Positions 1 through 55,752 of a stretch of 55,752 bases of DNA are shown here, in pieces (the first letter of the stretch is position 1; each line of letters opens with the position of its first letter). Location of the stretch: assembly GCF_000425865.1 (NCBI RefSeq), contig NZ_AUEG01000011.1:1-55752 (forward strand), written 5' to 3'. Below the pieces are notes generated by a model. The model had not been told where the DNA came from, ran no database searches, and saw only the letters and a program-made list of their open reading frames with translations. The position numbers were made by a program, and so were the translations under genes. This DNA is from Lacticigenium naphthae DSM 19658 (GTDB taxonomy: Bacteria > Bacillota > Bacilli > Lactobacillales > Carnobacteriaceae_A).

Positions 1-819
1 AAAAGTAGTTCATTAGCAAAATTATCATCTGGTTTACGTATCAATAAAGCAGGAGACGACGCAGCCGGATTAGCAATTTCTGAAAAAATGAAAAACCAGA
101 TATCTGGTTTGACACAAGCATCTCGGAATGCGCAAGATGGGATTTCATTGATCCAAACAGCTGAAGGTGCCTTAAGTGAATCTCATAGCATCTTGAACCG
201 TATGCGTGATTTGACTGTTCAAGCAGCGAATGATACAAATACCAATGATGATAGATTAGCAATTCAAACAGAAGTTGATTCTTTAACGGCTGAAATAGAC
301 CGGATTGCCAAAAACACTGAATTTAATACCAAAACATTAATGGATGGAGAGCAAACATTTTCATTCCAAATTGGTGCAAATGGCGGACAAAGTATTGACG
401 TAACCATAGCTGATATGTCTGCAAATAGTTTAACTGGTGCTACAGTAGCAGCAGATGAAACTGTTACTGGTGGAGTCAAAGTGAGTCTAACAGCAGCAGA
501 GGTTGCTGCTAATGAAACCACACCTGGTACTAATGTATTAGATTTTGATACACAATTAAGTGATATTGATGATGCTATTAATGCAGTCTCAACTCAACGC
601 GCTGATTTGGGTGCTGTTCAAAACCGTTTGGATCACACTATTTCTAACCTTTCTACAACAAAAGAAAACTTGTCTGAAGCAAACTCACGTATTCGTGATG
701 TTGACATGGCTGAAGAAATGATGAGCTTTACGAAGAATAACATCCTTTCTCAAGCAGCTACTTCCATGTTGGCTCAAGCAAACCAAATGCCTCAAGGCGT
801 TCTTTCTTTATTACAATAA
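1..819 (+). CDS. hag: Flagellin, 5'-truncated by window edge
   Basis: This is the subunit of the flagellar filament, exported through the flagellar type III apparatus and polymerised outside the cell. The frame is open from base 1, so the start codon and roughly 20-25 N-terminal residues lie outside the window. The N-terminal D0/D1 coiled-coil region is evident (LSSGLRINKAGDDAAGLAI, DGISLIQTAEGAL), followed by a short variable domain and the C-terminal D1/D0 region ending MLAQANQMPQGVLSLLQ, the usual flagellin end. With the missing part the protein would be about 295 residues, a small flagellin close to Bacillus Hag. A strong hairpin terminator follows directly, so it is probably transcribed apart from flaG-fliD-fliS. 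Confidence 0.97.
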   Translation, partial: KSSSLAKLSSGLRINKAGDDAAGLAISEKMKNQISGLTQASRNAQDGISLIQTAEGALSESHSILNRMRDLTVQAANDTNTNDDRLAIQTEVDSLTAEIDRIAKNTEFNTKTLMDGEQTFSFQIGANGGQSIDVTIADMSANSLTGATVAADETVTGGVKVSLTAAEVAANETTPGTNVLDFDTQLSDIDDAINAVSTQRADLGAVQNRLDHTISNLSTTKENLSEANSRIRDVDMAEEMMSFTKNNILSQAATSMLAQANQMPQGVLSLLQ

Positions 820-831
820 TTTTTATTTCGG

Positions 832-870
832 AATATCCAAGCCGAGTTCGCTTGGCTTGGATATTTTTAT
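832..870 (+). terminator. Rho-independent terminator after flagellin
   Basis: A 15-bp stem (832-846 with 851-865, one G-T pair) closes on a TTCG tetraloop and runs into T-rich sequence. It lies 13 bases after the flagellin stop and should end that transcript. Confidence 0.92.
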
Positions 871-922
871 TTTATAATTAAGTTAAACTATTCTTTTTTT
901 TCATCATGACGGAGGGAAATCT

Positions 923-1297
923 ATGGGAAACATTCCACCTATTCAACCAACACACACTGTTATTCCAGCTAAACCAATAAAAGAGGAAGTCGTGAAAGTC
1001 TTCGATACTTTTATGCAAGCGGATCAGTCAAAATCTGAGCTTGGCCATTATGATAAAGAAAAAGAAGGGTCTATCACAGAACCTATTTCTGAAGCCATCG
1101 AAGAGGTCAATGAATACTTATTGGGTGTGAATGCGCAATTGGAGTATCGTATTCATGAAGGAACCAAACGAGTGATGGTTCGTCTCGTCAATTTGGAGAC
1201 ACATGAAACATTGCGTGAGATGCCGCCAGAAAAAATGCTTGATTTAGTGGAAGCAATTTGGGAAAATGTAGGCATCATTGTAGATAAGCGAAAGTAA
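923..1297 (+). CDS. flaG: FlaG family flagellar protein
   Basis: A 124-residue protein whose C-terminal half (about residues 60-124) is a FlaG domain, with INEYLLG-like (VNEYLLGVNAQLEYRIHE) and REMPPEKMLDL segments typical of the family. FlaG proteins sit between flagellin and fliD in many bacteria and affect filament length; the exact role is not settled. The start is supported by GGAGGG seven bases upstream. It is followed after 13 bases by fliD, so it likely heads a flaG-fliD-(unknown)-fliS unit. No promoter is obvious between the flagellin terminator and this gene. Confidence 0.9.
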   Translation: MGNIPPIQPTHTVIPAKPIKEEVVKVFDTFMQADQSKSELGHYDKEKEGSITEPISEAIEEVNEYLLGVNAQLEYRIHEGTKRVMVRLVNLETHETLREMPPEKMLDLVEAIWENVGIIVDKRK

Positions 1298-1310
1298 GGA
1301 GGAGAATCAT

Positions 1311-2723
1311 ATGTCTTTTAGTATCATGGGATCTTATTCCGGAATAGATATGGCTACGATCGATCAAATGATCGAAGCTGAATCAGGAAAATTAAGACAA
1401 TTTCAAAGTAAGCAACAAAATCTGACGGCAGAAAAAAATGCCTGGAAAGATGTGAATACACGTCTGGATTCACTACAAAAGAAAATGACAACGATGAAAG
1501 AAGCACCACTGTATAATTCAAAAATAGCAACAATAGATAATAGTGAACTAGCTAGCGTAACTGCGGATTCAAGTGCAGTGAGTGGAGATTATTTTCTACA
1601 TATCGAGCAATTAGCGACTCGTTCACAAGTCAACTTCGGTAAAATTCTAACTGCAGACCAAACAACTTCTTCAGAATTGACTCTTACTACGAGTTTGACC
1701 TTGGAAGATGCCGACGGGAAATCATTTAACGTGGATGCAGAAGCGACAGATAGCTTGAAAGATATCGTCGAAAAAATAAATGCGCAATCAAAAGAAGCCG
1801 GAACTTCTGTATCGGCAACGATCATCAATGACCGGTTAGTCTTCATGGACCAAAAAACGGGTGACCGTGCAATCAATGTTACGGGAGACTTGGCTACTTC
1901 TTTAGGAGTTGCTGCTGCAGATGCTACTACCAACCCTGGACAGAAAGCAGTTTTTACGATAAATGGTATTCAGATGGAAAGTGACTCCAATACCGTCGAC
2001 GATGCTGTAGAAGGATTGAGTTTTACTTTGAAACAACAGAGTACAACAACGCAGGCAACCAACCTAACTGTGAAAGAGGACTTTGAGAGTACGACAAAAG
2101 CGGTGAAAGATTTTGTGGACCAGTATAATTCGGTCATGTCTTTCGTGGATGAGCAATTAGATGTCGGTGACCCCTCGGCTGATTCCAATAAAACGGGTAG
2201 TTTGGTGGGGGACGGCACTTTGATACGAGCACAATCCCAATTACGTTCCTTGATGACGAGTACCAATCAAGATGAAAATGGTGCGTTTACTCAATTAAAA
2301 GAACTGGGGATCACCGTTGATCGAGATGGGAAAGCGACGCTAGATGAAACAAAGCTAACTGAAGCCTTGTCGGAAAATGCTGATGGTGTGAAAAATTTCT
2401 TTACCGCAACAGTTTCAGAAGTAAACGCTGCTGGTGAAACGGTTGAGAAAGAAGTTGGATTATCTGATCGCTTCACAACTATCATCGACAGCTACATCCA
2501 AAAAGATACCGGGATCATCTCGTCTCGTTCGAGCAGTATCGAACGTACGATAGAAGATATCGATGACCAGATCACAACCTTTAACCGCCGCCTGGAATCA
2601 AAACGGCAACGCTACATCAAGCAGTTTACGGCTTTGGATACGGCAATGATGCAAGCCGAATCGCAACTGGATTACTTGATGAGCACAATGGGCTCTATGA
2701 ATACACAATCTAAATCGAATTAA
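1311..2723 (+). CDS. fliD: Flagellar filament cap protein FliD (hook-associated protein 2)
   Basis: This 470-residue protein caps the growing filament and helps flagellin fold and insert. The N-terminal FliD_N domain (about residues 10-105) begins with YSGIDMATIDQMIEAES, which is characteristic, and the C-terminal FliD_C domain (about 215-455) ends in a long amphipathic coiled coil (IDDQITTFNRRLESKRQRYI). Length fits the Bacillus family. AAGGAGGAG lies eight bases before the ATG. It is flanked by flaG and by a small gene that precedes fliS, the normal late-flagellar order. Confidence 0.96.
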   Translation: MSFSIMGSYSGIDMATIDQMIEAESGKLRQFQSKQQNLTAEKNAWKDVNTRLDSLQKKMTTMKEAPLYNSKIATIDNSELASVTADSSAVSGDYFLHIEQLATRSQVNFGKILTADQTTSSELTLTTSLTLEDADGKSFNVDAEATDSLKDIVEKINAQSKEAGTSVSATIINDRLVFMDQKTGDRAINVTGDLATSLGVAAADATTNPGQKAVFTINGIQMESDSNTVDDAVEGLSFTLKQQSTTTQATNLTVKEDFESTTKAVKDFVDQYNSVMSFVDEQLDVGDPSADSNKTGSLVGDGTLIRAQSQLRSLMTSTNQDENGAFTQLKELGITVDRDGKATLDETKLTEALSENADGVKNFFTATVSEVNAAGETVEKEVGLSDRFTTIIDSYIQKDTGIISSRSSSIERTIEDIDDQITTFNRRLESKRQRYIKQFTALDTAMMQAESQLDYLMSTMGSMNTQSKSN

Positions 2724-2741
2724 TAGAAGGAGCCCTGTGCG

Positions 2742-3080
2742 ATGAGTGATAGCCAAGAAAGCGTACTGATGCAACTGGAAACGAATTTAGCCGATTGGGA
2801 TGGTTCCAGCGAACAAGCGATGGAAATCATCTCGAAAAATCAGACCTTGTTTGATCAATGGACGGATATGCTAGAAGGACGAGAGAAAATAATGCCGTCT
2901 GGTAATCAAGCAGATCGCATGCAGCGCATTATCCAAAGACAACGTGCAGTGATTCACTGCCTTCAAGAAGACAAAGAGCAACTTCAAAAACGGTTCAAAC
3001 AACTCAATCAGAAAAATAAAGTGACCGATAATTATTATCGCATACAAGAGTCTTCAATTTTTGTCGATCGAAATATGTAA
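2742..3080 (+). CDS. Small coiled-coil protein between fliD and fliS, possibly FliT-like
   Basis: A 112-residue protein that I do not recognise by sequence. It is predicted to be mainly helical, with an acidic N-terminal half and a Gln/Lys-rich coiled-coil segment (about residues 60-100, containing QRIIQRQRAVIHCLQEDKE). It has no signal peptide or membrane segment. GAAGGAG precedes the ATG, and it sits 18 bases after fliD and 17 bases before fliS. That position, its size and its helical nature fit a FliD-specific export chaperone of the FliT type, but this is inferred from context, not from a motif. Confidence 0.75.
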   Translation: MSDSQESVLMQLETNLADWDGSSEQAMEIISKNQTLFDQWTDMLEGREKIMPSGNQADRMQRIIQRQRAVIHCLQEDKEQLQKRFKQLNQKNKVTDNYYRIQESSIFVDRNM

Positions 3081-3097
3081 AGAAGGGAAATGACTTC

Positions 3098-3460
3098 ATG
3101 GCTTATGCAAAACCAGCATCTGTATACAAAGAAAATCAAGTAACGACGGCTTCCCCAAAACAATTAGTTATCTTATTGTATCAAGCTGCTGTTAAGAATA
3201 TGCGCTTAGCCGAACTGGCTATCGACAGCAAAGAAAATGACAAGGTGAATAAACACTTGATCAAAGCGCAAGACATCATTCAAGAACTTGCTTCCACTTT
3301 AAACTTTGAACAAGGCGGAGAAGTGGCCCAAAATTTAGCTGATCTGTATGCCTACCTGCTTCCGCAACTGATTCAAGCCAACATCAAAAAAGACAAAGAG
3401 AAAATCGAACAGTGTCGTAAAATCATGAACGAACTGCTCGAAGCCTGGAACGCTATCTAA
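3098..3460 (+). CDS. fliS: Flagellin export chaperone FliS
   Basis: A 120-residue four-helix protein that binds the C-terminal end of flagellin in the cytosol, prevents premature polymerisation and hands it to FlhA. The N-terminal motif YKENQVTTASPKQLVILLYQ is diagnostic of FliS (usually Y.....V.TASP..L..MLY). Length matches the family. AAGAAGGGAAA precedes the start. It is the last gene of this transcript, since a terminator stem begins inside its final codons. Confidence 0.96.
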   Translation: MAYAKPASVYKENQVTTASPKQLVILLYQAAVKNMRLAELAIDSKENDKVNKHLIKAQDIIQELASTLNFEQGGEVAQNLADLYAYLLPQLIQANIKKDKEKIEQCRKIMNELLEAWNAI

Positions 3461-3480
3461 TCGATAGTGTTCTTTTTTTT
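3448..3480 (+). terminator. Rho-independent terminator of the fliD-fliS unit
   Basis: The stem GAACGCTATC / GATAGTGTTC (3448-3457 and 3463-3472, one G-T pair) is followed by eight T residues. It overlaps the last codons and stop of fliS. Confidence 0.9.
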
Positions 3481-3993
3481 GCATCATTTGTCCCAGTGTT
3501 TTTTTGCGTATATATCAATTAGACCACTAAATAAATATTGAACTATTTGGAGGTGTACATTATTATGTGAAATTTTTTTGCATATTTACATAACAAACGT
3601 AATATATTTGTATAATTTTTCTTTACAGTTTAATGACGAAATGTCACAAAATTGTCATAATTGGATAAAGGGTCAATAATATGTGAACATTAGGACTATT
3701 TTAACATATGACTTTCATTACAAAATTAAAAAATAGTTGTTATGGAATGAACAAAATCAATTAATTTAGTACTAAACTAATCAAATTCCACAATTTCTTA
3801 GATTGTTCTTATAGTCCTAATTGTTTGATAATCGAAGTGACGCACCTTTTTCACCATAAATTTATGTGTTGTCTAGGCTTTTTAAAAACCTTATACTTAC
3901 TCTCGTGGTGTATTTTTATTAAGACAAGTTTAACCTGAATACATATTAACTATTTCCTCATATAGTAAACCAATTTAAAAAGGAGTGGGTCTG
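3481..3993. other. AT-rich gene-free gap separating late flagellar genes from the main operon
   Basis: About 510 bases without a credible gene on either strand. It is visibly more AT-rich than its surroundings. It holds a terminator at its left edge, scattered TATAAT-like stretches, a good Shine-Dalgarno followed by ATG-TGA near 3551-3570, and the candidate flgB promoter near the right edge. I see no match to a SigD-type (TAAA / GCCGATAT) promoter. Confidence 0.7.
3869..3897 (+). promoter_or_regulatory. Candidate SigA-type promoter for the flgB operon
   Basis: TTGTCT (3869-3874) and TATACT (3892-3897) are separated by exactly 17 bases, about 90 bases before the flgB start. This would fit vegetative-sigma control of the early/middle flagellar operon. 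Confidence 0.5.
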
Positions 3994-4368
3994 ATGGATC
4001 ATACCTACCAATTATTGCAAAAGGGATTACAGACGGCTTCGTTAAGACAAGAAGCGATCTCAAGCAATCTCTCCAATGTGAACACGGCAAATTATAAAGT
4101 GAATAAAGTGGAATTTGAGTCTCTGTTAACGAATGCACTAAATGGAGACGGAATGAGCGTTACCCATCAAGGTCATATCGGCTATAAAGATGCGCTCGGT
4201 ATTGAACCTGAAGTGAGTAAGCGAACAGGTACGACAGTGAAAGAGGACGGAAATAATGTCGATGTCGATTTAGAAATGACGGAGATGGCTGCCAACTCGA
4301 TTTACTACCAAGCATTGATCCAACAAGTCAATGCCAAGTATTCGATGATGCGCAGCGTGATGAAATAA
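3994..4368 (+). CDS. flgB: Flagellar basal-body rod protein FlgB
   Basis: A proximal rod subunit, exported and assembled onto the MS ring. The 124-residue product has the rod/hook signature SSNLSNVNTANYKVNKVEF near its N terminus and a C-terminal helix (EMTEMAANSIYYQALIQQVN) that packs in the rod. I chose the ATG at 3994 rather than the in-frame GTG at 3985, because AAGGAG ends only at 3984 and gives a normal spacing to the ATG. It is the first gene of the long basal-body/export operon and is followed by flgC after 17 bases. Confidence 0.95.
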   Translation: MDHTYQLLQKGLQTASLRQEAISSNLSNVNTANYKVNKVEFESLLTNALNGDGMSVTHQGHIGYKDALGIEPEVSKRTGTTVKEDGNNVDVDLEMTEMAANSIYYQALIQQVNAKYSMMRSVMK

Positions 4369-4385
4369 GAATGAGGTGAAGCGGA

Positions 4386-4817
4386 ATGTCCATGTTTGAT
4401 TCTATGAAAATCAATGCGAGCGGGTTGTCGCTGGAGCGGTTGAAGTTAGATGTGACGTCCAGCAATATTGCGAATGTGAATACGGTGCGAACGGAAGAAG
4501 GTGGTCCGTATTTAAAGAAACAAGTACTGTTTGAAGAGAGTTTAATGAGAGAAAAATCAGGTATCCATCAAGGACTAGAGCTGAATAGTTTTGGTGTGAA
4601 AGCGACGGGGATCGCGGAAGATCCGTTGAATACGAAGTTCATGTATGAACCGACTCATCCGGACGCCAATGCAGAAGGGTATGTGGAATATCCGAATGTG
4701 GATATGGCAGATGAAATGATCGAAATGATGACGACGCTGCGGACGTATGATGCCAATGCAACTGCTTTGAATGCCAGTAAAGAGATGTTGAAGAAGGCTT
4801 TGGAAATTTCTAGATAG
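4386..4817 (+). CDS. flgC: Flagellar basal-body rod protein FlgC
   Basis: A 143-residue rod protein with the N-terminal signature LDVTSSNIANVNTVRT and the C-terminal YPNVDMADEMIEMMTTLRTYDANATALN region typical of FlgC. It assembles with FlgB, FlgF/G and FliE into the periplasm-side rod equivalent. AATGAGGTGAAG precedes the ATG. It lies in the conserved flgB-flgC-fliE order found in Bacillus. Confidence 0.96.
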   Translation: MSMFDSMKINASGLSLERLKLDVTSSNIANVNTVRTEEGGPYLKKQVLFEESLMREKSGIHQGLELNSFGVKATGIAEDPLNTKFMYEPTHPDANAEGYVEYPNVDMADEMIEMMTTLRTYDANATALNASKEMLKKALEISR

Positions 4818-4832
4818 ATGAGGAGTGAATAG

Positions 4833-5156
4833 ATGAATACAGAAGCATTGATGCGTAATGTATATTCGAATGTGGGCTTAGATTCATTAGGTCAATTGAA
4901 CGAACAAGCGAATCCGGCAGCGGACAAGCTAAAGGGTCAAGATTTCACCGGCATGTTAACGAATGCGATGGAAAATCTAGAAGCGAAACAAGCAGATTCC
5001 AACGCGGCTATCGAATCGATGATCGTGGGAGAAACAGACGATCTACATACAGTTATGATCAAATCAACGGAAGCGCAACTATCTTTAGAACTCGCTGTCC
5101 AAATGAGAAACAAAGTGATCGAAGCCTATAACGATGTAAAAAATATGCAATTTTAA
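4833..5156 (+). CDS. fliE: Flagellar hook-basal body complex protein FliE
   Basis: FliE joins the MS ring (FliF) to the rod. The 107-residue product has the conserved C-terminal FliE region (LHTVMIKSTEAQLSLELAV and the ending VIEAYNDVKNMQF, close to the canonical AY.EI..MQ.). The gene begins after GATGAGGAGTGA and lies directly upstream of fliF, its physical partner. Confidence 0.96.
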   Translation: MNTEALMRNVYSNVGLDSLGQLNEQANPAADKLKGQDFTGMLTNAMENLEAKQADSNAAIESMIVGETDDLHTVMIKSTEAQLSLELAVQMRNKVIEAYNDVKNMQF

Positions 5157-5183
5157 ATGGGCAGTAAGGGGAGTTAAGTTGCG

Positions 5184-6779
5184 ATGGATGGAATAAAAAA
5201 CATAGTAGCACAGGTGAGCGCAGGCTGGGAAGCCTTGGGAAGAAAAAAACAAGTTCGGCTAGGGCTCATCGTCATGAGTGTTGTGAGTGCGTTGGTTTTC
5301 TTAACGTATTTCACTCAGCGGACAGCTTACGCGGTATTATTTTCCGATATGGAATCCGCTGATGCCGGACGCATCGTCAATGATTTAGAAGCGAAGGGTC
5401 TGGCTTATAGACTAGAAGATGCAGGCACGACCATTTTGATCGATGAAGAACAAGTGGATGCTTACCGCATCGATGCAGCGGTGGAAGGTATGCTGCCGGC
5501 AAGTTCCGTTGGATTTGAAATTTTCGATGATACGAGCATGATGTCGACGGATGCGGATAGAGAAATCATGTTCCAGCGTGCGGTTTCTGGAGAATTGGAG
5601 CGGGCCATCAGTTCGTTAGTAGAAGTGGAGTCAGCGAAGGTCATGGTATCGATCCCAGAAGAATCGGTATTCCAGAATCCAGATTATCAAAAAGAAGCGA
5701 GTGCCTCTATTGTGATCGAACCGCGCGGAACACAAAGGTTAGGCGGACAAACGATTCAGGGGATCGCTTCTTTAGTATCCGGTTCTATTGACCATTTACC
5801 AGTAGCCAACGTCCAAATCGTCGACACAAACGGGAATCTCTTGAGTCAGTCGCTACAGGCGAATGATTTCATGCAGACGACCGACAGTGTCACCCAGTAT
5901 CAAAGCATCCAACAAAATGTCGAAAATGAAATGGAACGCAAGATTTTGCAATTATTGACGCCGATTTACGGTATCGACAATATTCAAGTTTCTGTTTCAG
6001 CTGAAATGAATTTCGATGCCATCGAACAGGAAATCACACGCTATGAAGGCATCGAAGATGAAAATGGCGAGATCAAAGGGATCCCGCGTAGTGAACAACG
6101 CAGTGCTACAGGAAATGCGGAGTTTGTCCAAGGCGTTCAAGATGGAAATATTGGGGACAATGCTGGAGCTGTAACAGGTGATGAGGGCGACGCGTCGAAC
6201 TCCTACGATGAAACGATCAACTATGAAGTAGATTCATTAGTCGAGCGTGTAATCAAAGCACCTGGGTCGCTGAACCGTATCGGAACATCGGTCGTCATCA
6301 ACGGAGAAGCCATGAACCAAGATGGGATCGAGCGCTTGATCGAAGGTGCGACCGGGTATGATCCGGAAAGAGAAGACTACTATACAGTCGAATATATTCC
6401 TTTTGCCAATGGCGAAGGGTTCAAAGACTTAGAGGAGAACGCACCGCTCGACGAAACCATCACCGCTTTCCTAGAAGCTTATTGGATGTACGTCTTGGGG
6501 ATCGGTGTCAGTCTGATCATCCTGATCACGGTACTGGTGCTCTTCATGCGAAGAAAGCGGAATGATTTTGATGAATTTGCTGATTTAAACGACAATGAGG
6601 ACTATCTAAGTGAAACAGACAAGATGCAGAGCATTCTAAAAGAAAAAGAAGAAGCTACGAAAGCTCAGCAGCACCAGGTCGCAAATGAACGGGAAGATAC
6701 GACACGCAAATATGCACAGGAAAATCCTGAGATGGCAGCTGAATTGATCAAAATTTGGGTGAACGATAAGAAAAAGTAG
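5184..6779 (+). CDS. fliF: Flagellar MS-ring protein FliF
   Basis: The 531-residue protein forms the membrane MS ring on which the rotor and export gate are built. It has a transmembrane helix near residues 26-46 (VMSVVSALVFLTYF), the YscJ/FliF domain (about 47-220), a FliF C domain (about 255-430) and a second transmembrane helix near 435-455 (VLGIGVSLIILITVLVLF). The cytoplasmic tail ends with ENPEMAAELIKIWVNDKKK, the FliG-binding segment of the family. Downstream fliG follows after 10 bases. Confidence 0.97.
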   Translation: MDGIKNIVAQVSAGWEALGRKKQVRLGLIVMSVVSALVFLTYFTQRTAYAVLFSDMESADAGRIVNDLEAKGLAYRLEDAGTTILIDEEQVDAYRIDAAVEGMLPASSVGFEIFDDTSMMSTDADREIMFQRAVSGELERAISSLVEVESAKVMVSIPEESVFQNPDYQKEASASIVIEPRGTQRLGGQTIQGIASLVSGSIDHLPVANVQIVDTNGNLLSQSLQANDFMQTTDSVTQYQSIQQNVENEMERKILQLLTPIYGIDNIQVSVSAEMNFDAIEQEITRYEGIEDENGEIKGIPRSEQRSATGNAEFVQGVQDGNIGDNAGAVTGDEGDASNSYDETINYEVDSLVERVIKAPGSLNRIGTSVVINGEAMNQDGIERLIEGATGYDPEREDYYTVEYIPFANGEGFKDLEENAPLDETITAFLEAYWMYVLGIGVSLIILITVLVLFMRRKRNDFDEFADLNDNEDYLSETDKMQSILKEKEEATKAQQHQVANEREDTTRKYAQENPEMAAELIKIWVNDKKK

Positions 6780-6789
6780 GTGACAGAGA

Positions 6790-7794
6790 GTGACAGAAGT
6801 AAATGGAATTAAAAAAGCGGCTATTTTATTGATATCTTTGGGACCGGATATTGCATCTAAAATCATGAAACAGATGCCGGATACGTATATACAAAAAGTG
6901 AGTTATGAAATCGCGAATATCGAATTAGTCAAACCCGAAGAACGCGAAGAGATCATGACGGAATTTATGGAAATGTCCCAGGCACGTGAATATATGCTAG
7001 ATGGCGGGATCGATTACGCCAAAGACTTGCTAAATAAAGCATTGGGATCGAGTCGTGCCAAAGAAGTGATCGATATGTTGAATCAGATCCAATTGCGCGA
7101 ACGTCCGTTTAATATCGCACGGAAAGCAGATACGCAACAATTGACTAATCTATTGTTGAATGAACAGCCACAAACAGTGGCGCTTATTTTATGTTATATG
7201 CAACCTGAAAAAGCGGCCCATGTATTGTCCGCGTTCCCGTTGGAGTTGCAGGCAGAAATATCGGAGCGCATCGGAACGATTTCCCAGACATCGCCTGCGG
7301 TCATTGAGCGAATCGAAAAAGTCATCGAAAATAAATTCTCTTCGTTTGTAGAAAACGAAACCGAAAATGTCGGGGGTGTGCATACGCTGGTCGAGATATT
7401 GAACGCGATCGGACGGAGCTCCGAGAAGAAAATCGTGGCCGAGTTGGAAGCCAAAGAACCGGAATTGGCCGAAGAAGTCAAAGCCTCCTTGTTCACTTTC
7501 GAAGATATCATCACGTTATCCAAAGAAGATGTCCAGAAAGTGTTGCGCCAAGTGGAAAACGACGATTTGGTCATGGCCCTCAAAGGCGTTACCGAAGACT
7601 TGCGCGACTTTGTCTTTGACAACTTATCGAGTCGTGCGGTGGAAACGATCAAGGAAGATATGCAATTCTTGGGACCGGCACGCTTGTCTGTCGTGGAAGA
7701 ATCCCAGCAAAAAGTGGTCACTGTTATTCGCCGCTTAGATGATAAAGGCGAAATTTACATCCGACGAGGTGAAGCAGATGAAATCATCTCCTAG
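6790..7794 (+). CDS. fliG: Flagellar motor switch protein FliG
   Basis: FliG forms the rotor ring that contacts the stator and generates torque. The 334-residue protein shows the N-terminal FliF-binding domain (GIKKAAILLISLGPDIASKI), the middle domain with the EQPQTVALILCYM-like (NEQPQTVALIL) motif, and the C-terminal charged torque helix (KALKGVTEDLRDFVFDNLSSRA). The start is GTG at 6790 after GGTGACAGAG; this is the only placement that gives a full N terminus. The end overlaps fliH by 17 bases. It is the only switch-complex gene in the window: FliM and FliN/FliY are not here. Confidence 0.97.
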   Translation: MTEVNGIKKAAILLISLGPDIASKIMKQMPDTYIQKVSYEIANIELVKPEEREEIMTEFMEMSQAREYMLDGGIDYAKDLLNKALGSSRAKEVIDMLNQIQLRERPFNIARKADTQQLTNLLLNEQPQTVALILCYMQPEKAAHVLSAFPLELQAEISERIGTISQTSPAVIERIEKVIENKFSSFVENETENVGGVHTLVEILNAIGRSSEKKIVAELEAKEPELAEEVKASLFTFEDIITLSKEDVQKVLRQVENDDLVMALKGVTEDLRDFVFDNLSSRAVETIKEDMQFLGPARLSVVEESQQKVVTVIRRLDDKGEIYIRRGEADEIIS

Positions 7795-8548
7795 GATCAT
7801 CAAAGCAGGACAGGCTGCCAATGGGGCAGACCGGTCAACGATCGAAACAGAGATTCAGCTCCTGGAAGAAAAAATAGCTTCTGTGGATGAATCGACTGAA
7901 TTTCAAGACGAAGAAGTTGCCGATGCGTTAAGGAAAAAACAAAGCATCTTAAAACAAGCGGCTGTCGAACGCGCTGAAATGCTGGAACAAGCCGAAGCAG
8001 CAATCGAGCAGTTGCGAAAAGAAACTTTCGCGCAAGCGTTGGCTGACGGCCAGCAAAAAGGCTTTGATCAGGGGTATGCAGATGGATACGACCAAGGTTT
8101 TACCACTGGCCAGACAGAATCCCACAAGTTGAAAGAGGAAGCCTGGCAACAACTGACCATCGCCCGCACTGAAATCGATGACTACGTCAAAGATAAAAAG
8201 CAAGAATGGATGGAACTGGCTATTCACATGGCTGAAAACATCCTACATGATCAACTTGCTAAAGATGATAAAAAGTTACTGAACCTGATCCATCCGGTCG
8301 TTCAAGAACTGGACCGCCAAGAAGATTTCGTTGCCTTGAATGTCCATCCCACGGAGATAGAGAAAGTAAAAGCTCTCCTCCCTACATTGAAAGAGACCTA
8401 TTCAGATAAACGCTTCGTCGTTTATCCAGACAGTGAAATCGAACGGAACGGATGCGTGATCGAAAGTACCCGCGCCGTCGTCGATTTGCAGATCCATCAA
8501 CAGCTAGCCAATGTATTGAAAGAAATGAAAGAAATGGAGCGCGCATAA
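7778..8548 (+). CDS. fliH: Flagellar assembly protein FliH
   Basis: FliH is the regulator/stator of the export ATPase FliI. The 256-residue protein has an N-terminal coiled coil and a glycine-repeat helix (DGQQKGFDQGYADGYDQGFTTG, quoted region about residues 88-108, cited here only by its GxxxG spacing) followed by the C-terminal FliI-binding domain. I chose the ATG at 7778, preceded by GAGGTGAAG, over an earlier in-frame ATG at 7739 that would lie 56 bases inside fliG. It ends in TAATG, overlapping the fliI start by one base, which suggests translational coupling. Confidence 0.93.
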   Translation: MKSSPRIIKAGQAANGADRSTIETEIQLLEEKIASVDESTEFQDEEVADALRKKQSILKQAAVERAEMLEQAEAAIEQLRKETFAQALADGQQKGFDQGYADGYDQGFTTGQTESHKLKEEAWQQLTIARTEIDDYVKDKKQEWMELAIHMAENILHDQLAKDDKKLLNLIHPVVQELDRQEDFVALNVHPTEIEKVKALLPTLKETYSDKRFVVYPDSEIERNGCVIESTRAVVDLQIHQQLANVLKEMKEMERA

Positions 8549-9876
8549 TGTTGAACTTACCCATCCAGGACTACCACCAACTCCTTGAAAAAAAACAATT
8601 TACCTTAAAAATGGGAAAAGTTTCCCAAGTGACCGGCTTGATCATTAAAGTAGAAGGCCTGGATGCGTTCATCGGAGAAGTCTGTGAAATCAACATCAAA
8701 TCCAACGGCAAAAGGGTCCTCTCCGAAGTGGTGGGCTTCGTGGAAAACACCGTCTTGTTGATGCCACTGGATGAGTTGGAAGGAATTGGACCTGGGTGTC
8801 TAGTGCGACCAACTGGGAAAGCTTTTCAAGTCGACGTGAGCGATGCGATGCTGGGCAAAACATTCGATGGACTGGGGCGACCGTTGAACGGTGAAGCAGC
8901 CGACAATGGAAATCCTGTCGCAGTGCATCGCGCTCCCCCAGATCCGTTTACACGGCGCAGGATCGCAGAGGTAATGGCCACCGGTATTCAGGCGATCGAC
9001 GGAGTGTTGACTGTCGGAGAAGGCCAGCGGATGGGGATCTTTGCCGGAAGTGGAGTCGGGAAAAGTACCTTGCTTGGAATGATTGCGCGCAACTGTCAGG
9101 CAGATGTCATTGTGATCGGCTTAGTCGGAGAGCGGGGACGCGAGGTCAATGAATTTATTGAAAACGACCTGGGGCCAGAAGGCTATAAAAAATCCGTCGT
9201 CGTCTGTGCTACATCCGATACACCGCCACTTGTCCGCTTGAAAGGTGCCTATGTCGCGACAGCGATCGCCGAATATTTCCGCGATCAAGGTAAAAAAGTC
9301 GTTTTGATGATGGACTCGGTGACCCGGGTGGCAATGGCGCAGCGAGAAATCGGCCTGGCAACTGGTGAACCGCCAACTACCAAAGGGTATACCCCTTCCG
9401 TTTTTACAACCTTGCCCAAACTGCTGGAAAGAAGCGGGATGGCGCAAACCGGTTCAATCACTGCTTTTTATACCGTATTAGTTGAAGGAGACGACATGAA
9501 CGAACCGATCGCGGATGCCGTTCGCGGGATCTTAGACGGGCACATCATCTTGTCACGGAAGATCGCTTCAGAAAATCAGTATCCGGCCATTGATATTCAA
9601 AACAGTTTGAGTCGGTTGATGAAAGAAATCGTTCCCGACCAGCATTACCAGTTGGCTGGAAAATTAAAAGAAAATATGGCCATTTATGCAGACTCGAAAG
9701 ACTTGATCGACGTGGGGGCCTACCGCAAAGGAAGCAATCCGATAGTGGATGAAGCGGTACTGAATCACAAGCCGATCCGAAACTTCTTGAAGCAAAGTGT
9801 GGACGAGAAAGTTTCTTATCCCCAAACGATTGAACAGTTACACGAACTTTTTGAACGGACGAGTCGAATAAGTTAG
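8548..9876 (+). CDS. fliI: Flagellum-specific ATPase FliI
   Basis: This is the ATPase of the flagellar type III export apparatus, related to the F1 beta subunit. The 442-residue protein has an N-terminal beta barrel, a Walker A motif GSGVGKST at about residues 167-174, Walker B (VVLMMDSVTRVA) and the family signature PPTTKGYTPSVFTTLPKLLE. The start ATG overlaps the fliH stop; an upstream in-frame start inside fliH would add 32 unrelated residues and is rejected. fliJ follows 10 bases on. Confidence 0.97.
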   Translation: MLNLPIQDYHQLLEKKQFTLKMGKVSQVTGLIIKVEGLDAFIGEVCEINIKSNGKRVLSEVVGFVENTVLLMPLDELEGIGPGCLVRPTGKAFQVDVSDAMLGKTFDGLGRPLNGEAADNGNPVAVHRAPPDPFTRRRIAEVMATGIQAIDGVLTVGEGQRMGIFAGSGVGKSTLLGMIARNCQADVIVIGLVGERGREVNEFIENDLGPEGYKKSVVVCATSDTPPLVRLKGAYVATAIAEYFRDQGKKVVLMMDSVTRVAMAQREIGLATGEPPTTKGYTPSVFTTLPKLLERSGMAQTGSITAFYTVLVEGDDMNEPIADAVRGILDGHIILSRKIASENQYPAIDIQNSLSRLMKEIVPDQHYQLAGKLKENMAIYADSKDLIDVGAYRKGSNPIVDEAVLNHKPIRNFLKQSVDEKVSYPQTIEQLHELFERTSRIS

Positions 9877-9886
9877 GAGTGATTGA

Positions 9887-10321
9887 ATGAGTCGGTATCA
9901 GTTTTCAATGGAAAAAATATTGGATTGGCGAAAAGACAAAGCAAAACAAGCGCAACAGACGGTCTTAGAAGCTGAAGCCAATTTACATAAAGAACAAGCA
10001 ACACTGGAAAAATTATTAAGAGAGAGTTTGCAGCTGAAGTATGCAGACTTGAAATCGAACGATATCGATGGACTGCGCCACCATGATCTCTATAAATCGC
10101 TAGTGAGTGAAAAAGTCGTGACCCAGAAGACCCGGGTGAACCGTGCCGAAGAAGTCGTGCGGGAAATGCAGGCGGCTTTAGCGGAATCACACAAAGAAAA
10201 ACGAGTACTGGAAAAGTTGCAGGAGAAGGAAGAATCTGCTTATTATTTGGCTGAGAAAAAAGAGGAACAAAAGGAATTGGATGAAATGGCAACTATCCAA
10301 TTCGGGCGTTTTCTCTATTAA
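9887..10321 (+). CDS. fliJ: Flagellar export protein FliJ
   Basis: A 144-residue, almost wholly coiled-coil protein that begins YQFSMEKILDWRKDKAKQAQ, the usual FliJ start (F....L...R......A). FliJ links the FliI hexamer to FlhA and helps couple export to proton flow. AGGAGTGATTGA precedes the ATG. Its position after fliI is conserved. Confidence 0.92.
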   Translation: MSRYQFSMEKILDWRKDKAKQAQQTVLEAEANLHKEQATLEKLLRESLQLKYADLKSNDIDGLRHHDLYKSLVSEKVVTQKTRVNRAEEVVREMQAALAESHKEKRVLEKLQEKEESAYYLAEKKEEQKELDEMATIQFGRFLY

Positions 10322-10350
10322 AAACAGCAGCCATTGAGAGGAGGTGAAAT

Positions 10351-11742
10351 ATGAACACGGTGCAATCAATGAAGCAAACTGTAAATGTGAAAACGGTGAA
10401 GATACCACAAAAGAATCAGACAGAAAAACTGGAAACATTCGAAGCATTTTTACATGGACTGATGAAAGAGAGTGAAGTTGTTGGGAACGGACTGACTGAA
10501 GAAGGAAAACTCTCACCTGAAGAGGAACAGGAAATTTTGCAGTTGCTAAACCTACTGTTTACGCAGTCTGAAGGGACAGATGGGGATTTCTTAGGAGAAC
10601 TGAAAGAGATGTTATCCAAAGACCAGCAAGTGCTCCTTCAAAAACTCTTTCCAGAACACGATCGAAATGCTTCGATAGATACTGAAACCAGCATTCCGCT
10701 TACTGAGCTCTTTACACCAGAAGAAATGACAGAAGTAAAAGCGCTGTTGAGCCAAGTAAAAGAAGCAGTAGTAGATAGGTTTCAAGGTTTACCGATCGAA
10801 CAAGTCGAAGAGAAATTAGCTCTGTTAGGCGATCAGCTCAAGAAACCGGCAACGGTAGACGAAATCAAACAAATCATCACCAGTCTAGTGGAAACGGAAG
10901 AAAGACTGAGCACTATAGAAATAGAGAATACAAAAGAAATGTCTGTGATGATCAAGGAACCGACCCAAAACTTAGCAGTCCTTTTTAGAAACTTTAAAGC
11001 ACAAATAGATGCATCAGCCAAAGGTGCTGAAAACGTGCAGGCAGACGAAAGTTCAGAAGCTACCCATCCAATACTGGAAACAGTACAGAATGTGGAAGGT
11101 GTTGAACAGCCGACCAACACAGAGGTTATAGAACAAACCGTTCCTACTATCCTTCCTCACGCTGGATCGCTAAAAGAAGTGGAAGAATTGGGGAAAGAGA
11201 CGGATGGAAAAAAAGTTTCTTCTATAGAAGAAGGCGCACGGTTTGCGGTGAGCTCCAAAATAAATCCGGAAGCGGCAACTCCAAAAACGACACAGTCTAT
11301 AGCAACTGCCTTTAAAGAAACAATGACAGTGAACGAACTGGTGACGGCTCAAGAAAAACTAGTCGTAGATTCGCTTGTTCGATCAGGAGAAAAAATGACG
11401 GCTAAGATCCAACTCACGCCGCAACACTTGGGCAAAGTATCAGTGGAAATAGAAATGATCGATGAACTATTGACGCTAAAATGGGTAGTTGAAAATAGTG
11501 AGACGAAACACATTTTAGATCAACAATTCAATCACTTCAAACAAGATATGGCGAGCCAAAAAATAGCGGTGAATAGTTTTTCAGTAGACGTCCAAACCGG
11601 TCAAGACCAAAGCCAGCAACAATCGTCTTTATTCCAGCAGGAACAAGACCTAAAGCTAAATAGGTCAGGTATGGAAGAAACGGAAGAAGTCATCCAAGAC
11701 AGAGAAGAAACCGACTCAACAGGAGTCAGCTTACTGATTTAA
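10351..11742 (+). CDS. fliK: Flagellar hook-length control protein FliK
   Basis: FliK measures hook length and switches the export gate from hook to filament substrates. The 463-residue protein has a long, acidic, low-complexity N-terminal part and a conserved C-terminal Flg_hook domain at about residues 330-430, including KIQLTPQHLGKVSVEIEM, the family signature. The Gln-rich tail after it is common. GAGAGGAGGTGA precedes the start. It is placed between fliJ and flgD as in Bacillus. Confidence 0.94.
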   Translation: MNTVQSMKQTVNVKTVKIPQKNQTEKLETFEAFLHGLMKESEVVGNGLTEEGKLSPEEEQEILQLLNLLFTQSEGTDGDFLGELKEMLSKDQQVLLQKLFPEHDRNASIDTETSIPLTELFTPEEMTEVKALLSQVKEAVVDRFQGLPIEQVEEKLALLGDQLKKPATVDEIKQIITSLVETEERLSTIEIENTKEMSVMIKEPTQNLAVLFRNFKAQIDASAKGAENVQADESSEATHPILETVQNVEGVEQPTNTEVIEQTVPTILPHAGSLKEVEELGKETDGKKVSSIEEGARFAVSSKINPEAATPKTTQSIATAFKETMTVNELVTAQEKLVVDSLVRSGEKMTAKIQLTPQHLGKVSVEIEMIDELLTLKWVVENSETKHILDQQFNHFKQDMASQKIAVNSFSVDVQTGQDQSQQQSSLFQQEQDLKLNRSGMEETEEVIQDREETDSTGVSLLI

Positions 11743-11757
11743 GGAAGGAGAGACGCA

Positions 11758-12207
11758 ATGGAAATGAACAATGCATCTTTAATGGGCATGCGCTCACAAG
11801 TGAATGGCGTGGAAAAAACCCCAGAAGTTAAAAATCCAGGAACACTGAGTACAGACGATTTCATGAAAATCATGGCGGCAGCTATTAGTTTACCTTCTTT
11901 GCCAGGTGATGATGGTGGAAGTGGCGGCGGCGGTGGAGAAATGGATTACATTTCGCAAATGGCTCAAATGAATACGTTAGATCAGATGACGCAATTGACC
12001 GAAGCAATGAACATGACACTGATCATGTCTCAGCAACAACAAGCCATTCAAATGGTCGGGAAAAATGTGACAGTAATGGGAGAAGAAGCGGGATTGGTTA
12101 CAGGAGTTGTTGAAAAGGTAAAATTCAACGATGGTCTTGCTACGATTTTGATCGGCGGAAAAGAATACGGGATGAACGCAATCACCGAAATGGGTGGAAG
12201 TGAATGA
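11758..12207 (+). CDS. flgD: Flagellar hook-assembly scaffold FlgD
   Basis: FlgD caps the growing hook and is replaced by hook-associated proteins. The 149-residue product has the FlgD N-terminal motif LSTDDFMKIMAA, a Gly-rich linker and the MAQMNTLDQMTQLTEAMN motif that defines the family, plus the MVGKNVTV start of the C-terminal part. It is short, lacking a full Ig-like C-terminal domain, as in Bacillus. Its stop overlaps the next start by four bases (ATGA). Confidence 0.95.
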   Translation: MEMNNASLMGMRSQVNGVEKTPEVKNPGTLSTDDFMKIMAAAISLPSLPGDDGGSGGGGGEMDYISQMAQMNTLDQMTQLTEAMNMTLIMSQQQQAIQMVGKNVTVMGEEAGLVTGVVEKVKFNDGLATILIGGKEYGMNAITEMGGSE

Positions 12208-12587
12208 TTCAGGACTATTCCATTCATTCAGTGAACAAACAGAACACGCAGACGCCCCTTAAACAGGTTTCAAAGCTTAAAATCGATCACCAATTCGAAA
12301 GTTTTTTGAATCAGGCGTTAAAAAACGAAACAAAAACCGGAGAGCTGACCATTTCCAATCATGCACAGAAACGACTCGAGCAGAGAGGTCTCACGCTGGA
12401 AGCAAGTGATTTAAGCAAAATAAGCGAGGCAATGGAAACCTTAGAAACAAAAGGTGCCCAAAACTCTTTGATTTTATACGATGAAATGGCACTGATCGCG
12501 AGCATTAAAAATCGTACCATTATTACCGCATTAAAGACAGATGAAATGAATGAAGTCACCAATATCGATAGTGCCGTAAAAATTTAA
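12204..12587 (+). CDS. Flagellar operon protein, TIGR02530-like
   Basis: A 127-residue soluble protein. The middle reads ISNHAQKRLEQRGLTLEAS and the end RTIITALKTDEMNEV.TNID, the pattern of the conserved 'flagellar operon protein' family (TIGR02530) found between flgD and flgE in many Firmicutes. Its function is unknown; it may bind hook-cap export components. It overlaps flgD by four bases, so its synthesis is probably coupled to FlgD. Confidence 0.85.
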   Translation: MIQDYSIHSVNKQNTQTPLKQVSKLKIDHQFESFLNQALKNETKTGELTISNHAQKRLEQRGLTLEASDLSKISEAMETLETKGAQNSLILYDEMALIASIKNRTIITALKTDEMNEVTNIDSAVKI

Positions 12588-12668
12588 GCAAGACCTAGCT
12601 GGACTGAAAAGAGGCTAGTTTCCTATTGACTGATCGATATAGGAAAATCGAATGGAGGAAAATATAAA

Positions 12669-13535
12669 ATGTTAAAATCAATGTATTCTGGAGTTTCTGG
12701 AATGAAGAGTTTCCAAACAAAGATGGATGTCATTTCAAATAATATCGCAAACGTCAGTACAGTCGGATTTAAAACCGGGCGTGTCCGTTTTGAAGATATG
12801 ATCAGCCAAATCAATCAAACTGCTCAAGGCCCAAACAATAATGGTGGCGGTGGGGTCAATACTCAACAAGTCGGATTAGGTGTACAAGTAGGATCGACTG
12901 ATACGGTTATGAGTGGCGGTTCGCTTCAACCTACGGGACGTAATTTAGATTTTGCCATACAAAATGGAGATAGCTCATTTTTCGTTGTCAGTAAAACGGG
13001 TGATGGTGCAAATGTTCAATTTACTCGCGACGGTGGTTTTTATGCTGACCAAGATGGAAATTTAGTTACAGCTAGTGGAGCACGTTTAATGGGATACAAT
13101 ACTGATCCGATAACTGGAGAAAGTTTAGCTGTAGATGCTGGTGTCGTGACTTTGTCTATTCCTGAAGATGTAGATGGTGAGGATATTCAGAACTACACGA
13201 TTGATAATACCGGATTGATAACAGCTACATTAGCTGATGGAAATACGGCTACTTTAGGGCAGGTTGCTCTAGCTAGCTTTGCCAATCCGGATGGGTTAGA
13301 AAAAGCTGGAGGGAACTTATATAATAATACCGCAAACTCTGGAGAGGTTATCTATGGTCTTCCATCAGATGCAGGTTATGGTGTGATCCGTTCTGGATTC
13401 CTTGAAATGTCGAACGTCGATTTAGCGAATGAGTTTACAGAAATGATCACCACTAGCCGTGCATACCAAGCAAACTCACGAAGCATCACGACATCAGACG
13501 AGATGCTACAAGAATTGATCAACTTGAAACGTTAA
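12669..13535 (+). CDS. flgE: Flagellar hook protein FlgE
   Basis: The 288-residue subunit of the flexible hook. It begins MLKSMYSGVSGMKSFQTKMD and continues with SNNIANVSTVGFKTGRVRFED, the hook/rod N-terminal signature, and ends with the C-terminal FlgE motif (NVDLANEFTEMITTSRAYQANS). It is short, like the 264-residue FlgE of B. subtilis. GGAGG precedes the start. It is followed by an unusual 0.47-kb non-coding repeat region rather than directly by flbD/swrD. Confidence 0.93.
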   Translation: MLKSMYSGVSGMKSFQTKMDVISNNIANVSTVGFKTGRVRFEDMISQINQTAQGPNNNGGGGVNTQQVGLGVQVGSTDTVMSGGSLQPTGRNLDFAIQNGDSSFFVVSKTGDGANVQFTRDGGFYADQDGNLVTASGARLMGYNTDPITGESLAVDAGVVTLSIPEDVDGEDIQNYTIDNTGLITATLADGNTATLGQVALASFANPDGLEKAGGNLYNNTANSGEVIYGLPSDAGYGVIRSGFLEMSNVDLANEFTEMITTSRAYQANSRSITTSDEMLQELINLKR

Positions 13536-13554
13536 TAAAATTGTAAAAGGTTGA

Positions 13555-13949
13555 TCAGGTAACTTTCCGCTCTTTTCCGACTAGAAGTTGCCTGAATGGA
13601 AGTCTTGCAAGCAACTTCAATGGGTGAAGGCTAGTAAGGTTGACTGAATCGAACTGATTCAAGCAAGTTGAGGGCTGAGTAGTAGCTGAAGTTACCCGAA
13701 CGGAGCCCGTATTGGACACTTTCCGCACTATTCCGACTAGAAGTTGCCTGAATGGAAGTCTTGTAGGCAACTTCAATGGGTGAAGGCTAGTAAGGTTGAC
13801 TGATTCGGGCAAGTTGAGGGCTGAGTGGAAGCTGAAGTTACCTGAATGAAGCCCGTAGTGGACACTTTCCGCCCTTTTCCGACTGGAAGTTGCCTGAATG
13901 GAAGTCTTGCAGGCAACTTCAATGAAGAAAAGTGAATAAAGTTACCTGA
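13555..13949. repeat. Intergenic repeat array with terminal inverted repeats and 11-bp hairpins
   Basis: The array contains 2.4 direct copies of a ~150-bp unit, beginning at 13562, 13718 and 13864. The first unit is 156 bp; the second is 146 bp because a 10-bp segment is absent; the third is truncated after about 62 bp. Each copy holds an inverted repeat GAAGTTGCCTG / CAGGCAACTTC with a 13-base loop (13584-13618, 13740-13774, 13886-13920). The arms are perfect in copy 3, have a G-T pair in copy 2 and one mismatch in copy 1. The whole array is bounded by a 12-bp inverted repeat TCAGGTAACTTT (13555-13566) and AAAGTTACCTGA (13938-13949). It lies inside the flagellar operon between flgE and flbD and has no credible reading frame. 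Confidence 0.9.
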
Positions 13950-14003
13950 TTCAATTGAAAAAATTCAACACAACACAAACTGTTTGTGTAAGGAGATTAC
14001 CAC

Positions 14004-14207
14004 ATGATTGAATTGACCTCTATTGTAGGTGAATCGTTTTTATTAAATAGTGAATTGATCTACCGTATTGACTGGGCACACGATACTGTCATTACATTGA
14101 TCGATTTAAAAAAAATACGTGTCAAAGAAACACCAGATACTGTAGCTGAAAAAGTTTTAGACTATAAAAGAGAAATATATGCTTATCAAAGGGAGGCAGA
14201 AAATTGA
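14004..14207 (+). CDS. swrD: FlbD/SwrD family flagellar protein
   Basis: A 67-residue protein starting MIELTSIVGESFLLNSELIYRI, matching the FlbD family (Pfam FlbD), which includes SwrD of B. subtilis. SwrD there raises motor power needed for swarming by acting on stator function. It lies just before motA, which agrees with a stator-related role. GTAAGGAGATTACCAC precedes the ATG. Its stop overlaps the TTG start of motA by four bases. Confidence 0.88.
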   Translation: MIELTSIVGESFLLNSELIYRIDWAHDTVITLIDLKKIRVKETPDTVAEKVLDYKREIYAYQREAEN

Positions 14208-15007
14208 AAAGAAATATATTCCCTTTAATCGGGTTGGTAGTAGGAATTGGATTGATCCTTTGGTCCATGAGTTCGAGTGGACCGCTGATTGGATTTTTTG
14301 ACGGCCCCTCTTTAATTATTGTGGTTGCGGGCTCATTTAGTGCATTGTTGATCAGTTTTCCTTTTACCGTTTTAAAAAAAGTTCCTTCATTACTTAAAAA
14401 AATGTTTTTTGCTCCCAATGATGATCGCAGAGAATTGATCGATCTGATTACAGGGATCTCCAAAAAAATGCGTCGCGAAGGTGCGCTCGCAATTGAAGAT
14501 GACATTGCCAGTTTAACCAACCCATTGTTGATATACGGTTTACAAATGGTTGTAGATGGAGTCGACGGCGAAACCATTGAAGAATTGATGGAATTGGAAT
14601 ATGAACAGATAACGAGTCGGCATAGTGTCGGTCAAATGGTCTTCTTAAAATGGGGAGAATACGCTCCAGCTTTTGGGATGATCGGAACATTGATCGGATT
14701 GATTGCGATGTTGAGTGATTTGGCTGACCCGACAAAAATCGGTACCGGAATGGCGACAGCTTTGTTGACAACATTCTATGGTTCTTTCTTGGCGAACATG
14801 GTTTTCTTACCGATCGCCAAAAATTTGGAAGAACAGTCCCGTGAAGAGATGAAAACCTTCGATTTGATCATGGAAGGTGTTATGTCTCTACAAAAAGGAC
14901 AAAATCCACGTGTTATCGAACAAAAATTAGTGAGCTTCTTGTCAACTTCTGAAAAAGGGTTGGATGAAGAGGCTTCAGTAAGAAATCCAGCAGTAAATGA
15001 GGGATAA
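14204..15007 (+). CDS. motA: Flagellar motor stator protein MotA
   Basis: MotA and MotB form the proton-driven stator; MotA contacts FliG. The 267-residue product has four transmembrane segments (about residues 5-25, 33-55, 150-170, 180-205) and the MotA/TolQ signature region (GEYAPAFGMIGTLIGLIAML). It starts with TTG at 14204, preceded by GGGAGG, and overlaps the swrD stop. No closer ATG would retain the first membrane helix. Confidence 0.95.
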   Translation: MKRNIFPLIGLVVGIGLILWSMSSSGPLIGFFDGPSLIIVVAGSFSALLISFPFTVLKKVPSLLKKMFFAPNDDRRELIDLITGISKKMRREGALAIEDDIASLTNPLLIYGLQMVVDGVDGETIEELMELEYEQITSRHSVGQMVFLKWGEYAPAFGMIGTLIGLIAMLSDLADPTKIGTGMATALLTTFYGSFLANMVFLPIAKNLEEQSREEMKTFDLIMEGVMSLQKGQNPRVIEQKLVSFLSTSEKGLDEEASVRNPAVNEG

Positions 15008-15010
15008 TAC

Positions 15011-15787
15011 ATGTCTAAAAAGAAAAAAAGGAAACAGAAAAAAGATAATGCTTCGGGGCCAGCTTCCTGGTTGACCACCTATTCAGACATGATGTCTCTC
15101 TTACTTGCCTTTTTCGTCTTATTGTTTTCGATGTCAGTCATCAGCACCGAAAAATTTGAAGCAGTCAATTACTCGATGAAAGATGCTTTTCTGGGAACCA
15201 ACGGGGCGACCATTCTGGAAGGTCCTTCATCATTAGATGAGGGAGTGGTCGATGAAGAAAGTCCTTTTGATGAAAATAAAGAGGACATTACTGAAGAAGT
15301 TGACCAGATCCCGAAAGAGGTCATCCTTATGTACGACCAGGCAATGGATTACATTGATGTAAAAGGATTAAATACCGAAATTTCTTTAACGAGAGATGAA
15401 AAAGGGATCTATCTGTATATCCAAGAATCGATTTTGTTCAGTTCGGGTAGAGCAACCTTGACCAGCTCAGGAGAAGATACGCTAGAAAGTTTAGCGGGAT
15501 TATTAAAAATATTTGATAATAGTTTAGTGGTCGAAGGTCATACGGATAATGTTCCCATGTCTAGTGAACGTTTTCCGTCAAACTGGGAGTTGTCTACAGG
15601 CAGAGCCGTTTCTGTACTTCGCTATTTAAGTGAGGAAGAGGAGATCGATCCGAAACGACTTTCCGCTAAAGGATATGGGGAATTTCAGCCACTGGTTTTG
15701 AATGATACCCAAGAAAATAAAGCAAAAAATCGACGTGTGAATATCGCCGTTGTCCATGAAAAGGAGGAGATACCGGATGGCTTCTAA
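15011..15787 (+). CDS. motB: Flagellar motor stator protein MotB
   Basis: The 258-residue stator protein has a basic N terminus, one transmembrane helix (about residues 27-47) that begins with the conserved proton-carrying Asp (TTYSDMMSLL, Asp26), and a C-terminal OmpA-like peptidoglycan-binding domain (VEGHTDNVPM, NWELSTGRA). It starts four bases after motA and overlaps fliL by 11 bases. The Asp and the flanking residues look like a proton-type motor, but ion choice cannot be decided from this alone. Confidence 0.96.
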   Translation: MSKKKKRKQKKDNASGPASWLTTYSDMMSLLLAFFVLLFSMSVISTEKFEAVNYSMKDAFLGTNGATILEGPSSLDEGVVDEESPFDENKEDITEEVDQIPKEVILMYDQAMDYIDVKGLNTEISLTRDEKGIYLYIQESILFSSGRATLTSSGEDTLESLAGLLKIFDNSLVVEGHTDNVPMSSERFPSNWELSTGRAVSVLRYLSEEEEIDPKRLSAKGYGEFQPLVLNDTQENKAKNRRVNIAVVHEKEEIPDGF

Positions 15788-16226
15788 AGAAAATAATGAA
15801 AAAAAATCAAAAAAAGGGATACTCCTTTTATTGCTTGTCCCTCTATTGTTAGCTGGGGGTGTGTTTATCGGCATGCAATATGTTCAATCGGCAGAAGGAC
15901 CTGAAGAAGTTGTTGAAACGAAAGTTGCATTAGATGAATTTATCGTGAACCTCGAACAAGGAGAAAGTTCACGAAATGATTCCTATGTAAAATTGGAGAT
16001 CACCTTGATGAGTTACGATGAAGAAGTGACTGCAATCATTGAGAACAATCTACCTAAAGTGCGCGATGCTGTGATACATGTCGTGCATAAAAAAACACCC
16101 AATAGCTTGTTTACAGAAGAAGAAGGTAATTTAGTAATAAAACAAGAATTGAAAGAACGCATCAATGCGGATTTACAAGAAGTAGTGATCGAAGAAGTCT
16201 ACGTTACTAATGTGCTGATGCAATAA
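15777..16226 (+). CDS. fliL: Flagellar basal-body-associated protein FliL
   Basis: A 149-residue single-pass membrane protein (helix about residues 17-36, LLLLLVPLLLAGGVFIGMQY) with an extracytoplasmic FliL domain. It surrounds and stabilises stator units. The ATG at 15777, with AAGGAGGAG upstream, is preferred over an earlier in-frame ATG at 15750 inside motB. It stands where fliM would follow in B. subtilis, but here fliO comes next. Confidence 0.94.
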   Translation: MASKENNEKKSKKGILLLLLVPLLLAGGVFIGMQYVQSAEGPEEVVETKVALDEFIVNLEQGESSRNDSYVKLEITLMSYDEEVTAIIENNLPKVRDAVIHVVHKKTPNSLFTEEEGNLVIKQELKERINADLQEVVIEEVYVTNVLMQ

Positions 16227-16242
16227 GAAAGGAAAAAGGTTT

Positions 16243-16647
16243 ATGGATTTCTCGACAACGTTACTGTATCTCTTTCGAATGATCGGCGCTCTCCTATTGA
16301 TCGTCTGGCTAGCCCATTACTTGTTAAAAAAATTAAATCGTTCGATGCGTCAGCCAGGGAAATTGATTCATGTGCTTGAACGCCAACCCATAAACAAAAC
16401 GGCTTCCTTAAACATTGTTGCTGTTGGGAGTCATTATTATTTAATGAGTTTCAGCGAAAAAGGCATAGAGTGTATAAAAGAATATACAAAAGAAGAAGCA
16501 GATGAATTACGCTTACAGATCATACAATTAAAAGAACAAGAAGAAACAGATAAAAAAATCACGCACAAAGAAGGGCTGTCTACAGAAAATTGGCAGGCAG
16601 CACTCAAACAGGCGATTCAAAAGAAACACGATGGAAACAAAAAGTAA
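16243..16647 (+). CDS. fliO: Flagellar export protein FliO (FliZ)
   Basis: A 134-residue protein with one N-terminal transmembrane helix (about residues 8-28) and a cytoplasmic domain that contains KLIHVLERQPINKTASLNIV, the usual FliO pattern. FliO helps assemble the FliP ring of the export gate. The C terminus is charged and Lys/Glu-rich. It stands directly before fliP, as expected. Confidence 0.9.
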   Translation: MDFSTTLLYLFRMIGALLLIVWLAHYLLKKLNRSMRQPGKLIHVLERQPINKTASLNIVAVGSHYYLMSFSEKGIECIKEYTKEEADELRLQIIQLKEQEETDKKITHKEGLSTENWQAALKQAIQKKHDGNKK

Positions 16648-16668
16648 AGTGAAGAAAGTGGTGAGAAA

Positions 16669-17334
16669 ATGGTAACCGATGTAATGGATGCACTCAACAA
16701 TTCAGCCGGTGGCTCTTCAGATATACTCAATACGTTTTTCTTGTTCACCGTCATTGCATTGGTTCCTACCTTGCTCGTATTGACCACAAGTTTTACACGT
16801 ATCATCGTTGTTCTTTCTTTTACACGTAACGCTTTAGGTACACAGCAATCTCCACCCAATCTTGTCTTGACGGGGCTAGCCTTGTTTTTATCGTTCTTTA
16901 TTATGCGTCCGATATTTGATGAGATAGCTGAAACGGCACTGACACCTTATATCAATGAAGAAATCACGGTGACGGAAGCTTTAACAGAAGCCCAAGCACC
17001 ACTAAAAGGGTTTATGCTTGAAAATACCCGTGGCAGTGACTTAGAGCTTTTCATCGAATTAGCAGAAGAACAACCGGACAGTCCAGAAGAGGTCGCGTTT
17101 CTTACAGTGGTGCCGGCATTTGCAATCAGCGAACTACGGACAGCCTTTACCATCGGCTTTCTCATTTTCATTCCTTTTCTGGTCATTGATATTGTCGTAG
17201 CCAGTATTTTGATGTCGATGGGGATGTTCATGCTGTCTCCGGTCATGATCTCGTTGCCATTTAAATTATTGTTATTCGTTTTGGTCGATGGCTGGTACTT
17301 AGTGGTCGAGTCACTCGTCAACGGATTTTTATAA
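16669..17334 (+). CDS. fliP: Flagellar export gate protein FliP
   Basis: The 221-residue multi-pass membrane protein of the export-gate core (FliP5FliQ4FliR1). Conserved blocks are visible: FTRIIVVLSFTRNALGTQQ, PPNLVLTGLALFLSFF, FLIFIPFLVIDIVVASILMSMGM and the FKLLLFVLVDGW end. It begins after GAAAGTGGTGAG. Unlike many FliP proteins it shows no obvious cleavable signal peptide. fliQ follows in 13 bases. Confidence 0.97.
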   Translation: MVTDVMDALNNSAGGSSDILNTFFLFTVIALVPTLLVLTTSFTRIIVVLSFTRNALGTQQSPPNLVLTGLALFLSFFIMRPIFDEIAETALTPYINEEITVTEALTEAQAPLKGFMLENTRGSDLELFIELAEEQPDSPEEVAFLTVVPAFAISELRTAFTIGFLIFIPFLVIDIVVASILMSMGMFMLSPVMISLPFKLLLFVLVDGWYLVVESLVNGFL

Positions 17335-17347
17335 GAGGAGGCCGAAA

Positions 17348-17611
17348 ATGACAATTGCTGAAATATTAGACGTCATGCAAGACGCCTTTCTTGTCATGAT
17401 TCAAGTGGGTGGGCCCATCCTGATCGTCGCATTAGTGGTAGGGCTGGTCATCAGTATTTTGCAAGCGACCACCCAGATCCAGGAACAAACACTCAGTTTT
17501 GTTCCGAAGCTCCTTGCCATTCTCCTTTCACTCGTTTTGTTGGCGAATTTCATGCTCAACACGCTACTATCATTTACCGAACGTATCTTTGATATCATAA
17601 GCACTTTGTAA
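17348..17611 (+). CDS. fliQ: Flagellar export gate protein FliQ
   Basis: An 87-residue protein with two transmembrane helices (about residues 15-37 and 50-75) and the signature LQATTQIQEQTLSFVPKL. It wraps the FliPR core of the export gate. AGAGGAGG precedes the start. Length and position between fliP and fliR are standard. Confidence 0.97.
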   Translation: MTIAEILDVMQDAFLVMIQVGGPILIVALVVGLVISILQATTQIQEQTLSFVPKLLAILLSLVLLANFMLNTLLSFTERIFDIISTL

Positions 17612-17623
17612 AGGAACGATTTT

Positions 17624-18382
17624 ATGAACACGTTGCAAACCTTCTTTCTTATATTTACCCGTGTAGCCAGTTTTATCGTTATCGTTCCCGGTTTTTCTTA
17701 CAAAGGAATGCCTGCAATCAGCAAGATCATGCTTTCGGTAGGACTTGCACTAGCTGTTTACCCCGGCCAACAAGAGCTTGCGACGGTACTGACTCCATTT
17801 GTCTTTGGACTCTTTATCATAAAAGAAGCGTTGCTCGGATTGGCTATTGGTTTCGTAGTACAACTAATATTTTCTGCAATCGAAATGGCCGGTCAATTTG
17901 TTGACTTTCAAGTTGGTTTTTCAATGGGCTCACAATATGATCCAAGTTTGGGGATTCAAGTCTCAAACTACGGCAGGCTTTACTATTGGCTATCGATACT
18001 GCTGTTTTTTTTGACAAATTTGCACCATACAACTATACGGGTTTTTGTCCGTTCGTTTGATGATTTGCCGATAACCCAAACCAGCTACAACTATTTGGGG
18101 ACGGAAGGGATCGTCCAGATGATCGGCTTCATTTTTGAGTCGGCTATTTTACTGGCTATTCCTTTAATGATCGTTGCATTGTTATCTGAACTGGTCCTGG
18201 GATTGATCTCAAGAACGGTTCCGCAGATAAATGTATTGATATTAGGGATGCCGATGAAGATTTTAGTCAGTCTGATATTTATGTTTTTTTTCTTGCCCAC
18301 GCTGATCAGTAACATTGGAGCATTTATGCCCAAAATAGTCGAAATGATGAGTGAATTTATGTATGCTTTAGGAACGGATTAG
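17624..18382 (+). CDS. fliR: Flagellar export gate protein FliR
   Basis: A 252-residue hydrophobic protein with about six membrane segments. The FliR pattern is visible in FSAIEMAGQFVDFQVGFSM and LVLGLISRTVPQINVLILGMP. One copy completes the FliPQR core. It is preceded by AAAGGAAC and followed by flhB after 10 bases. Confidence 0.96.
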   Translation: MNTLQTFFLIFTRVASFIVIVPGFSYKGMPAISKIMLSVGLALAVYPGQQELATVLTPFVFGLFIIKEALLGLAIGFVVQLIFSAIEMAGQFVDFQVGFSMGSQYDPSLGIQVSNYGRLYYWLSILLFFLTNLHHTTIRVFVRSFDDLPITQTSYNYLGTEGIVQMIGFIFESAILLAIPLMIVALLSELVLGLISRTVPQINVLILGMPMKILVSLIFMFFFLPTLISNIGAFMPKIVEMMSEFMYALGTD

Positions 18383-18392
18383 GAGTGAAGAA

Positions 18393-19460
18393 ATGTCTGA
18401 AAGAGATGGAAAAACAGAAAAGCCCACGGCCAAAAAACTACGCGATGCTAGAAAAGATGGTCAGGTTGCTAAAAGTCAGGATCTCTCTTCTGCAATCTCT
18501 TACCTTGTATTTCTTTTGCCTGCCACATTTTTAGGAAGCTATCTACTCGAGAACGGAATGGGCATGATGCGCTCATTCTTAACAGAAGGATTAGCTGTAT
18601 ACACACTGAATGAACAACTCAATTACATAGGAACGCGTGCCATATTATTTGTTCTGGTGCTCACCGTTCCATTTTTAGCCATTGCCTTTTTCGCCGGACT
18701 GCTTGCAAATCTACTCCAAGTCGGCTTCATTTTTTCCACTAAATCTATGAAACCGAGTTTTGGAAAAATGAATCCCGTCAAAGGGATCCAGCAAATGGTT
18801 GGAAAAAAAGCATGGTTTGGTTTAGTGAAAAATTTAAGCAAGTTAGGCGTTGTTTTGTATTTGATGTTTTTGACTCTCCGCGATTCCTTTCAACTGATTT
18901 TGCACTCGAGTCAAATGGGAGTGGAAAAGTTATTTCCATTGTTATTATCGCTCATTCGAAGTTTGGGAGTAAAATTAGGCATTTTTCTTCTCCTTATAGG
19001 TGTGGCCGACTACTTATTTCAGCGGTATGACCACAAGAAAAACTTGATGATGTCCCAGCAGGACATTAAAGATGAGTTCAAACAAATGGAAGGCGATCCG
19101 CAAATGAAATCGCAGCGGAAACAAAAATACCGTGAAATGTTGAACGGAAAGCTTTCCGACGTCGATTTTGCCAATGTCGTCATTACCAATCCGACTCACT
19201 TCGCTATTGCTATCCGCTATGACCGTTCAAAAGATGCTGTGCCGATGGTAGTGACGAAAGGGCAGGATCACATGGCGCAAAAAATCAAAGAACGCGCTCG
19301 TGAGAATAAAATCGTGATCGTTGAAAACAAACTAGTCGCACGTAGTTTGTACAAAGATGTAAAAGCCGGAGAGCCTGTTCCGGAAAAAATGTATCAGGTG
19401 ATCGCTGAAATCTTAGCTTTCGTTTACCAGGTGGAAGCACAACAGAAAAACAAAATTTAA
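18393..19460 (+). CDS. flhB: Flagellar export switch protein FlhB
   Basis: The 355-residue protein has four transmembrane segments in its N-terminal two thirds and a cytoplasmic domain with the NPTH autocleavage site (N266-P-T-H). Cleavage there lets FliK switch export from hook to filament substrates. The start ERDGKTEKPTAKKLRDARKDGQ is the usual FlhB opening. AGGAGTGAAG precedes the ATG. Confidence 0.97.
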   Translation: MSERDGKTEKPTAKKLRDARKDGQVAKSQDLSSAISYLVFLLPATFLGSYLLENGMGMMRSFLTEGLAVYTLNEQLNYIGTRAILFVLVLTVPFLAIAFFAGLLANLLQVGFIFSTKSMKPSFGKMNPVKGIQQMVGKKAWFGLVKNLSKLGVVLYLMFLTLRDSFQLILHSSQMGVEKLFPLLLSLIRSLGVKLGIFLLLIGVADYLFQRYDHKKNLMMSQQDIKDEFKQMEGDPQMKSQRKQKYREMLNGKLSDVDFANVVITNPTHFAIAIRYDRSKDAVPMVVTKGQDHMAQKIKERARENKIVIVENKLVARSLYKDVKAGEPVPEKMYQVIAEILAFVYQVEAQQKNKI

Positions 19461-19481
19461 ACGAAAGAAGAGAGGATCATC

Positions 19482-21560
19482 ATGACCAATTCCATGCGCA
19501 CTACATTGAACAAATTCTCCACTTATCTAGATAGTCTGGTCGCTTTTGTCGTAGTAGCTGTTATCGGCATGATCATTGTTCCTCTGCCTGCATTTTTATT
19601 AGATATCCTCTTAGTCATGAACATTGCTTTAGCTATTCTGATTCTCGTATTGACGTTATTTACTAATTCCGTACTGGACTTCTCGTCTTTTCCGACTTTA
19701 CTCCTCTTGACGACTATGATCCGCTTAGCCTTAAACGTATCTTCAACCCGGTTGATTTTAAGTGAAGGAGAAGCTGGACAGGTGATCGATACCTTTGCAA
19801 ACTTTGTAACTGGAAATAATTACATAGTCGGAGCGGTCATCTTTATTATTATTGTTCTGATTCAAATGCTGGTAGTCACCAATGGATCCAGTCGGGTCGC
19901 AGAAGTATCGGCTCGTTTCACTCTGGACGCCATGCCCGGAAAACAGATGGCCATTGATGCCGATTTGAATTCTGGCATGATCGACGAAGCTCAAGCAAAG
20001 CAACGACGCAGCAATTTAGAAAATGAAGCCAATTTCTACGGAGCCATGGATGGAGCCAGCAAATTCGTCAAAGGTGACGCCATTGCTGGGATCGTCATCA
20101 CGATCATCAACCTGGTCGGAGGGATACTGATCTTTTCTATCAACGGAAGCTACACCGTTACAGAGGCATTGGCCGAGTTTGGGAAATTGACCATCGGGGA
20201 TGGCCTCGTGAGTCAGATACCTTCCTTACTGATTTCAGTTGCTTCTGGTATTTTAGTCACACGGACAGCAAACGACAAAGGTTTTGGAGATTCGTTAGGA
20301 AAAGAATTATTCCGGACACCCCAAGTACTGTACATTGTTGCAACGATTTTATTCTTATTTGCGTTTATTCCTGGCTTTCCCTTCTTTCCCTTTGCGTTGA
20401 TCGCAGTCTTGTTGGTGACCACTGGATACCTATTGACACAAAACGAAGCCGATCAGCAAAAAGTATCAGAAGCAAAACAAGCCCAGGCAGACACCATTCA
20501 CAAAAAAGAACGTTCAGACGAACCGATCACCTCTTTCCAGGTGGATCCGATCGCCATTGAAATCGGCTACGGGCTGATCCCGCTAGCCAATGAGGAACAA
20601 GATGCCAACTTGACGAGTCACATTCAATCTGTACGCAAGCAGCTCTCACATGAGAAAGGGATCGTATTGACACCGATCCGCATTCGGGATAATCTGCAAT
20701 TCACTCCGAACCGTTATGCAATCAAAATCAAGGGCAATGAAGTGGCCAGTGGAGAATTGTATGTAGACAAATACATGGTAGTGGAACCCGAATTGATCGA
20801 TATAGACATCAAAGGTATTCCGACAAAAGAGCCCGCGTTTGGGCTGGATGCTTTATGGGTAGACGAAAAAGATCGTGAGCTGGCTGAACTGCATGATTTG
20901 ACAGTCGTCGATCCATTGACTGTCTTGGTCACCCATTTGAAAGAAGTCATTCACCAGCATGCGCATGATCTACTGGGACGCCAAGAGGTGAAACAGTTAC
21001 TGGAAGGCATCAAAGATCAGTACAATGTGGTCATCGATGAATTGATACCGGATATATTGCGCTTAGGTGAAGTTCAGAAAGTGTTGCAGAATTTACTGAA
21101 AGAAGATATTCCGATCAATGACTTGGTGACCATTCTGGAAACCTTAGCCGATTATGGCACATTGACCAAAGACCCTGAAACCTTGACTGATTATGTACGC
21201 CAGTCGTTAAAACGGACAGTCGTTAAACCCCATCTGGATGAACGGGGACAATTGAATGTCTTGACGGTACATCCGGATACGGAAGAACGGATCACAGAAA
21301 GCATTCAAAAAGCTTCCGGCGGATCGATTCCGGTTTTGCAGCCGCGGGTGATCACATCGTTTTTCGACAGTCTGAATCAGCAGCATAACCAGCTGGAAGC
21401 TCAGGGCGTTCCGCATGTACTGCTTACTTCTCCAAAAATCCGAGCAGCGACACGCAATTTGTTGGCTTTTAACTTCCCGGATATTGCCGTGTTGTCTCTA
21501 AATGAAGTACCAAATGATACGCAGTTGGAAACACGCGGAATGATCGAAGCGACTCTCTAA
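19482..21560 (+). CDS. flhA: Flagellar export gate protein FlhA
   Basis: The 692-residue protein carries about eight N-terminal transmembrane helices, the FHIPEP signature region (RLALNVSSTRLIL and the cytoplasmic loop RFTLDAMPGKQMAIDADLN), and a large cytoplasmic domain that forms a nine-subunit ring and docks chaperone-substrate complexes. It couples proton flow to export. In Bacillus flhF and flhG follow; here the sigma-factor gene follows after 27 bases. Confidence 0.97.
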   Translation: MTNSMRTTLNKFSTYLDSLVAFVVVAVIGMIIVPLPAFLLDILLVMNIALAILILVLTLFTNSVLDFSSFPTLLLLTTMIRLALNVSSTRLILSEGEAGQVIDTFANFVTGNNYIVGAVIFIIIVLIQMLVVTNGSSRVAEVSARFTLDAMPGKQMAIDADLNSGMIDEAQAKQRRSNLENEANFYGAMDGASKFVKGDAIAGIVITIINLVGGILIFSINGSYTVTEALAEFGKLTIGDGLVSQIPSLLISVASGILVTRTANDKGFGDSLGKELFRTPQVLYIVATILFLFAFIPGFPFFPFALIAVLLVTTGYLLTQNEADQQKVSEAKQAQADTIHKKERSDEPITSFQVDPIAIEIGYGLIPLANEEQDANLTSHIQSVRKQLSHEKGIVLTPIRIRDNLQFTPNRYAIKIKGNEVASGELYVDKYMVVEPELIDIDIKGIPTKEPAFGLDALWVDEKDRELAELHDLTVVDPLTVLVTHLKEVIHQHAHDLLGRQEVKQLLEGIKDQYNVVIDELIPDILRLGEVQKVLQNLLKEDIPINDLVTILETLADYGTLTKDPETLTDYVRQSLKRTVVKPHLDERGQLNVLTVHPDTEERITESIQKASGGSIPVLQPRVITSFFDSLNQQHNQLEAQGVPHVLLTSPKIRAATRNLLAFNFPDIAVLSLNEVPNDTQLETRGMIEATL

Positions 21561-21587
21561 TTTTTTTAAAGAAAGTGGGTGAAGTAA

Positions 21588-22301
21588 ATGGATGAAACAA
21601 AAGCAACCATCGATATGCTTGAGTATATGCCGCTGGTCGAAAAAGCCGCACGCAATACGAAAGTCAAAAGTCATTTGTATGATCAAGATGATTTGATCAG
21701 TATGGGAACACTGGGGTTGATGGACGCCATCGAAAAGTACAAACCAGATACCAATGTCCCGTTTGAAAAATATGCCTATGTCCGCATCAAAGGGTCCATC
21801 ATTGACGAGGTAAGAAAACACGCCCGCGTTCCGCGTACACGGGTATCTAAATTAAATGAATTTTACCGGGCCAAAGAGGAACTGGAGAGGAAACATTTAC
21901 AGACCCCATCGGAATTGGAGATTTGTCAGGCAATGGGCATCGACAAAAAGCAGTTGAGCGCGATCCATCAAACGATCCACAGCTTGGCCGCTATCTCATT
22001 AGAAGATATATTATTTAAAGATTCGGATAATGACAGAGAATGGAAAGATTCTGTAGAAGATAAAAAGTCCATTTCCGTTGAAGGTGCCTTACTGCAGTCA
22101 GAGCAATCCGACTATTTAAAAAAAGCCATTGGGTCGTTAACAGAAAGAGAACAAACGATTTTACAATTATATTATGTAGATTCATTGCCATTGAAAGAAA
22201 TCGCCTATATCTATAACTTGTCCGTTCCACGTATATCCCAGATACATGCCCAACTATTACTGAAACTACGTAGCTTTTTAAGGAGAGAATACCATGATTA
22301 G
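21588..22301 (+). CDS. sigD: Flagellar RNA polymerase sigma factor (SigD/FliA/WhiG family)
   Basis: A 237-residue sigma-70 family protein with region 2 (DDLISMGTLGLMDAIEKY, FEKYAYVRIKGSIIDEVR), region 3 and region 4 (LTEREQTILQLYYVDSLPLKEIA), in the FliA subfamily order. It should direct transcription of late genes such as flagellin and fliD. It lies within the operon it probably depends on, and its 3' end overlaps flhO by 8 bases. Its anti-sigma factor FlgM is not in this window, and I saw no convincing SigD promoter here. Confidence 0.95.
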   Translation: MDETKATIDMLEYMPLVEKAARNTKVKSHLYDQDDLISMGTLGLMDAIEKYKPDTNVPFEKYAYVRIKGSIIDEVRKHARVPRTRVSKLNEFYRAKEELERKHLQTPSELEICQAMGIDKKQLSAIHQTIHSLAAISLEDILFKDSDNDREWKDSVEDKKSISVEGALLQSEQSDYLKKAIGSLTEREQTILQLYYVDSLPLKEIAYIYNLSVPRISQIHAQLLLKLRSFLRREYHD

Positions 22302-23037
22302 AAGTATGGACGTACTCGCGCGCAACTTTAACGTGTTACAAGAAAAGCAGAAAACGATCAGTGTCAATGCTGCCAATGCGACCACACCCGGGTACAAAGC
22401 GCAACGACTCATTCAAAGTACGACCGCAGCTGAAGATTTACATAATTATATGGGTGGCCGTGAACTGGAGGGTCGCCGTCAACTGGGCGGCTTCACTTTT
22501 GGAAATCAGCTAGATGAAATGATTCGTTCATTTGATCCCGGAGCATTACAAAGCACAGGCACCGTAACGGCTGTAGGCTTACAAGGAGAAGGGTTCTTTA
22601 CCCTCCAAGGGGAAAATGGACAGCAACTATTTACCCGTAACGGCGATTTTACAGTCGACGAGCAGAATCAGCTCGTGACCCAAAACGGAGAATTGGTCCT
22701 CGCTACGAATGGTGGGGCGATCACTGTAGATGAGCGCTTGACTATCGATACAAAAGGACGCATTTTAGAAACGGGACAGCAATTATTGATCACACGCTTT
22801 GAAGATGTGAATCAGCTGGATTCTGTCGGGGAAACGACTTTTACGGGTCAAGGCGGCATTCAGGACACTGCACAAGTTTCTGTTTACCAAGGGTTTCTAG
22901 AGACATCCAATTTGGATATGGCCGATGCTATGGTGGATCTGATGCAGGTGACCAGAGAATTTGAAGCCAATCAGAAAGTACTGTCAGCTGCCAATGACAC
23001 GTTAAAAAAAGCCACCAATGAGCTAGGCAGAGTCTAA
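22294..23037 (+). CDS. flhO: Flagellar hook-basal body rod protein (FlhO/FlgF type)
   Basis: A 247-residue rod protein of the FlgF/FlgG family. It has the N-terminal rod motif (VLQEKQKTISVNAANATTPGYK), a central Gly-rich domain (GEGFFTLQGENGQQLFTRNGDF) and the C-terminal helix (LETSNLDMADAMVDLMQVT). It is the first of two adjacent paralogues, matching flhO-flhP of B. subtilis. AAGGAGAG precedes the ATG, which overlaps the sigma-factor gene. Confidence 0.92.
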   Translation: MIRSMDVLARNFNVLQEKQKTISVNAANATTPGYKAQRLIQSTTAAEDLHNYMGGRELEGRRQLGGFTFGNQLDEMIRSFDPGALQSTGTVTAVGLQGEGFFTLQGENGQQLFTRNGDFTVDEQNQLVTQNGELVLATNGGAITVDERLTIDTKGRILETGQQLLITRFEDVNQLDSVGETTFTGQGGIQDTAQVSVYQGFLETSNLDMADAMVDLMQVTREFEANQKVLSAANDTLKKATNELGRV

Positions 23038-23092
23038 AAATCAACGATCAATCAAGAACAGGAACTACAAGCAGAAGTGGGGAGTGACAACA

Positions 23093-23872
23093 ATGAACGG
23101 GATTCCTTTTAATATCAGTAAAAATGGCTTGAAAGCCCAACAGATGAAGCTCAATGCATTAGCAAATGATATTGCCAATGTCCAGACAGCCGGCTACAAA
23201 CGAAAAACAGTCAGTTTTCAAGATTTGCTTCAAAATCCCCTGACTGAAGAAGATGTACGCTTACGTGATCCGTTACAAGGAGGCGGCATCGGTGCAGGTG
23301 TCAAAGCAACGGTGACGGGAACTGATTTCGGGCAAGGTGCGTTGATAGGAAGTCAACGGCAACTTGATCTAGCCGTAGCAGGCGAAGGAGTATTTGGATT
23401 GATAGATGACCAGGGAAATAGGTTGTATAGCAAAGAAGGCAGCTTTTTCGTCGATGCCAATGGATCATTAGTCAATGGTTCAGGCTTCCGTGTCGAAACC
23501 ATTCCAGGAAATATTGCAGTGACTGGAAATGAGAGACTCTCCGTTTCTGCTGAAGGGGATCTCACTGCTCAAGTTGGCGAAGAAACGATCCAACTTGGAA
23601 GAGTTGCACTGTATCGTCCCCAAAATCCGCAAGCACTCCTACCTGTAGGAGAAAATTTGTTTGCCAGTCCAGAAGAGAATGGGATGGTGGAACGAGCTGA
23701 TGCGATTGAGGGATTTGGAAGTATCCAACAAAGCTTTGTCGAAACGGGAAATGTTGATTTAGCTCAGGCAATGACTGATATGCTGGTGACGCAACGGGCT
23801 TATTCTTTCAACGGAAAGGTTTTGTCGAGTACCGATGATATCTATGGGATTATTAATCAGTTCAACCAGTAA
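23093..23872 (+). CDS. flhP: Flagellar hook-basal body rod protein (FlhP/FlgG type)
   Basis: A 259-residue distal-rod protein paralogous to the preceding gene. The N terminus has QMKLNALANDIANVQTAGYK and the C terminus FVETGNVDLAQAMTDMLVTQ. I chose the ATG at 23093, spaced eight bases from GTGGGGAG, rather than the in-frame GTG at 23084 that falls inside that Shine-Dalgarno. Together with FlhO it builds the distal rod below the hook. The FtsE-like gene follows after 12 bases. Confidence 0.92.
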   Translation: MNGIPFNISKNGLKAQQMKLNALANDIANVQTAGYKRKTVSFQDLLQNPLTEEDVRLRDPLQGGGIGAGVKATVTGTDFGQGALIGSQRQLDLAVAGEGVFGLIDDQGNRLYSKEGSFFVDANGSLVNGSGFRVETIPGNIAVTGNERLSVSAEGDLTAQVGEETIQLGRVALYRPQNPQALLPVGENLFASPEENGMVERADAIEGFGSIQQSFVETGNVDLAQAMTDMLVTQRAYSFNGKVLSSTDDIYGIINQFNQ

Positions 23873-23884
23873 CCGGGTGATAAG

Positions 23885-24601
23885 ATGATCGTGATGAAGC
23901 GCGTGTTCAAAAAATATACTCGTGGCCCGCTGGCATTGGTGAATGTCTCTTTGTTGATCGAGCAAGGAGAGTTCGTTTATTTGATGGGGGAAAGTGGTTC
24001 GGGGAAAAGTACGTTGTTGAAGACACTTTATCGGGAAGAGAAAGTCACTAAGGGGTATGTCGAAGTGTGTGGCCAAGTGGTCGCAAAAATGAAAAATCGA
24101 GAAGTACCGAATTTGCGGCGGAATATCGGGATCGTTTTTCAAGATATCAAATTATTGACCAATCAAACGATTTTTGAAAATATCGCCTATGCTTTGAGAG
24201 TTATTAAGTGTGATGAGCGCCTGATTGAAACGCGTGTGTTAGCTGTGCTGAGAGAAGTTGGGTTAGAGCACAAGGTCAATGAATACCCCGGTGACTGTAG
24301 CGGGGGCGAACAGCAGCGCGTAGCCATCGCACGGGCACTGATCAATAATCCTTCCGTTATTTTGGCAGATGAGCCTACAGGGAATTTAGATCACGAAACG
24401 TCGGTTGCTATCATGCGCCTATTTTATCGGATCAATCAAAAGGGAACGACGATTCTGATGGCGACCCATGACAGTCAACTGATCGAGCAGATTCCGTATC
24501 GTGTGATCGAATTAGCTAAAGGAAAAATCAAAAGTGATCGTAGTCAAAGCCATGTCGCATTGTTGTCTAATGAAAAAGTTAAAGAGTACACTACCGAATA
24601 A
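23885..24601 (+). CDS. FtsE-like ABC ATPase ending the flagellar operon, no FtsX partner nearby
   Basis: A 238-residue ABC ATPase most like the cell-division ATPase FtsE. It has Walker [10 protein letters not shown] (about residues 34-42), Q-loop ([10 protein letters not shown]), signature [15 protein letters not shown] (the usual Leu before SGG is Cys), Walker B ([12 protein letters not shown]) and H-loop (MATHD). The start ([11 protein letters not shown]) and the [19 protein letters not shown] block are FtsE-like. FtsE normally works with the membrane protein FtsX to control peptidoglycan hydrolases, but no ftsX follows. It is 12 bases after flhP and shares the operon terminator, so it is probably expressed with the rod genes. 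A role in letting the rod pass the cell wall is only a guess. The Gly-Glu-rich C-terminal tail is longer than in compact FtsE. Confidence 0.88.
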
Positions 24602-24604
24602 AAA

Positions 24605-24650
24605 GAAATGAGAAGAGGCTGGGACAAAAGTCCCAGCCTCTTCTCATTTC
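24605..24650 (+). terminator. Strong hairpin terminator of the flagellar operon
   Basis: A perfect 21-bp inverted repeat (24605-24625 and 24630-24650) around an AAAA loop begins three bases after the FtsE-like stop. The U-tract is poor, so it may work in either direction or mainly as a transcript-stabilising hairpin. Confidence 0.8.
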
Positions 24651-24687
24651 ACGAACGAATTTTTATCTACTATATAAGACCGATCAA

Positions 24688-24726
24688 CTAAAAAAGGTGT
24701 CCTCAGTTTTGAGGAGACACCCTTTC
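24688..24726 (-). terminator. Terminator of the small membrane-protein pair
   Basis: The inverted repeat GGTGTCCTCA / TGAGGAGACACC with a two-base bulge is followed on the minus strand by a run of T residues. It lies about 100 bases after the stop of the second membrane-protein gene. Confidence 0.7.
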
Positions 24727-24828
24727 GATTTTCACGTCACTATTTAGGTCGATACGAAAATCATGTGAAATAAACCACCGTTTTATAAGATGGATCTGTA
24801 TTAGCCATTGCCTCCGCACACAAAACTG

Positions 24829-25170
24829 TTAACTCAGTAGGCTCATGAGATAACCAGCAATGAAAGCTCCAGTAAATCCGGACAGAACAACAGGCAATGC
24901 GGGTTTGATTTTGCCGCCTTTTAAGGCACTGGCGGTAAAAACTCCCACAAAGGCAGCTAGCCCCATATCGATCCAAATGACACTTGATTGGTAAATGAAA
25001 GCCGTTTGAGTGCCATGATTAACTACCCACATACCCCCGACTATCAACAGTGCGGCTATCCAGCCACCAATAGTTCCAAAAATATTGGTTAATTTTCCCC
25101 AGAACAAACGTAAAAACAAAGGGAAGAGTAAAGCACCGGTGAATGTAGTGATTCCTTGCAACAAGCTCAT
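24829..25170 (-). CDS. Small membrane protein, Lin0367/Lin0368-like (putative glycerol transporter subunit)
   Basis: A 113-residue protein with about four transmembrane helices (ALLFPLFLRLFW, IGGWIAALLIVGGMWVV, WIDMGLAAFVGVFTASA, LSGFTGAFIAGYLM). It shares with its neighbour the pattern GxMWxxNH...(D)MGL, so the two look paralogous. I associate this pattern with the Listeria Lin0367/Lin0368 type small membrane proteins, annotated as putative glycerol transporter subunits; this is from memory and tentative. Its start overlaps the upstream gene stop by four bases (ATGA), which suggests a two-subunit complex. Confidence 0.7.
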   Translation of the reverse strand: MSLLQGITTFTGALLFPLFLRLFWGKLTNIFGTIGGWIAALLIVGGMWVVNHGTQTAFIYQSSVIWIDMGLAAFVGVFTASALKGGKIKPALPVVLSGFTGAFIAGYLMSLLS

Positions 25171-25577
25171 TTTTGCCCCTCGCTTTCATTGAAATTTATA
25201 TCAGGTTCCCTTTGAGTGATGGAAAGCTTCTTCTCGTAATGAATCTCGATTTTGTACGCGAGAGAGCCTCCGATCACGGCACCGACTATGACCAAAAGTA
25301 TTGTAGGAACAGCTTCACCTAAGGCATTCCAACCAAAAATGAACGTATCTCGAAACAGTGCGGTCATTGAAATACCGAGTCCCATGTCTACAAAGGCTGC
25401 ATACGGCTGGTTTCCGATCAGACCCAGATGATGATTGAAAAACCACATAGTCCCAACACCCAAACCGGCCGCTAAAACGCCTCCAAAAATACCCAGGTGA
25501 AGAGTTAGATAATCCCATAAGGAGATCACGATGAAACCGGCTAAACCAAAAAATAATGCATTGCGTAAAAAATTCAT
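25167..25577 (-). CDS. Small membrane protein, paralogue of its neighbour (Lin0368-like)
   Basis: A 136-residue protein with about four transmembrane helices and a polar C-terminal tail of some 30 residues (from KIEIHYEKKL on) that probably lies in the cytoplasm. The motif GVGTMWFFNHHLGLIG followed by AAFVDMGLGI matches the neighbouring protein's GGMWVVNHGTQ and WIDMGLAAF. AAGGAGAGA precedes the ATG. It is the first gene of a two-gene minus-strand unit. No dihydroxyacetone-kinase gene, the usual context of such proteins in Listeria, is nearby. Confidence 0.7.
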   Translation of the reverse strand: MNFLRNALFFGLAGFIVISLWDYLTLHLGIFGGVLAAGLGVGTMWFFNHHLGLIGNQPYAAFVDMGLGISMTALFRDTFIFGWNALGEAVPTILLVIVGAVIGGSLAYKIEIHYEKKLSITQREPDINFNESEGQK

Positions 25578-25623
25578 TTAGAAATCTCTCCTTTTGAGAT
25601 AGTTATTAAAAGCATACTGAAAT

Positions 25624-25632
25624 ATTATATCA
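25624..25632 (-). promoter_or_regulatory. Candidate extended -10 promoter for the membrane-protein pair
   Basis: The minus strand reads TGATATAAT, an extended -10 element, about 47 bases before the start codon. No good -35 is present at 17 bases, which an extended -10 can tolerate. Confidence 0.4.
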
Positions 25633-25806
25633 CAAAAGGTGTTTTATACGGTAGGGGGTTACAAAGAAAATTCGAATCTGGACAGTACAACCATAGGTTA
25701 CACAAAGAGAAGCCCACTTGTTGCTTGTTTATTTTCTGTTTTTTTAATGCATGGATCGCATCCTTATCGTTATAATAAAAAAAGAGCCCAAAACAGGCAG
25801 TTTTTT

Positions 25807-25815
25807 TGTTATAAT
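25807..25815 (+). promoter_or_regulatory. Candidate extended -10 promoter for the SNF2 helicase
   Basis: TGTTATAAT, an extended -10 element, lies 33 bases before the helicase start. A poly-A/poly-T hairpin (25777-25807) with GCC/GGC closing pairs lies just upstream and may end transcripts arriving from the left. Confidence 0.4.
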
Positions 25816-25848
25816 GAAGGATAAGACAAAAAGAGAAGGAATGGAATC

Positions 25849-28800
25849 ATGATAAGAAAGCAATTTTTTCCTGAAACAACCATTCAACACTTAGCTTCAA
25901 ATGAAGTGGTCATGCAAAAAGGAACAGAATTATATGACCACAATAAAGTTAGTCACCCTTACGGAAATAACGAAAATAATTCCGTTCATTTCGAAGTGCA
26001 AGGCGAAAAAAAATATGATGTCAGTATTCGTTTTTATAAAAATGGCGTAGCCAAACAATACCATTGCAATTGCCCTCTATTTGAGCGCTATCAAGGAGCC
26101 TGTGAACATGTCGTGGCAAGCATGCTTAAACTGAATACGCTCACTGAAGAGGAAATTCCGTTAGATAAAAACACACAAGTGGAGCCCGGCCCTCATTTTT
26201 CGGGTAAGATGTCGCGACAAAATGATGAAGCCATCAATTTTTTGCTGACGCAGTTTGAAAAAGAAACCCAGTTACAAACGGCACATTATACGAAGCCATC
26301 CGTTTTCTTTGAATATACATTGACGTTACAGGGAAATCGCAGTCATCGAATCTACAGTCTGACAATGAAAGCAGGAAACGATCATCTATATGTGTTGAAA
26401 GACATCAAAGCAATGATCAAAGACTTTGTCCTTGGACATACGATAGATTTTGGAAAACGATTGACGTATTCTCCTGAAAAATATGCTGTCCCGTATGCGG
26501 ATCAGAAGTTTTTAAAAGTTTTATATGATATCGTCCAAGTGTTAGAAGCGACCAATCCGTATGGACAAGTGGGGGATAAAAAAGAACTCATCATTCCACC
26601 ACAGTTTTTGAAAATGGTCTTAACACAGTTAGAAAAGGTGGATGCCGGATTCATCCGCATCATCTCCAAACGACTTAAAACCGAACAAAGAAATCAAAAC
26701 TATCATATCCAAACTGATTGGAAAAAATTACCCTTGCAGTTTCATCTCCGCAAAGTTGATGAGCGCTCAATTGAATTTGGACTTGAAAAAGAAAACGAGG
26801 AGCTCGTTCAGTTTCATTCAGGAGCAAATATCATCTTGATCGCTGACGCATTTTATTTTTTGTCAGCTGAAGCATACCGCCTGGTGAAAACAGTGTGGGA
26901 AACAGTCGAGAAAAACAATTTTGCACCACTTCGGTTCAATAAAAAGAATGCTTCAGCTTTCTTTTCTTCTGTGCTCGGCCAACTTAGCCAGTGGGTAAAC
27001 TTGACTTTAGACGAGACACTACAAGCGGAAGTCATCCAACCCGACTTACATGCGCAATTGTATTTAGATTGGAATGAAGAAACACTGCATGTTCGGCCCG
27101 TATTTCGTTATGGAAGTGAAGTTTTTTATCCATTAGAAAACGAAACCCAAAAAGAAGTGAAACAGACAGCATTGGTTATTCGCAATCTGATGGAAGAAAA
27201 TCGATTGCTGAGTCTGTTACATGAACAGTTGCCATTAGCAACTATCGGTGAAGGAGTCTACCAACTGGATTATACTGAAAGTGTAGCCGCTTTTCTTTAT
27301 GAAAGCTTACCAACACTAAAAGATCAGTTTGAACTCTTCTTGACTTCCGAAGTCGATCAGCTTTTCTATTCCAAAAAAGCTACTCCAAGAATGGAGTTAG
27401 AAGCCAATGAAGCCACCGGATTGTTAGATGTCTCATTCCAAACCGACGATCTTTCTCTGGATGAATTGAAAGAATTGATGCAGCAATTGCGCTCGCAAAA
27501 AAAATATTACCGTCTGAACAACGGGAAATTGGTCAATTTAAAAGAAGAGGGACTGCAACAGTTCAATGAGTCTCTTGAGAAAATGGATATGGCGCCTGAG
27601 ACGATCGATGCCTCGATGCACGTTCCACTAGTCAAGGGACTAGCGGTTGCCGAAGATTTAGAAATTGAAAAAGGGGAACGGTTCAAATCTATCGTAGAAC
27701 GCTTAACGACCCCTATCAAGAAACCATTTGCCTTGCCTATTGGATTAGAAGCAGATTTACGTCCTTATCAAAAAGTTGGGTACAATTGGATGCGAACGCT
27801 AGATCATTATGGATTTGGAGGAATTCTCGCTGATGATATGGGACTGGGCAAAACAGTCCAAACCATTACTTTCTTGTTAGGTATTCTCGAAAATTCAACC
27901 GACCCCGCCCTGATCATCTGCCCGTCAAGTGTCTTATATAACTGGGAAGCAGAATTCGCTAAATTCGCTCCGGGAGTATCGACCATTTTATTGAATGGAC
28001 CGAAAGAAGAACGCAGTGAAAAAATGAAGGAAGCACGGAAAAATGGTGTTTCTGTATGGATCACTTCTTATCCATTGATTCAACGGGATACAGATATTTT
28101 TGAAGAAGAAACTTTCCAGACAGTTATCCTTGACGAAGCACAAAATGTCAAGAATGATGCTGCCAAAACAACCAAAGCGGTGAAAGCATTAAAGACAAGA
28201 AATAAATTTGCATTGAGCGGTACACCTATCGAAAATAATTTACAGGAATTGTATACACTCTTTTCAATCGTGCAGCCGGGAATTTTCACTACGAAGAAAA
28301 AGTTTTTAGCAATGAGGAAAGAATGGATACGCAAAAAAATTACGCCGTTTATCTTGCGCCGTATCAAAAAAGAAGTCTTACAAGACTTACCTGAAAAAAC
28401 GGAAACAACAGAATTGATCGATTTGTATGACTCGCAAAAACGGGTTTATCGTGCACAATTAGCGTTGATCCGTGAACGCGTGGAAGGAATAACCGATCAG
28501 ACAGAATTCCAAAAAAACCGCATGCATATTTTAGCGGGGATGACCCGCTTAAGACAAATTTGTTGTGATCCACATCTTGTCTTACCTGATTATGAAGGGG
28601 AATCAAGCAAGCTCGATCGCTTGATGGAATATCTTGAAGAAGCTCGTTTGAATGGAAAACGCGTTGTCCTCTTTTCTCAGTTCACGAGTATGCTGGCAAT
28701 CATTCGGAAAAAGCTGGATAATGTGGGAGTAGACTACCATTATTTGGATGGTTCCACACCAAATGAAGATCGGTTGAAATTAACAACACGCTTCAATACT

Positions 28801-29118
28801 GGTGAAAAAGATTTGTTCTTGATTTCTCTCAAAGCAGGGGGAACAGGGCTGAATCTTACCGGAGGAGATACCGTTATTTTGTACGATTCTTGGTGGAATC
28901 CGGCTGTTGAACAACAAGCTGCTGACCGTGTTCATCGTTATGGTCAAAAGAAATCTGTTCAAGTTATCCGGATGATCACGAAGGGGACGATCGAAGAAAA
29001 AATCAGTCTCATGCAGGCTGAAAAACGTGAATTGATGGATACCGTTATCCAAACTGGTGAAACGAAGTTGGCTAGTCTATCAAGAGAGGAAATACTCTCT
29101 TTACTATCCAGCGAATAG
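25849..29118 (+). CDS. SWIM zinc-finger SNF2 family helicase/ATPase
   Basis: A 1089-residue double-stranded DNA translocase. The N-terminal SWIM zinc finger is at about residues 73-90 (CNCPLFERYQGACEHVVA, CxCx..CxH). A middle SNF2-associated region follows, then the SNF2 ATPase core: Walker A DDMGLGKT at about 662, DEAQ at about 761, motif III LSGTPIENNLQEL, and the C-terminal helicase domain (VVLFSQFTSML, LISLKAGGTGLNLTGGDTVI, DRVHRYGQ). B. subtilis YwqA is a relative. These proteins are thought to remodel stalled RNA polymerase or protein-DNA complexes; its exact role is unknown. AGAAGGAATGG precedes the ATG. Confidence 0.93.
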   Translation: MIRKQFFPETTIQHLASNEVVMQKGTELYDHNKVSHPYGNNENNSVHFEVQGEKKYDVSIRFYKNGVAKQYHCNCPLFERYQGACEHVVASMLKLNTLTEEEIPLDKNTQVEPGPHFSGKMSRQNDEAINFLLTQFEKETQLQTAHYTKPSVFFEYTLTLQGNRSHRIYSLTMKAGNDHLYVLKDIKAMIKDFVLGHTIDFGKRLTYSPEKYAVPYADQKFLKVLYDIVQVLEATNPYGQVGDKKELIIPPQFLKMVLTQLEKVDAGFIRIISKRLKTEQRNQNYHIQTDWKKLPLQFHLRKVDERSIEFGLEKENEELVQFHSGANIILIADAFYFLSAEAYRLVKTVWETVEKNNFAPLRFNKKNASAFFSSVLGQLSQWVNLTLDETLQAEVIQPDLHAQLYLDWNEETLHVRPVFRYGSEVFYPLENETQKEVKQTALVIRNLMEENRLLSLLHEQLPLATIGEGVYQLDYTESVAAFLYESLPTLKDQFELFLTSEVDQLFYSKKATPRMELEANEATGLLDVSFQTDDLSLDELKELMQQLRSQKKYYRLNNGKLVNLKEEGLQQFNESLEKMDMAPETIDASMHVPLVKGLAVAEDLEIEKGERFKSIVERLTTPIKKPFALPIGLEADLRPYQKVGYNWMRTLDHYGFGGILADDMGLGKTVQTITFLLGILENSTDPALIICPSSVLYNWEAEFAKFAPGVSTILLNGPKEERSEKMKEARKNGVSVWITSYPLIQRDTDIFEEETFQTVILDEAQNVKNDAAKTTKAVKALKTRNKFALSGTPIENNLQELYTLFSIVQPGIFTTKKKFLAMRKEWIRKKITPFILRRIKKEVLQDLPEKTETTELIDLYDSQKRVYRAQLALIRERVEGITDQTEFQKNRMHILAGMTRLRQICCDPHLVLPDYEGESSKLDRLMEYLEEARLNGKRVVLFSQFTSMLAIIRKKLDNVGVDYHYLDGSTPNEDRLKLTTRFNTGEKDLFLISLKAGGTGLNLTGGDTVILYDSWWNPAVEQQAADRVHRYGQKKSVQVIRMITKGTIEEKISLMQAEKRELMDTVIQTGETKLASLSREEILSLLSSE

Positions 29119-29141
29119 TTAGGCGAAGAAAGAGTCCTTGT

Positions 29142-29169
29142 TTGTACACCGTCCCTTCTTATTTATAAT
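29142..29169 (+). promoter_or_regulatory. Candidate promoter for the C39-like peptidase gene
   Basis: TTGTAC (29142-29147) and TATAAT (29164-29169) are 16 bases apart, downstream of the helicase stop. A transcript from here would have a leader of about 110 bases before the Shine-Dalgarno AAGGAGGG. Confidence 0.5.
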
Positions 29170-29290
29170 GGATCACACACCCTTAAGTAAAGAGCTGCTT
29201 TAAATAAAAAATGGGGAAAAGAAGAAGTAGGGCGGATAGCTTGCTTCTCTCTTTCTTCTTCCAATTCCAAAGAAAAAAGGAGGGAGCAGT

Positions 29291-29824
29291 ATTCATAAGG
29301 AGAACAGATGGACTGGTTTATCTTCCTTAGAATTTAAGCCATATAAAAACTGGATCAATCGGAAACATCCAGGTGTATGCGGAACATATGCAAGTGCTGT
29401 ACTTTTGCATTATACTGTAAAAAAAACATTTGCTAAGTCAATGGACCAAACGATGTTGCTTGATGGGTTAGAACCCATCATTGAAAACAGGTTGCCCTAT
29501 AAAGGTACGTTTCCATGGGATTTGGCTAATGGATTGAATGAAGTCTTAACAGTGTATCCAGATTGGCATGCACGATGGGGAGCGATTCCGGATAAACGAG
29601 TAGTAAAATCTCTATCCGGGAAAAATCCCAGGCCTGTAGGCGTTGGGACCACGAAGGTGCTCAACAGTCGCTACAACAATCACTGGCTTGTTGTGTATGC
29701 TTACCGATACAATCAGCACAATCAATTGTTATTTAAAGCATATGACAATCATGGACGGTACCGAACAATTGTCAAAGCCTCGCAAACGTTTGGTTATGTA
29801 TACATTGACCAGCCAATAAAATAA
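29291..29824 (+). CDS. C39-like cysteine peptidase, start codon non-standard or frameshifted
   Basis: The frame is open from 29240 but contains no ATG, GTG or TTG before a TTG at 29405. The upstream codons look coding: EFKPYKNWINRKHPGVCGTY is a cysteine-peptidase active-site segment with Cys at 29378-29380. The likely His is at 29681-29683 (NNHWLVVYAY) and Asp at 29744-29746 (AYDNHG), the Cys-His-Asp order of C39-like peptidases. Starting at the TTG would lose the catalytic Cys. Either an ATT at 29291, 7 bases after AAGGAGG, serves as start, or a one-base change after the ATG at 29308 (with AAGGAG upstream) has shifted the frame. The coordinates given assume ATT; with a frameshift this is a pseudogene. 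It is a single-gene unit between a promoter and a terminator. Confidence 0.6.
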   Translation: MHKENRWTGLSSLEFKPYKNWINRKHPGVCGTYASAVLLHYTVKKTFAKSMDQTMLLDGLEPIIENRLPYKGTFPWDLANGLNEVLTVYPDWHARWGAIPDKRVVKSLSGKNPRPVGVGTTKVLNSRYNNHWLVVYAYRYNQHNQLLFKAYDNHGRYRTIVKASQTFGYVYIDQPIK

Positions 29825-29828
29825 GAAA

Positions 29829-29890
29829 AGGAGATCCCGACACAAATAATAGAAAATTTCTATTACACATGTCGAGATCTCGTTTTTTTT
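29829..29890 (+). terminator. Terminator after the peptidase gene
   Basis: The inverted repeat GGAGATCCCGACA / TGTCGAGATCTC (one C-A mismatch) encloses a second small hairpin and ends in eight T residues. It separates this gene from the convergent AraC-type gene. Confidence 0.8.
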
Positions 29891-29893
29891 ATA

Positions 29894-30640
29894 CTATTTT
29901 TCAGGGATTTGTTTAATGTAATCTGTCGGCGTTTCATTCGTTATTTTCTTAAATACTTTTGTAAAATAGGAATGACTATTGAAACCGGATAAATTAGCTA
30001 CTTGACTGAGTTTGCGCATATCCTGGTTAAAATAATATTTGGCTAAATATATTCGTTGGGCATTTACATAGTTGATGAATGTGTCACCCGTTTCCTGCTT
30101 GAACTTGCGGGCTAAATGAACCGGGTGCATGCCGAACAAACTAGCTACTCTTGTTAAAGACAAATCATTCGTTAAATTCTCTGTTATGTAGGTCACGATT
30201 TCCTTCATTGCTTCAGAATAAGTAGTCACAGAAAACTGATCCACAGCTGTTCCATAATCAATAAACATTTTGGAAAGCACGTGGCGATTTAAGTATTGAA
30301 TGTTCGGAGCATTTTGAATCACATTTTGGTATTGTTCAAAGATCAAATATTGGAACAGCGGCATCAATCCGCCTGTTTTCGCCGCTAACCGGCTATATGT
30401 ATTGCATACGATCAACCGATTCTTTGCTGCGGTCAAAGTGCGTTCGGTCGAACGACGCGGAAGTTGCTTTAAAAAAGATTGATCAAGTAACCATTCAGTT
30501 AAAGCATGAACACTTTTCATGTCACCAGCACCAATGGCTTCTGTCAGCTGATCATCAATTTGATATTCTTGTGCCAATGCCTTTCTATGTAATTCATTGA
30601 GTAAACTGATTCGTTTTTCTTGAGAACTCTCTTCTTGCAT
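29894..30640 (-). CDS. AraC family transcriptional regulator
   Basis: A 248-residue DNA-binding protein. Its C-terminal ~100 residues form the double helix-turn-helix of the AraC family (LSLTRVASLFGMHPVHLARKF and LSQVANLSGFNSHSYFTKVFKK, ending TPTDYI). The N-terminal part is helical and has no recognised sugar-binding fold, resembling YSIRK-type or receiver-less regulators. I chose the ATG at 30640, with TAGGAGG nine bases upstream, over an in-frame ATG 99 bases earlier that lacks a ribosome site. Target genes are unknown; no operon partner lies next to it. Confidence 0.88.
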   Translation of the reverse strand: MQEESSQEKRISLLNELHRKALAQEYQIDDQLTEAIGAGDMKSVHALTEWLLDQSFLKQLPRRSTERTLTAAKNRLIVCNTYSRLAAKTGGLMPLFQYLIFEQYQNVIQNAPNIQYLNRHVLSKMFIDYGTAVDQFSVTTYSEAMKEIVTYITENLTNDLSLTRVASLFGMHPVHLARKFKQETGDTFINYVNAQRIYLAKYYFNQDMRKLSQVANLSGFNSHSYFTKVFKKITNETPTDYIKQIPEK

Positions 30641-30786
30641 AAACAAACCTCCTACAAATTTTCTCTTCTTAATCCTTACTATAGCATAAAATGAAAAAGA
30701 AGAGAAAATTAATTGATAAAATTCGTGTTTAAAATGCATAAAAATTTAAAAATAAAGAGCGTTATTCATTCAGAGAGTTTCGCTTT

Positions 30787-32163
30787 TTATTTCAGTGCTA
30801 AACTGACAACGGCTTCTACACGGGCTGTTTGGGGAAACAAATCGACAGATTGAATATATTGAACTTTATAAATTTTCGTCAAAACGGTTAAATCTTTTGC
30901 TAGAGTGGAGGGATTACAAGATACATATGCAAATTTTTTCGGTTTTATTTTGAGAATAGTCTTCAATAAAGTCTGATCTAAACCAGTTCTTGGTGGATCG
31001 ACCACAAATGCATCTGGAGAATAGCCATCTTGTACCCATTGAGGAATCACTTCTTCTGCTTTGCCAGTTTCAAAGGTTGCATTTGTGATACCTGAATTTT
31101 TTGCGTTACTTCTTGCATCCTCGATGGCTTCCGGGATGATGTCAACACCACGAACTTCGTGCACATATTTGGCCATGCTCAATCCGATGGTTCCTACTCC
31201 GCAATAAGCATCGATCAAGCGATCTTTTTTAGTCAATTTCATCGCTTTTCTTGCTTCCGCATACAAGACAGAAGTCTGTTGTGGGTTGAGTTGGAAAAAG
31301 GCACGAGCTGAAAGCGTGTAGGTTGCCTGGTTCAATTTTTCATCGATCGTTTCTTTTCCTGCTAAATGAATTGTTTCTGATCCCATAATGATGGATGTTT
31401 TACCTTTATTGATATTTTGCATGATCGATACCACTTGAGGAAGGGTAGCTTGTATTTCTTCTATTAATGCATTTTTATGAGGCAGTTTTTCACTATTAGT
31501 CACGAGGACCAACTGTACTTCCCCTGTTCGTACACCCACACGCGAAACAATCGTTTTGATGATCCCACTATTTTTCCGCTCATCATAAACAGGGATCGCA
31601 TACTTTTCGATTAGTTTTTTCACGAGGCGAATCGTCTCAGTCGTTTCAGGCTGCTGGACAATACATTCTTCAATGTCAATAAGCTGGTGTGTACCTACTG
31701 CATATAAACCGGCTATGATTTTGCCATTTTGATCTTTGCGCACAGGGAATTGGGCTTTGTTGCGGTAATGCCAGGGATCGCCCATACCAATCGTTTCTCT
31801 TACCTCGATATCTTTGTATCCAGTTGGTTTATATTTTTCTAGAGCTTGTCTGATGACATCTGTTTTGTAATCTAATTGTTTGGGGTAAGCCAAGTGTTGC
31901 AATTGGCATCCACCACAACGATCATAATAGGGGCAAGGAGGTGTAACACGATCTGGAGAAGTTTTTCTCAACTTCTGAATCGTGGCTTCAACGAATTTTG
32001 GGTATGTTTTTGTCACATTTGCGACCACAATTTCTCCTGTAATAGCTCCTTGTACAAAAACAATGGTCCGCTTATAGTAACCGATGCCCTCTCCATTGAT
32101 CCCCATTCTTTTTATCGTCAACGGAAACTGTTGACCGACTGTAATATCATGATTCATTTCCAT
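30787..32163 (-). CDS. rlmD: 23S rRNA (uracil-C5)-methyltransferase, RlmCD/RumA family
   Basis: A 458-residue SAM-dependent enzyme that forms 5-methyluridine in 23S rRNA. It has an N-terminal TRAM domain (about residues 8-65), an iron-sulfur cysteine cluster CPYYDRCGGC (Cys77, 83, 86) and a C-terminal methyltransferase domain (DAYCGVGTIGLSMA, FVVDPPRTGLD, YVSCNPSTLAKDL with the catalytic Cys). The Firmicute enzyme often modifies two sites (RlmCD); whether this is the one- or two-site type cannot be said. AAAGGAGGAAAAG precedes the ATG. Confidence 0.95.
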   Translation of the reverse strand: MEMNHDITVGQQFPLTIKRMGINGEGIGYYKRTIVFVQGAITGEIVVANVTKTYPKFVEATIQKLRKTSPDRVTPPCPYYDRCGGCQLQHLAYPKQLDYKTDVIRQALEKYKPTGYKDIEVRETIGMGDPWHYRNKAQFPVRKDQNGKIIAGLYAVGTHQLIDIEECIVQQPETTETIRLVKKLIEKYAIPVYDERKNSGIIKTIVSRVGVRTGEVQLVLVTNSEKLPHKNALIEEIQATLPQVVSIMQNINKGKTSIIMGSETIHLAGKETIDEKLNQATYTLSARAFFQLNPQQTSVLYAEARKAMKLTKKDRLIDAYCGVGTIGLSMAKYVHEVRGVDIIPEAIEDARSNAKNSGITNATFETGKAEEVIPQWVQDGYSPDAFVVDPPRTGLDQTLLKTILKIKPKKFAYVSCNPSTLAKDLTVLTKIYKVQYIQSVDLFPQTARVEAVVSLALK

Positions 32164-32235
32164 AAACTTTTCCTCCTTTGTTTTTTTTAAGAAAATCGAT
32201 TTGTGTAATTTGTTTTTTAAAGCTCTTCTTTCTAT

Positions 32236-32244
32236 AGTATAGCA
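32236..32244 (-). promoter_or_regulatory. Candidate extended -10 promoter for rlmD
   Basis: The minus strand reads TGCTATACT (extended -10) 73 bases before the rlmD start codon; no clear -35 is seen. Confidence 0.4.
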
Positions 32245-32364
32245 CGTTTGAGATAGAGCACAGTGCGTTTTTTTTGTGAAATAGAAAACCCTTTGCTATC
32301 ATTAAAGTATAAGTGCGATAGGTATAAACTATAAAATAATTGATGGAAATAAGGAGAGAATATA

Positions 32365-33255
32365 ATGGAGAGAATAGTAGAAGGAACATATTTAACAATG
32401 AAAGAAGTAAGAGAAGCAATCGAAAGGTTAGAAGAAGATAATTATTCAGTAGATGAAATGATGGTCATTACAGATAAAGAGAAGCAGTATGATGAGACAC
32501 AAATTGCCTCTTATGCAGTAAATATCGATTCGGTAGAAGTGAGCGAAGAGGAAGAATCTTTCTGGGACAAAATAAAAGAAACATTAAGTTTTGATCAATA
32601 CAGTTCCAATGATAGTGATTCATTATTAACAGAGTTTGGCGTTAACGAAGAACGAGCAGAACATTTTAATGAAGCCTTAGAAGCTGGCGAGATCATTTTG
32701 CTTGTGGATAGCAATGCACCTAAGAAAATTGATGAATTATCTTCTGTAAACGAAGAGGTAATGGATGGTGAATTTCCAGGAAGTGAAGAAACGGTTCAAT
32801 TGAGCCATGCGGGTAAGGTACATTCAACTAAAGAAGAAAATGCATATGAGACAGTCGACCAGTCAAGTGACCAGGTTGAAAAGAACCAAACTATGCCTGA
32901 AACAAAAGAAACGGATGTATCTCAACTTGAAACCGGAGATTTTGATGCAAGTCAGGCTGAAAACACACGAAAAGAAGAAGAAAAAGCAAAGGAAAAAAAG
33001 GGTACAGAAAAAAGGGATACAACGGATAAAAAACCAACAGAAATTTCTACTTCAGAAACAAGTGACCAAGCGATGGATGAGGATATGGATCCAAGTCAAG
33101 CACAGCACACTAGAGATGAAAAAAATGATGCAGTCAAAGAAGAAACTAAACCTGATTTGACTGGAGATGAAAAAACGGTGGTCAAAGATGAACAACCTCA
33201 CCACTATCCAAAAAATATCAACACCTCTGTCATCAATAGAAAAGAAAAAGAGTAA
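32365..33255 (+). CDS. YflT-type general stress protein with long acidic/repetitive tail
   Basis: The first ~118 residues match the heat-induced stress protein YflT domain (MERIVEGTYLTMKEVREAIE, ALEAGEIILLVD). YflT is a SigB-dependent stress protein of unknown activity in B. subtilis. The remaining ~175 residues are low-complexity, rich in Glu, Lys, Thr and Asp. They hold two copies of a short motif, DASQAENTR and DPSQAQHTR. AAGGAGAG precedes the ATG. No SigB promoter is evident. The product is probably soluble and partly disordered. Confidence 0.85.
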   Translation: MERIVEGTYLTMKEVREAIERLEEDNYSVDEMMVITDKEKQYDETQIASYAVNIDSVEVSEEEESFWDKIKETLSFDQYSSNDSDSLLTEFGVNEERAEHFNEALEAGEIILLVDSNAPKKIDELSSVNEEVMDGEFPGSEETVQLSHAGKVHSTKEENAYETVDQSSDQVEKNQTMPETKETDVSQLETGDFDASQAENTRKEEEKAKEKKGTEKRDTTDKKPTEISTSETSDQAMDEDMDPSQAQHTRDEKNDAVKEETKPDLTGDEKTVVKDEQPHHYPKNINTSVINRKEKE

Positions 33256-33335
33256 ACGTGCTTGCGTACACCTCCAATTCAGGCGTAGAAAAAAGCAATA
33301 TGTTAAATTTCCGTCAACAGAAAAGAGGGAATAAA

Positions 33336-33512
33336 ATGAAAAAAGAGAAAAAAGAGAAAAAGAAAGCAGGTAAACTGCATTCAGAAAAAGTGCCTTTAGG
33401 ATTTTTAACAGAGAACGACGGTAAAGAAAAGCCAGATAAAACTATACCACCCGAAGTATCAAATGAAGTAGAGAGCTTTACAAAAAAAGCAGATAAAGAA
33501 TCACATAAATAA
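33336..33512 (+). CDS. Small lysine-rich hypothetical protein
   Basis: A 58-residue, very basic protein (MKKEKKEKKKAGKLHSEKVP...) with no membrane segment or recognised motif. GAGGGAATAA precedes the ATG at 33336; an in-frame TTG-type start upstream at 33258 has no ribosome site. It follows the YflT-type gene by 80 bases and precedes a terminator, so it is probably in the same transcript and may belong to the stress response. Function unknown. Confidence 0.6.
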   Translation: MKKEKKEKKKAGKLHSEKVPLGFLTENDGKEKPDKTIPPEVSNEVESFTKKADKESHK

Positions 33513-33552
33513 ATTTTGCTGCTTTTTCGAAACCTTTTTGACTTTAACAAAG

Positions 33553-33586
33553 GACTTTCATCCCTCAGTAGGGATGGAGGTCTTTT
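33553..33586 (+). terminator. Terminator after the stress-protein genes
   Basis: A 13-bp stem GACTTTCATCCCT / AGGGATGGAGGTC (two G-T pairs) with a CAGT/A loop is followed by TTTT. Confidence 0.8.
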
Positions 33587-33686
33587 ACATATGAGTTAGG
33601 GATTTTTTTCAGACTGTAGTATACTTAAGAGGAAGAAAATGTGATGTTTAGATAGAATTAATATAAGAGAGAAATGGGGAAGATAG

Positions 33687-34700
33687 ATGTCAGAAGATGT
33701 TCAAAAGCTAGAAAATGAAAAATTGGTATTGGAAGAATCTCTCTCTATTCTTAAAGAAAAATTGGAAGAATTGACTCTTTTGAACAAAGAGTTGCTGTCA
33801 GAACGTGAAGCGGATGTCAATTTAGAATATAGTTGGTCGGGTAATCTGGGACATTGGTACTGGAACGTTAAAACCAATAGCGTTGTGTTCAATCTCAAGA
33901 AAATAACGACTTTAGGTTATTCTCTGGATGAAGTCCCAGAGAAAATACCGTATGATTTTTTTACAAATAAGTTACATCCAGAAGACCATGAGCCGACTAT
34001 GAATAATATGCGGGAACATTTGAAAGGTGAACGGGCCGTTTACGAGGTCGAGTACCGAATCAAAGCTAAAAATGGAAAATATAAATGGTTTTATGATAGA
34101 GGAAAAGTCACGCAAAGGGATCAAGAAGGACGACCTCTCTTCTTATCAGGAATCGTTTTTGATATTACCGAGCAAAAGCAAAAAGAGAAAAAACTGAATT
34201 CCGAACTCATTCGTGTAAAACAACAGGCATCAATTGATGATTTGACGCGTATAAAAAGTAGGCGAGCGATTTTATCTGAGTTAGATGAACGAATGTTAGA
34301 GGCGGGATTATACAAAAAGCCTTTAGTGGTTGCTATGTTTGATATTGATTTATTCAAAAATTTAAACGATCAGTTCGGACATTTGGCGGGTGACGATGTG
34401 CTAAGGAGTATTGCGCGGGTGATGAACAAGAATTTTCGGGCCATAGATTCGATCGGCCGGTATGGTGGTGAAGAATTTATTGCTATTCTTCCTTATACAA
34501 CGATAGAAGAAGCAGGGAAAATAACGAATCGTATTCGTGAGAAAATTGCAGAAACTAAATTTATTGCAGACTATCCAGTGACGATCAGTGGAGGGATCGC
34601 ATTATTTGACGGAGACAGTCGTGAGGAATTTATTCAGCGTGCCGATGCTAGTTTGTATAAAGCAAAAAATGAGGGCAGAAATCGGGTCGTTTCAGAATAA
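33687..34700 (+). CDS. PAS-GGDEF diguanylate cyclase
   Basis: A 337-residue enzyme that makes cyclic di-GMP from two GTP. An N-terminal coiled coil (about residues 1-40) is followed by a PAS_3-type sensor domain (about 50-160, LHPEDHEPTMNNMR and KYKWFYDRGKV) and a GGDEF domain (170-337) with the intact active-site GGEEF at residues 260-264. An RxxD product-inhibition site (RAID) lies five residues before it. It has no membrane segment, so it is a soluble sensor; the PAS ligand is unknown. Preceded by a possible -10 box TATACT; stands alone between a terminator and recX. Confidence 0.93.
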   Translation: MSEDVQKLENEKLVLEESLSILKEKLEELTLLNKELLSEREADVNLEYSWSGNLGHWYWNVKTNSVVFNLKKITTLGYSLDEVPEKIPYDFFTNKLHPEDHEPTMNNMREHLKGERAVYEVEYRIKAKNGKYKWFYDRGKVTQRDQEGRPLFLSGIVFDITEQKQKEKKLNSELIRVKQQASIDDLTRIKSRRAILSELDERMLEAGLYKKPLVVAMFDIDLFKNLNDQFGHLAGDDVLRSIARVMNKNFRAIDSIGRYGGEEFIAILPYTTIEEAGKITNRIREKIAETKFIADYPVTISGGIALFDGDSREEFIQRADASLYKAKNEGRNRVVSE

Positions 34701-34720
34701 GTGTAAAGGAGAGAATTTTT

Positions 34721-35629
34721 GTGCCGCATGAATTACCTAAAAAACTTTCAGAAATTTCAATTGAAAAAAAAGATAAGCCAAAACAGAAGAAACAGTTTTT
34801 AGAAAACAAAAAAAAGAATGAGGGTTCTGCAAAAGGAATCATTACTATGATTCAATCCCAAAAGAAAAAAGGGCGTTACAATATTTACTTAGACGACACC
34901 TATGCTTTTCCGGTAGACGAGTCTCTCTTGGTCAAATATCGATTATTTAAGGGAATGGAAGTTCCATCAGATTTACAAAAAACACTACAACAAGAAGATA
35001 CTACGTATAAAGCATACCATCGAGCTTTACATTATCTGAGTTATGCTTTACGTTCAACAAAGGAAGTAAAGGATGATTTGAAGAAAAAAGATTTTGAAGA
35101 ACAGATCGATGATGTTATTAAGCTGTTGGAAAAACATCGATTGGTAGATGACTTGGAGTATGCAAAAAGTTATGTTCGAACGTCTTTGAATGTGAATCGA
35201 AAAGGCTCACGGGTGATTCGTCAAGAACTCAAGCGAAAAGGAATTTCAGAAGAGGAGATTACTGAAGCGATGAATGAATACAATGAAGAAGACAAATTAG
35301 CAAATGCAATTATGCTGGGTGAAAAAATGGTGAATAAATCAAAACGTCGTTCTTCCAAAGATACAGAGCGAAAAATCAAACAACACTTACTCCAAAAAGG
35401 GTATGAAATGGAGATAATAAACCTGGCTATCGAAACAATTGATTCCGAAAAAGAGGAAGAAGATGAAATGGACGCCTTAGAAATTCAAGGTGAAAAAATG
35501 TGGAGAAGATACAGCAAAGACGATATGTATAAACGGAAACAAAAAACGAAATCAAATTTATTTCAAAAAGGATTTTCAGGGGAAATGATTCAGCAATTCA
35601 TTGACGAGAAAGAAATGGAAGAAGAATGA
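34721..35629 (+). CDS. recX: Recombination regulator RecX
   Basis: A 302-residue RecX, which binds RecA filaments and modulates their activity. The three-helix RecX repeats are visible (YLSYALRSTKEVKDDL, YAKSYVRTSLNVNRKGSRVIRQELKRKGI, RRSSKDTERKIKQHLLQKGY). It has a ~35-residue, Lys-rich N-terminal extension. The start is GTG at 34721 after AAAGGAGAG. It overlaps the next gene mutY by four bases (ATGA), so the two DNA-repair genes are probably co-translated. Confidence 0.9.
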   Translation: MPHELPKKLSEISIEKKDKPKQKKQFLENKKKNEGSAKGIITMIQSQKKKGRYNIYLDDTYAFPVDESLLVKYRLFKGMEVPSDLQKTLQQEDTTYKAYHRALHYLSYALRSTKEVKDDLKKKDFEEQIDDVIKLLEKHRLVDDLEYAKSYVRTSLNVNRKGSRVIRQELKRKGISEEEITEAMNEYNEEDKLANAIMLGEKMVNKSKRRSSKDTERKIKQHLLQKGYEMEIINLAIETIDSEKEEEDEMDALEIQGEKMWRRYSKDDMYKRKQKTKSNLFQKGFSGEMIQQFIDEKEMEEE

Positions 35630-36840
35630 GAAAAAGCACTAAAAAGACTGTGGATTTAAAAACATATGGAATTGAAATGTGGTCACAGCCAAAAATCGAA
35701 GAATTTAGAGAAACTTTATTAAACTGGTACGACAAAGAAAAAAGAGATTTGCCGTGGCGTAGACGCGAGGATGCGTATGCTATTTGGGTTTCAGAAATCA
35801 TGCTCCAACAAACACGTGTGGACACAGTCATTCCTTATTTTAATCGCTTTTTGAAAGAGCTCCCTACGATCAAGTCTTTAGCAGAGGCAGAGGAAGATGG
35901 GCTGTTAAAATTGTGGGAGGGTTTAGGCTATTATTCACGTGTGAAAAATATGCAGTTTGCGGCCCGTCAAATCATGATGGACTTTGGTGGACAGTTTCCA
36001 AATGAACCGAAGGATATACAAAAACTCAAGGGCATCGGTCCTTACACAAGTGGTGCGATAGCGAGTATGGCTTTTCAATTGCCCGAACCGGCAGTAGATG
36101 GAAATGTTATGCGTGTGTTGAGTCGCTTGTTTGAAATCGATTTGGACATTGCTAAACCATCCAATCGAAAAGTTTATGAAGTGATGATCAGGGAATTGAT
36201 CGATCCAGTCAGGCCGGGAGACTTTAATCAAGCTTTAATGGATCTGGGTGCCACTGTTTGTACTCCGAAAAATTATCACCCAGAAAAAAGTCCAGTCAAG
36301 AACTTTAATCAATCCTTTTTAAATGATACCTGGGAAACGTATCCGATTAAAAGTAAAGGAAAAAAAGCGATAAAAGAAACATATATTGGATTACTTGTAG
36401 AAAATGAGAAAGGACAGTGGCTTTTAGAAAAGAGGCCATCAAAAGGATTATTAGCGGATATGTGGACATTTCCATTGCTGTCAGAAACTATTATGTATAC
36501 TGAGGAAAAGTGGAAATCGTTTGATTTGCATGAAAAAAAACCGAATTTTCTTTTAGATGAAATGAAACAAGACAAATTCAAAGAATATGTCCAGTTTAAA
36601 TATGGTATCGAGCCAAAAGTTGAGTCGTATACTTATGAAGAGATAAAACATGTCTTTAGCCATATCATCTGGTCGATTCAATTAGTGAAAGCTTCTGCAA
36701 GTGAAATAAGAGGAGTTATACCTGATCGATGTGAATGGGTCGATGCAGCTAATTTTGACCAATATGTCTTCCCCGTTCCGCAACAAAAAATGTGGAATCA
36801 TTATAATAGTAGTCAAATGAATCTTTTCAGACTTTCTTAG
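35626..36840 (+). CDS. mutY: Adenine DNA glycosylase MutY, without the iron-sulfur cluster
   Basis: This enzyme removes adenine mispaired with 8-oxoguanine. The 404-residue protein has the helix-hairpin-helix catalytic core with the catalytic Glu (EIMLQQTRVD, Glu57) and Asp (VDGNVMRV, Asp158), then a C-terminal NUDIX-like lesion-recognition domain (from about residue 235). In most MutY four cysteines (C-x6-C-x2-C-x5-C) hold a 4Fe-4S cluster. Here only the first is left (VCTPKNYHP, Cys212); the other three positions are Pro, Ser and Asn. Loss of the cluster is known among lactic acid bacteria. Overlaps recX by four bases. Confidence 0.93.
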   Translation: MRKSTKKTVDLKTYGIEMWSQPKIEEFRETLLNWYDKEKRDLPWRRREDAYAIWVSEIMLQQTRVDTVIPYFNRFLKELPTIKSLAEAEEDGLLKLWEGLGYYSRVKNMQFAARQIMMDFGGQFPNEPKDIQKLKGIGPYTSGAIASMAFQLPEPAVDGNVMRVLSRLFEIDLDIAKPSNRKVYEVMIRELIDPVRPGDFNQALMDLGATVCTPKNYHPEKSPVKNFNQSFLNDTWETYPIKSKGKKAIKETYIGLLVENEKGQWLLEKRPSKGLLADMWTFPLLSETIMYTEEKWKSFDLHEKKPNFLLDEMKQDKFKEYVQFKYGIEPKVESYTYEEIKHVFSHIIWSIQLVKASASEIRGVIPDRCEWVDAANFDQYVFPVPQQKMWNHYNSSQMNLFRLS

Positions 36841-36938
36841 TACTCACTATTTCTCATTAAGGCAAAGAATGTGTTATACTGTTTGATGATATCACATGAT
36901 GCAGTGAACGCATCAATAGGAGAGAAAGTTGGGTAGGG

Positions 36939-37472
36939 ATGGATTTTCCAAAAGAAGGAGAGTACATCACCATCCAAAGTTATAAACATGATGGCAGTTT
37001 ACACCGTACTTGGCGCGATACCATGGTTTTAAAAACTACTGATCAGTCCATCATTGGTTGTAATGATCATACGTTGGTGATTGAATCAGATGGAAGGCGA
37101 TGGGTCACGCGTGAACCTGCTTTGGTATATTTTCATAAACACTATTGGTTTAATATCGTCACGATGATCCGCCAAAAAGGAACTTCATATTATTGTAATT
37201 TAGCTTCTCCTTATGTTATTGATGAAGAGGCGTTAAAATATATTGATTATGATTTAGACATCAAAGTGTTTCCTGATGGAGAAAAAAGATTATTAGATGT
37301 TGATGAATATGAAGAACATAGTGCAAAATGGAATTATCCAGATGATATTGACTTGATTCTTAAAGAAAATGTGAAGATTTTAGTTGATTGGATCAACGAG
37401 GAAAAAGGTCCGTTTTCTAAGGAATATGTTGATTTATGGTATAAACGGTATCGTGAGCTATCTGGGAAATAA
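36939..37472 (+). CDS. Nucleoside tri-/diphosphate phosphatase, DUF402 (YgaC/SA1684-like)
   Basis: A 177-residue soluble protein of the DUF402 family, as in B. subtilis YgaC. The signature region ([59 protein letters not shown]) includes the acidic metal-binding residues of the family. A Ntdp activity has been shown for a staphylococcal member. The start ATG at 36939 follows GGGTAGGG. In B. subtilis ygaC lies near ygaE and perR; here the same neighbours follow. Confidence 0.85.
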
Positions 37473-37493
37473 TTTTTTTGGATGAAGTGATGG

Positions 37494-37545
37494 AAAGCAA
37501 AAAGAAAGAGACCGGAATCGATTCCGGTCTCTTTCTTTTTGCTTT
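37494..37545. terminator. Bidirectional terminator with 26-bp perfect arms
   Basis: Two perfect 26-bp arms (37494-37519 and 37520-37545) meet without a spacer, so the loop forms from the central bases. Its outer ends are A/T-rich, giving T-runs on both strands. It sits between the convergent DUF402 gene and the exporter-like gene and can end both. Confidence 0.9.
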
Positions 37546-37610
37546 TTAAGGAATAATGTGGTGAGGGTGAATCGTGTTCGTTACGTTTGGAGCAGTTTTA
37601 CTATCTGATT

Positions 37611-38714
37611 CTATTCATTTGGCATCCATTCTTGAAATTCGTCGTCCTTTTCATCGTGGTGTTTTTTCAGGCTGCGTACAAGTACATTTAAATGTTGAAG
37701 ATTTTCTTCATATGAGAGTACAGCTGACATAATGTGCAAGACAGAATTACTTTGACCATAATCGTTTTGTGTATAGGCTTCTAAACTTGCTTCATTAAAA
37801 AATGAATCCATGAATTCTCTGCGCAAATCGGATTTATAGGCGATGAAATTCACTTCATCTGGAAGTATTCTACCATCAAATTTCAGCAATATTTGTTCAT
37901 GGGCGCTCATCAATGTCTCTAAGCGTTCACGCATAAGGATGCGTAATTCTTCAGGGAAATGATTGTACACATTTTCTGAGTAATGGAGCGTCTCTATTAA
38001 GTTATAGGCAGCTTTTATTGTTTCGATAAACTGTCGGAAGACAACGATTTTTCTCGCGTGAACTCGGAATCTTTCCGATTTTAGGATCGTATACCAAGTC
38101 GTTTCATCATTCAATAAAGAGAGAAGGTTTTCCATTTGGCTGATTTCCTTTTTCATCCAAGCTAAATCTTTAGAAATAATAGGGTATTGAACATTTTTTC
38201 TGAGGCTTGTTCGCAAATACTTTGTGATCTTATCGGTTGTCAATTCAATCGATGAATACAGTCGGTCATCATATTTTGGCGGAAGTATGAGCGAATTGAT
38301 AACAAAGGTAACGAGGACACCAATAATAGTGCCTAATACGCGCACGCTGGCTTCTAATACAACAGACTGAGTTTGAGATAACATGATCACGATCAATGTA
38401 ACACCGGCTAAGCCGATCACATTATTCAGATTCATCTGGTGTAAAATTGAAATCAACAGAGCGGCAGCGAGCCCGATAAATATATAGTGATTCCCAAAGA
38501 GCAAGGTGATTGCGACTGCGACTAATCCCCCAATGGCATTAGCTAAAATTCGTTCCTTCACAATGGAAAAAGATTTCCTGACTGAAGGCTGCATAGAATA
38601 AATTGACGATATACCAGCTAAACTGCTCGCATCTGGTATGCCCAGTAAATAGGGAATAGATAAAGAAATAAAGATTGCTAATCCAGTTTTTAGTGTGCGT
38701 GCACCGATTTTCAT
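37611..38714 (-). CDS. Aromatic acid exporter (ArAE/DUF939) family membrane protein
   Basis: A 367-residue protein with about five to six transmembrane helices in its first ~155 residues (LKTGLAIFISLSIPYLLGI, AIGGLVAVAITLLFG, GVTLIVIMLSQTQSV, IIGVLVTFVINSLIL), followed by a helical cytoplasmic domain of ~200 residues. This is the plan of FUSC/ArAE_1 proteins such as B. subtilis YgaE. A transport role is predicted from the family; the substrate is unknown. GGGTAGG precedes the start. It is divergent from perR; the intergenic space holds the perR promoter. Confidence 0.85.
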   Translation of the reverse strand: MKIGARTLKTGLAIFISLSIPYLLGIPDASSLAGISSIYSMQPSVRKSFSIVKERILANAIGGLVAVAITLLFGNHYIFIGLAAALLISILHQMNLNNVIGLAGVTLIVIMLSQTQSVVLEASVRVLGTIIGVLVTFVINSLILPPKYDDRLYSSIELTTDKITKYLRTSLRKNVQYPIISKDLAWMKKEISQMENLLSLLNDETTWYTILKSERFRVHARKIVVFRQFIETIKAAYNLIETLHYSENVYNHFPEELRILMRERLETLMSAHEQILLKFDGRILPDEVNFIAYKSDLRREFMDSFFNEASLEAYTQNDYGQSNSVLHIMSAVLSYEENLQHLNVLVRSLKKHHDEKDDEFQEWMPNE

Positions 38715-38814
38715 AAAAACCTACCCTTGTATTTTTCTTTAAGTGTAAGTCACGTTTCAAATATAAGCAATTCTTTTAGGTGATATGGAGAAATCTTTTT
38801 AGTTGAAATTCTAA

Positions 38815-38842
38815 TTGAGAAACGTTATCATTGTTTTATAAG
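38815..38842 (+). promoter_or_regulatory. Candidate perR promoter
   Basis: TTGAGA (38815-38820) and TATAAG (38837-38842) are 16 bases apart, about 50 bases before the perR ATG. The spacer and -10 contain TTATCATTGTTTTATAA, which only loosely resembles the Per box TTATAATNATTATAA, so self-control is possible but not shown. Confidence 0.45.
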
Positions 38843-38893
38843 AATCTTTCTAATCAACAGAGAGAAAAAAACAGTAAAAGGGATCTGACAATT

Positions 38894-39325
38894 ATGAGTT
38901 ATGTTGTTGACCAGGCAATAGAAAGATTGAAACAAGCAGGTGTTCGTATCACTCCACAAAGATATGCCGTGTTGGCATTTTTAATTGAAGAAGACTCACA
39001 CCCGACGGCTGACGAAATTTATAGAGAACTGGCAATCAAATTTCCGAATATGAGTGTTGCGACAGTTTACAATAATTTGCGCTTGTTCACAAAAATGAAG
39101 TTAGTCAAAGAACTGAAATATGGGGACTCTTCTAGTCGGTTCGATTTTTCCTCCACGGAACATTATCATGCAATTTGCTCTATTTGTGGAAAAATCGAAG
39201 ATATCTATTATCCCGGTCTGGATGATGTGGAAGTAGTTGCCCACAATTTAACTGGATTTGATGTAGATACCCATAGGTTAGAAATTTATGGTAGATGTCC
39301 AAGCTGTCAACAGTCACATGCTTAG
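38894..39325 (+). CDS. perR: Peroxide-responsive repressor PerR (Fur family)
   Basis: A 143-residue metal-dependent repressor of oxidative-stress genes. The N terminus (AIERLKQAGVRITPQRYAVL) and FDFSSTEHYHAICSICGKIEDIYYPGLDDVE strongly match B. subtilis PerR. The zinc site CSIC and CPSC and the regulatory-metal ligands (Asp in FDF, His in HYH, Asp in IED) are present. I chose the ATG at 38894, giving the usual PerR N terminus; an in-frame ATG at 38831 would add 21 residues unlike the family. AAAAGGGA precedes it. A terminator follows. Confidence 0.94.
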   Translation: MSYVVDQAIERLKQAGVRITPQRYAVLAFLIEEDSHPTADEIYRELAIKFPNMSVATVYNNLRLFTKMKLVKELKYGDSSSRFDFSSTEHYHAICSICGKIEDIYYPGLDDVEVVAHNLTGFDVDTHRLEIYGRCPSCQQSHA

Positions 39326-39357
39326 ATAATCAAAAGAATAAAAACAGCTTATCCATT

Positions 39358-39388
39358 CCTCTTTTCAATTAGAAGAGGTTTTTTTTTT
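39358..39388 (+). terminator. Rho-independent terminator after perR
   Basis: CCTCTT (39358-39363) pairs with AAGAGG (39373-39378), then a run of ten T residues. Confidence 0.85.
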
Positions 39389-39439
39389 AGATATAATAAA
39401 AGTGAAACGAGAGTCTGACAGTTCAAGAGGAGCCCTCGT

Positions 39440-39487
39440 ATGCTAATAGAAAAGGTACAAACAAACAGTCGTCATTTCACAGAGTGA
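39440..39487 (+). CDS. Possible 15-residue leader peptide upstream of the LacI regulator
   Basis: An ATG eight bases after AGAGGAG opens a 15-codon frame ending in TGA at 39487, about 190 bases before the LacI-type regulator. Its bases show no hairpin switch that I can resolve, and codon content is unremarkable. It may be chance. Confidence 0.25.
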   Translation: MLIEKVQTNSRHFTE

Positions 39488-39676
39488 ATAATTATTTATT
39501 GTATAGTGAGAATAGTCTGAACTCCCATTGTGTCTGACAGAATGCGATTCAGTGTTCTGATTTGTGGGGAATATCAATAAATTTTGTTCTCTTTCGTCTT
39601 GTTTTTTTAATTGATCAATAGGATAATTGCTTTAAGCTGTTTTTAATTCAAGTTAGAGGAAAGAGGGTGGATCAAT

Positions 39677-40624
39677 ATGGTGACGCTAAGTGACGTGGCT
39701 AAAAAAGCAAACGTCTCTAAAATGACGGTTTCCCGGGCAATCAATCATCCTGAAAAAGTAACGAAGGAATTAAAAGAATTAGTTTACGTAGCAATGAAGG
39801 AATTAAACTATAAACCGAACTTGGCTGCCAAAGCATTAGCAAATAACCGTACCCAGATCATCAAGGTATTTATATTAGAAGAAATGGATACAACGGAACC
39901 TTACTACATGAATTTACTTACTGGGATCGCGAATAAGTTGGATGAAGAATATTATTCTTTACAGCTGGTCACACGAAAGAATGTCAATATTGGACATTCT
40001 GATGGTTATATAGTCTGTGGCGCTCGCGAAAGCGACTATGAAACGATCAATAATTTGGAGAAGCCCGTTGTGCTTTTTGGGGAAAATAAACACAGTTTTG
40101 ATTATGTAGATACTAAGAATCAAGAAGGGATCGGCATCGCTACCGAATATGCTTTATCTTTAAGGTATGAACATATCGTGTATATTGGTATCGATGTAGA
40201 TGAGCCATTCGAAATGTCTCGAGAACTAGGGTACCGCAAGGCAATGTCTGCGGCTTTGAAAAAAGAATATTTGTACCGGTTTGAAAATCGTTCTCGGTAT
40301 ACAGGTCGCTTTATTGAGGAAAACTGGAGTGGTTTTGAAAAAAATACGTGTTTTGTCTGTAGTTCAGATCGCTTAGCAATTGGGATATTAAGAGGAATAC
40401 GTGAAAAAGAGGGGAAAGTCCCAGAAGAATTTGGCATTATTGGACATGACGGGGTATTTCTTGATCAAATTGCTTACCCGCAATTGACAACAATGAAACA
40501 ATCCGTTATGGATATGGGCGCTCTTTGTGCAGCAATGGTACTGAAAAAAGTTCGTGAAAATGGGAAACCGCAAGGGAATATTTTATGTGATTCTCAACTT
40601 ATAGTACGTGGAACGACTCGATAG
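39677..40624 (+). CDS. malR: LacI family transcriptional regulator, probably of maltose genes
   Basis: A 315-residue repressor with an N-terminal LacI helix-turn-helix (VTLSDVAKKANVSKMTVSRA) and hinge (YKPNLAAKALANNRT), followed by a periplasmic-binding-protein-like sensor domain that ends LTTMKQSVMDMGALCAAMVL. Immediate neighbours are maltodextrin-degrading enzymes, so maltose or maltodextrin is a likely inducer (MalR type), but this is inferred from context. A 12-bp palindrome GTTACCGGTAAC upstream of the first enzyme gene is a good candidate operator. Gene symbol is tentative. The 350-base upstream gap contains a terminator, a short leader-like frame and no clear operator. Confidence 0.88.
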   Translation: MVTLSDVAKKANVSKMTVSRAINHPEKVTKELKELVYVAMKELNYKPNLAAKALANNRTQIIKVFILEEMDTTEPYYMNLLTGIANKLDEEYYSLQLVTRKNVNIGHSDGYIVCGARESDYETINNLEKPVVLFGENKHSFDYVDTKNQEGIGIATEYALSLRYEHIVYIGIDVDEPFEMSRELGYRKAMSAALKKEYLYRFENRSRYTGRFIEENWSGFEKNTCFVCSSDRLAIGILRGIREKEGKVPEEFGIIGHDGVFLDQIAYPQLTTMKQSVMDMGALCAAMVLKKVRENGKPQGNILCDSQLIVRGTTR

Positions 40625-40641
40625 AAGGGGGGAGATCCTCG

Positions 40642-41532
40642 ATGACGACAGTTCACATCATGGTCAATCCTCATTCAGGTAACCACGAAGCAGAAAAATA
40701 TGCACCGGTATTAAAAAACAAACTGCAGAGTTTAGGCGTATCCTCCAAGATATTTGTATCGAAGTCCGCAGAAGAGATGGTCGAATCGGTGAAGTCAGCG
40801 GTTGATAATAAAATAGATCATATATTCATTCTGGGCGGCGACGGGAGCGTAGCAATGACGGTGCAAATCATTGCAGAAGTGCATGAGGGTCCCGGATTGG
40901 GAATTATCCCGTGTGGAACCGTCAATAATTTTTATCAGAGTTTAGGTGGAACGAATGATCCTAGACGAGCAGTCGACAGGCTCGATAATTTGAAGACCAC
41001 CAAAATAGACTTAGCTAAAGTGAATGACCAATATATATTGAGTACTTTATCAGCTGGGACTATACCCGAAACGACGTGGAAAGTAAGTACAAATAAAAAG
41101 GAACTTTTCGGGAAGTTTGCTTATATCATGGATGGATTTAAAGCTTTGGGAGAAGAGGTTCCGCATACCTTTACAATAAAAACAGAGGAGCGAACTTTAG
41201 AGAAAACGTTTAGTCTGTTCGTTATCGGTCTGAGAGGATTTGTTTTCGGGCTACCTGATTTTTTTCCGGAAGCAACTTCTAATGACGGAAGATTATATTT
41301 CTTTGGTCTCGACCCAAGTAGCCTTTCTCAAAAATTGAAAGTGGCAAAGGATGTATTATATCCTGATGGTCCAACAAATGCAAAAGAGCAACTAACAACA
41401 GAACTGCAATTTATCCATGCTACTATTACTTCTGATTTTGAAGGTTTCGTTACGCTAGATGGAAACAAAGGACCACGGTTTCCACTTGAAATCAAAGTGA
41501 TCCCCGAAGTGTTAGCGGTCATTCTACCGTGA
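40642..41532 (+). CDS. Diacylglycerol/lipid kinase family protein (DagK/YegS-like)
   Basis: A 296-residue protein with the DAGK catalytic signature (HIFILGGDGSVAMTVQII, LGIIPCGTVNNFYQSLG) and a C-terminal lipid-kinase fold. Such proteins phosphorylate diacylglycerol or related lipids in phospholipid recycling. It starts 17 bases after malR, with GAAGGGGGGAG upstream, so malR and this gene share a transcript. Its presence within a maltose locus is unusual and has no obvious metabolic reason. The closing part is followed by the operator region of the next gene. Confidence 0.85.
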   Translation: MTTVHIMVNPHSGNHEAEKYAPVLKNKLQSLGVSSKIFVSKSAEEMVESVKSAVDNKIDHIFILGGDGSVAMTVQIIAEVHEGPGLGIIPCGTVNNFYQSLGGTNDPRRAVDRLDNLKTTKIDLAKVNDQYILSTLSAGTIPETTWKVSTNKKELFGKFAYIMDGFKALGEEVPHTFTIKTEERTLEKTFSLFVIGLRGFVFGLPDFFPEATSNDGRLYFFGLDPSSLSQKLKVAKDVLYPDGPTNAKEQLTTELQFIHATITSDFEGFVTLDGNKGPRFPLEIKVIPEVLAVILP

Positions 41533-41592
41533 GACCGTAATAATGACTAAATCGTTCCCAAAGCTTTTGATTGCTTATCGTATAGCAATTGA

Positions 41593-41643
41593 AAGCCTTT
41601 TTCTTGTTACCGGTAACTTGTAGATAAAGGCTTGATTGTTTAA
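41593..41643. promoter_or_regulatory. Nested dyad with candidate MalR operator GTTACCGGTAAC
   Basis: A perfect 12-bp palindrome GTTACCGGTAAC (41616-41627) lies in the loop of an 8-bp inverted repeat AAGCCTTT / AAAGGCTT (41593-41600, 41636-41643), about 80 bases before the first neopullulanase. A weak promoter (TTGATT, 16 bases, TAAACT) may follow. A 10-bp version (TACCGGTAAC) recurs before malE, which supports an operator role for the LacI-type regulator. Confidence 0.6.
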
Positions 41644-41706
41644 AAGCAACTGTTAAACTAATGGAGGGAAAGAAACAAAAAGTAATGATAGAAAAGGATG
41701 AAATAA

Positions 41707-43611
41707 ATGGAAACCTCAGCATTGTATCATAGACCAGAGAGCGAATACGCATATTTATATAAAGATGGTCATTTTCATGTACGCTTGCGGACAAAGACAG
41801 GAGATGTAGAGGAAGTAGAATTACTAAGTGGTGACCCGTATACACTGCATTCAGAAAGATGGCATCACAACGGACAATCAATGAGAAAAGTCGCGAGTAC
41901 AAATATACATGACTACTGGGAAATTGATACATATGAACCTACACACCGTATGTCTTATGGCTTTCACGTAATTGGAAAAGACGGTGTGGAAGTATTTTAT
42001 TCAGACCAAGGTGTGTATCCATATCATGAATCGTATTTAACAGAAGCTAATTTTTACTTTAGAATTCCTTACATTCATTCTATCGATGCATTTAAGGCAC
42101 CTGACTGGGTAACCAAAACTATTTGGTATCAAATCTTTCCGGAAAGATTTGCCAACGGAGATAAAAGCAATGATCCCGAAGGAACGTTAGCTTGGGGAAG
42201 TAAAGAGCACCCTTCTCGAGATGATTTTTTCGGTGGGGACCTTCAAGGCGTACTAGATAATTTTGATTATTTAGAAGAATTGGGCATCAACGGGATATAT
42301 TTCTGTCCTATTTTTAAAGCAACAAGTAATCATAAATACGATACGATCGATTACGAAGAAGTGGACGAAGCTTTTGGAGACAAAGCATTATTTAAAGCGG
42401 TTGTTGACGAAGCACATAGAAGAGGAATACGTATTATGATCGATGCAGTATTCAATCATTTAGGAATGGATAGTCCCCAATGGCAAGACGTTTTAAAAAA
42501 CCAAGAAAACTCGCAATACAGAGACTGGTTCCATATCCATGACTTCCCTGTTAAATCTTTTGCAGAATTGACTGTCGAAGAATTGGAAGATGTAGGCGGA
42601 GCAAACTATGATACATTTGCTTTTACAGCTCATATGCCAAAATTAAATACAGCTAATCATGAGGTCCAGGAATATTTACTTGGTATTGCAAAATATTGGA
42701 TCCGAGAATTTGATATCGATGCGTGGAGACTGGATGTAGCTAATGAAGTCGACCACAATTTTTGGAAAAGATTTAAAAAAGAAACGACGGCAATTAAAGA
42801 AGACATCTATATATTGGGTGAAATTTGGCATTCTTCTCCAAATTGGTTAAAAGGAGACGAGTTTCACGCTGTCATGAATTATGCTTTTAATGACAACATC
42901 AAAAATTATTTTTTCAACAAATTGACTTCTGCTAGCCGCATGGTTTCAGGGCTGAATTCACAATTGATGTTGTATCGCAAACAGACGACTGAAGTGGCAT
43001 TTAATTTGCTCGATTCCCATGATACAGCCCGACTCTTGACAAAAGCTGGCGGAGACAGTGATTTAGCTAAAACAGCCTTAACATTTATGTTTGCGCAAAT
43101 TGGGTCTCCTTGTATATATTATGGTACTGAAATTGGAATGACTGGTTTTGATGATCCGGATTGCCGGAAATGTATGATTTGGGATAAAAAAGAACAAGAC
43201 CTCTCAATGCTTGAATTTACAAAAGAATTGATTGCGTTCAGAAAAGAATATCAAGAATTCATCACTTACGGAGAAGTGATCTGGCATGACGTGCGGGATG
43301 ATGAACAAGTGGTTGGATTTAAACGTATTTTAGGCGATGAAGAACTTGTCTTTTATTTTAATCAAGACGAAGAGTCTTTTGAATTAGATGGGCTACCTGA
43401 AAGAAGTCTATCTATTTTTTCTCAAGGTGCAATCAGAGATGGTAACACTGTTTCCATTGAACAAAATGGCTTTTATATATATAAATCTGTGCTGGTCGAT
43501 GCACACAAAAAAGATAAAATCGCCGCAAAACGTGCACGTGCTCGTCGCCGTTTCAATCCAACGACTTTGGACAGTATCAAAGAGGGAAATACAGATCCGA
43601 TAGAAGTTTGA
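41707..43611 (+). CDS. Neopullulanase/cyclomaltodextrinase 1 (GH13 subfamily 20-type)
   Basis: A 634-residue alpha-amylase-family enzyme. An N-terminal beta-sandwich (about residues 1-125) is followed by the GH13 barrel with catalytic Asp343 (WRLDVANEVD), Glu372 (ILGEIWH) and Asp439 (LDSHDTAR), and a C-terminal beta domain. No signal peptide, so it acts in the cytoplasm on imported maltodextrins or cyclodextrins. It differs from its downstream paralogue by a basic tail (KRARARRRFNPTTLD..., last ~35 residues). It is the first gene after the operator. Subfamily assignment rests on the neopullulanase-type N-terminal domain and the MPKLNTANHEVQ motif. Confidence 0.92.
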   Translation: METSALYHRPESEYAYLYKDGHFHVRLRTKTGDVEEVELLSGDPYTLHSERWHHNGQSMRKVASTNIHDYWEIDTYEPTHRMSYGFHVIGKDGVEVFYSDQGVYPYHESYLTEANFYFRIPYIHSIDAFKAPDWVTKTIWYQIFPERFANGDKSNDPEGTLAWGSKEHPSRDDFFGGDLQGVLDNFDYLEELGINGIYFCPIFKATSNHKYDTIDYEEVDEAFGDKALFKAVVDEAHRRGIRIMIDAVFNHLGMDSPQWQDVLKNQENSQYRDWFHIHDFPVKSFAELTVEELEDVGGANYDTFAFTAHMPKLNTANHEVQEYLLGIAKYWIREFDIDAWRLDVANEVDHNFWKRFKKETTAIKEDIYILGEIWHSSPNWLKGDEFHAVMNYAFNDNIKNYFFNKLTSASRMVSGLNSQLMLYRKQTTEVAFNLLDSHDTARLLTKAGGDSDLAKTALTFMFAQIGSPCIYYGTEIGMTGFDDPDCRKCMIWDKKEQDLSMLEFTKELIAFRKEYQEFITYGEVIWHDVRDDEQVVGFKRILGDEELVFYFNQDEESFELDGLPERSLSIFSQGAIRDGNTVSIEQNGFYIYKSVLVDAHKKDKIAAKRARARRRFNPTTLDSIKEGNTDPIEV

Positions 43612-43647
43612 ACTGATCTCAATCTATAGGTGGGTGAGAATAGAAAT

Positions 43648-45432
43648 ATGATCCATAAAGAAAATTTAATGCACATCCCCAAAAGCAATATGGCCTATGC
43701 GAAGAATAAGAACACGGTATACATTCAGCTTAGAACAAAGAAAAATGAATTGGAATCCGTTGAATTGATAAAAGATCATCCGGATGGTTGGGTACAAACG
43801 GATGCAGGGTACGTATGGAAAAAAGAATCCATACCAATGAGAAAGCACTATACAACGTCCTATTTTGATTATTGGCAAATAGAAGTTCTGCTCGGCGATC
43901 CTTCTATGCGTTATGGATTTATAGTGCATACAGAGAAGGAAAGCAAGCTATTTATTGAACGAGGGCTATTTGATAGAGAAGATCCTTTTATAGAAAATGA
44001 TATCAACAGTTATTTTGCTTTTCCCTATATTCATGAAATAGATATCTTTTCTCCACCCACGTGGGTGGAGAAAACTATATGGTATCAAATTTTCCCCGAT
44101 CGTTTTTACAAAGCAAATGCAGAATCAGATTCAGCTCATTTACAGAATTGGAAGGACCCTAAAGAACTCGGACAATATGCTTTTTTAGGGGGCAATATTA
44201 CTGGGGTGACACAAAAGCTGGATTATTTAGAAGAGTTAGGCGTAAATGGTCTCTACTTGACACCTATTTTTGAGGCTCCAACTGTTCACAAGTATGATAC
44301 AAGTGATTACTTCAAAATCGATGCAGCATTTGGAACGAAGCAAGATTTAAAAGAGTTGGTCAACTTGGCACATGAAAAAGGGATGCATCTCATATTGGAT
44401 GGAGTATTCAATCATTGTGGGGTGGAATTCGCTCCTTTCCAGGATGTAATGTTAAAGGGAGCGGAATCTAAATATAGAGACTGGTTCTATATCCATCAGT
44501 TCCCCATAATTGATGCTAGCGGAAAACTGATCCCCACCCATTATCGCCATTTTGTGCCGACAATGCCAAAACTCAACACGCAAAATAGGGAAGTCCAAGA
44601 TTACCTAATAGAGGTTGCAGTTTATTGGATGAAAGAGGCCGATATAGATGGCTGGCGATTAGATGTAGCCAATGAGATCGACCATCATTTTTGGAGGAAG
44701 TTTAGAGAAGCCGTTAAAAATGTAAAAAAAGAAGCCTATATCGTTGGAGAAATATGGCATAATGCCCAACCCTGGTTGGATGGGAGTCAATTTGATGGTG
44801 TAATGAACTATCCGCTCACCAAACCCATCTTAGAGTGGATGGCAGCAGAAAGAATCGATACAGCAACTTTTTGTGATTCATTCATAGAATCAGTGGTGCA
44901 GTATTCCAGTAATCAGCATGCAGGTATGTTTAATCTTTTAGACAGTCATGACACCGACCGGATCGTTCACTATGCAAAGCATGATTTGCTGAGAGTGAAT
45001 GCTTGTTACGCTTTGCTGTTTATTCTTCCCGGTTCGTTGTCACTTTATTATGGTAGCGAAAATTATTTAGAAGGTGGAGAAGATCCAGAGAATCGTAAGC
45101 CAATGCATTTTGACTCTATTAAATTAAAGGAATCTATTCTGCCTCAACTGATTCACGCAAGAAGAGAGAACCAGCCTTTATTTAATCAAAGTACGTTTGC
45201 TTTTATTCAATGTGAACGTGACAGTGTGATCATCCAGAAAGAATTTCAAAATAAGAGAGTCTATTTATTTGTATCAAATAAAAAAGACACAACGATCGGA
45301 GTCCCCTTAAAATTGCAAGGAACTAAAATGAAGAACCTCTTAACAGGCGCAATTGAGACTATGGCAGAAACGATCAAGTGTACCGATACGCTTTTTCAGC
45401 TATATTTACAGGCCAGGGATGTAAGCGATTAA
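43648..45432 (+). CDS. Neopullulanase/cyclomaltodextrinase 2 (GH13 subfamily 20-type)
   Basis: A 594-residue paralogue of the preceding enzyme. N-terminal beta-sandwich (about 1-120), GH13 barrel with catalytic Asp339 (WRLDVANEID), Glu368 (IVGEIWH) and Asp435 (LDSHDTDR), no signal peptide. The ATG at 43648 is preferred, with GGGTGAG nine bases upstream; a GTG at 43630 would add six residues. It starts 36 bases after its neighbour's stop. Two tandem copies suggest different side-chain or chain-length preference. No terminator precedes malE, so read-through into the transporter is possible. Confidence 0.9.
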   Translation: MIHKENLMHIPKSNMAYAKNKNTVYIQLRTKKNELESVELIKDHPDGWVQTDAGYVWKKESIPMRKHYTTSYFDYWQIEVLLGDPSMRYGFIVHTEKESKLFIERGLFDREDPFIENDINSYFAFPYIHEIDIFSPPTWVEKTIWYQIFPDRFYKANAESDSAHLQNWKDPKELGQYAFLGGNITGVTQKLDYLEELGVNGLYLTPIFEAPTVHKYDTSDYFKIDAAFGTKQDLKELVNLAHEKGMHLILDGVFNHCGVEFAPFQDVMLKGAESKYRDWFYIHQFPIIDASGKLIPTHYRHFVPTMPKLNTQNREVQDYLIEVAVYWMKEADIDGWRLDVANEIDHHFWRKFREAVKNVKKEAYIVGEIWHNAQPWLDGSQFDGVMNYPLTKPILEWMAAERIDTATFCDSFIESVVQYSSNQHAGMFNLLDSHDTDRIVHYAKHDLLRVNACYALLFILPGSLSLYYGSENYLEGGEDPENRKPMHFDSIKLKESILPQLIHARRENQPLFNQSTFAFIQCERDSVIIQKEFQNKRVYLFVSNKKDTTIGVPLKLQGTKMKNLLTGAIETMAETIKCTDTLFQLYLQARDVSD

Positions 45433-45450
45433 ATGATGTGTGAATCCTGA

Positions 45451-45460
45451 TACCGGTAAC
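45451..45460. promoter_or_regulatory. Second candidate MalR operator (TACCGGTAAC)
   Basis: TACCGGTAAC repeats ten of the twelve bases of the palindrome found before the first neopullulanase. It lies 14 bases upstream of the malE -35 region and next to the cre-like site, which makes repressor and CcpA control of the transporter likely. Confidence 0.55.
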
Positions 45461-45464
45461 AGTC

Positions 45465-45478
45465 GGAAAACGTTTGCA
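45465..45478 (+). promoter_or_regulatory. Catabolite-responsive element (cre) for malE
   Basis: GGAAAACGTTTGCA matches the cre consensus TGWAARCGYTWNCW at every position except the first. It overlaps the malE -35 hexamer, so CcpA binding should block transcription on preferred sugars. Confidence 0.75.
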
Positions 45479-45502
45479 AAAAGTGGCAGGTTCTTTCATA
45501 AT
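45474..45502 (+). promoter_or_regulatory. Candidate malE promoter
   Basis: TTGCAA (45474-45479) and CATAAT (45497-45502) are 17 bases apart, 40 bases before the malE start codon. The -35 overlaps the cre site. Confidence 0.6.
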
Positions 45503-45542
45503 AAGGATTGTAATTTGGTTTCACAATAAGGAGGAATAATAG

Positions 45543-46847
45543 ATGGAAAAAAGTCAATGGAAAAAATATGCTTTAGGATTTGTATCTGCTAGTGCGTTAG
45601 TTTTAGCTGCCTGCGGAGGAGATACAGCTGAAGATACTGGGACAGATGGAGAAGATACAACTGAAAGCACAGAAGCTACAGGTGGATCATACGATGGACA
45701 AACTCTTGAAGTAGGAGTTGGAGCAGATTATGTTGCTTATGCAGAAGATATCGCTGCTGATTTCGAAGAAGAATTTGGTGTCACTGTTGAAGTGACCGAA
45801 AGAGATATGTTTGATACATTAGAAGCTCTTCCATTAGATGGACCTGCTGAATTAGCACCAGATGTCATGTTATCACCGTATGATCGTATTGGTGGACTTG
45901 GACAACAAGGTCATTTAGCAGAAGTGACATTACCGGATGACGAACGTTACGATGAAACAGATGCAACGCAAGTAACAGCAAACGATACAATTTATGGCGC
46001 ACCTTTTGTAATTGAAGCATTGGTCATGTACTATAACAATGACTTAGTGGACAAAGCACCCGAAACATTTGAAGAATTAGAAGCGTTAGCTGAAGAAGAA
46101 AGATTCGCATTTGAAGGTGAAGAAGGAACAAGTACAGCTTTCTTAGCTAACTGGGTAGACTTCTACAATTCATATGGTCTGATTTCTGGTTTCGGTGGAT
46201 ATGTATTTGGTGAAAACGGAACAGACACAAGTGATGTTGGCTTAAATAATGAGGGAGCAATCGAAGGTATCTCTTATGCAGCTGATTGGTTCCAAAATAG
46301 ATGGCCTGAAGGTATGCTTGATGTAACAAGTGCTGGAGATTTCATTGATGATCAATTTATTCAAGGAAATACAGCTGCTATCATCAACGGACCATGGGGA
46401 GCTGGAAATTACAATGAATCCGGCATGGACTATGGTGTTGCTAAAGTTCCAACGTTACCAAACGGCGAAGAATATGCACCATTTGCTGGAGGTAAAGGTT
46501 GGGTCATCAATAGTTACTCAGAAACAACTGGTTTAGCTCAAGAATGGTTGGACTTTGTAACAAACGAAGAAAACATGATGTTATTATTCGATGAGTATAC
46601 AAATGAAATTCCAGCTAACCAAATGGCTCGTACACAAATCTCTGATGCTGGAGATAACGAATTAGCTGCAGCTGTTATCGCTCAATACGATACTGCTGTA
46701 CCAATGCCAAACATTCCAGAAATGGCAGAAGTTTGGACAGGTGCTGAAACAATGATGTTTGACGCAGGATCTGGCAATAAAACGCCTGAAGAAGCAGCAA
46801 ACGATGCAGTTCAAATTATTGAAGAAAACATTGAACAAAAATATTAA
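45543..46847 (+). CDS. malE: Maltodextrin ABC transporter, substrate-binding lipoprotein
   Basis: A 434-residue lipoprotein that captures maltodextrins outside the cell and delivers them to MalFG. The signal peptide ends in a lipobox LAAC with the lipid-anchor Cys24, followed by a strongly acidic Thr/Glu/Asp linker. The rest is a type-1 extracellular solute-binding fold (LAPDVMLSPYDRIGGLGQQG, FIQGNTAAIINGPWGAGNY). AAGGAGGAA precedes the ATG. A hairpin after the gene probably sets its level above that of the permeases. Confidence 0.93.
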   Translation: MEKSQWKKYALGFVSASALVLAACGGDTAEDTGTDGEDTTESTEATGGSYDGQTLEVGVGADYVAYAEDIAADFEEEFGVTVEVTERDMFDTLEALPLDGPAELAPDVMLSPYDRIGGLGQQGHLAEVTLPDDERYDETDATQVTANDTIYGAPFVIEALVMYYNNDLVDKAPETFEELEALAEEERFAFEGEEGTSTAFLANWVDFYNSYGLISGFGGYVFGENGTDTSDVGLNNEGAIEGISYAADWFQNRWPEGMLDVTSAGDFIDDQFIQGNTAAIINGPWGAGNYNESGMDYGVAKVPTLPNGEEYAPFAGGKGWVINSYSETTGLAQEWLDFVTNEENMMLLFDEYTNEIPANQMARTQISDAGDNELAAAVIAQYDTAVPMPNIPEMAEVWTGAETMMFDAGSGNKTPEEAANDAVQIIEENIEQKY

Positions 46848-46882
46848 GACTATCGTTTGAACGAATTTAAGAGAAAAGGAAT

Positions 46883-46916
46883 CGGCGGAGATGAAATTTA
46901 TCTCTGCCGTATTTTC
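46883..46916 (+). terminator. Attenuator hairpin between malE and malF
   Basis: CGGCGGAGAT / ATCTCTGCCG (46883-46892 and 46900-46909, one G-T pair) followed by TATTTT. A leaky stop or transcript stabiliser after the binding-protein gene is typical of such operons. Confidence 0.75.
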
Positions 46917-46955
46917 TGAAATAGAGGTTTCTCTTACAAAAGGAGATGCAGTTCG

Positions 46956-48284
46956 ATGGAATACAAGAAAAAAGAGATCACATATACTCCGGAACAACAA
47001 CAGGATATCAAAAAAGCTACCTGGCTATCCGCCATTCCTGGGTTAGGACAATTTTATAACAAGCAGAATTTTAAGGGATTATTATTTTTAGGAATATTTA
47101 TTCTATTTATTATAGAGATGATCACTTTTGGTGCGGGAGCATTCGAAGGATTGATCACATTGGGAACTGTTCCTCGCGAAGATCATTCGCTATTCTTACT
47201 GATCGAGGGAACATTACAGATCCTTGTTACACTGATTTTCTTGATTTTCTTGGGCGTCAATATGATGGATGCACATCGTGTAGCTAAAATCAAAGCGTTG
47301 AATCCAAAAAATGTCAATACGACCATTCAAGCTACATTTAAAAATGCAATGGATGACGGGTTTCCTTACTTATTAACTATTCCAGCTTATCTGGTTATGC
47401 TTTTCGCTATTGTTTTCCCGGTCTTGGTAACATTATTTGTTGCCTTTACGAATTATGATTTTTATCATATTCCACCTGCTACCTTAGTAGATTGGGTTGG
47501 ATTGGAAACATTCATAAATATTTTCTCATTGAACACATACCGCGATACATTCTTTGCTGTCTTTTCCTGGACAGTCATCTGGACACTCACGGCTACGACA
47601 TTGCAATTAGTTATTGGTGTAGGAACAGCGGTTGTGTTAAATCAACAATTCATTAAATTTAAACGGGTATTTGGTGTGGTCATGTTACTGCCATGGGCTG
47701 TACCAGCCTTTATCACTATTTTGACATTTTCTAATATGTTCAATCCGAGTGTAGGCGCGATCAATACACAAGTTATTCCGTTCATAAATTCGATCATTCC
47801 ATTTTTAGAGATCTCTTCTATTTCTTGGAAAGTAGATCCTTTTTGGACAAAAGTCGCTATCATTACAATTCAAGGATGGTTAGGATTCCCATACATTTAT
47901 GTGTTGACTTCCGGGATCTTGCAATCTATTCCAAATGACTGGTATGAAGCTTCCGTTATCGATGGCGCTTCTTCTTTTCAAAAATTCAGATTTATCACCC
48001 TACCACAAATATTTGCCGTTGCAGCTCCCATATTTGTGACGCAATACACGGGTAATTTTAATAACTTTTCTATGATTTACCTCTTTAATGAAGGAGGTCC
48101 AGGAAGTGTCGGAAGTGGAGCGGGTTCGACAGATATCTTGATTTCCTGGATATATAAATTGACTACAGGGACGTCTCCACAGTACAACATAGCTGCTGCG
48201 GTCACATTGATCATTTCAGTCGTAGTAATTACGATATCAATGTTAGTGTTTAAACGTACGCGTGCCTTTGATATGGAGGACTGA
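46956..48284 (+). CDS. malF: Maltodextrin ABC transporter permease MalF
   Basis: A 442-residue permease subunit. Its N terminus has extra membrane segments that begin with a TM2-like sequence ([23 protein letters not shown]); the C-terminal part is the binding-protein-dependent transport core with the EAA loop ([21 protein letters not shown]). About eight membrane spans in all. AAAAGGAGATG precedes the ATG. It pairs with malG 5 bases on. The ATPase (MalK/MsmX type) is not in the locus and is likely shared from elsewhere. Confidence 0.93.
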
Positions 48285-48288
48285 GAAA

Positions 48289-49146
48289 ATGGCTAAACAA
48301 AAGAAAATTAGAACACAAAAAAGTGCACGAGCCTGGAATAAGTTTTTCACTTATTTTTACCTCTTGCTATTGTCTGTGATCATTATTTATCCATTGCTTA
48401 TCACTGTGACTTCTGCCTTTAAGGGCGGGAATGTAATTGCATTCGACTTAAGTTTCAAAGCAGATTGGACGTTGGATAACTTTGATCGGTTGTTCAATAA
48501 TACATTGTATAGCACGTGGTATTGGAATACTTTGAAAGTGGCTGTTACAACCATGGTCGTTCAAGTAGCAGCGATCACACTGGCTGGATATGCCTATAGT
48601 CGTTACCGCTTTATCGGGAGAAATCAATCACTGAAATTCTTCCTGATCGTGCAAATGGTTCCAACAATTGCTGCTTTGACCGCTTTTTATGTTATGGCAT
48701 TATTGGTCAAAGGATTAGATACACATTGGTTCCTGACCTTCATTTATATTGGTGGAGGGATCCCGATGAATACCTGGCTGATGAAAGGGTACTTCGATAC
48801 AGTACCAATCGAACTAGATGAATCAGCCCGCTTAGATGGTGCTGGACACATCCGTACTTTCTGGCAAATCGTGTTACCATTAGTTAGACCGATGTTAGCT
48901 GTACAAGCTCTATGGGCATTTATGGCGCCCTTCGGTGAATACATGCTTGCACGCTTCTTACTCAGAAGTCCAGAAAACTATACGGTCGCCATCGGATTGC
49001 AGACATTTATCAGTAACCCAAGAGAACAACGGGTGACATTATTTGCTGCCGGTGCGATCTTGATTGCAGTTCCGATAGCAGCTCTGTTCTTCTATCTTCA
49101 AAAACACTTTGTATCTGGCTTGACTGCTGGAGGAACCAAAGGATAA
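48289..49146 (+). CDS. malG: Maltodextrin ABC transporter permease MalG
   Basis: A 285-residue permease with six transmembrane segments and the EAA loop ([22 protein letters not shown]). It forms the membrane channel with MalF. The start at 48289 follows ATGGAGGACTGAG; an in-frame ATG at 48262 lies inside malF. The C terminus [14 protein letters not shown] is characteristic of MalG, reaching into the channel. Confidence 0.94.
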
Positions 49147-49175
49147 GAAAGTAAAAATCAGATTGGATGATAGAC

Positions 49176-50003
49176 ATGAAAACTACTTCATTTCCACTAA
49201 GTTATTTCAAAAGCACACTGACTCCTACGCGCATGTTTGAAGGAAGACATCAATTAAACTGGTTCACACTACTCATTATATTGGTCTTCTTGAATGGCTT
49301 ACTTTCCATTCCGACTACGTTGAATTATGCGACTGGCGACAGGGTATCCATACAGGGGTTCTATCCGGATACATTTGATCTCATCGATCAAGAAGTCGTG
49401 GACTCTTTAGCCGCATCTCCTCAAACTGAAGAAGGATTTACGTTTTCAAAACAGGAGAAATGGGAGAATGAAAATGGAGTAGTTGTTATTGGAGACAGTG
49501 AAGCGGAAACCATTTCGGCCGAATCGTATCTTTTATTCAAAGAAAACGAATTTAGCTTAAAAGGGGAGAATGTACCTCAAAGTAATACTCCTTACACCAT
49601 GGACTTCAAGGTGTCTGAGGGAATGAGTGCGGCAGAATTGATCGAGGAACTCAATCGACAATGGTTTATAGCAAATCGGGTATTTATCGTGGGGGCTTTC
49701 TCGTTTATGATAACAGCGATGTTGTTCATAATGATGACGCTCATGGTATTCGGGTCAGCTGTTTTCTTGTATTTGACGAAAAAGAGTTCGGTCACCTCGA
49801 TCGGTAGTTACAAAGAATCGGTAACGGTTATATTGAATGCACTCGGGTTGCCCACGTTTGCGGTAACGATCATCGGACTACTTTATTTTGATATTTCTCT
49901 GATGATCACGTTGCAGATGTTTGGGTTAGCATTAATGTTAGTATTTATTTATTATAAGACGCAATTCTTAGATGAAGATGAACGCGTCCAAGTTCAGGAG
50001 TGA
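49176..50003 (+). CDS. DUF1189 membrane protein, MalA-like
   Basis: A 275-residue protein with one N-terminal membrane helix ([16 protein letters not shown]), an extracytoplasmic domain of ~120 residues and about three C-terminal helices. This is the plan of DUF1189 proteins, which include MalA of streptococcal and YvdJ of Bacillus maltodextrin operons; the function is unknown, probably related to transport or regulation. The start is uncertain: ATG at 49176 follows GGATGA, ATG at 49167 would add three residues. It precedes maltose phosphorylase by four bases. Confidence 0.82.
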
Positions 50004-50007
50004 TAAA

Positions 50008-52275
50008 ATGAAACGTTTATTTGAAATCGATCCATGGAAAGTACAGACAAACGAAATGGATAAAGAAAACAAAAGGCTCCAAGAAAGCTTGACTTCTTTA
50101 GGTAATGGCTATATGGGTATGAGAGGAAACTTTGAAGAAGGCTATTCTGGCGATACACATATCGGCACTTATTTAGCAGGCGTCTGGTATCCTGATAAAA
50201 CGCGTGTTGGCTGGTGGAAAATTGGCTATCCTGAGTATTTTGGAAAAGCCATCAATTCGACTAATTACTTGCCAGTTTCAATTGAAGTAGACGGGAAACG
50301 TGTCGATTTAGCTACGGATACATTCAGCGATTTCTCTCTTTCATTAGATATGAAAACAGGAATGCTCGAGCGGTCTTATATCTGGGAAAATGAGAACAAG
50401 CGTATTCAATTTTCTTTTGAACGATTTGTCAGTACTGCAACAAAAGAACTGGCTGTAGTGAATGTAAAAGCTAAAATGTTAGCTGGATCGGCAACCATCC
50501 AATTCATTCCGGCTATTGACGGGGATGTAAAAAATGAAGACAGTAATTATGATGAAAAATTCTGGCTTTCGCTTGACCATAGCACTCGAAATAAAAGTTA
50601 TATCACAACAAAAACAAAAGAAAATCCTTTTGGAACAGAACGCTTTACCGTTACGACCATGATGAGTAACTTAACGAACATGGACTTGACAGGAAAAACA
50701 GATCATGAATTTTATGTGGAAGAAAGATACGAAATTGCTTTAGCAGAGGGTGAATCAACGGAAGTCACGAAGGTTATATCCGTCGTGACAAGTCGGGACA
50801 TCGAAGCTGTTAAGCAGGTGGATAAAGCAACCGAACTAATCGAAATTGCTGAAGGAAAAGGCTATATTACCCTAAAAGAAGAACATGTAGCTGGATGGGC
50901 AGAAAGATGGCAGAAAGCGGATGTAGAAATCGAAGGTGATGCTGAAAGCCAACAAGGGGTCCGTTTCAACATCTTCCAATTATTCTCAACTTATTATGGA
51001 GAAGATCCACGCTTAAATGTTGGACCAAAAGGCTTTACAGGAGAAAAATATGGAGGGGCTACGTATTGGGATACTGAGTCGTGCATCTTGCCGATGTATC
51101 TGTCTGTAACTGATGAAGAAGTATCAAAACAATTACTTGTATACCGTCACAATCAGTTGGAACAGGCGTATCACAACGCTAAGCAACAAGGACTAAAAGG
51201 TGCTTTGTATCCGATGGTGACCTTCAATGGAGTAGAGTCGCACAATGAATGGGAAATTACTTTCGAAGAAATTCACCGCAATGGCGCGATCGCCCATGCC
51301 ATCTTTAATTACACCACCTATTCAGGTGATGAAGAATACTTGAAAACAAAGGGCATCGATGTACTGACAGGTATTGCACGATTCTGGGCTGACCGTGTGC
51401 ATTATTCAAAACGAAACAAGAAATATATGATCCACGGTGTCACAGGACCAAATGAATACGAAAATAATATAAACAATAACTGGTATACGAATACCATGGC
51501 TACTTGGACTCTGCGTTATACGATCGAATCACTTGAAAAAGTTTCTGCAGAGAAAAAAGAAGCGCTAGACATTACCAAAGAAGAAACAGGGCACTGGAAA
51601 GATATTATCGAAAACATGTATTATCCATATGATGAGGAATTGGATGTGTTTATTCAACACGACACGTTCCTAGACAAGGATCTTCGTCCGGTTGAATCGC
51701 TGGCACCTGAAGAAAGACCGATCAATCAAAATTGGTCATGGGATAAAATTTTGCGTTCACCGTTCATTAAACAAGCGGATGTCCTGCAAGGTCTTTATTT
51801 CTTGAATCACGAATACTCGATCGAAGAAAAAGTGAAAAATTTTAATTATTACGAACCAATGACTGTTCATGAGTCATCCTTGTCTCCATTGGTCCATTCC
51901 ATTTTAGCTTCTGAAATAGGAAACAAAGAAAAAGCGTATGAAATGTACTCTAGAACTGCACGTTTAGATTTAGACAACTACAATAACGACACGGAAGATG
52001 GTTTGCATATCACTTCTATGAGTGGCGGATGGTTATCGATCGTGCATGGCTTTGCTGGTATGCGTACACAAACAGAGGCATTGATCTTTGATCCTTATTG
52101 TCCACAAAAATGGAACAGTTATTCCTTTACAATCAAATACCGTGGACGGCTGATCAAAGTTGAAGTTGATCAACAAGAAGCAACCTTTGTCTTACGTGAA
52201 GGTAAAGAGCTGAATATTGTCGTTCACAACGAAACCATTGAATTGAAAGATACAGTTACCATCCCTAACAAATAA
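50008..52275 (+). CDS. mapA: Maltose phosphorylase (GH65)
   Basis: A 755-residue enzyme converting maltose and phosphate to glucose and beta-glucose-1-phosphate. The GH65 fold has an N-terminal beta domain ([17 protein letters not shown]), a helical barrel with the catalytic Glu483 in GPNEYENN, phosphate-binding residues near the C terminus ([19 protein letters not shown]), and length matching lactobacillal maltose phosphorylases. The ATG at 50008 follows CAGGAG; an earlier in-frame ATG lies inside the previous gene. The product beta-glucose-1-phosphate is used by the next gene. Confidence 0.95.
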
Positions 52276-52286
52276 CAAATGAAACG

Positions 52287-52317
52287 AAAGGGCTTGAGCT
52301 CAGAGCTCAAGCCCTTT
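52287..52317. terminator. Intercistronic hairpin between mapA and pgmB
   Basis: A perfect 14-bp inverted repeat (52287-52300 and 52304-52317) with a 3-base loop. It lacks a T-run on the + strand, so it may stabilise the mapA end or be a processing site rather than a full terminator. Confidence 0.7.
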
Positions 52318-52359
52318 AAAATAGGTATAGAGGATAATACAAAAAAGGAGTGGGATTTA

Positions 52360-53019
52360 ATGATCAAAGGGTTCGTTTTCGATTTAGATGGCGTATTGAC
52401 CGACACGGCAGAATACCATTATCAAGCATGGAAAAATTTGGCAAAAAAATTGACTATTGAAATTGATAGAGAATTTAATGAACAATTAAAAGGCGTGAGC
52501 CGTATGGATTCTTTAAATAGGATTTTGGCATATGGGAATAAGGAAAATGATTATTCCGAGGAAGAAAAAGAACGATTTGCTCATGGTAAAAATGAAGAGT
52601 ACAAAAAATTGATCGAACAGATCACTGAAGAAGATCTGCTTCCGGGTGTGACTGAATTCCTTGATGACTTAAAAAAACGGGGATATAAATCAGCTTTGGC
52701 TTCCGCCAGTAAAAACGCCCCTACTATTCTGAATCGCTTAAAGATCGCTGATCGATTTGAGGGCATTGTCGATCCGGCGGAACTGAAAAATGGAAAGCCG
52801 GATCCAGAGATATTTATTAAAGGAGCAGAAATCCTGGGACTCGACACTACCGAATGTGTAGGAGTCGAGGATGCTGAAGCCGGTATTTTGGGCATCAACT
52901 CCGCAAATATGTTTTCTGTAGGAATCGGCGATCCAATGGTCTTAACAGCAGCAGATTTGAATTTTGAAACAACCAGCGAGTTATCCTTGGATAAAATTAT
53001 CGAAGCAGCTGAAAAATAA
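52360..53019 (+). CDS. pgmB: Beta-phosphoglucomutase
   Basis: A 219-residue HAD-superfamily enzyme that turns beta-glucose-1-phosphate into glucose-6-phosphate. The motif FDLDGVLTD gives the nucleophile Asp8 and acid/base Asp10; further motifs are KGVSRMDSL (substrate loop), SASKNAP and GVEDAEAGI. Length and motifs match L. lactis beta-PGM. The ATG at 52360 follows AAAAAAGGAGTGG; an upstream in-frame ATG at 52279 lies in the hairpin region. It completes the phosphorolytic maltose pathway. Confidence 0.95.
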   Translation: MIKGFVFDLDGVLTDTAEYHYQAWKNLAKKLTIEIDREFNEQLKGVSRMDSLNRILAYGNKENDYSEEEKERFAHGKNEEYKKLIEQITEEDLLPGVTEFLDDLKKRGYKSALASASKNAPTILNRLKIADRFEGIVDPAELKNGKPDPEIFIKGAEILGLDTTECVGVEDAEAGILGINSANMFSVGIGDPMVLTAADLNFETTSELSLDKIIEAAEK

Positions 53020-53037
53020 AAGAAAGGATGAAGAGCA

Positions 53038-54741
53038 ATGAATGGATCCTCTCTTGCAAGTGGAGAAATAATTTATCAAATCTATCCTAAAAGTTTCCAA
53101 GACACCACTCAAGATGGAATGGGTGATTTAAAAGGCATTATAAAAAGACTGGATTACATTAAAAAACTAGGTGTCACAACAATTTGGTTGAATCCTATTT
53201 TTGAATCACCACAAGTCGACAATGGGTACGATGTTTCTGACTACTACACTGTTGATTCAATGTATGGGGATGCTTCAGATTTAGAAGAGCTGATTGAAAA
53301 AGCACATGAAAGAGATTTGAAGATCATGTTTGATATGGTTTTGAATCACACTTCAGAAGAACATATGTGGTTTCAGGAAGCTATTAAAGGAAAAGGAAAT
53401 CCATACCGCGATTATTATCTATGGGCCAGTGAAGAAACCCAAACAGGCCGCCCAAATAATTGGGCTTCGTTTTTGAAGGAATCCGCCTGGCAAAAAGAAC
53501 CCAACGGAGAAGATTATTACTTCCACTTATTTCATAAAGAAATGCCTGATTTAAATTGGAAAAATCCGAAAGTACGCGAAGAAATGTATGCTGTAGCTGA
53601 ATATTGGTTAAATAAAGGTGTAGACGGCTTACGTCTGGATGCGTTTATTCATATAGATAAAGAACCGGGGTATCCCTCTTTACCCTATATAGAACCAAGA
53701 GAAATAGCTATTGCTGAAGAGTTTTGTGCCAATTTACCTAATGTGAAAATTTATCTCAGTGAATTTGTTTCAAAATTAAAGGAGAATTATCCGGGAACCT
53801 ATATAGTAGGAGAAGCCTCATCTGCTTTGCCCGATCTTGCTTTAGAATACACCTATCCCCGTGAGTCTAAATGTGATTCGATCGTGTCCTTTCGATATTT
53901 CCCCGAAAAAAAAGTAGAAGGGGATGGTCCTTCTTTGCCGTTGGATCTAATGAAAAACCAACTGGATCACCGGGAATTTAAAAAAGTAATGAGTGAGTGG
54001 CAACGTGTGCTTGAACCCATGACAGAACCGACTCTTTACTTAAATAATCACGATATGCCACGGATAGTTTCCCGTTATGGAGATGAAGATAAGTTTAGAG
54101 ATGAGAGCAGTAAAACTTTCGCTACACTCATGTATCTTCAAAAAGGTGTTCCGGTCATCCTGTACGGCGAAGAAATCGGAATGAAAAATTTGATTTTAGA
54201 AACCTTAGAAGAAACAAAAATAGGTACGACCCCAGAAATCCGCGAATTTTTATTTGAAAATTTAATCAATCATAATTATTCAGTAGAAGAAGCCTTGAAA
54301 TTTTTAGAAATGAGAAACTTGTATGCTAGTCGGGGAGCAATGCAATGGACTACAGAAAAGTTTTCAGGCTTTTCAGCTGTTCGCCCGTGGTCCGGAGTCA
54401 ATAGTGAAAAGAAGTATACAGTTGAAGAACAAGAAGAAGATGATAATAGCATCTTAAACTTCTATCGAAACTTGTTGGTATTGAAAAAAACTGACCTATT
54501 TACTCGCGGAACGTTTGAAATGCAATTGAGTCCTGATAATATTTTTGCTTATAAGCGTGAATACGAAGGAGAATGTGCCTTGGTTTTTGCTAATCTTTCA
54601 GACCAAGATTGTTATATGGATGTTTCTGAATACATTACAAAACAATCAGAAGTTTTGTTTGAAAATGGTCAGGTAAAAGTTTCAGACGAGATTTTGACTT
54701 TCTCCCCCTATGCGTCTATCGTATGGAAATGTAATAAATAA
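53038..54741 (+). CDS. malL: Oligo-1,6-glucosidase / alpha-glucosidase (GH13)
   Basis: A 567-residue cytoplasmic GH13 enzyme of the oligo-1,6-glucosidase type. The N terminus IIYQIYPKSFQDTTQDGMGD and catalytic residues Asp201 (LRLDAFIH), Glu259 (VGEASS) and Asp339 (NNHDMPR) are evident. It probably hydrolyses alpha-1,6 (isomaltose) or short alpha-1,4 glucosides released by the neopullulanases; trehalose-6-phosphate hydrolase is a related alternative but no trehalose PTS gene is near. GAAAGGATGAAG precedes the ATG. Last gene of the locus. Confidence 0.9.
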   Translation: MNGSSLASGEIIYQIYPKSFQDTTQDGMGDLKGIIKRLDYIKKLGVTTIWLNPIFESPQVDNGYDVSDYYTVDSMYGDASDLEELIEKAHERDLKIMFDMVLNHTSEEHMWFQEAIKGKGNPYRDYYLWASEETQTGRPNNWASFLKESAWQKEPNGEDYYFHLFHKEMPDLNWKNPKVREEMYAVAEYWLNKGVDGLRLDAFIHIDKEPGYPSLPYIEPREIAIAEEFCANLPNVKIYLSEFVSKLKENYPGTYIVGEASSALPDLALEYTYPRESKCDSIVSFRYFPEKKVEGDGPSLPLDLMKNQLDHREFKKVMSEWQRVLEPMTEPTLYLNNHDMPRIVSRYGDEDKFRDESSKTFATLMYLQKGVPVILYGEEIGMKNLILETLEETKIGTTPEIREFLFENLINHNYSVEEALKFLEMRNLYASRGAMQWTTEKFSGFSAVRPWSGVNSEKKYTVEEQEEDDNSILNFYRNLLVLKKTDLFTRGTFEMQLSPDNIFAYKREYEGECALVFANLSDQDCYMDVSEYITKQSEVLFENGQVKVSDEILTFSPYASIVWKCNK

Positions 54742-54765
54742 GTGATCAATATACTTTTAAAAATA

Positions 54766-54865
54766 AAAAAACTACTCAGCTAGTAAAAGCGAGGGAGTAA
54801 TTTTTCAGCAAATTATCTTTTGACTGTTTAAAGTTGCTCCACAAACTTTTCGTGAGTAGTTTTTT
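54766..54865. repeat. Long-range inverted repeat after malL
   Basis: AAAAAACTACTCA (54766-54778) and TGAGTAGTTTTTT (54853-54865) are perfect 13-bp inverted repeats, 74 bases apart, with a small AAAGTT/AACTTT hairpin inside. The right arm runs into a long T-rich tract, so it may act as a branched terminator for malL. Confidence 0.6.
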
Positions 54866-55006
54866 CTTTTTTTACATAGACCGGGAAAGAATCTACTCTA
54901 CTGGATAAATAGAAGAGGCCCGTTTTCTTCAAAGGAAGTGTGGGGCAAGTAAATAGATAAAACTAAAAAAGTAGGTACGAATGGTGTATTCTTGTTTTTG
55001 TGTGTC

Positions 55007-55230
55007 TTATTGTTTGCAAACGTACGAGTTATATGTGAGATGAAAAAAGTGTGTCTTCCTTTAGCCGTGTAAGCGAAGAAAAGACGATCTGCTGCTCAAA
55101 ACAGATTCTTTATTGTTAAAGGAGTCAGCAAAGTAAAGATAGAAATCAAGGGAATCGAGAGTTGCATTCGTGTGCGCAGGTATTTTTGCTGCTAAAAACA
55201 CTGTTAATAGTGACTTTTAGCAGTTTTGGT
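55007..55230 (+). ncRNA. Candidate small transcript between malL and rrn
   Basis: A plausible promoter (TTATTG 55007-55012, 17 bases, TATATG 55030-55035) is followed by about 155 bases of non-coding sequence with a GATCTG...CAGATT hairpin. It ends in a strong terminator: CTGCTAAAA / TTTTAGCAG with an inner CACT/AGTG stem. A terminator without any upstream gene suggests a small RNA. I do not recognise the family. Confidence 0.3.
55189..55230 (+). terminator. Terminator upstream of the rRNA promoters
   Basis: CTGCTAAAA (55189-55197) pairs with TTTTAGCAG (55215-55223), with an inner CACT/AGTG stem, and runs into TTTTGGTTTATT. Confidence 0.75.
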
Positions 55231-55271
55231 TTATTATTTTGGTTTATTTTGAAATAATTATGTAATAAAGG

Positions 55272-55301
55272 TTGACCGACGTTTCAATACTATGGTAAGA
55301 T
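55272..55301 (+). promoter_or_regulatory. rRNA promoter P1
   Basis: TTGACC (55272-55277) and TAAGAT (55296-55301) are 18 bases apart. It is the weaker, upstream member of a tandem pair. Confidence 0.6.
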
Positions 55302-55371
55302 ATCTCTTGTCGGCAGAAAGAACAACAAATGAACAATGAGAAATTCATTTTCATTTTAATTGCAAAAACTG

Positions 55372-55400
55372 TTGACACGATAACGAAATATTGTTATGAT
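55372..55400 (+). promoter_or_regulatory. rRNA promoter P2
   Basis: A perfect -35 TTGACA (55372-55377), 17-base spacer and TATGAT (55395-55400), preceded by an A/T-rich upstream element, give a very strong rRNA promoter. Confidence 0.85.
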
Positions 55401-55433
55401 ATAAGAGTTGCTGGTAACGGCGACGCTGAATTG

Positions 55434-55455
55434 ACCTTTGAAAACTAAACAAAGC
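55434..55455 (+). promoter_or_regulatory. rrn leader antitermination (boxA-type) region
   Basis: CTTTGAAAACTAAACAAAGC is the conserved Firmicute rrn leader segment associated with antitermination and 16S processing. Confidence 0.6.
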
Positions 55456-55560
55456 AAACACAATCAAATGTGCAGGTGTCTTGATTTTTAATTAAGACAA
55501 CACAGGCAAAGTAAAATTTGCAAAAGAAATAACGTAACATTCAAATTGAGTCACAAACAC

Positions 55561-55752
55561 TTTAACGAGAGTTTGATCCTGGCTCAGGACGAACGCTGGC
55601 GGCATGCCTAATACATGCAAGTCGAACGCTGAAGCTCTCTGCTTGCAGAGAGTGGAAGAGTGGCGAACGGGTGAGTAACACGTGGGGAACCTGCCCATGA
55701 GAGGGGGATAACATCCGGAAACGGATGCTAATACCGCATAACTAAAGAAACC
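55561..55752 (+). rRNA. 16S ribosomal RNA, 3'-truncated by window edge
   Basis: Universal 5' sequences are present: GAGTTTGATCCTGGCTCAG and the GACGAACGCTGGCGGCATGC and ACATGCAAGTCGAACG blocks, followed by the V1 loop and TGGCGAACGGGTGAGTAACA. The start is approximate to a few bases. The V1/V2 sequence resembles Carnobacteriaceae (GATAACATCCGGAAACGGAT, ATACCGCATAAC). The rest of the rrn operon lies beyond the window. Confidence 0.97.

Follow-up and report, generated by a model that had tools for sequence, protein, structure and literature searches.

Arrays of a 51–52-bp paired-site unit in the genome of Lacticigenium naphthae, one of them lying between flgE and swrD

Repeats lying between bacterial genes are usually attributed to a transposase or to RNA hairpins. 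The boxB modules of the BOX elements of Streptococcus pneumoniae measure about 45–50 bp, while eukaryotic satellite DNA is made of diverged monomers that stay in register, form higher-order repeats, share a short conserved box and differ in sequence between species. BOX elements are defined as boxA-(boxB)n-boxC, with distinct end modules (PMC3049150), and REP/BIME elements are characterized by a GT(A/G)G head at the foot of the palindrome (PMC2817692). The array considered here lies between a flgE-like hook gene and swrD/flbD, in a stretch of 55,752 nucleotides of Lacticigenium naphthae DSM 19658 (hereafter, the window). The host would belong to the Carnobacteriaceae, because the nearest relatives of its FlgE were those of Desemzia (66%), Alkalibacterium (62%) and Carnobacterium jeotgali (62%). 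It is close to certain that the array belongs, within this genome, to a set of some two dozen related arrays with a paired-site unit of about 51–52 bp.

The flgE–swrD array and its relatives in the same genome

The tandem repeat that the first-pass annotation had placed after the hook gene was real (copies 156 and 146 bp apart, TRF score 460), but the figure of about 150 bp given for its unit was not that of the basic repeat, which is a monomer of 52 bp. The array was parsed as a half-site followed by a 19-bp spacer, then seven dyads with 19-bp spacers between them, and a final 19-bp spacer and half-site; of the dyads, six measure 33 bp and one 23 bp (Table 1). Its 52-bp monomers (A, B and C) are arranged in a three-monomer higher-order repeat: the 156-bp unit corresponds to three monomers, and the 146-bp unit to the same three after the loss of 10 bp from one dyad. 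The clean 10-bp difference described between copies 1 and 2 was borne out, the deletion trimming dyad B2 by about one helical turn. The perfect 12-bp inverted bracket was likewise recovered, with ATCAGGTAACTT at 13554–13565 and AAGTTACCTGAT at 13939–13950, and it coincides with the two terminal half-sites. Concerning the 11-bp hairpin attributed to each copy, a perfect stem occurs in copy 3 (13886–13896 with 13910–13920, 13-base loop) and copy 2 closes with a G·T pair, as had been observed, but the stem of copy 1 contains an internal C·A mismatch.

Table 1. Coordinates of the array elements and flanking genes in the window
Feature	Positions	Strand	Remarks
flgE-like hook gene, upstream of array	12669–13535	+	
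Right half-site TCAGGTAACTT, terminal, left end of array	13555–13565	.	background fraction 0.0000
Dyad A1	13585–13617	.	33 bp, then 19-bp spacer
Dyad B1	13637–13669	.	33 bp
Dyad C1	13689–13721	.	33 bp
Dyad A2	13741–13773	.	33 bp
Dyad B2	13793–13815	.	23 bp (10 bp shorter), 19-bp spacer either side
Dyad C2	13835–13867	.	33 bp
Dyad A3	13887–13919	.	33 bp, perfect 11-bp stem including flanking bases
Left half-site AAGTTACCTGATTC, terminal, right end of array	13939–13952	.	
swrD/flbD, downstream of array	14004–14207	+	PF06289, E 3.3e-18

The distance from flgE to swrD is 468 nt in the window, versus 9–351 nt in 49 relatives. Promoter-like sites amounted to one match against 1.5 expected, and no Rfam family scored above its gathering threshold in the window besides a fragment of 16S rRNA. 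That fragment (55561–55752) is the beginning of a 16S rRNA gene truncated by the contig end. A scan of IMG/VR with SwrD returned no relative.

When the window array was compared by blastn with its own genome, the matches were weak, and several of them were other tandem arrays with periods of 51, 102, 103 or 204. When the unit was sought elsewhere in the genome, as the first-pass annotation had proposed, copies ending in the same way turned up at many scattered places, nine arrays being read and a tenth being probable. The monomer, of about 51–52 bp, consists of two inverted half-sites of about 14 bp (GAAGTTGMCYGAWT), with a fixed outer span of 33 bp, plus a spacer of 18 or 19 bp. A search for the dyad pattern with a free gap (4–16 or 4–24 bases permitted) gave 51 strand-matches at 36 places; every one of them measured exactly 33 bp, and the reversed control had no match. 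With up to three mismatches, there were at least 76 + 76 matches versus 5 + 3 in the control. A tally at a loose half-site threshold, of which only the peaks at 33, 18 and 19 were used, other values being noise, gave spans of 33 in 48 cases and 32 in one, and spacers of 18 in 42 cases and 19 in 17. Read unit by unit, the nine arrays, named AAGTTG arrays after their half-site, displayed spacings of 51 or 52, apart from one of 50, the 42 of the window, and one of 54 across masked bases. Across the arrays of both this family and others, there are higher-order repeats of 2, 3, 4 and 5 monomers, with local homogenisation. The strict half-site AAGTTGMCYGAWYS had 56 matches genome-wide and none in the control; 54 fell inside the nine arrays, and the remaining pair, at C19:8258 and C19:8362 with 104 bp between them, probably marks the tenth. 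Spacer-centred sites were in arrays in 37 of 47 cases, all with a gap of 18 or 19, and the 10 located outside arrays, compared with 13 in the reversed control, included none with such a gap. The AAGTTG dyad belongs to this genome alone: among 294 other genomes of the order, seven had a match to it, one each. At C14:27612–27643 there is an almost perfect palindrome, AAGTTACC...GGTAACTT, whose 32 bp are one fewer than in the dyads.

Further arrays were found in the flanks of the known ones. Those of 255 bp consist of five 51-bp monomers; their half-site, GAGTGTCCCGATTCG, is similar to AAGTTGMCCGATTCG on visual inspection. In the three arrays of this GAGTGTC family that were tested, the monomer types were 33–61% identical and the conserved columns were mainly the two half-site cores, with a few others; nevertheless, the register was exact in two of the arrays and had one +1 step in the third. 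Genome-wide, the GAGTGTC dyad gave 86 matches (3 and 4 in the controls), which formed 16 clusters of at least two, five of them read, plus 9 singles, including one in contig C1 and two in contig C2, with two mismatches. The spacings between neighbours, tallied on 74 of the 86 matches after grouping by hand, were exact multiples of 51 in 39 of 58 cases, with 16 deviating by +1, two by +2, and one by −11 across 24 units.

Altogether, 26 phased arrays or clusters were counted: the nine AAGTTG arrays read, the probable tenth and the 16 GAGTGTC clusters. None of the 26 is in contigs C1, C2 and C4, which make up 49% of the genome; this regional clustering is a lead and not a result, the contrast being inflated by assembly breakage at repeats. 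Forty further stretches of the genome (800,000 bases, twenty of the stretches being the first 400 kb of C1) contained no 51/52-bp array. Tandem repeats of 120/121/242 bp, which form a family of their own outside the 51-bp class, were located at C7:49.5k (L147:1520–2146), C7:58.2k (L147:10233–10978), C3:104.4k (L217:4377–4632) and C6:67.9k (L146:5849–6102). At C4:30.7k (L218:10736–11444) there are 2.9 copies of a 247-bp repeat; the copies are 98% alike, and several inverted repeats of the AAACTTCTTTCG type occur in every one. At the end of contig C11, a segment (L013:1640–1934) may stem from a group II intron, whose 5′ end it resembles.

Arrays with the same spacing in other genomes

Of 67 FlgE loci, only that of Pisciglobus halotolerans, a member of the Carnobacteriaceae by NCBI, displayed a 51/52-bp array (7.1 copies of 52 bp), located after an ORF that is fliJ-like by eye. 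A blastn search of the Pisciglobus genome returned 33 matches, spread over 13 contigs, and seventeen loci were read unit by unit, one of them (L141) yielding no unit and another (L126) a single unit. The units are 38-bp dyads with 14-bp spacers, and 86 of the 88 spacings below 130 bp were of 52, the two others being 91 and, across masked bases, 105. A contig sample of the same genome contained additional 52-bp arrays with a different half-site, ACTTGTTCA. The spacing recurs under two further genus labels of the family, g6 and g9, which may be kin of Pisciglobus: two species of g6 have 52-bp dyad arrays with different copy numbers at a common locus, which adjoins a 632-aa ORF, and one genome of g9 (G024) has both 52- and 51-bp dyad arrays. 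In a 51-bp array of genome G008 (L274) and in one known Pisciglobus array, the consensus inverted repeat was no better than in shuffles (p 0.21 and 0.23, respectively); for a 41-bp array of genome G014, p was 0.09.

A sample of the family (58 stretches, 1,044,916 bases) was searched for arrays of at least three copies with periods of 40–260. It yielded 13 arrays, of which 11 had periods of 51/52, one of 41 and one, without an inverted repeat, of 42; the sample was partly non-random, as it included a Pisciglobus contig known to bear arrays and contigs of G016 and G019 picked via chance pattern matches. No 51/52-bp array was present in 20 stretches (363,232 bases) from eight other families of Lactobacillales, where a 153-bp array fell inside a 766-codon open frame, and two 50-kb stretches of Escherichia coli K-12 had no array with a period of at least 20 at score 60. 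In blastn at E 0.01, nine query arrays gave no match outside themselves against ten other sequences. In another family of the order (G036), 20 kb of locus L239 contained two tandem arrays of 122/123 bp, one with 8.2 copies at 3160–4189 and one with 2.4 copies at 9119–9416. In a literature search of titles and abstracts, mostly without subscription papers, 51/52-bp dyad arrays in Carnobacteriaceae were not described.

The arrays could be neutral or selfish satellites that grow by slippage or unequal exchange, perhaps aided by a recombinase, with a step of 51–52 bp set by the mutational machinery and not by selection. The local homogenisation, the higher-order repeats, the locus common to the two g6 species with different copy numbers and the occurrence of arrays in every kind of intergenic location are consistent with this explanation. 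However, the register is kept, bar single-base steps, between monomers as diverged as those of the GAGTGTC family, the conserved columns are mainly those of the half-sites, and there are no solitary source modules above the control. We regard a neutral or selfish origin as doubtful.

The ends of the arrays bear on another possibility. With a half-site called at a background fraction ≤0.01, and the right end of the window array, which is misregistered, scored as a miss, an extra inward half-site was found beyond the outermost spacer at 18 of 24 left ends (7 of 9 in L. naphthae arrays, 11 of 15 in Pisciglobus) and 15 of 24 right ends (5 of 9 and 10 of 15, respectively). Its outer partner was present in L. 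naphthae at none of 9 left and 2 of 9 right ends, and in Pisciglobus at 1 of 15 left and 2 of 15 right ends. As the extra half-sites mostly have no partner, the arrays tend to end at dyad centres. Such unpaired inward half-sites, the bracketing of the array by inverted half-sites and the dispersion of the loci would suit a non-autonomous mobile element of the REP/BIME or MITE type moved by a transposase, and a MITE/REP-like insertion had been suggested on first reading. That suggestion held as far as the dispersed copies are concerned, but not in other respects: the Y1 (RAYT) transposase, PF01797, was found in neither of the two array-rich draft genomes (L. naphthae, G000, and Pisciglobus, G027), compared to 6 of 14 control genomes, which led us to reject a classical REP with RAYT; spacer-centred modules outside arrays were at control level; the strict half-site was not seen alone; and no target duplication was apparent by eye at 13554/13950. 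Also by eye, no GT(A/G)G head of the kind indicated in PMC2817692 was seen at the palindrome foot in the units of L. naphthae and Pisciglobus that were read. The mobile-element explanation, already weakened, is thus highly improbable.

Arm pairing, flgE–swrD hairpins and gene context

In L. naphthae, both arms of the dyad share one profile. The units submitted to pairing tests were chosen by their outer six bases, although for the C3, C6b and C7 arrays the pattern of first detection additionally involved positions 8, 10, 11 and 12. Since the arrays were partly found with half-site patterns, conservation of the outer six bases is by construction. The pairing of the inner arms was 0.463, versus 0.540 (sd 0.017) with the right arms shuffled (74 distinct units), and 0.472 versus 0.548 after removing the misregistered window units (68 units). 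At the level of the nine arrays, it was 0.486 versus 0.603, with a fraction of 0.015 of the shuffles being as low. Pairing in this genome is thus below the shuffled level, and the arms either shun compensatory pairing or simply do not have it. In three arrays, G·T was not favoured over A·C on the strand that is transcribed (17 versus 31). In Pisciglobus, array-level pairing was 0.687 versus 0.590 in shuffles (15 arrays; fraction of shuffles reaching that value, 0.013, or 0.006 with G·T), and G·T was favoured over A·C (111 versus 65, eight arrays). This modest covariation and the G·T preference fit selection on RNA or on a hairpin. The pairing evidence for DNA or RNA is mixed across genomes, and the spacing is the shared and stricter feature.

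Concerning the flgE–swrD gap in relatives, 42 of the 49 gaps available were of at least 20 nt and were scored with a hairpin score of our own. A strong hairpin was present in 26 of the 42, versus 8 of 123 other same-strand gaps of the same loci (Fisher p 8e-13), in a comparison without length matching and with related species that are not independent. In 25 of the 26 hairpins no T run was seen by eye in the next eight bases, and the hairpins were mostly of the non-terminator kind. Desemzia and C. jeotgali were among the 26, and examples from the Bacillota loci L018–L083 can be seen at L018:4862–4942, L020:4871–4959 and L039:4928–4980. No strong hairpin was found in this gap in Alkalibacterium, the scored Trichococcus loci or Pisciglobus (fold z −1.07). 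The literature search, by titles and abstracts and mostly without subscription papers, returned no description of a flgE–swrD hairpin. The hairpin that recurs behind flgE is a candidate determinant of the dosage of hook and stator, which can be tested.

According to a crude ORF caller, the arrays are flanked by long ORFs, whose ends overlap them by no more than about 75 bp. Those of L. naphthae also contain open frames encoding a repeated peptide. A 51-bp period leaves frames open (e.g., 291 aa at C7), but the 52-bp arrays of Pisciglobus cannot keep frame, and protein coding was therefore rejected as a general explanation. Terminators were also rejected, none being called in 13400–14300 and the array locations extending beyond convergent gaps: 21 Pisciglobus arrays were in 6 convergent, 5 divergent and 10 tandem gaps. 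One array of L. naphthae (C6:68.2k) follows fliM and fliY-like genes, with a repeat of the 121-bp type in between, and others adjoin MarR, LacI, aldehyde dehydrogenase and transporter genes; no common gene class was seen among the nine array neighbours tested.

These data bear on the second interpretation advanced in the first-pass annotation, that of an RNA structure. The arrays would be BOX-like elements whose transcribed hairpins process or stabilise mRNA, the one in the window setting the hook:stator ratio in place of the hairpin of the relatives. The window array folds well as RNA (z −4.45), which together with the hairpins of many relatives and the weak signals of Pisciglobus sustains part of that interpretation. 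Moreover, the window array may have replaced the flgE–swrD hairpin in its role, and for this reason the RNA explanation keeps some weight. On the other hand, the arms of L. naphthae pair below shuffled arms without covariation or avoidance of A·C, the arrays occupy gaps of all orientations, and the relatives named above, Pisciglobus among them, lack a strong hairpin in the gap. We consider an RNA element unlikely.

Putative phased sites and comparison with known systems

Our preferred reading, in which belief and doubt weigh about the same, is that the arrays are DNA-level, helically phased sites for a putative binding protein. A candidate sequence-specific dimeric protein would bind successive half-sites along one face of the helix. 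The half-site centres are about 21 and 30 bp apart, roughly two and three turns, which would amount to about five turns per monomer, and the array would thereby become a cooperative nucleoprotein patch. Recombination or slippage would make arrays grow or shrink, resulting in local homogenisation and higher-order repeats, while selection would hold the half-site and the spacing. The data demonstrate the family, its geometry and register, the conservation of the half-site and the return of the spacing in other genera; the protein, its cooperativity and its role in the cell are proposals. Helical phasing is suggested and not proven, because the 51-bp register has +1 steps. Against a DNA-level reading, the constant period could stem from the amplification mechanism, and some 51/52-bp arrays have no clear dyad (L274 of G008 and one of Pisciglobus). 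A broader and rather tentative extension, which seems somewhat improbable to us, is that the Carnobacteriaceae harbour a true satellite class of phased dyad arrays, with a fast-evolving, lineage-specific architectural protein and genus-specific half-sites, in which the five-turn spacing is kept.

If this broader extension is true, the confinement of arrays to about half of the assembly would be as expected of a system marking a chromosomal domain. Across several genera the spacing is kept while the sequence changes, and neither of the two genomes searched yielded a REP transposase. A role in DNA architecture is therefore directly testable; it would provide a bacterial counterpart to satellite evolution. 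In practical terms, short-read assemblies of Carnobacteriaceae may break or collapse at such arrays.

Compared to described systems, a CRISPR array was rejected, as the spacers repeat along with the monomers and are not unique. The terminal inverted repeats of MITEs have a parallel in the 12-bp bracket of the window, where no target-site duplication of the MITE type was evident by eye. The resemblance to BIME/REP elements lies in intergenic, palindromic, regularly spaced tandem arrays at many loci, with species-specific sequence. They differ in that neither RAYT, nor a GT(A/G)G head, nor solitary copies were found for the arrays described here, in the period of about 51–52 bp and in half-sites that, in L. 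naphthae, neither pair perfectly nor covary. With the BOX elements of S. pneumoniae the arrays have in common a low-GC Gram-positive host, tandem intergenic hairpin modules of similar size (about 45–50 bp in BOX) in variable copy number, and ends able to pair. However, their ends are half-sites of the same monomer and not separate modules like boxA and boxC, as these are presented in PMC3049150; besides, the arrays have higher-order repeats, and other genera share the spacing with dissimilar sequences. Finally, these bacterial arrays are short compared to eukaryotic satellites, with a few to about 17 monomers at many intergenic places, and their binding protein is only putative, but they share with satellites the diverged monomers that keep register, the higher-order repeats, the short conserved box and the sequences that differ between species.
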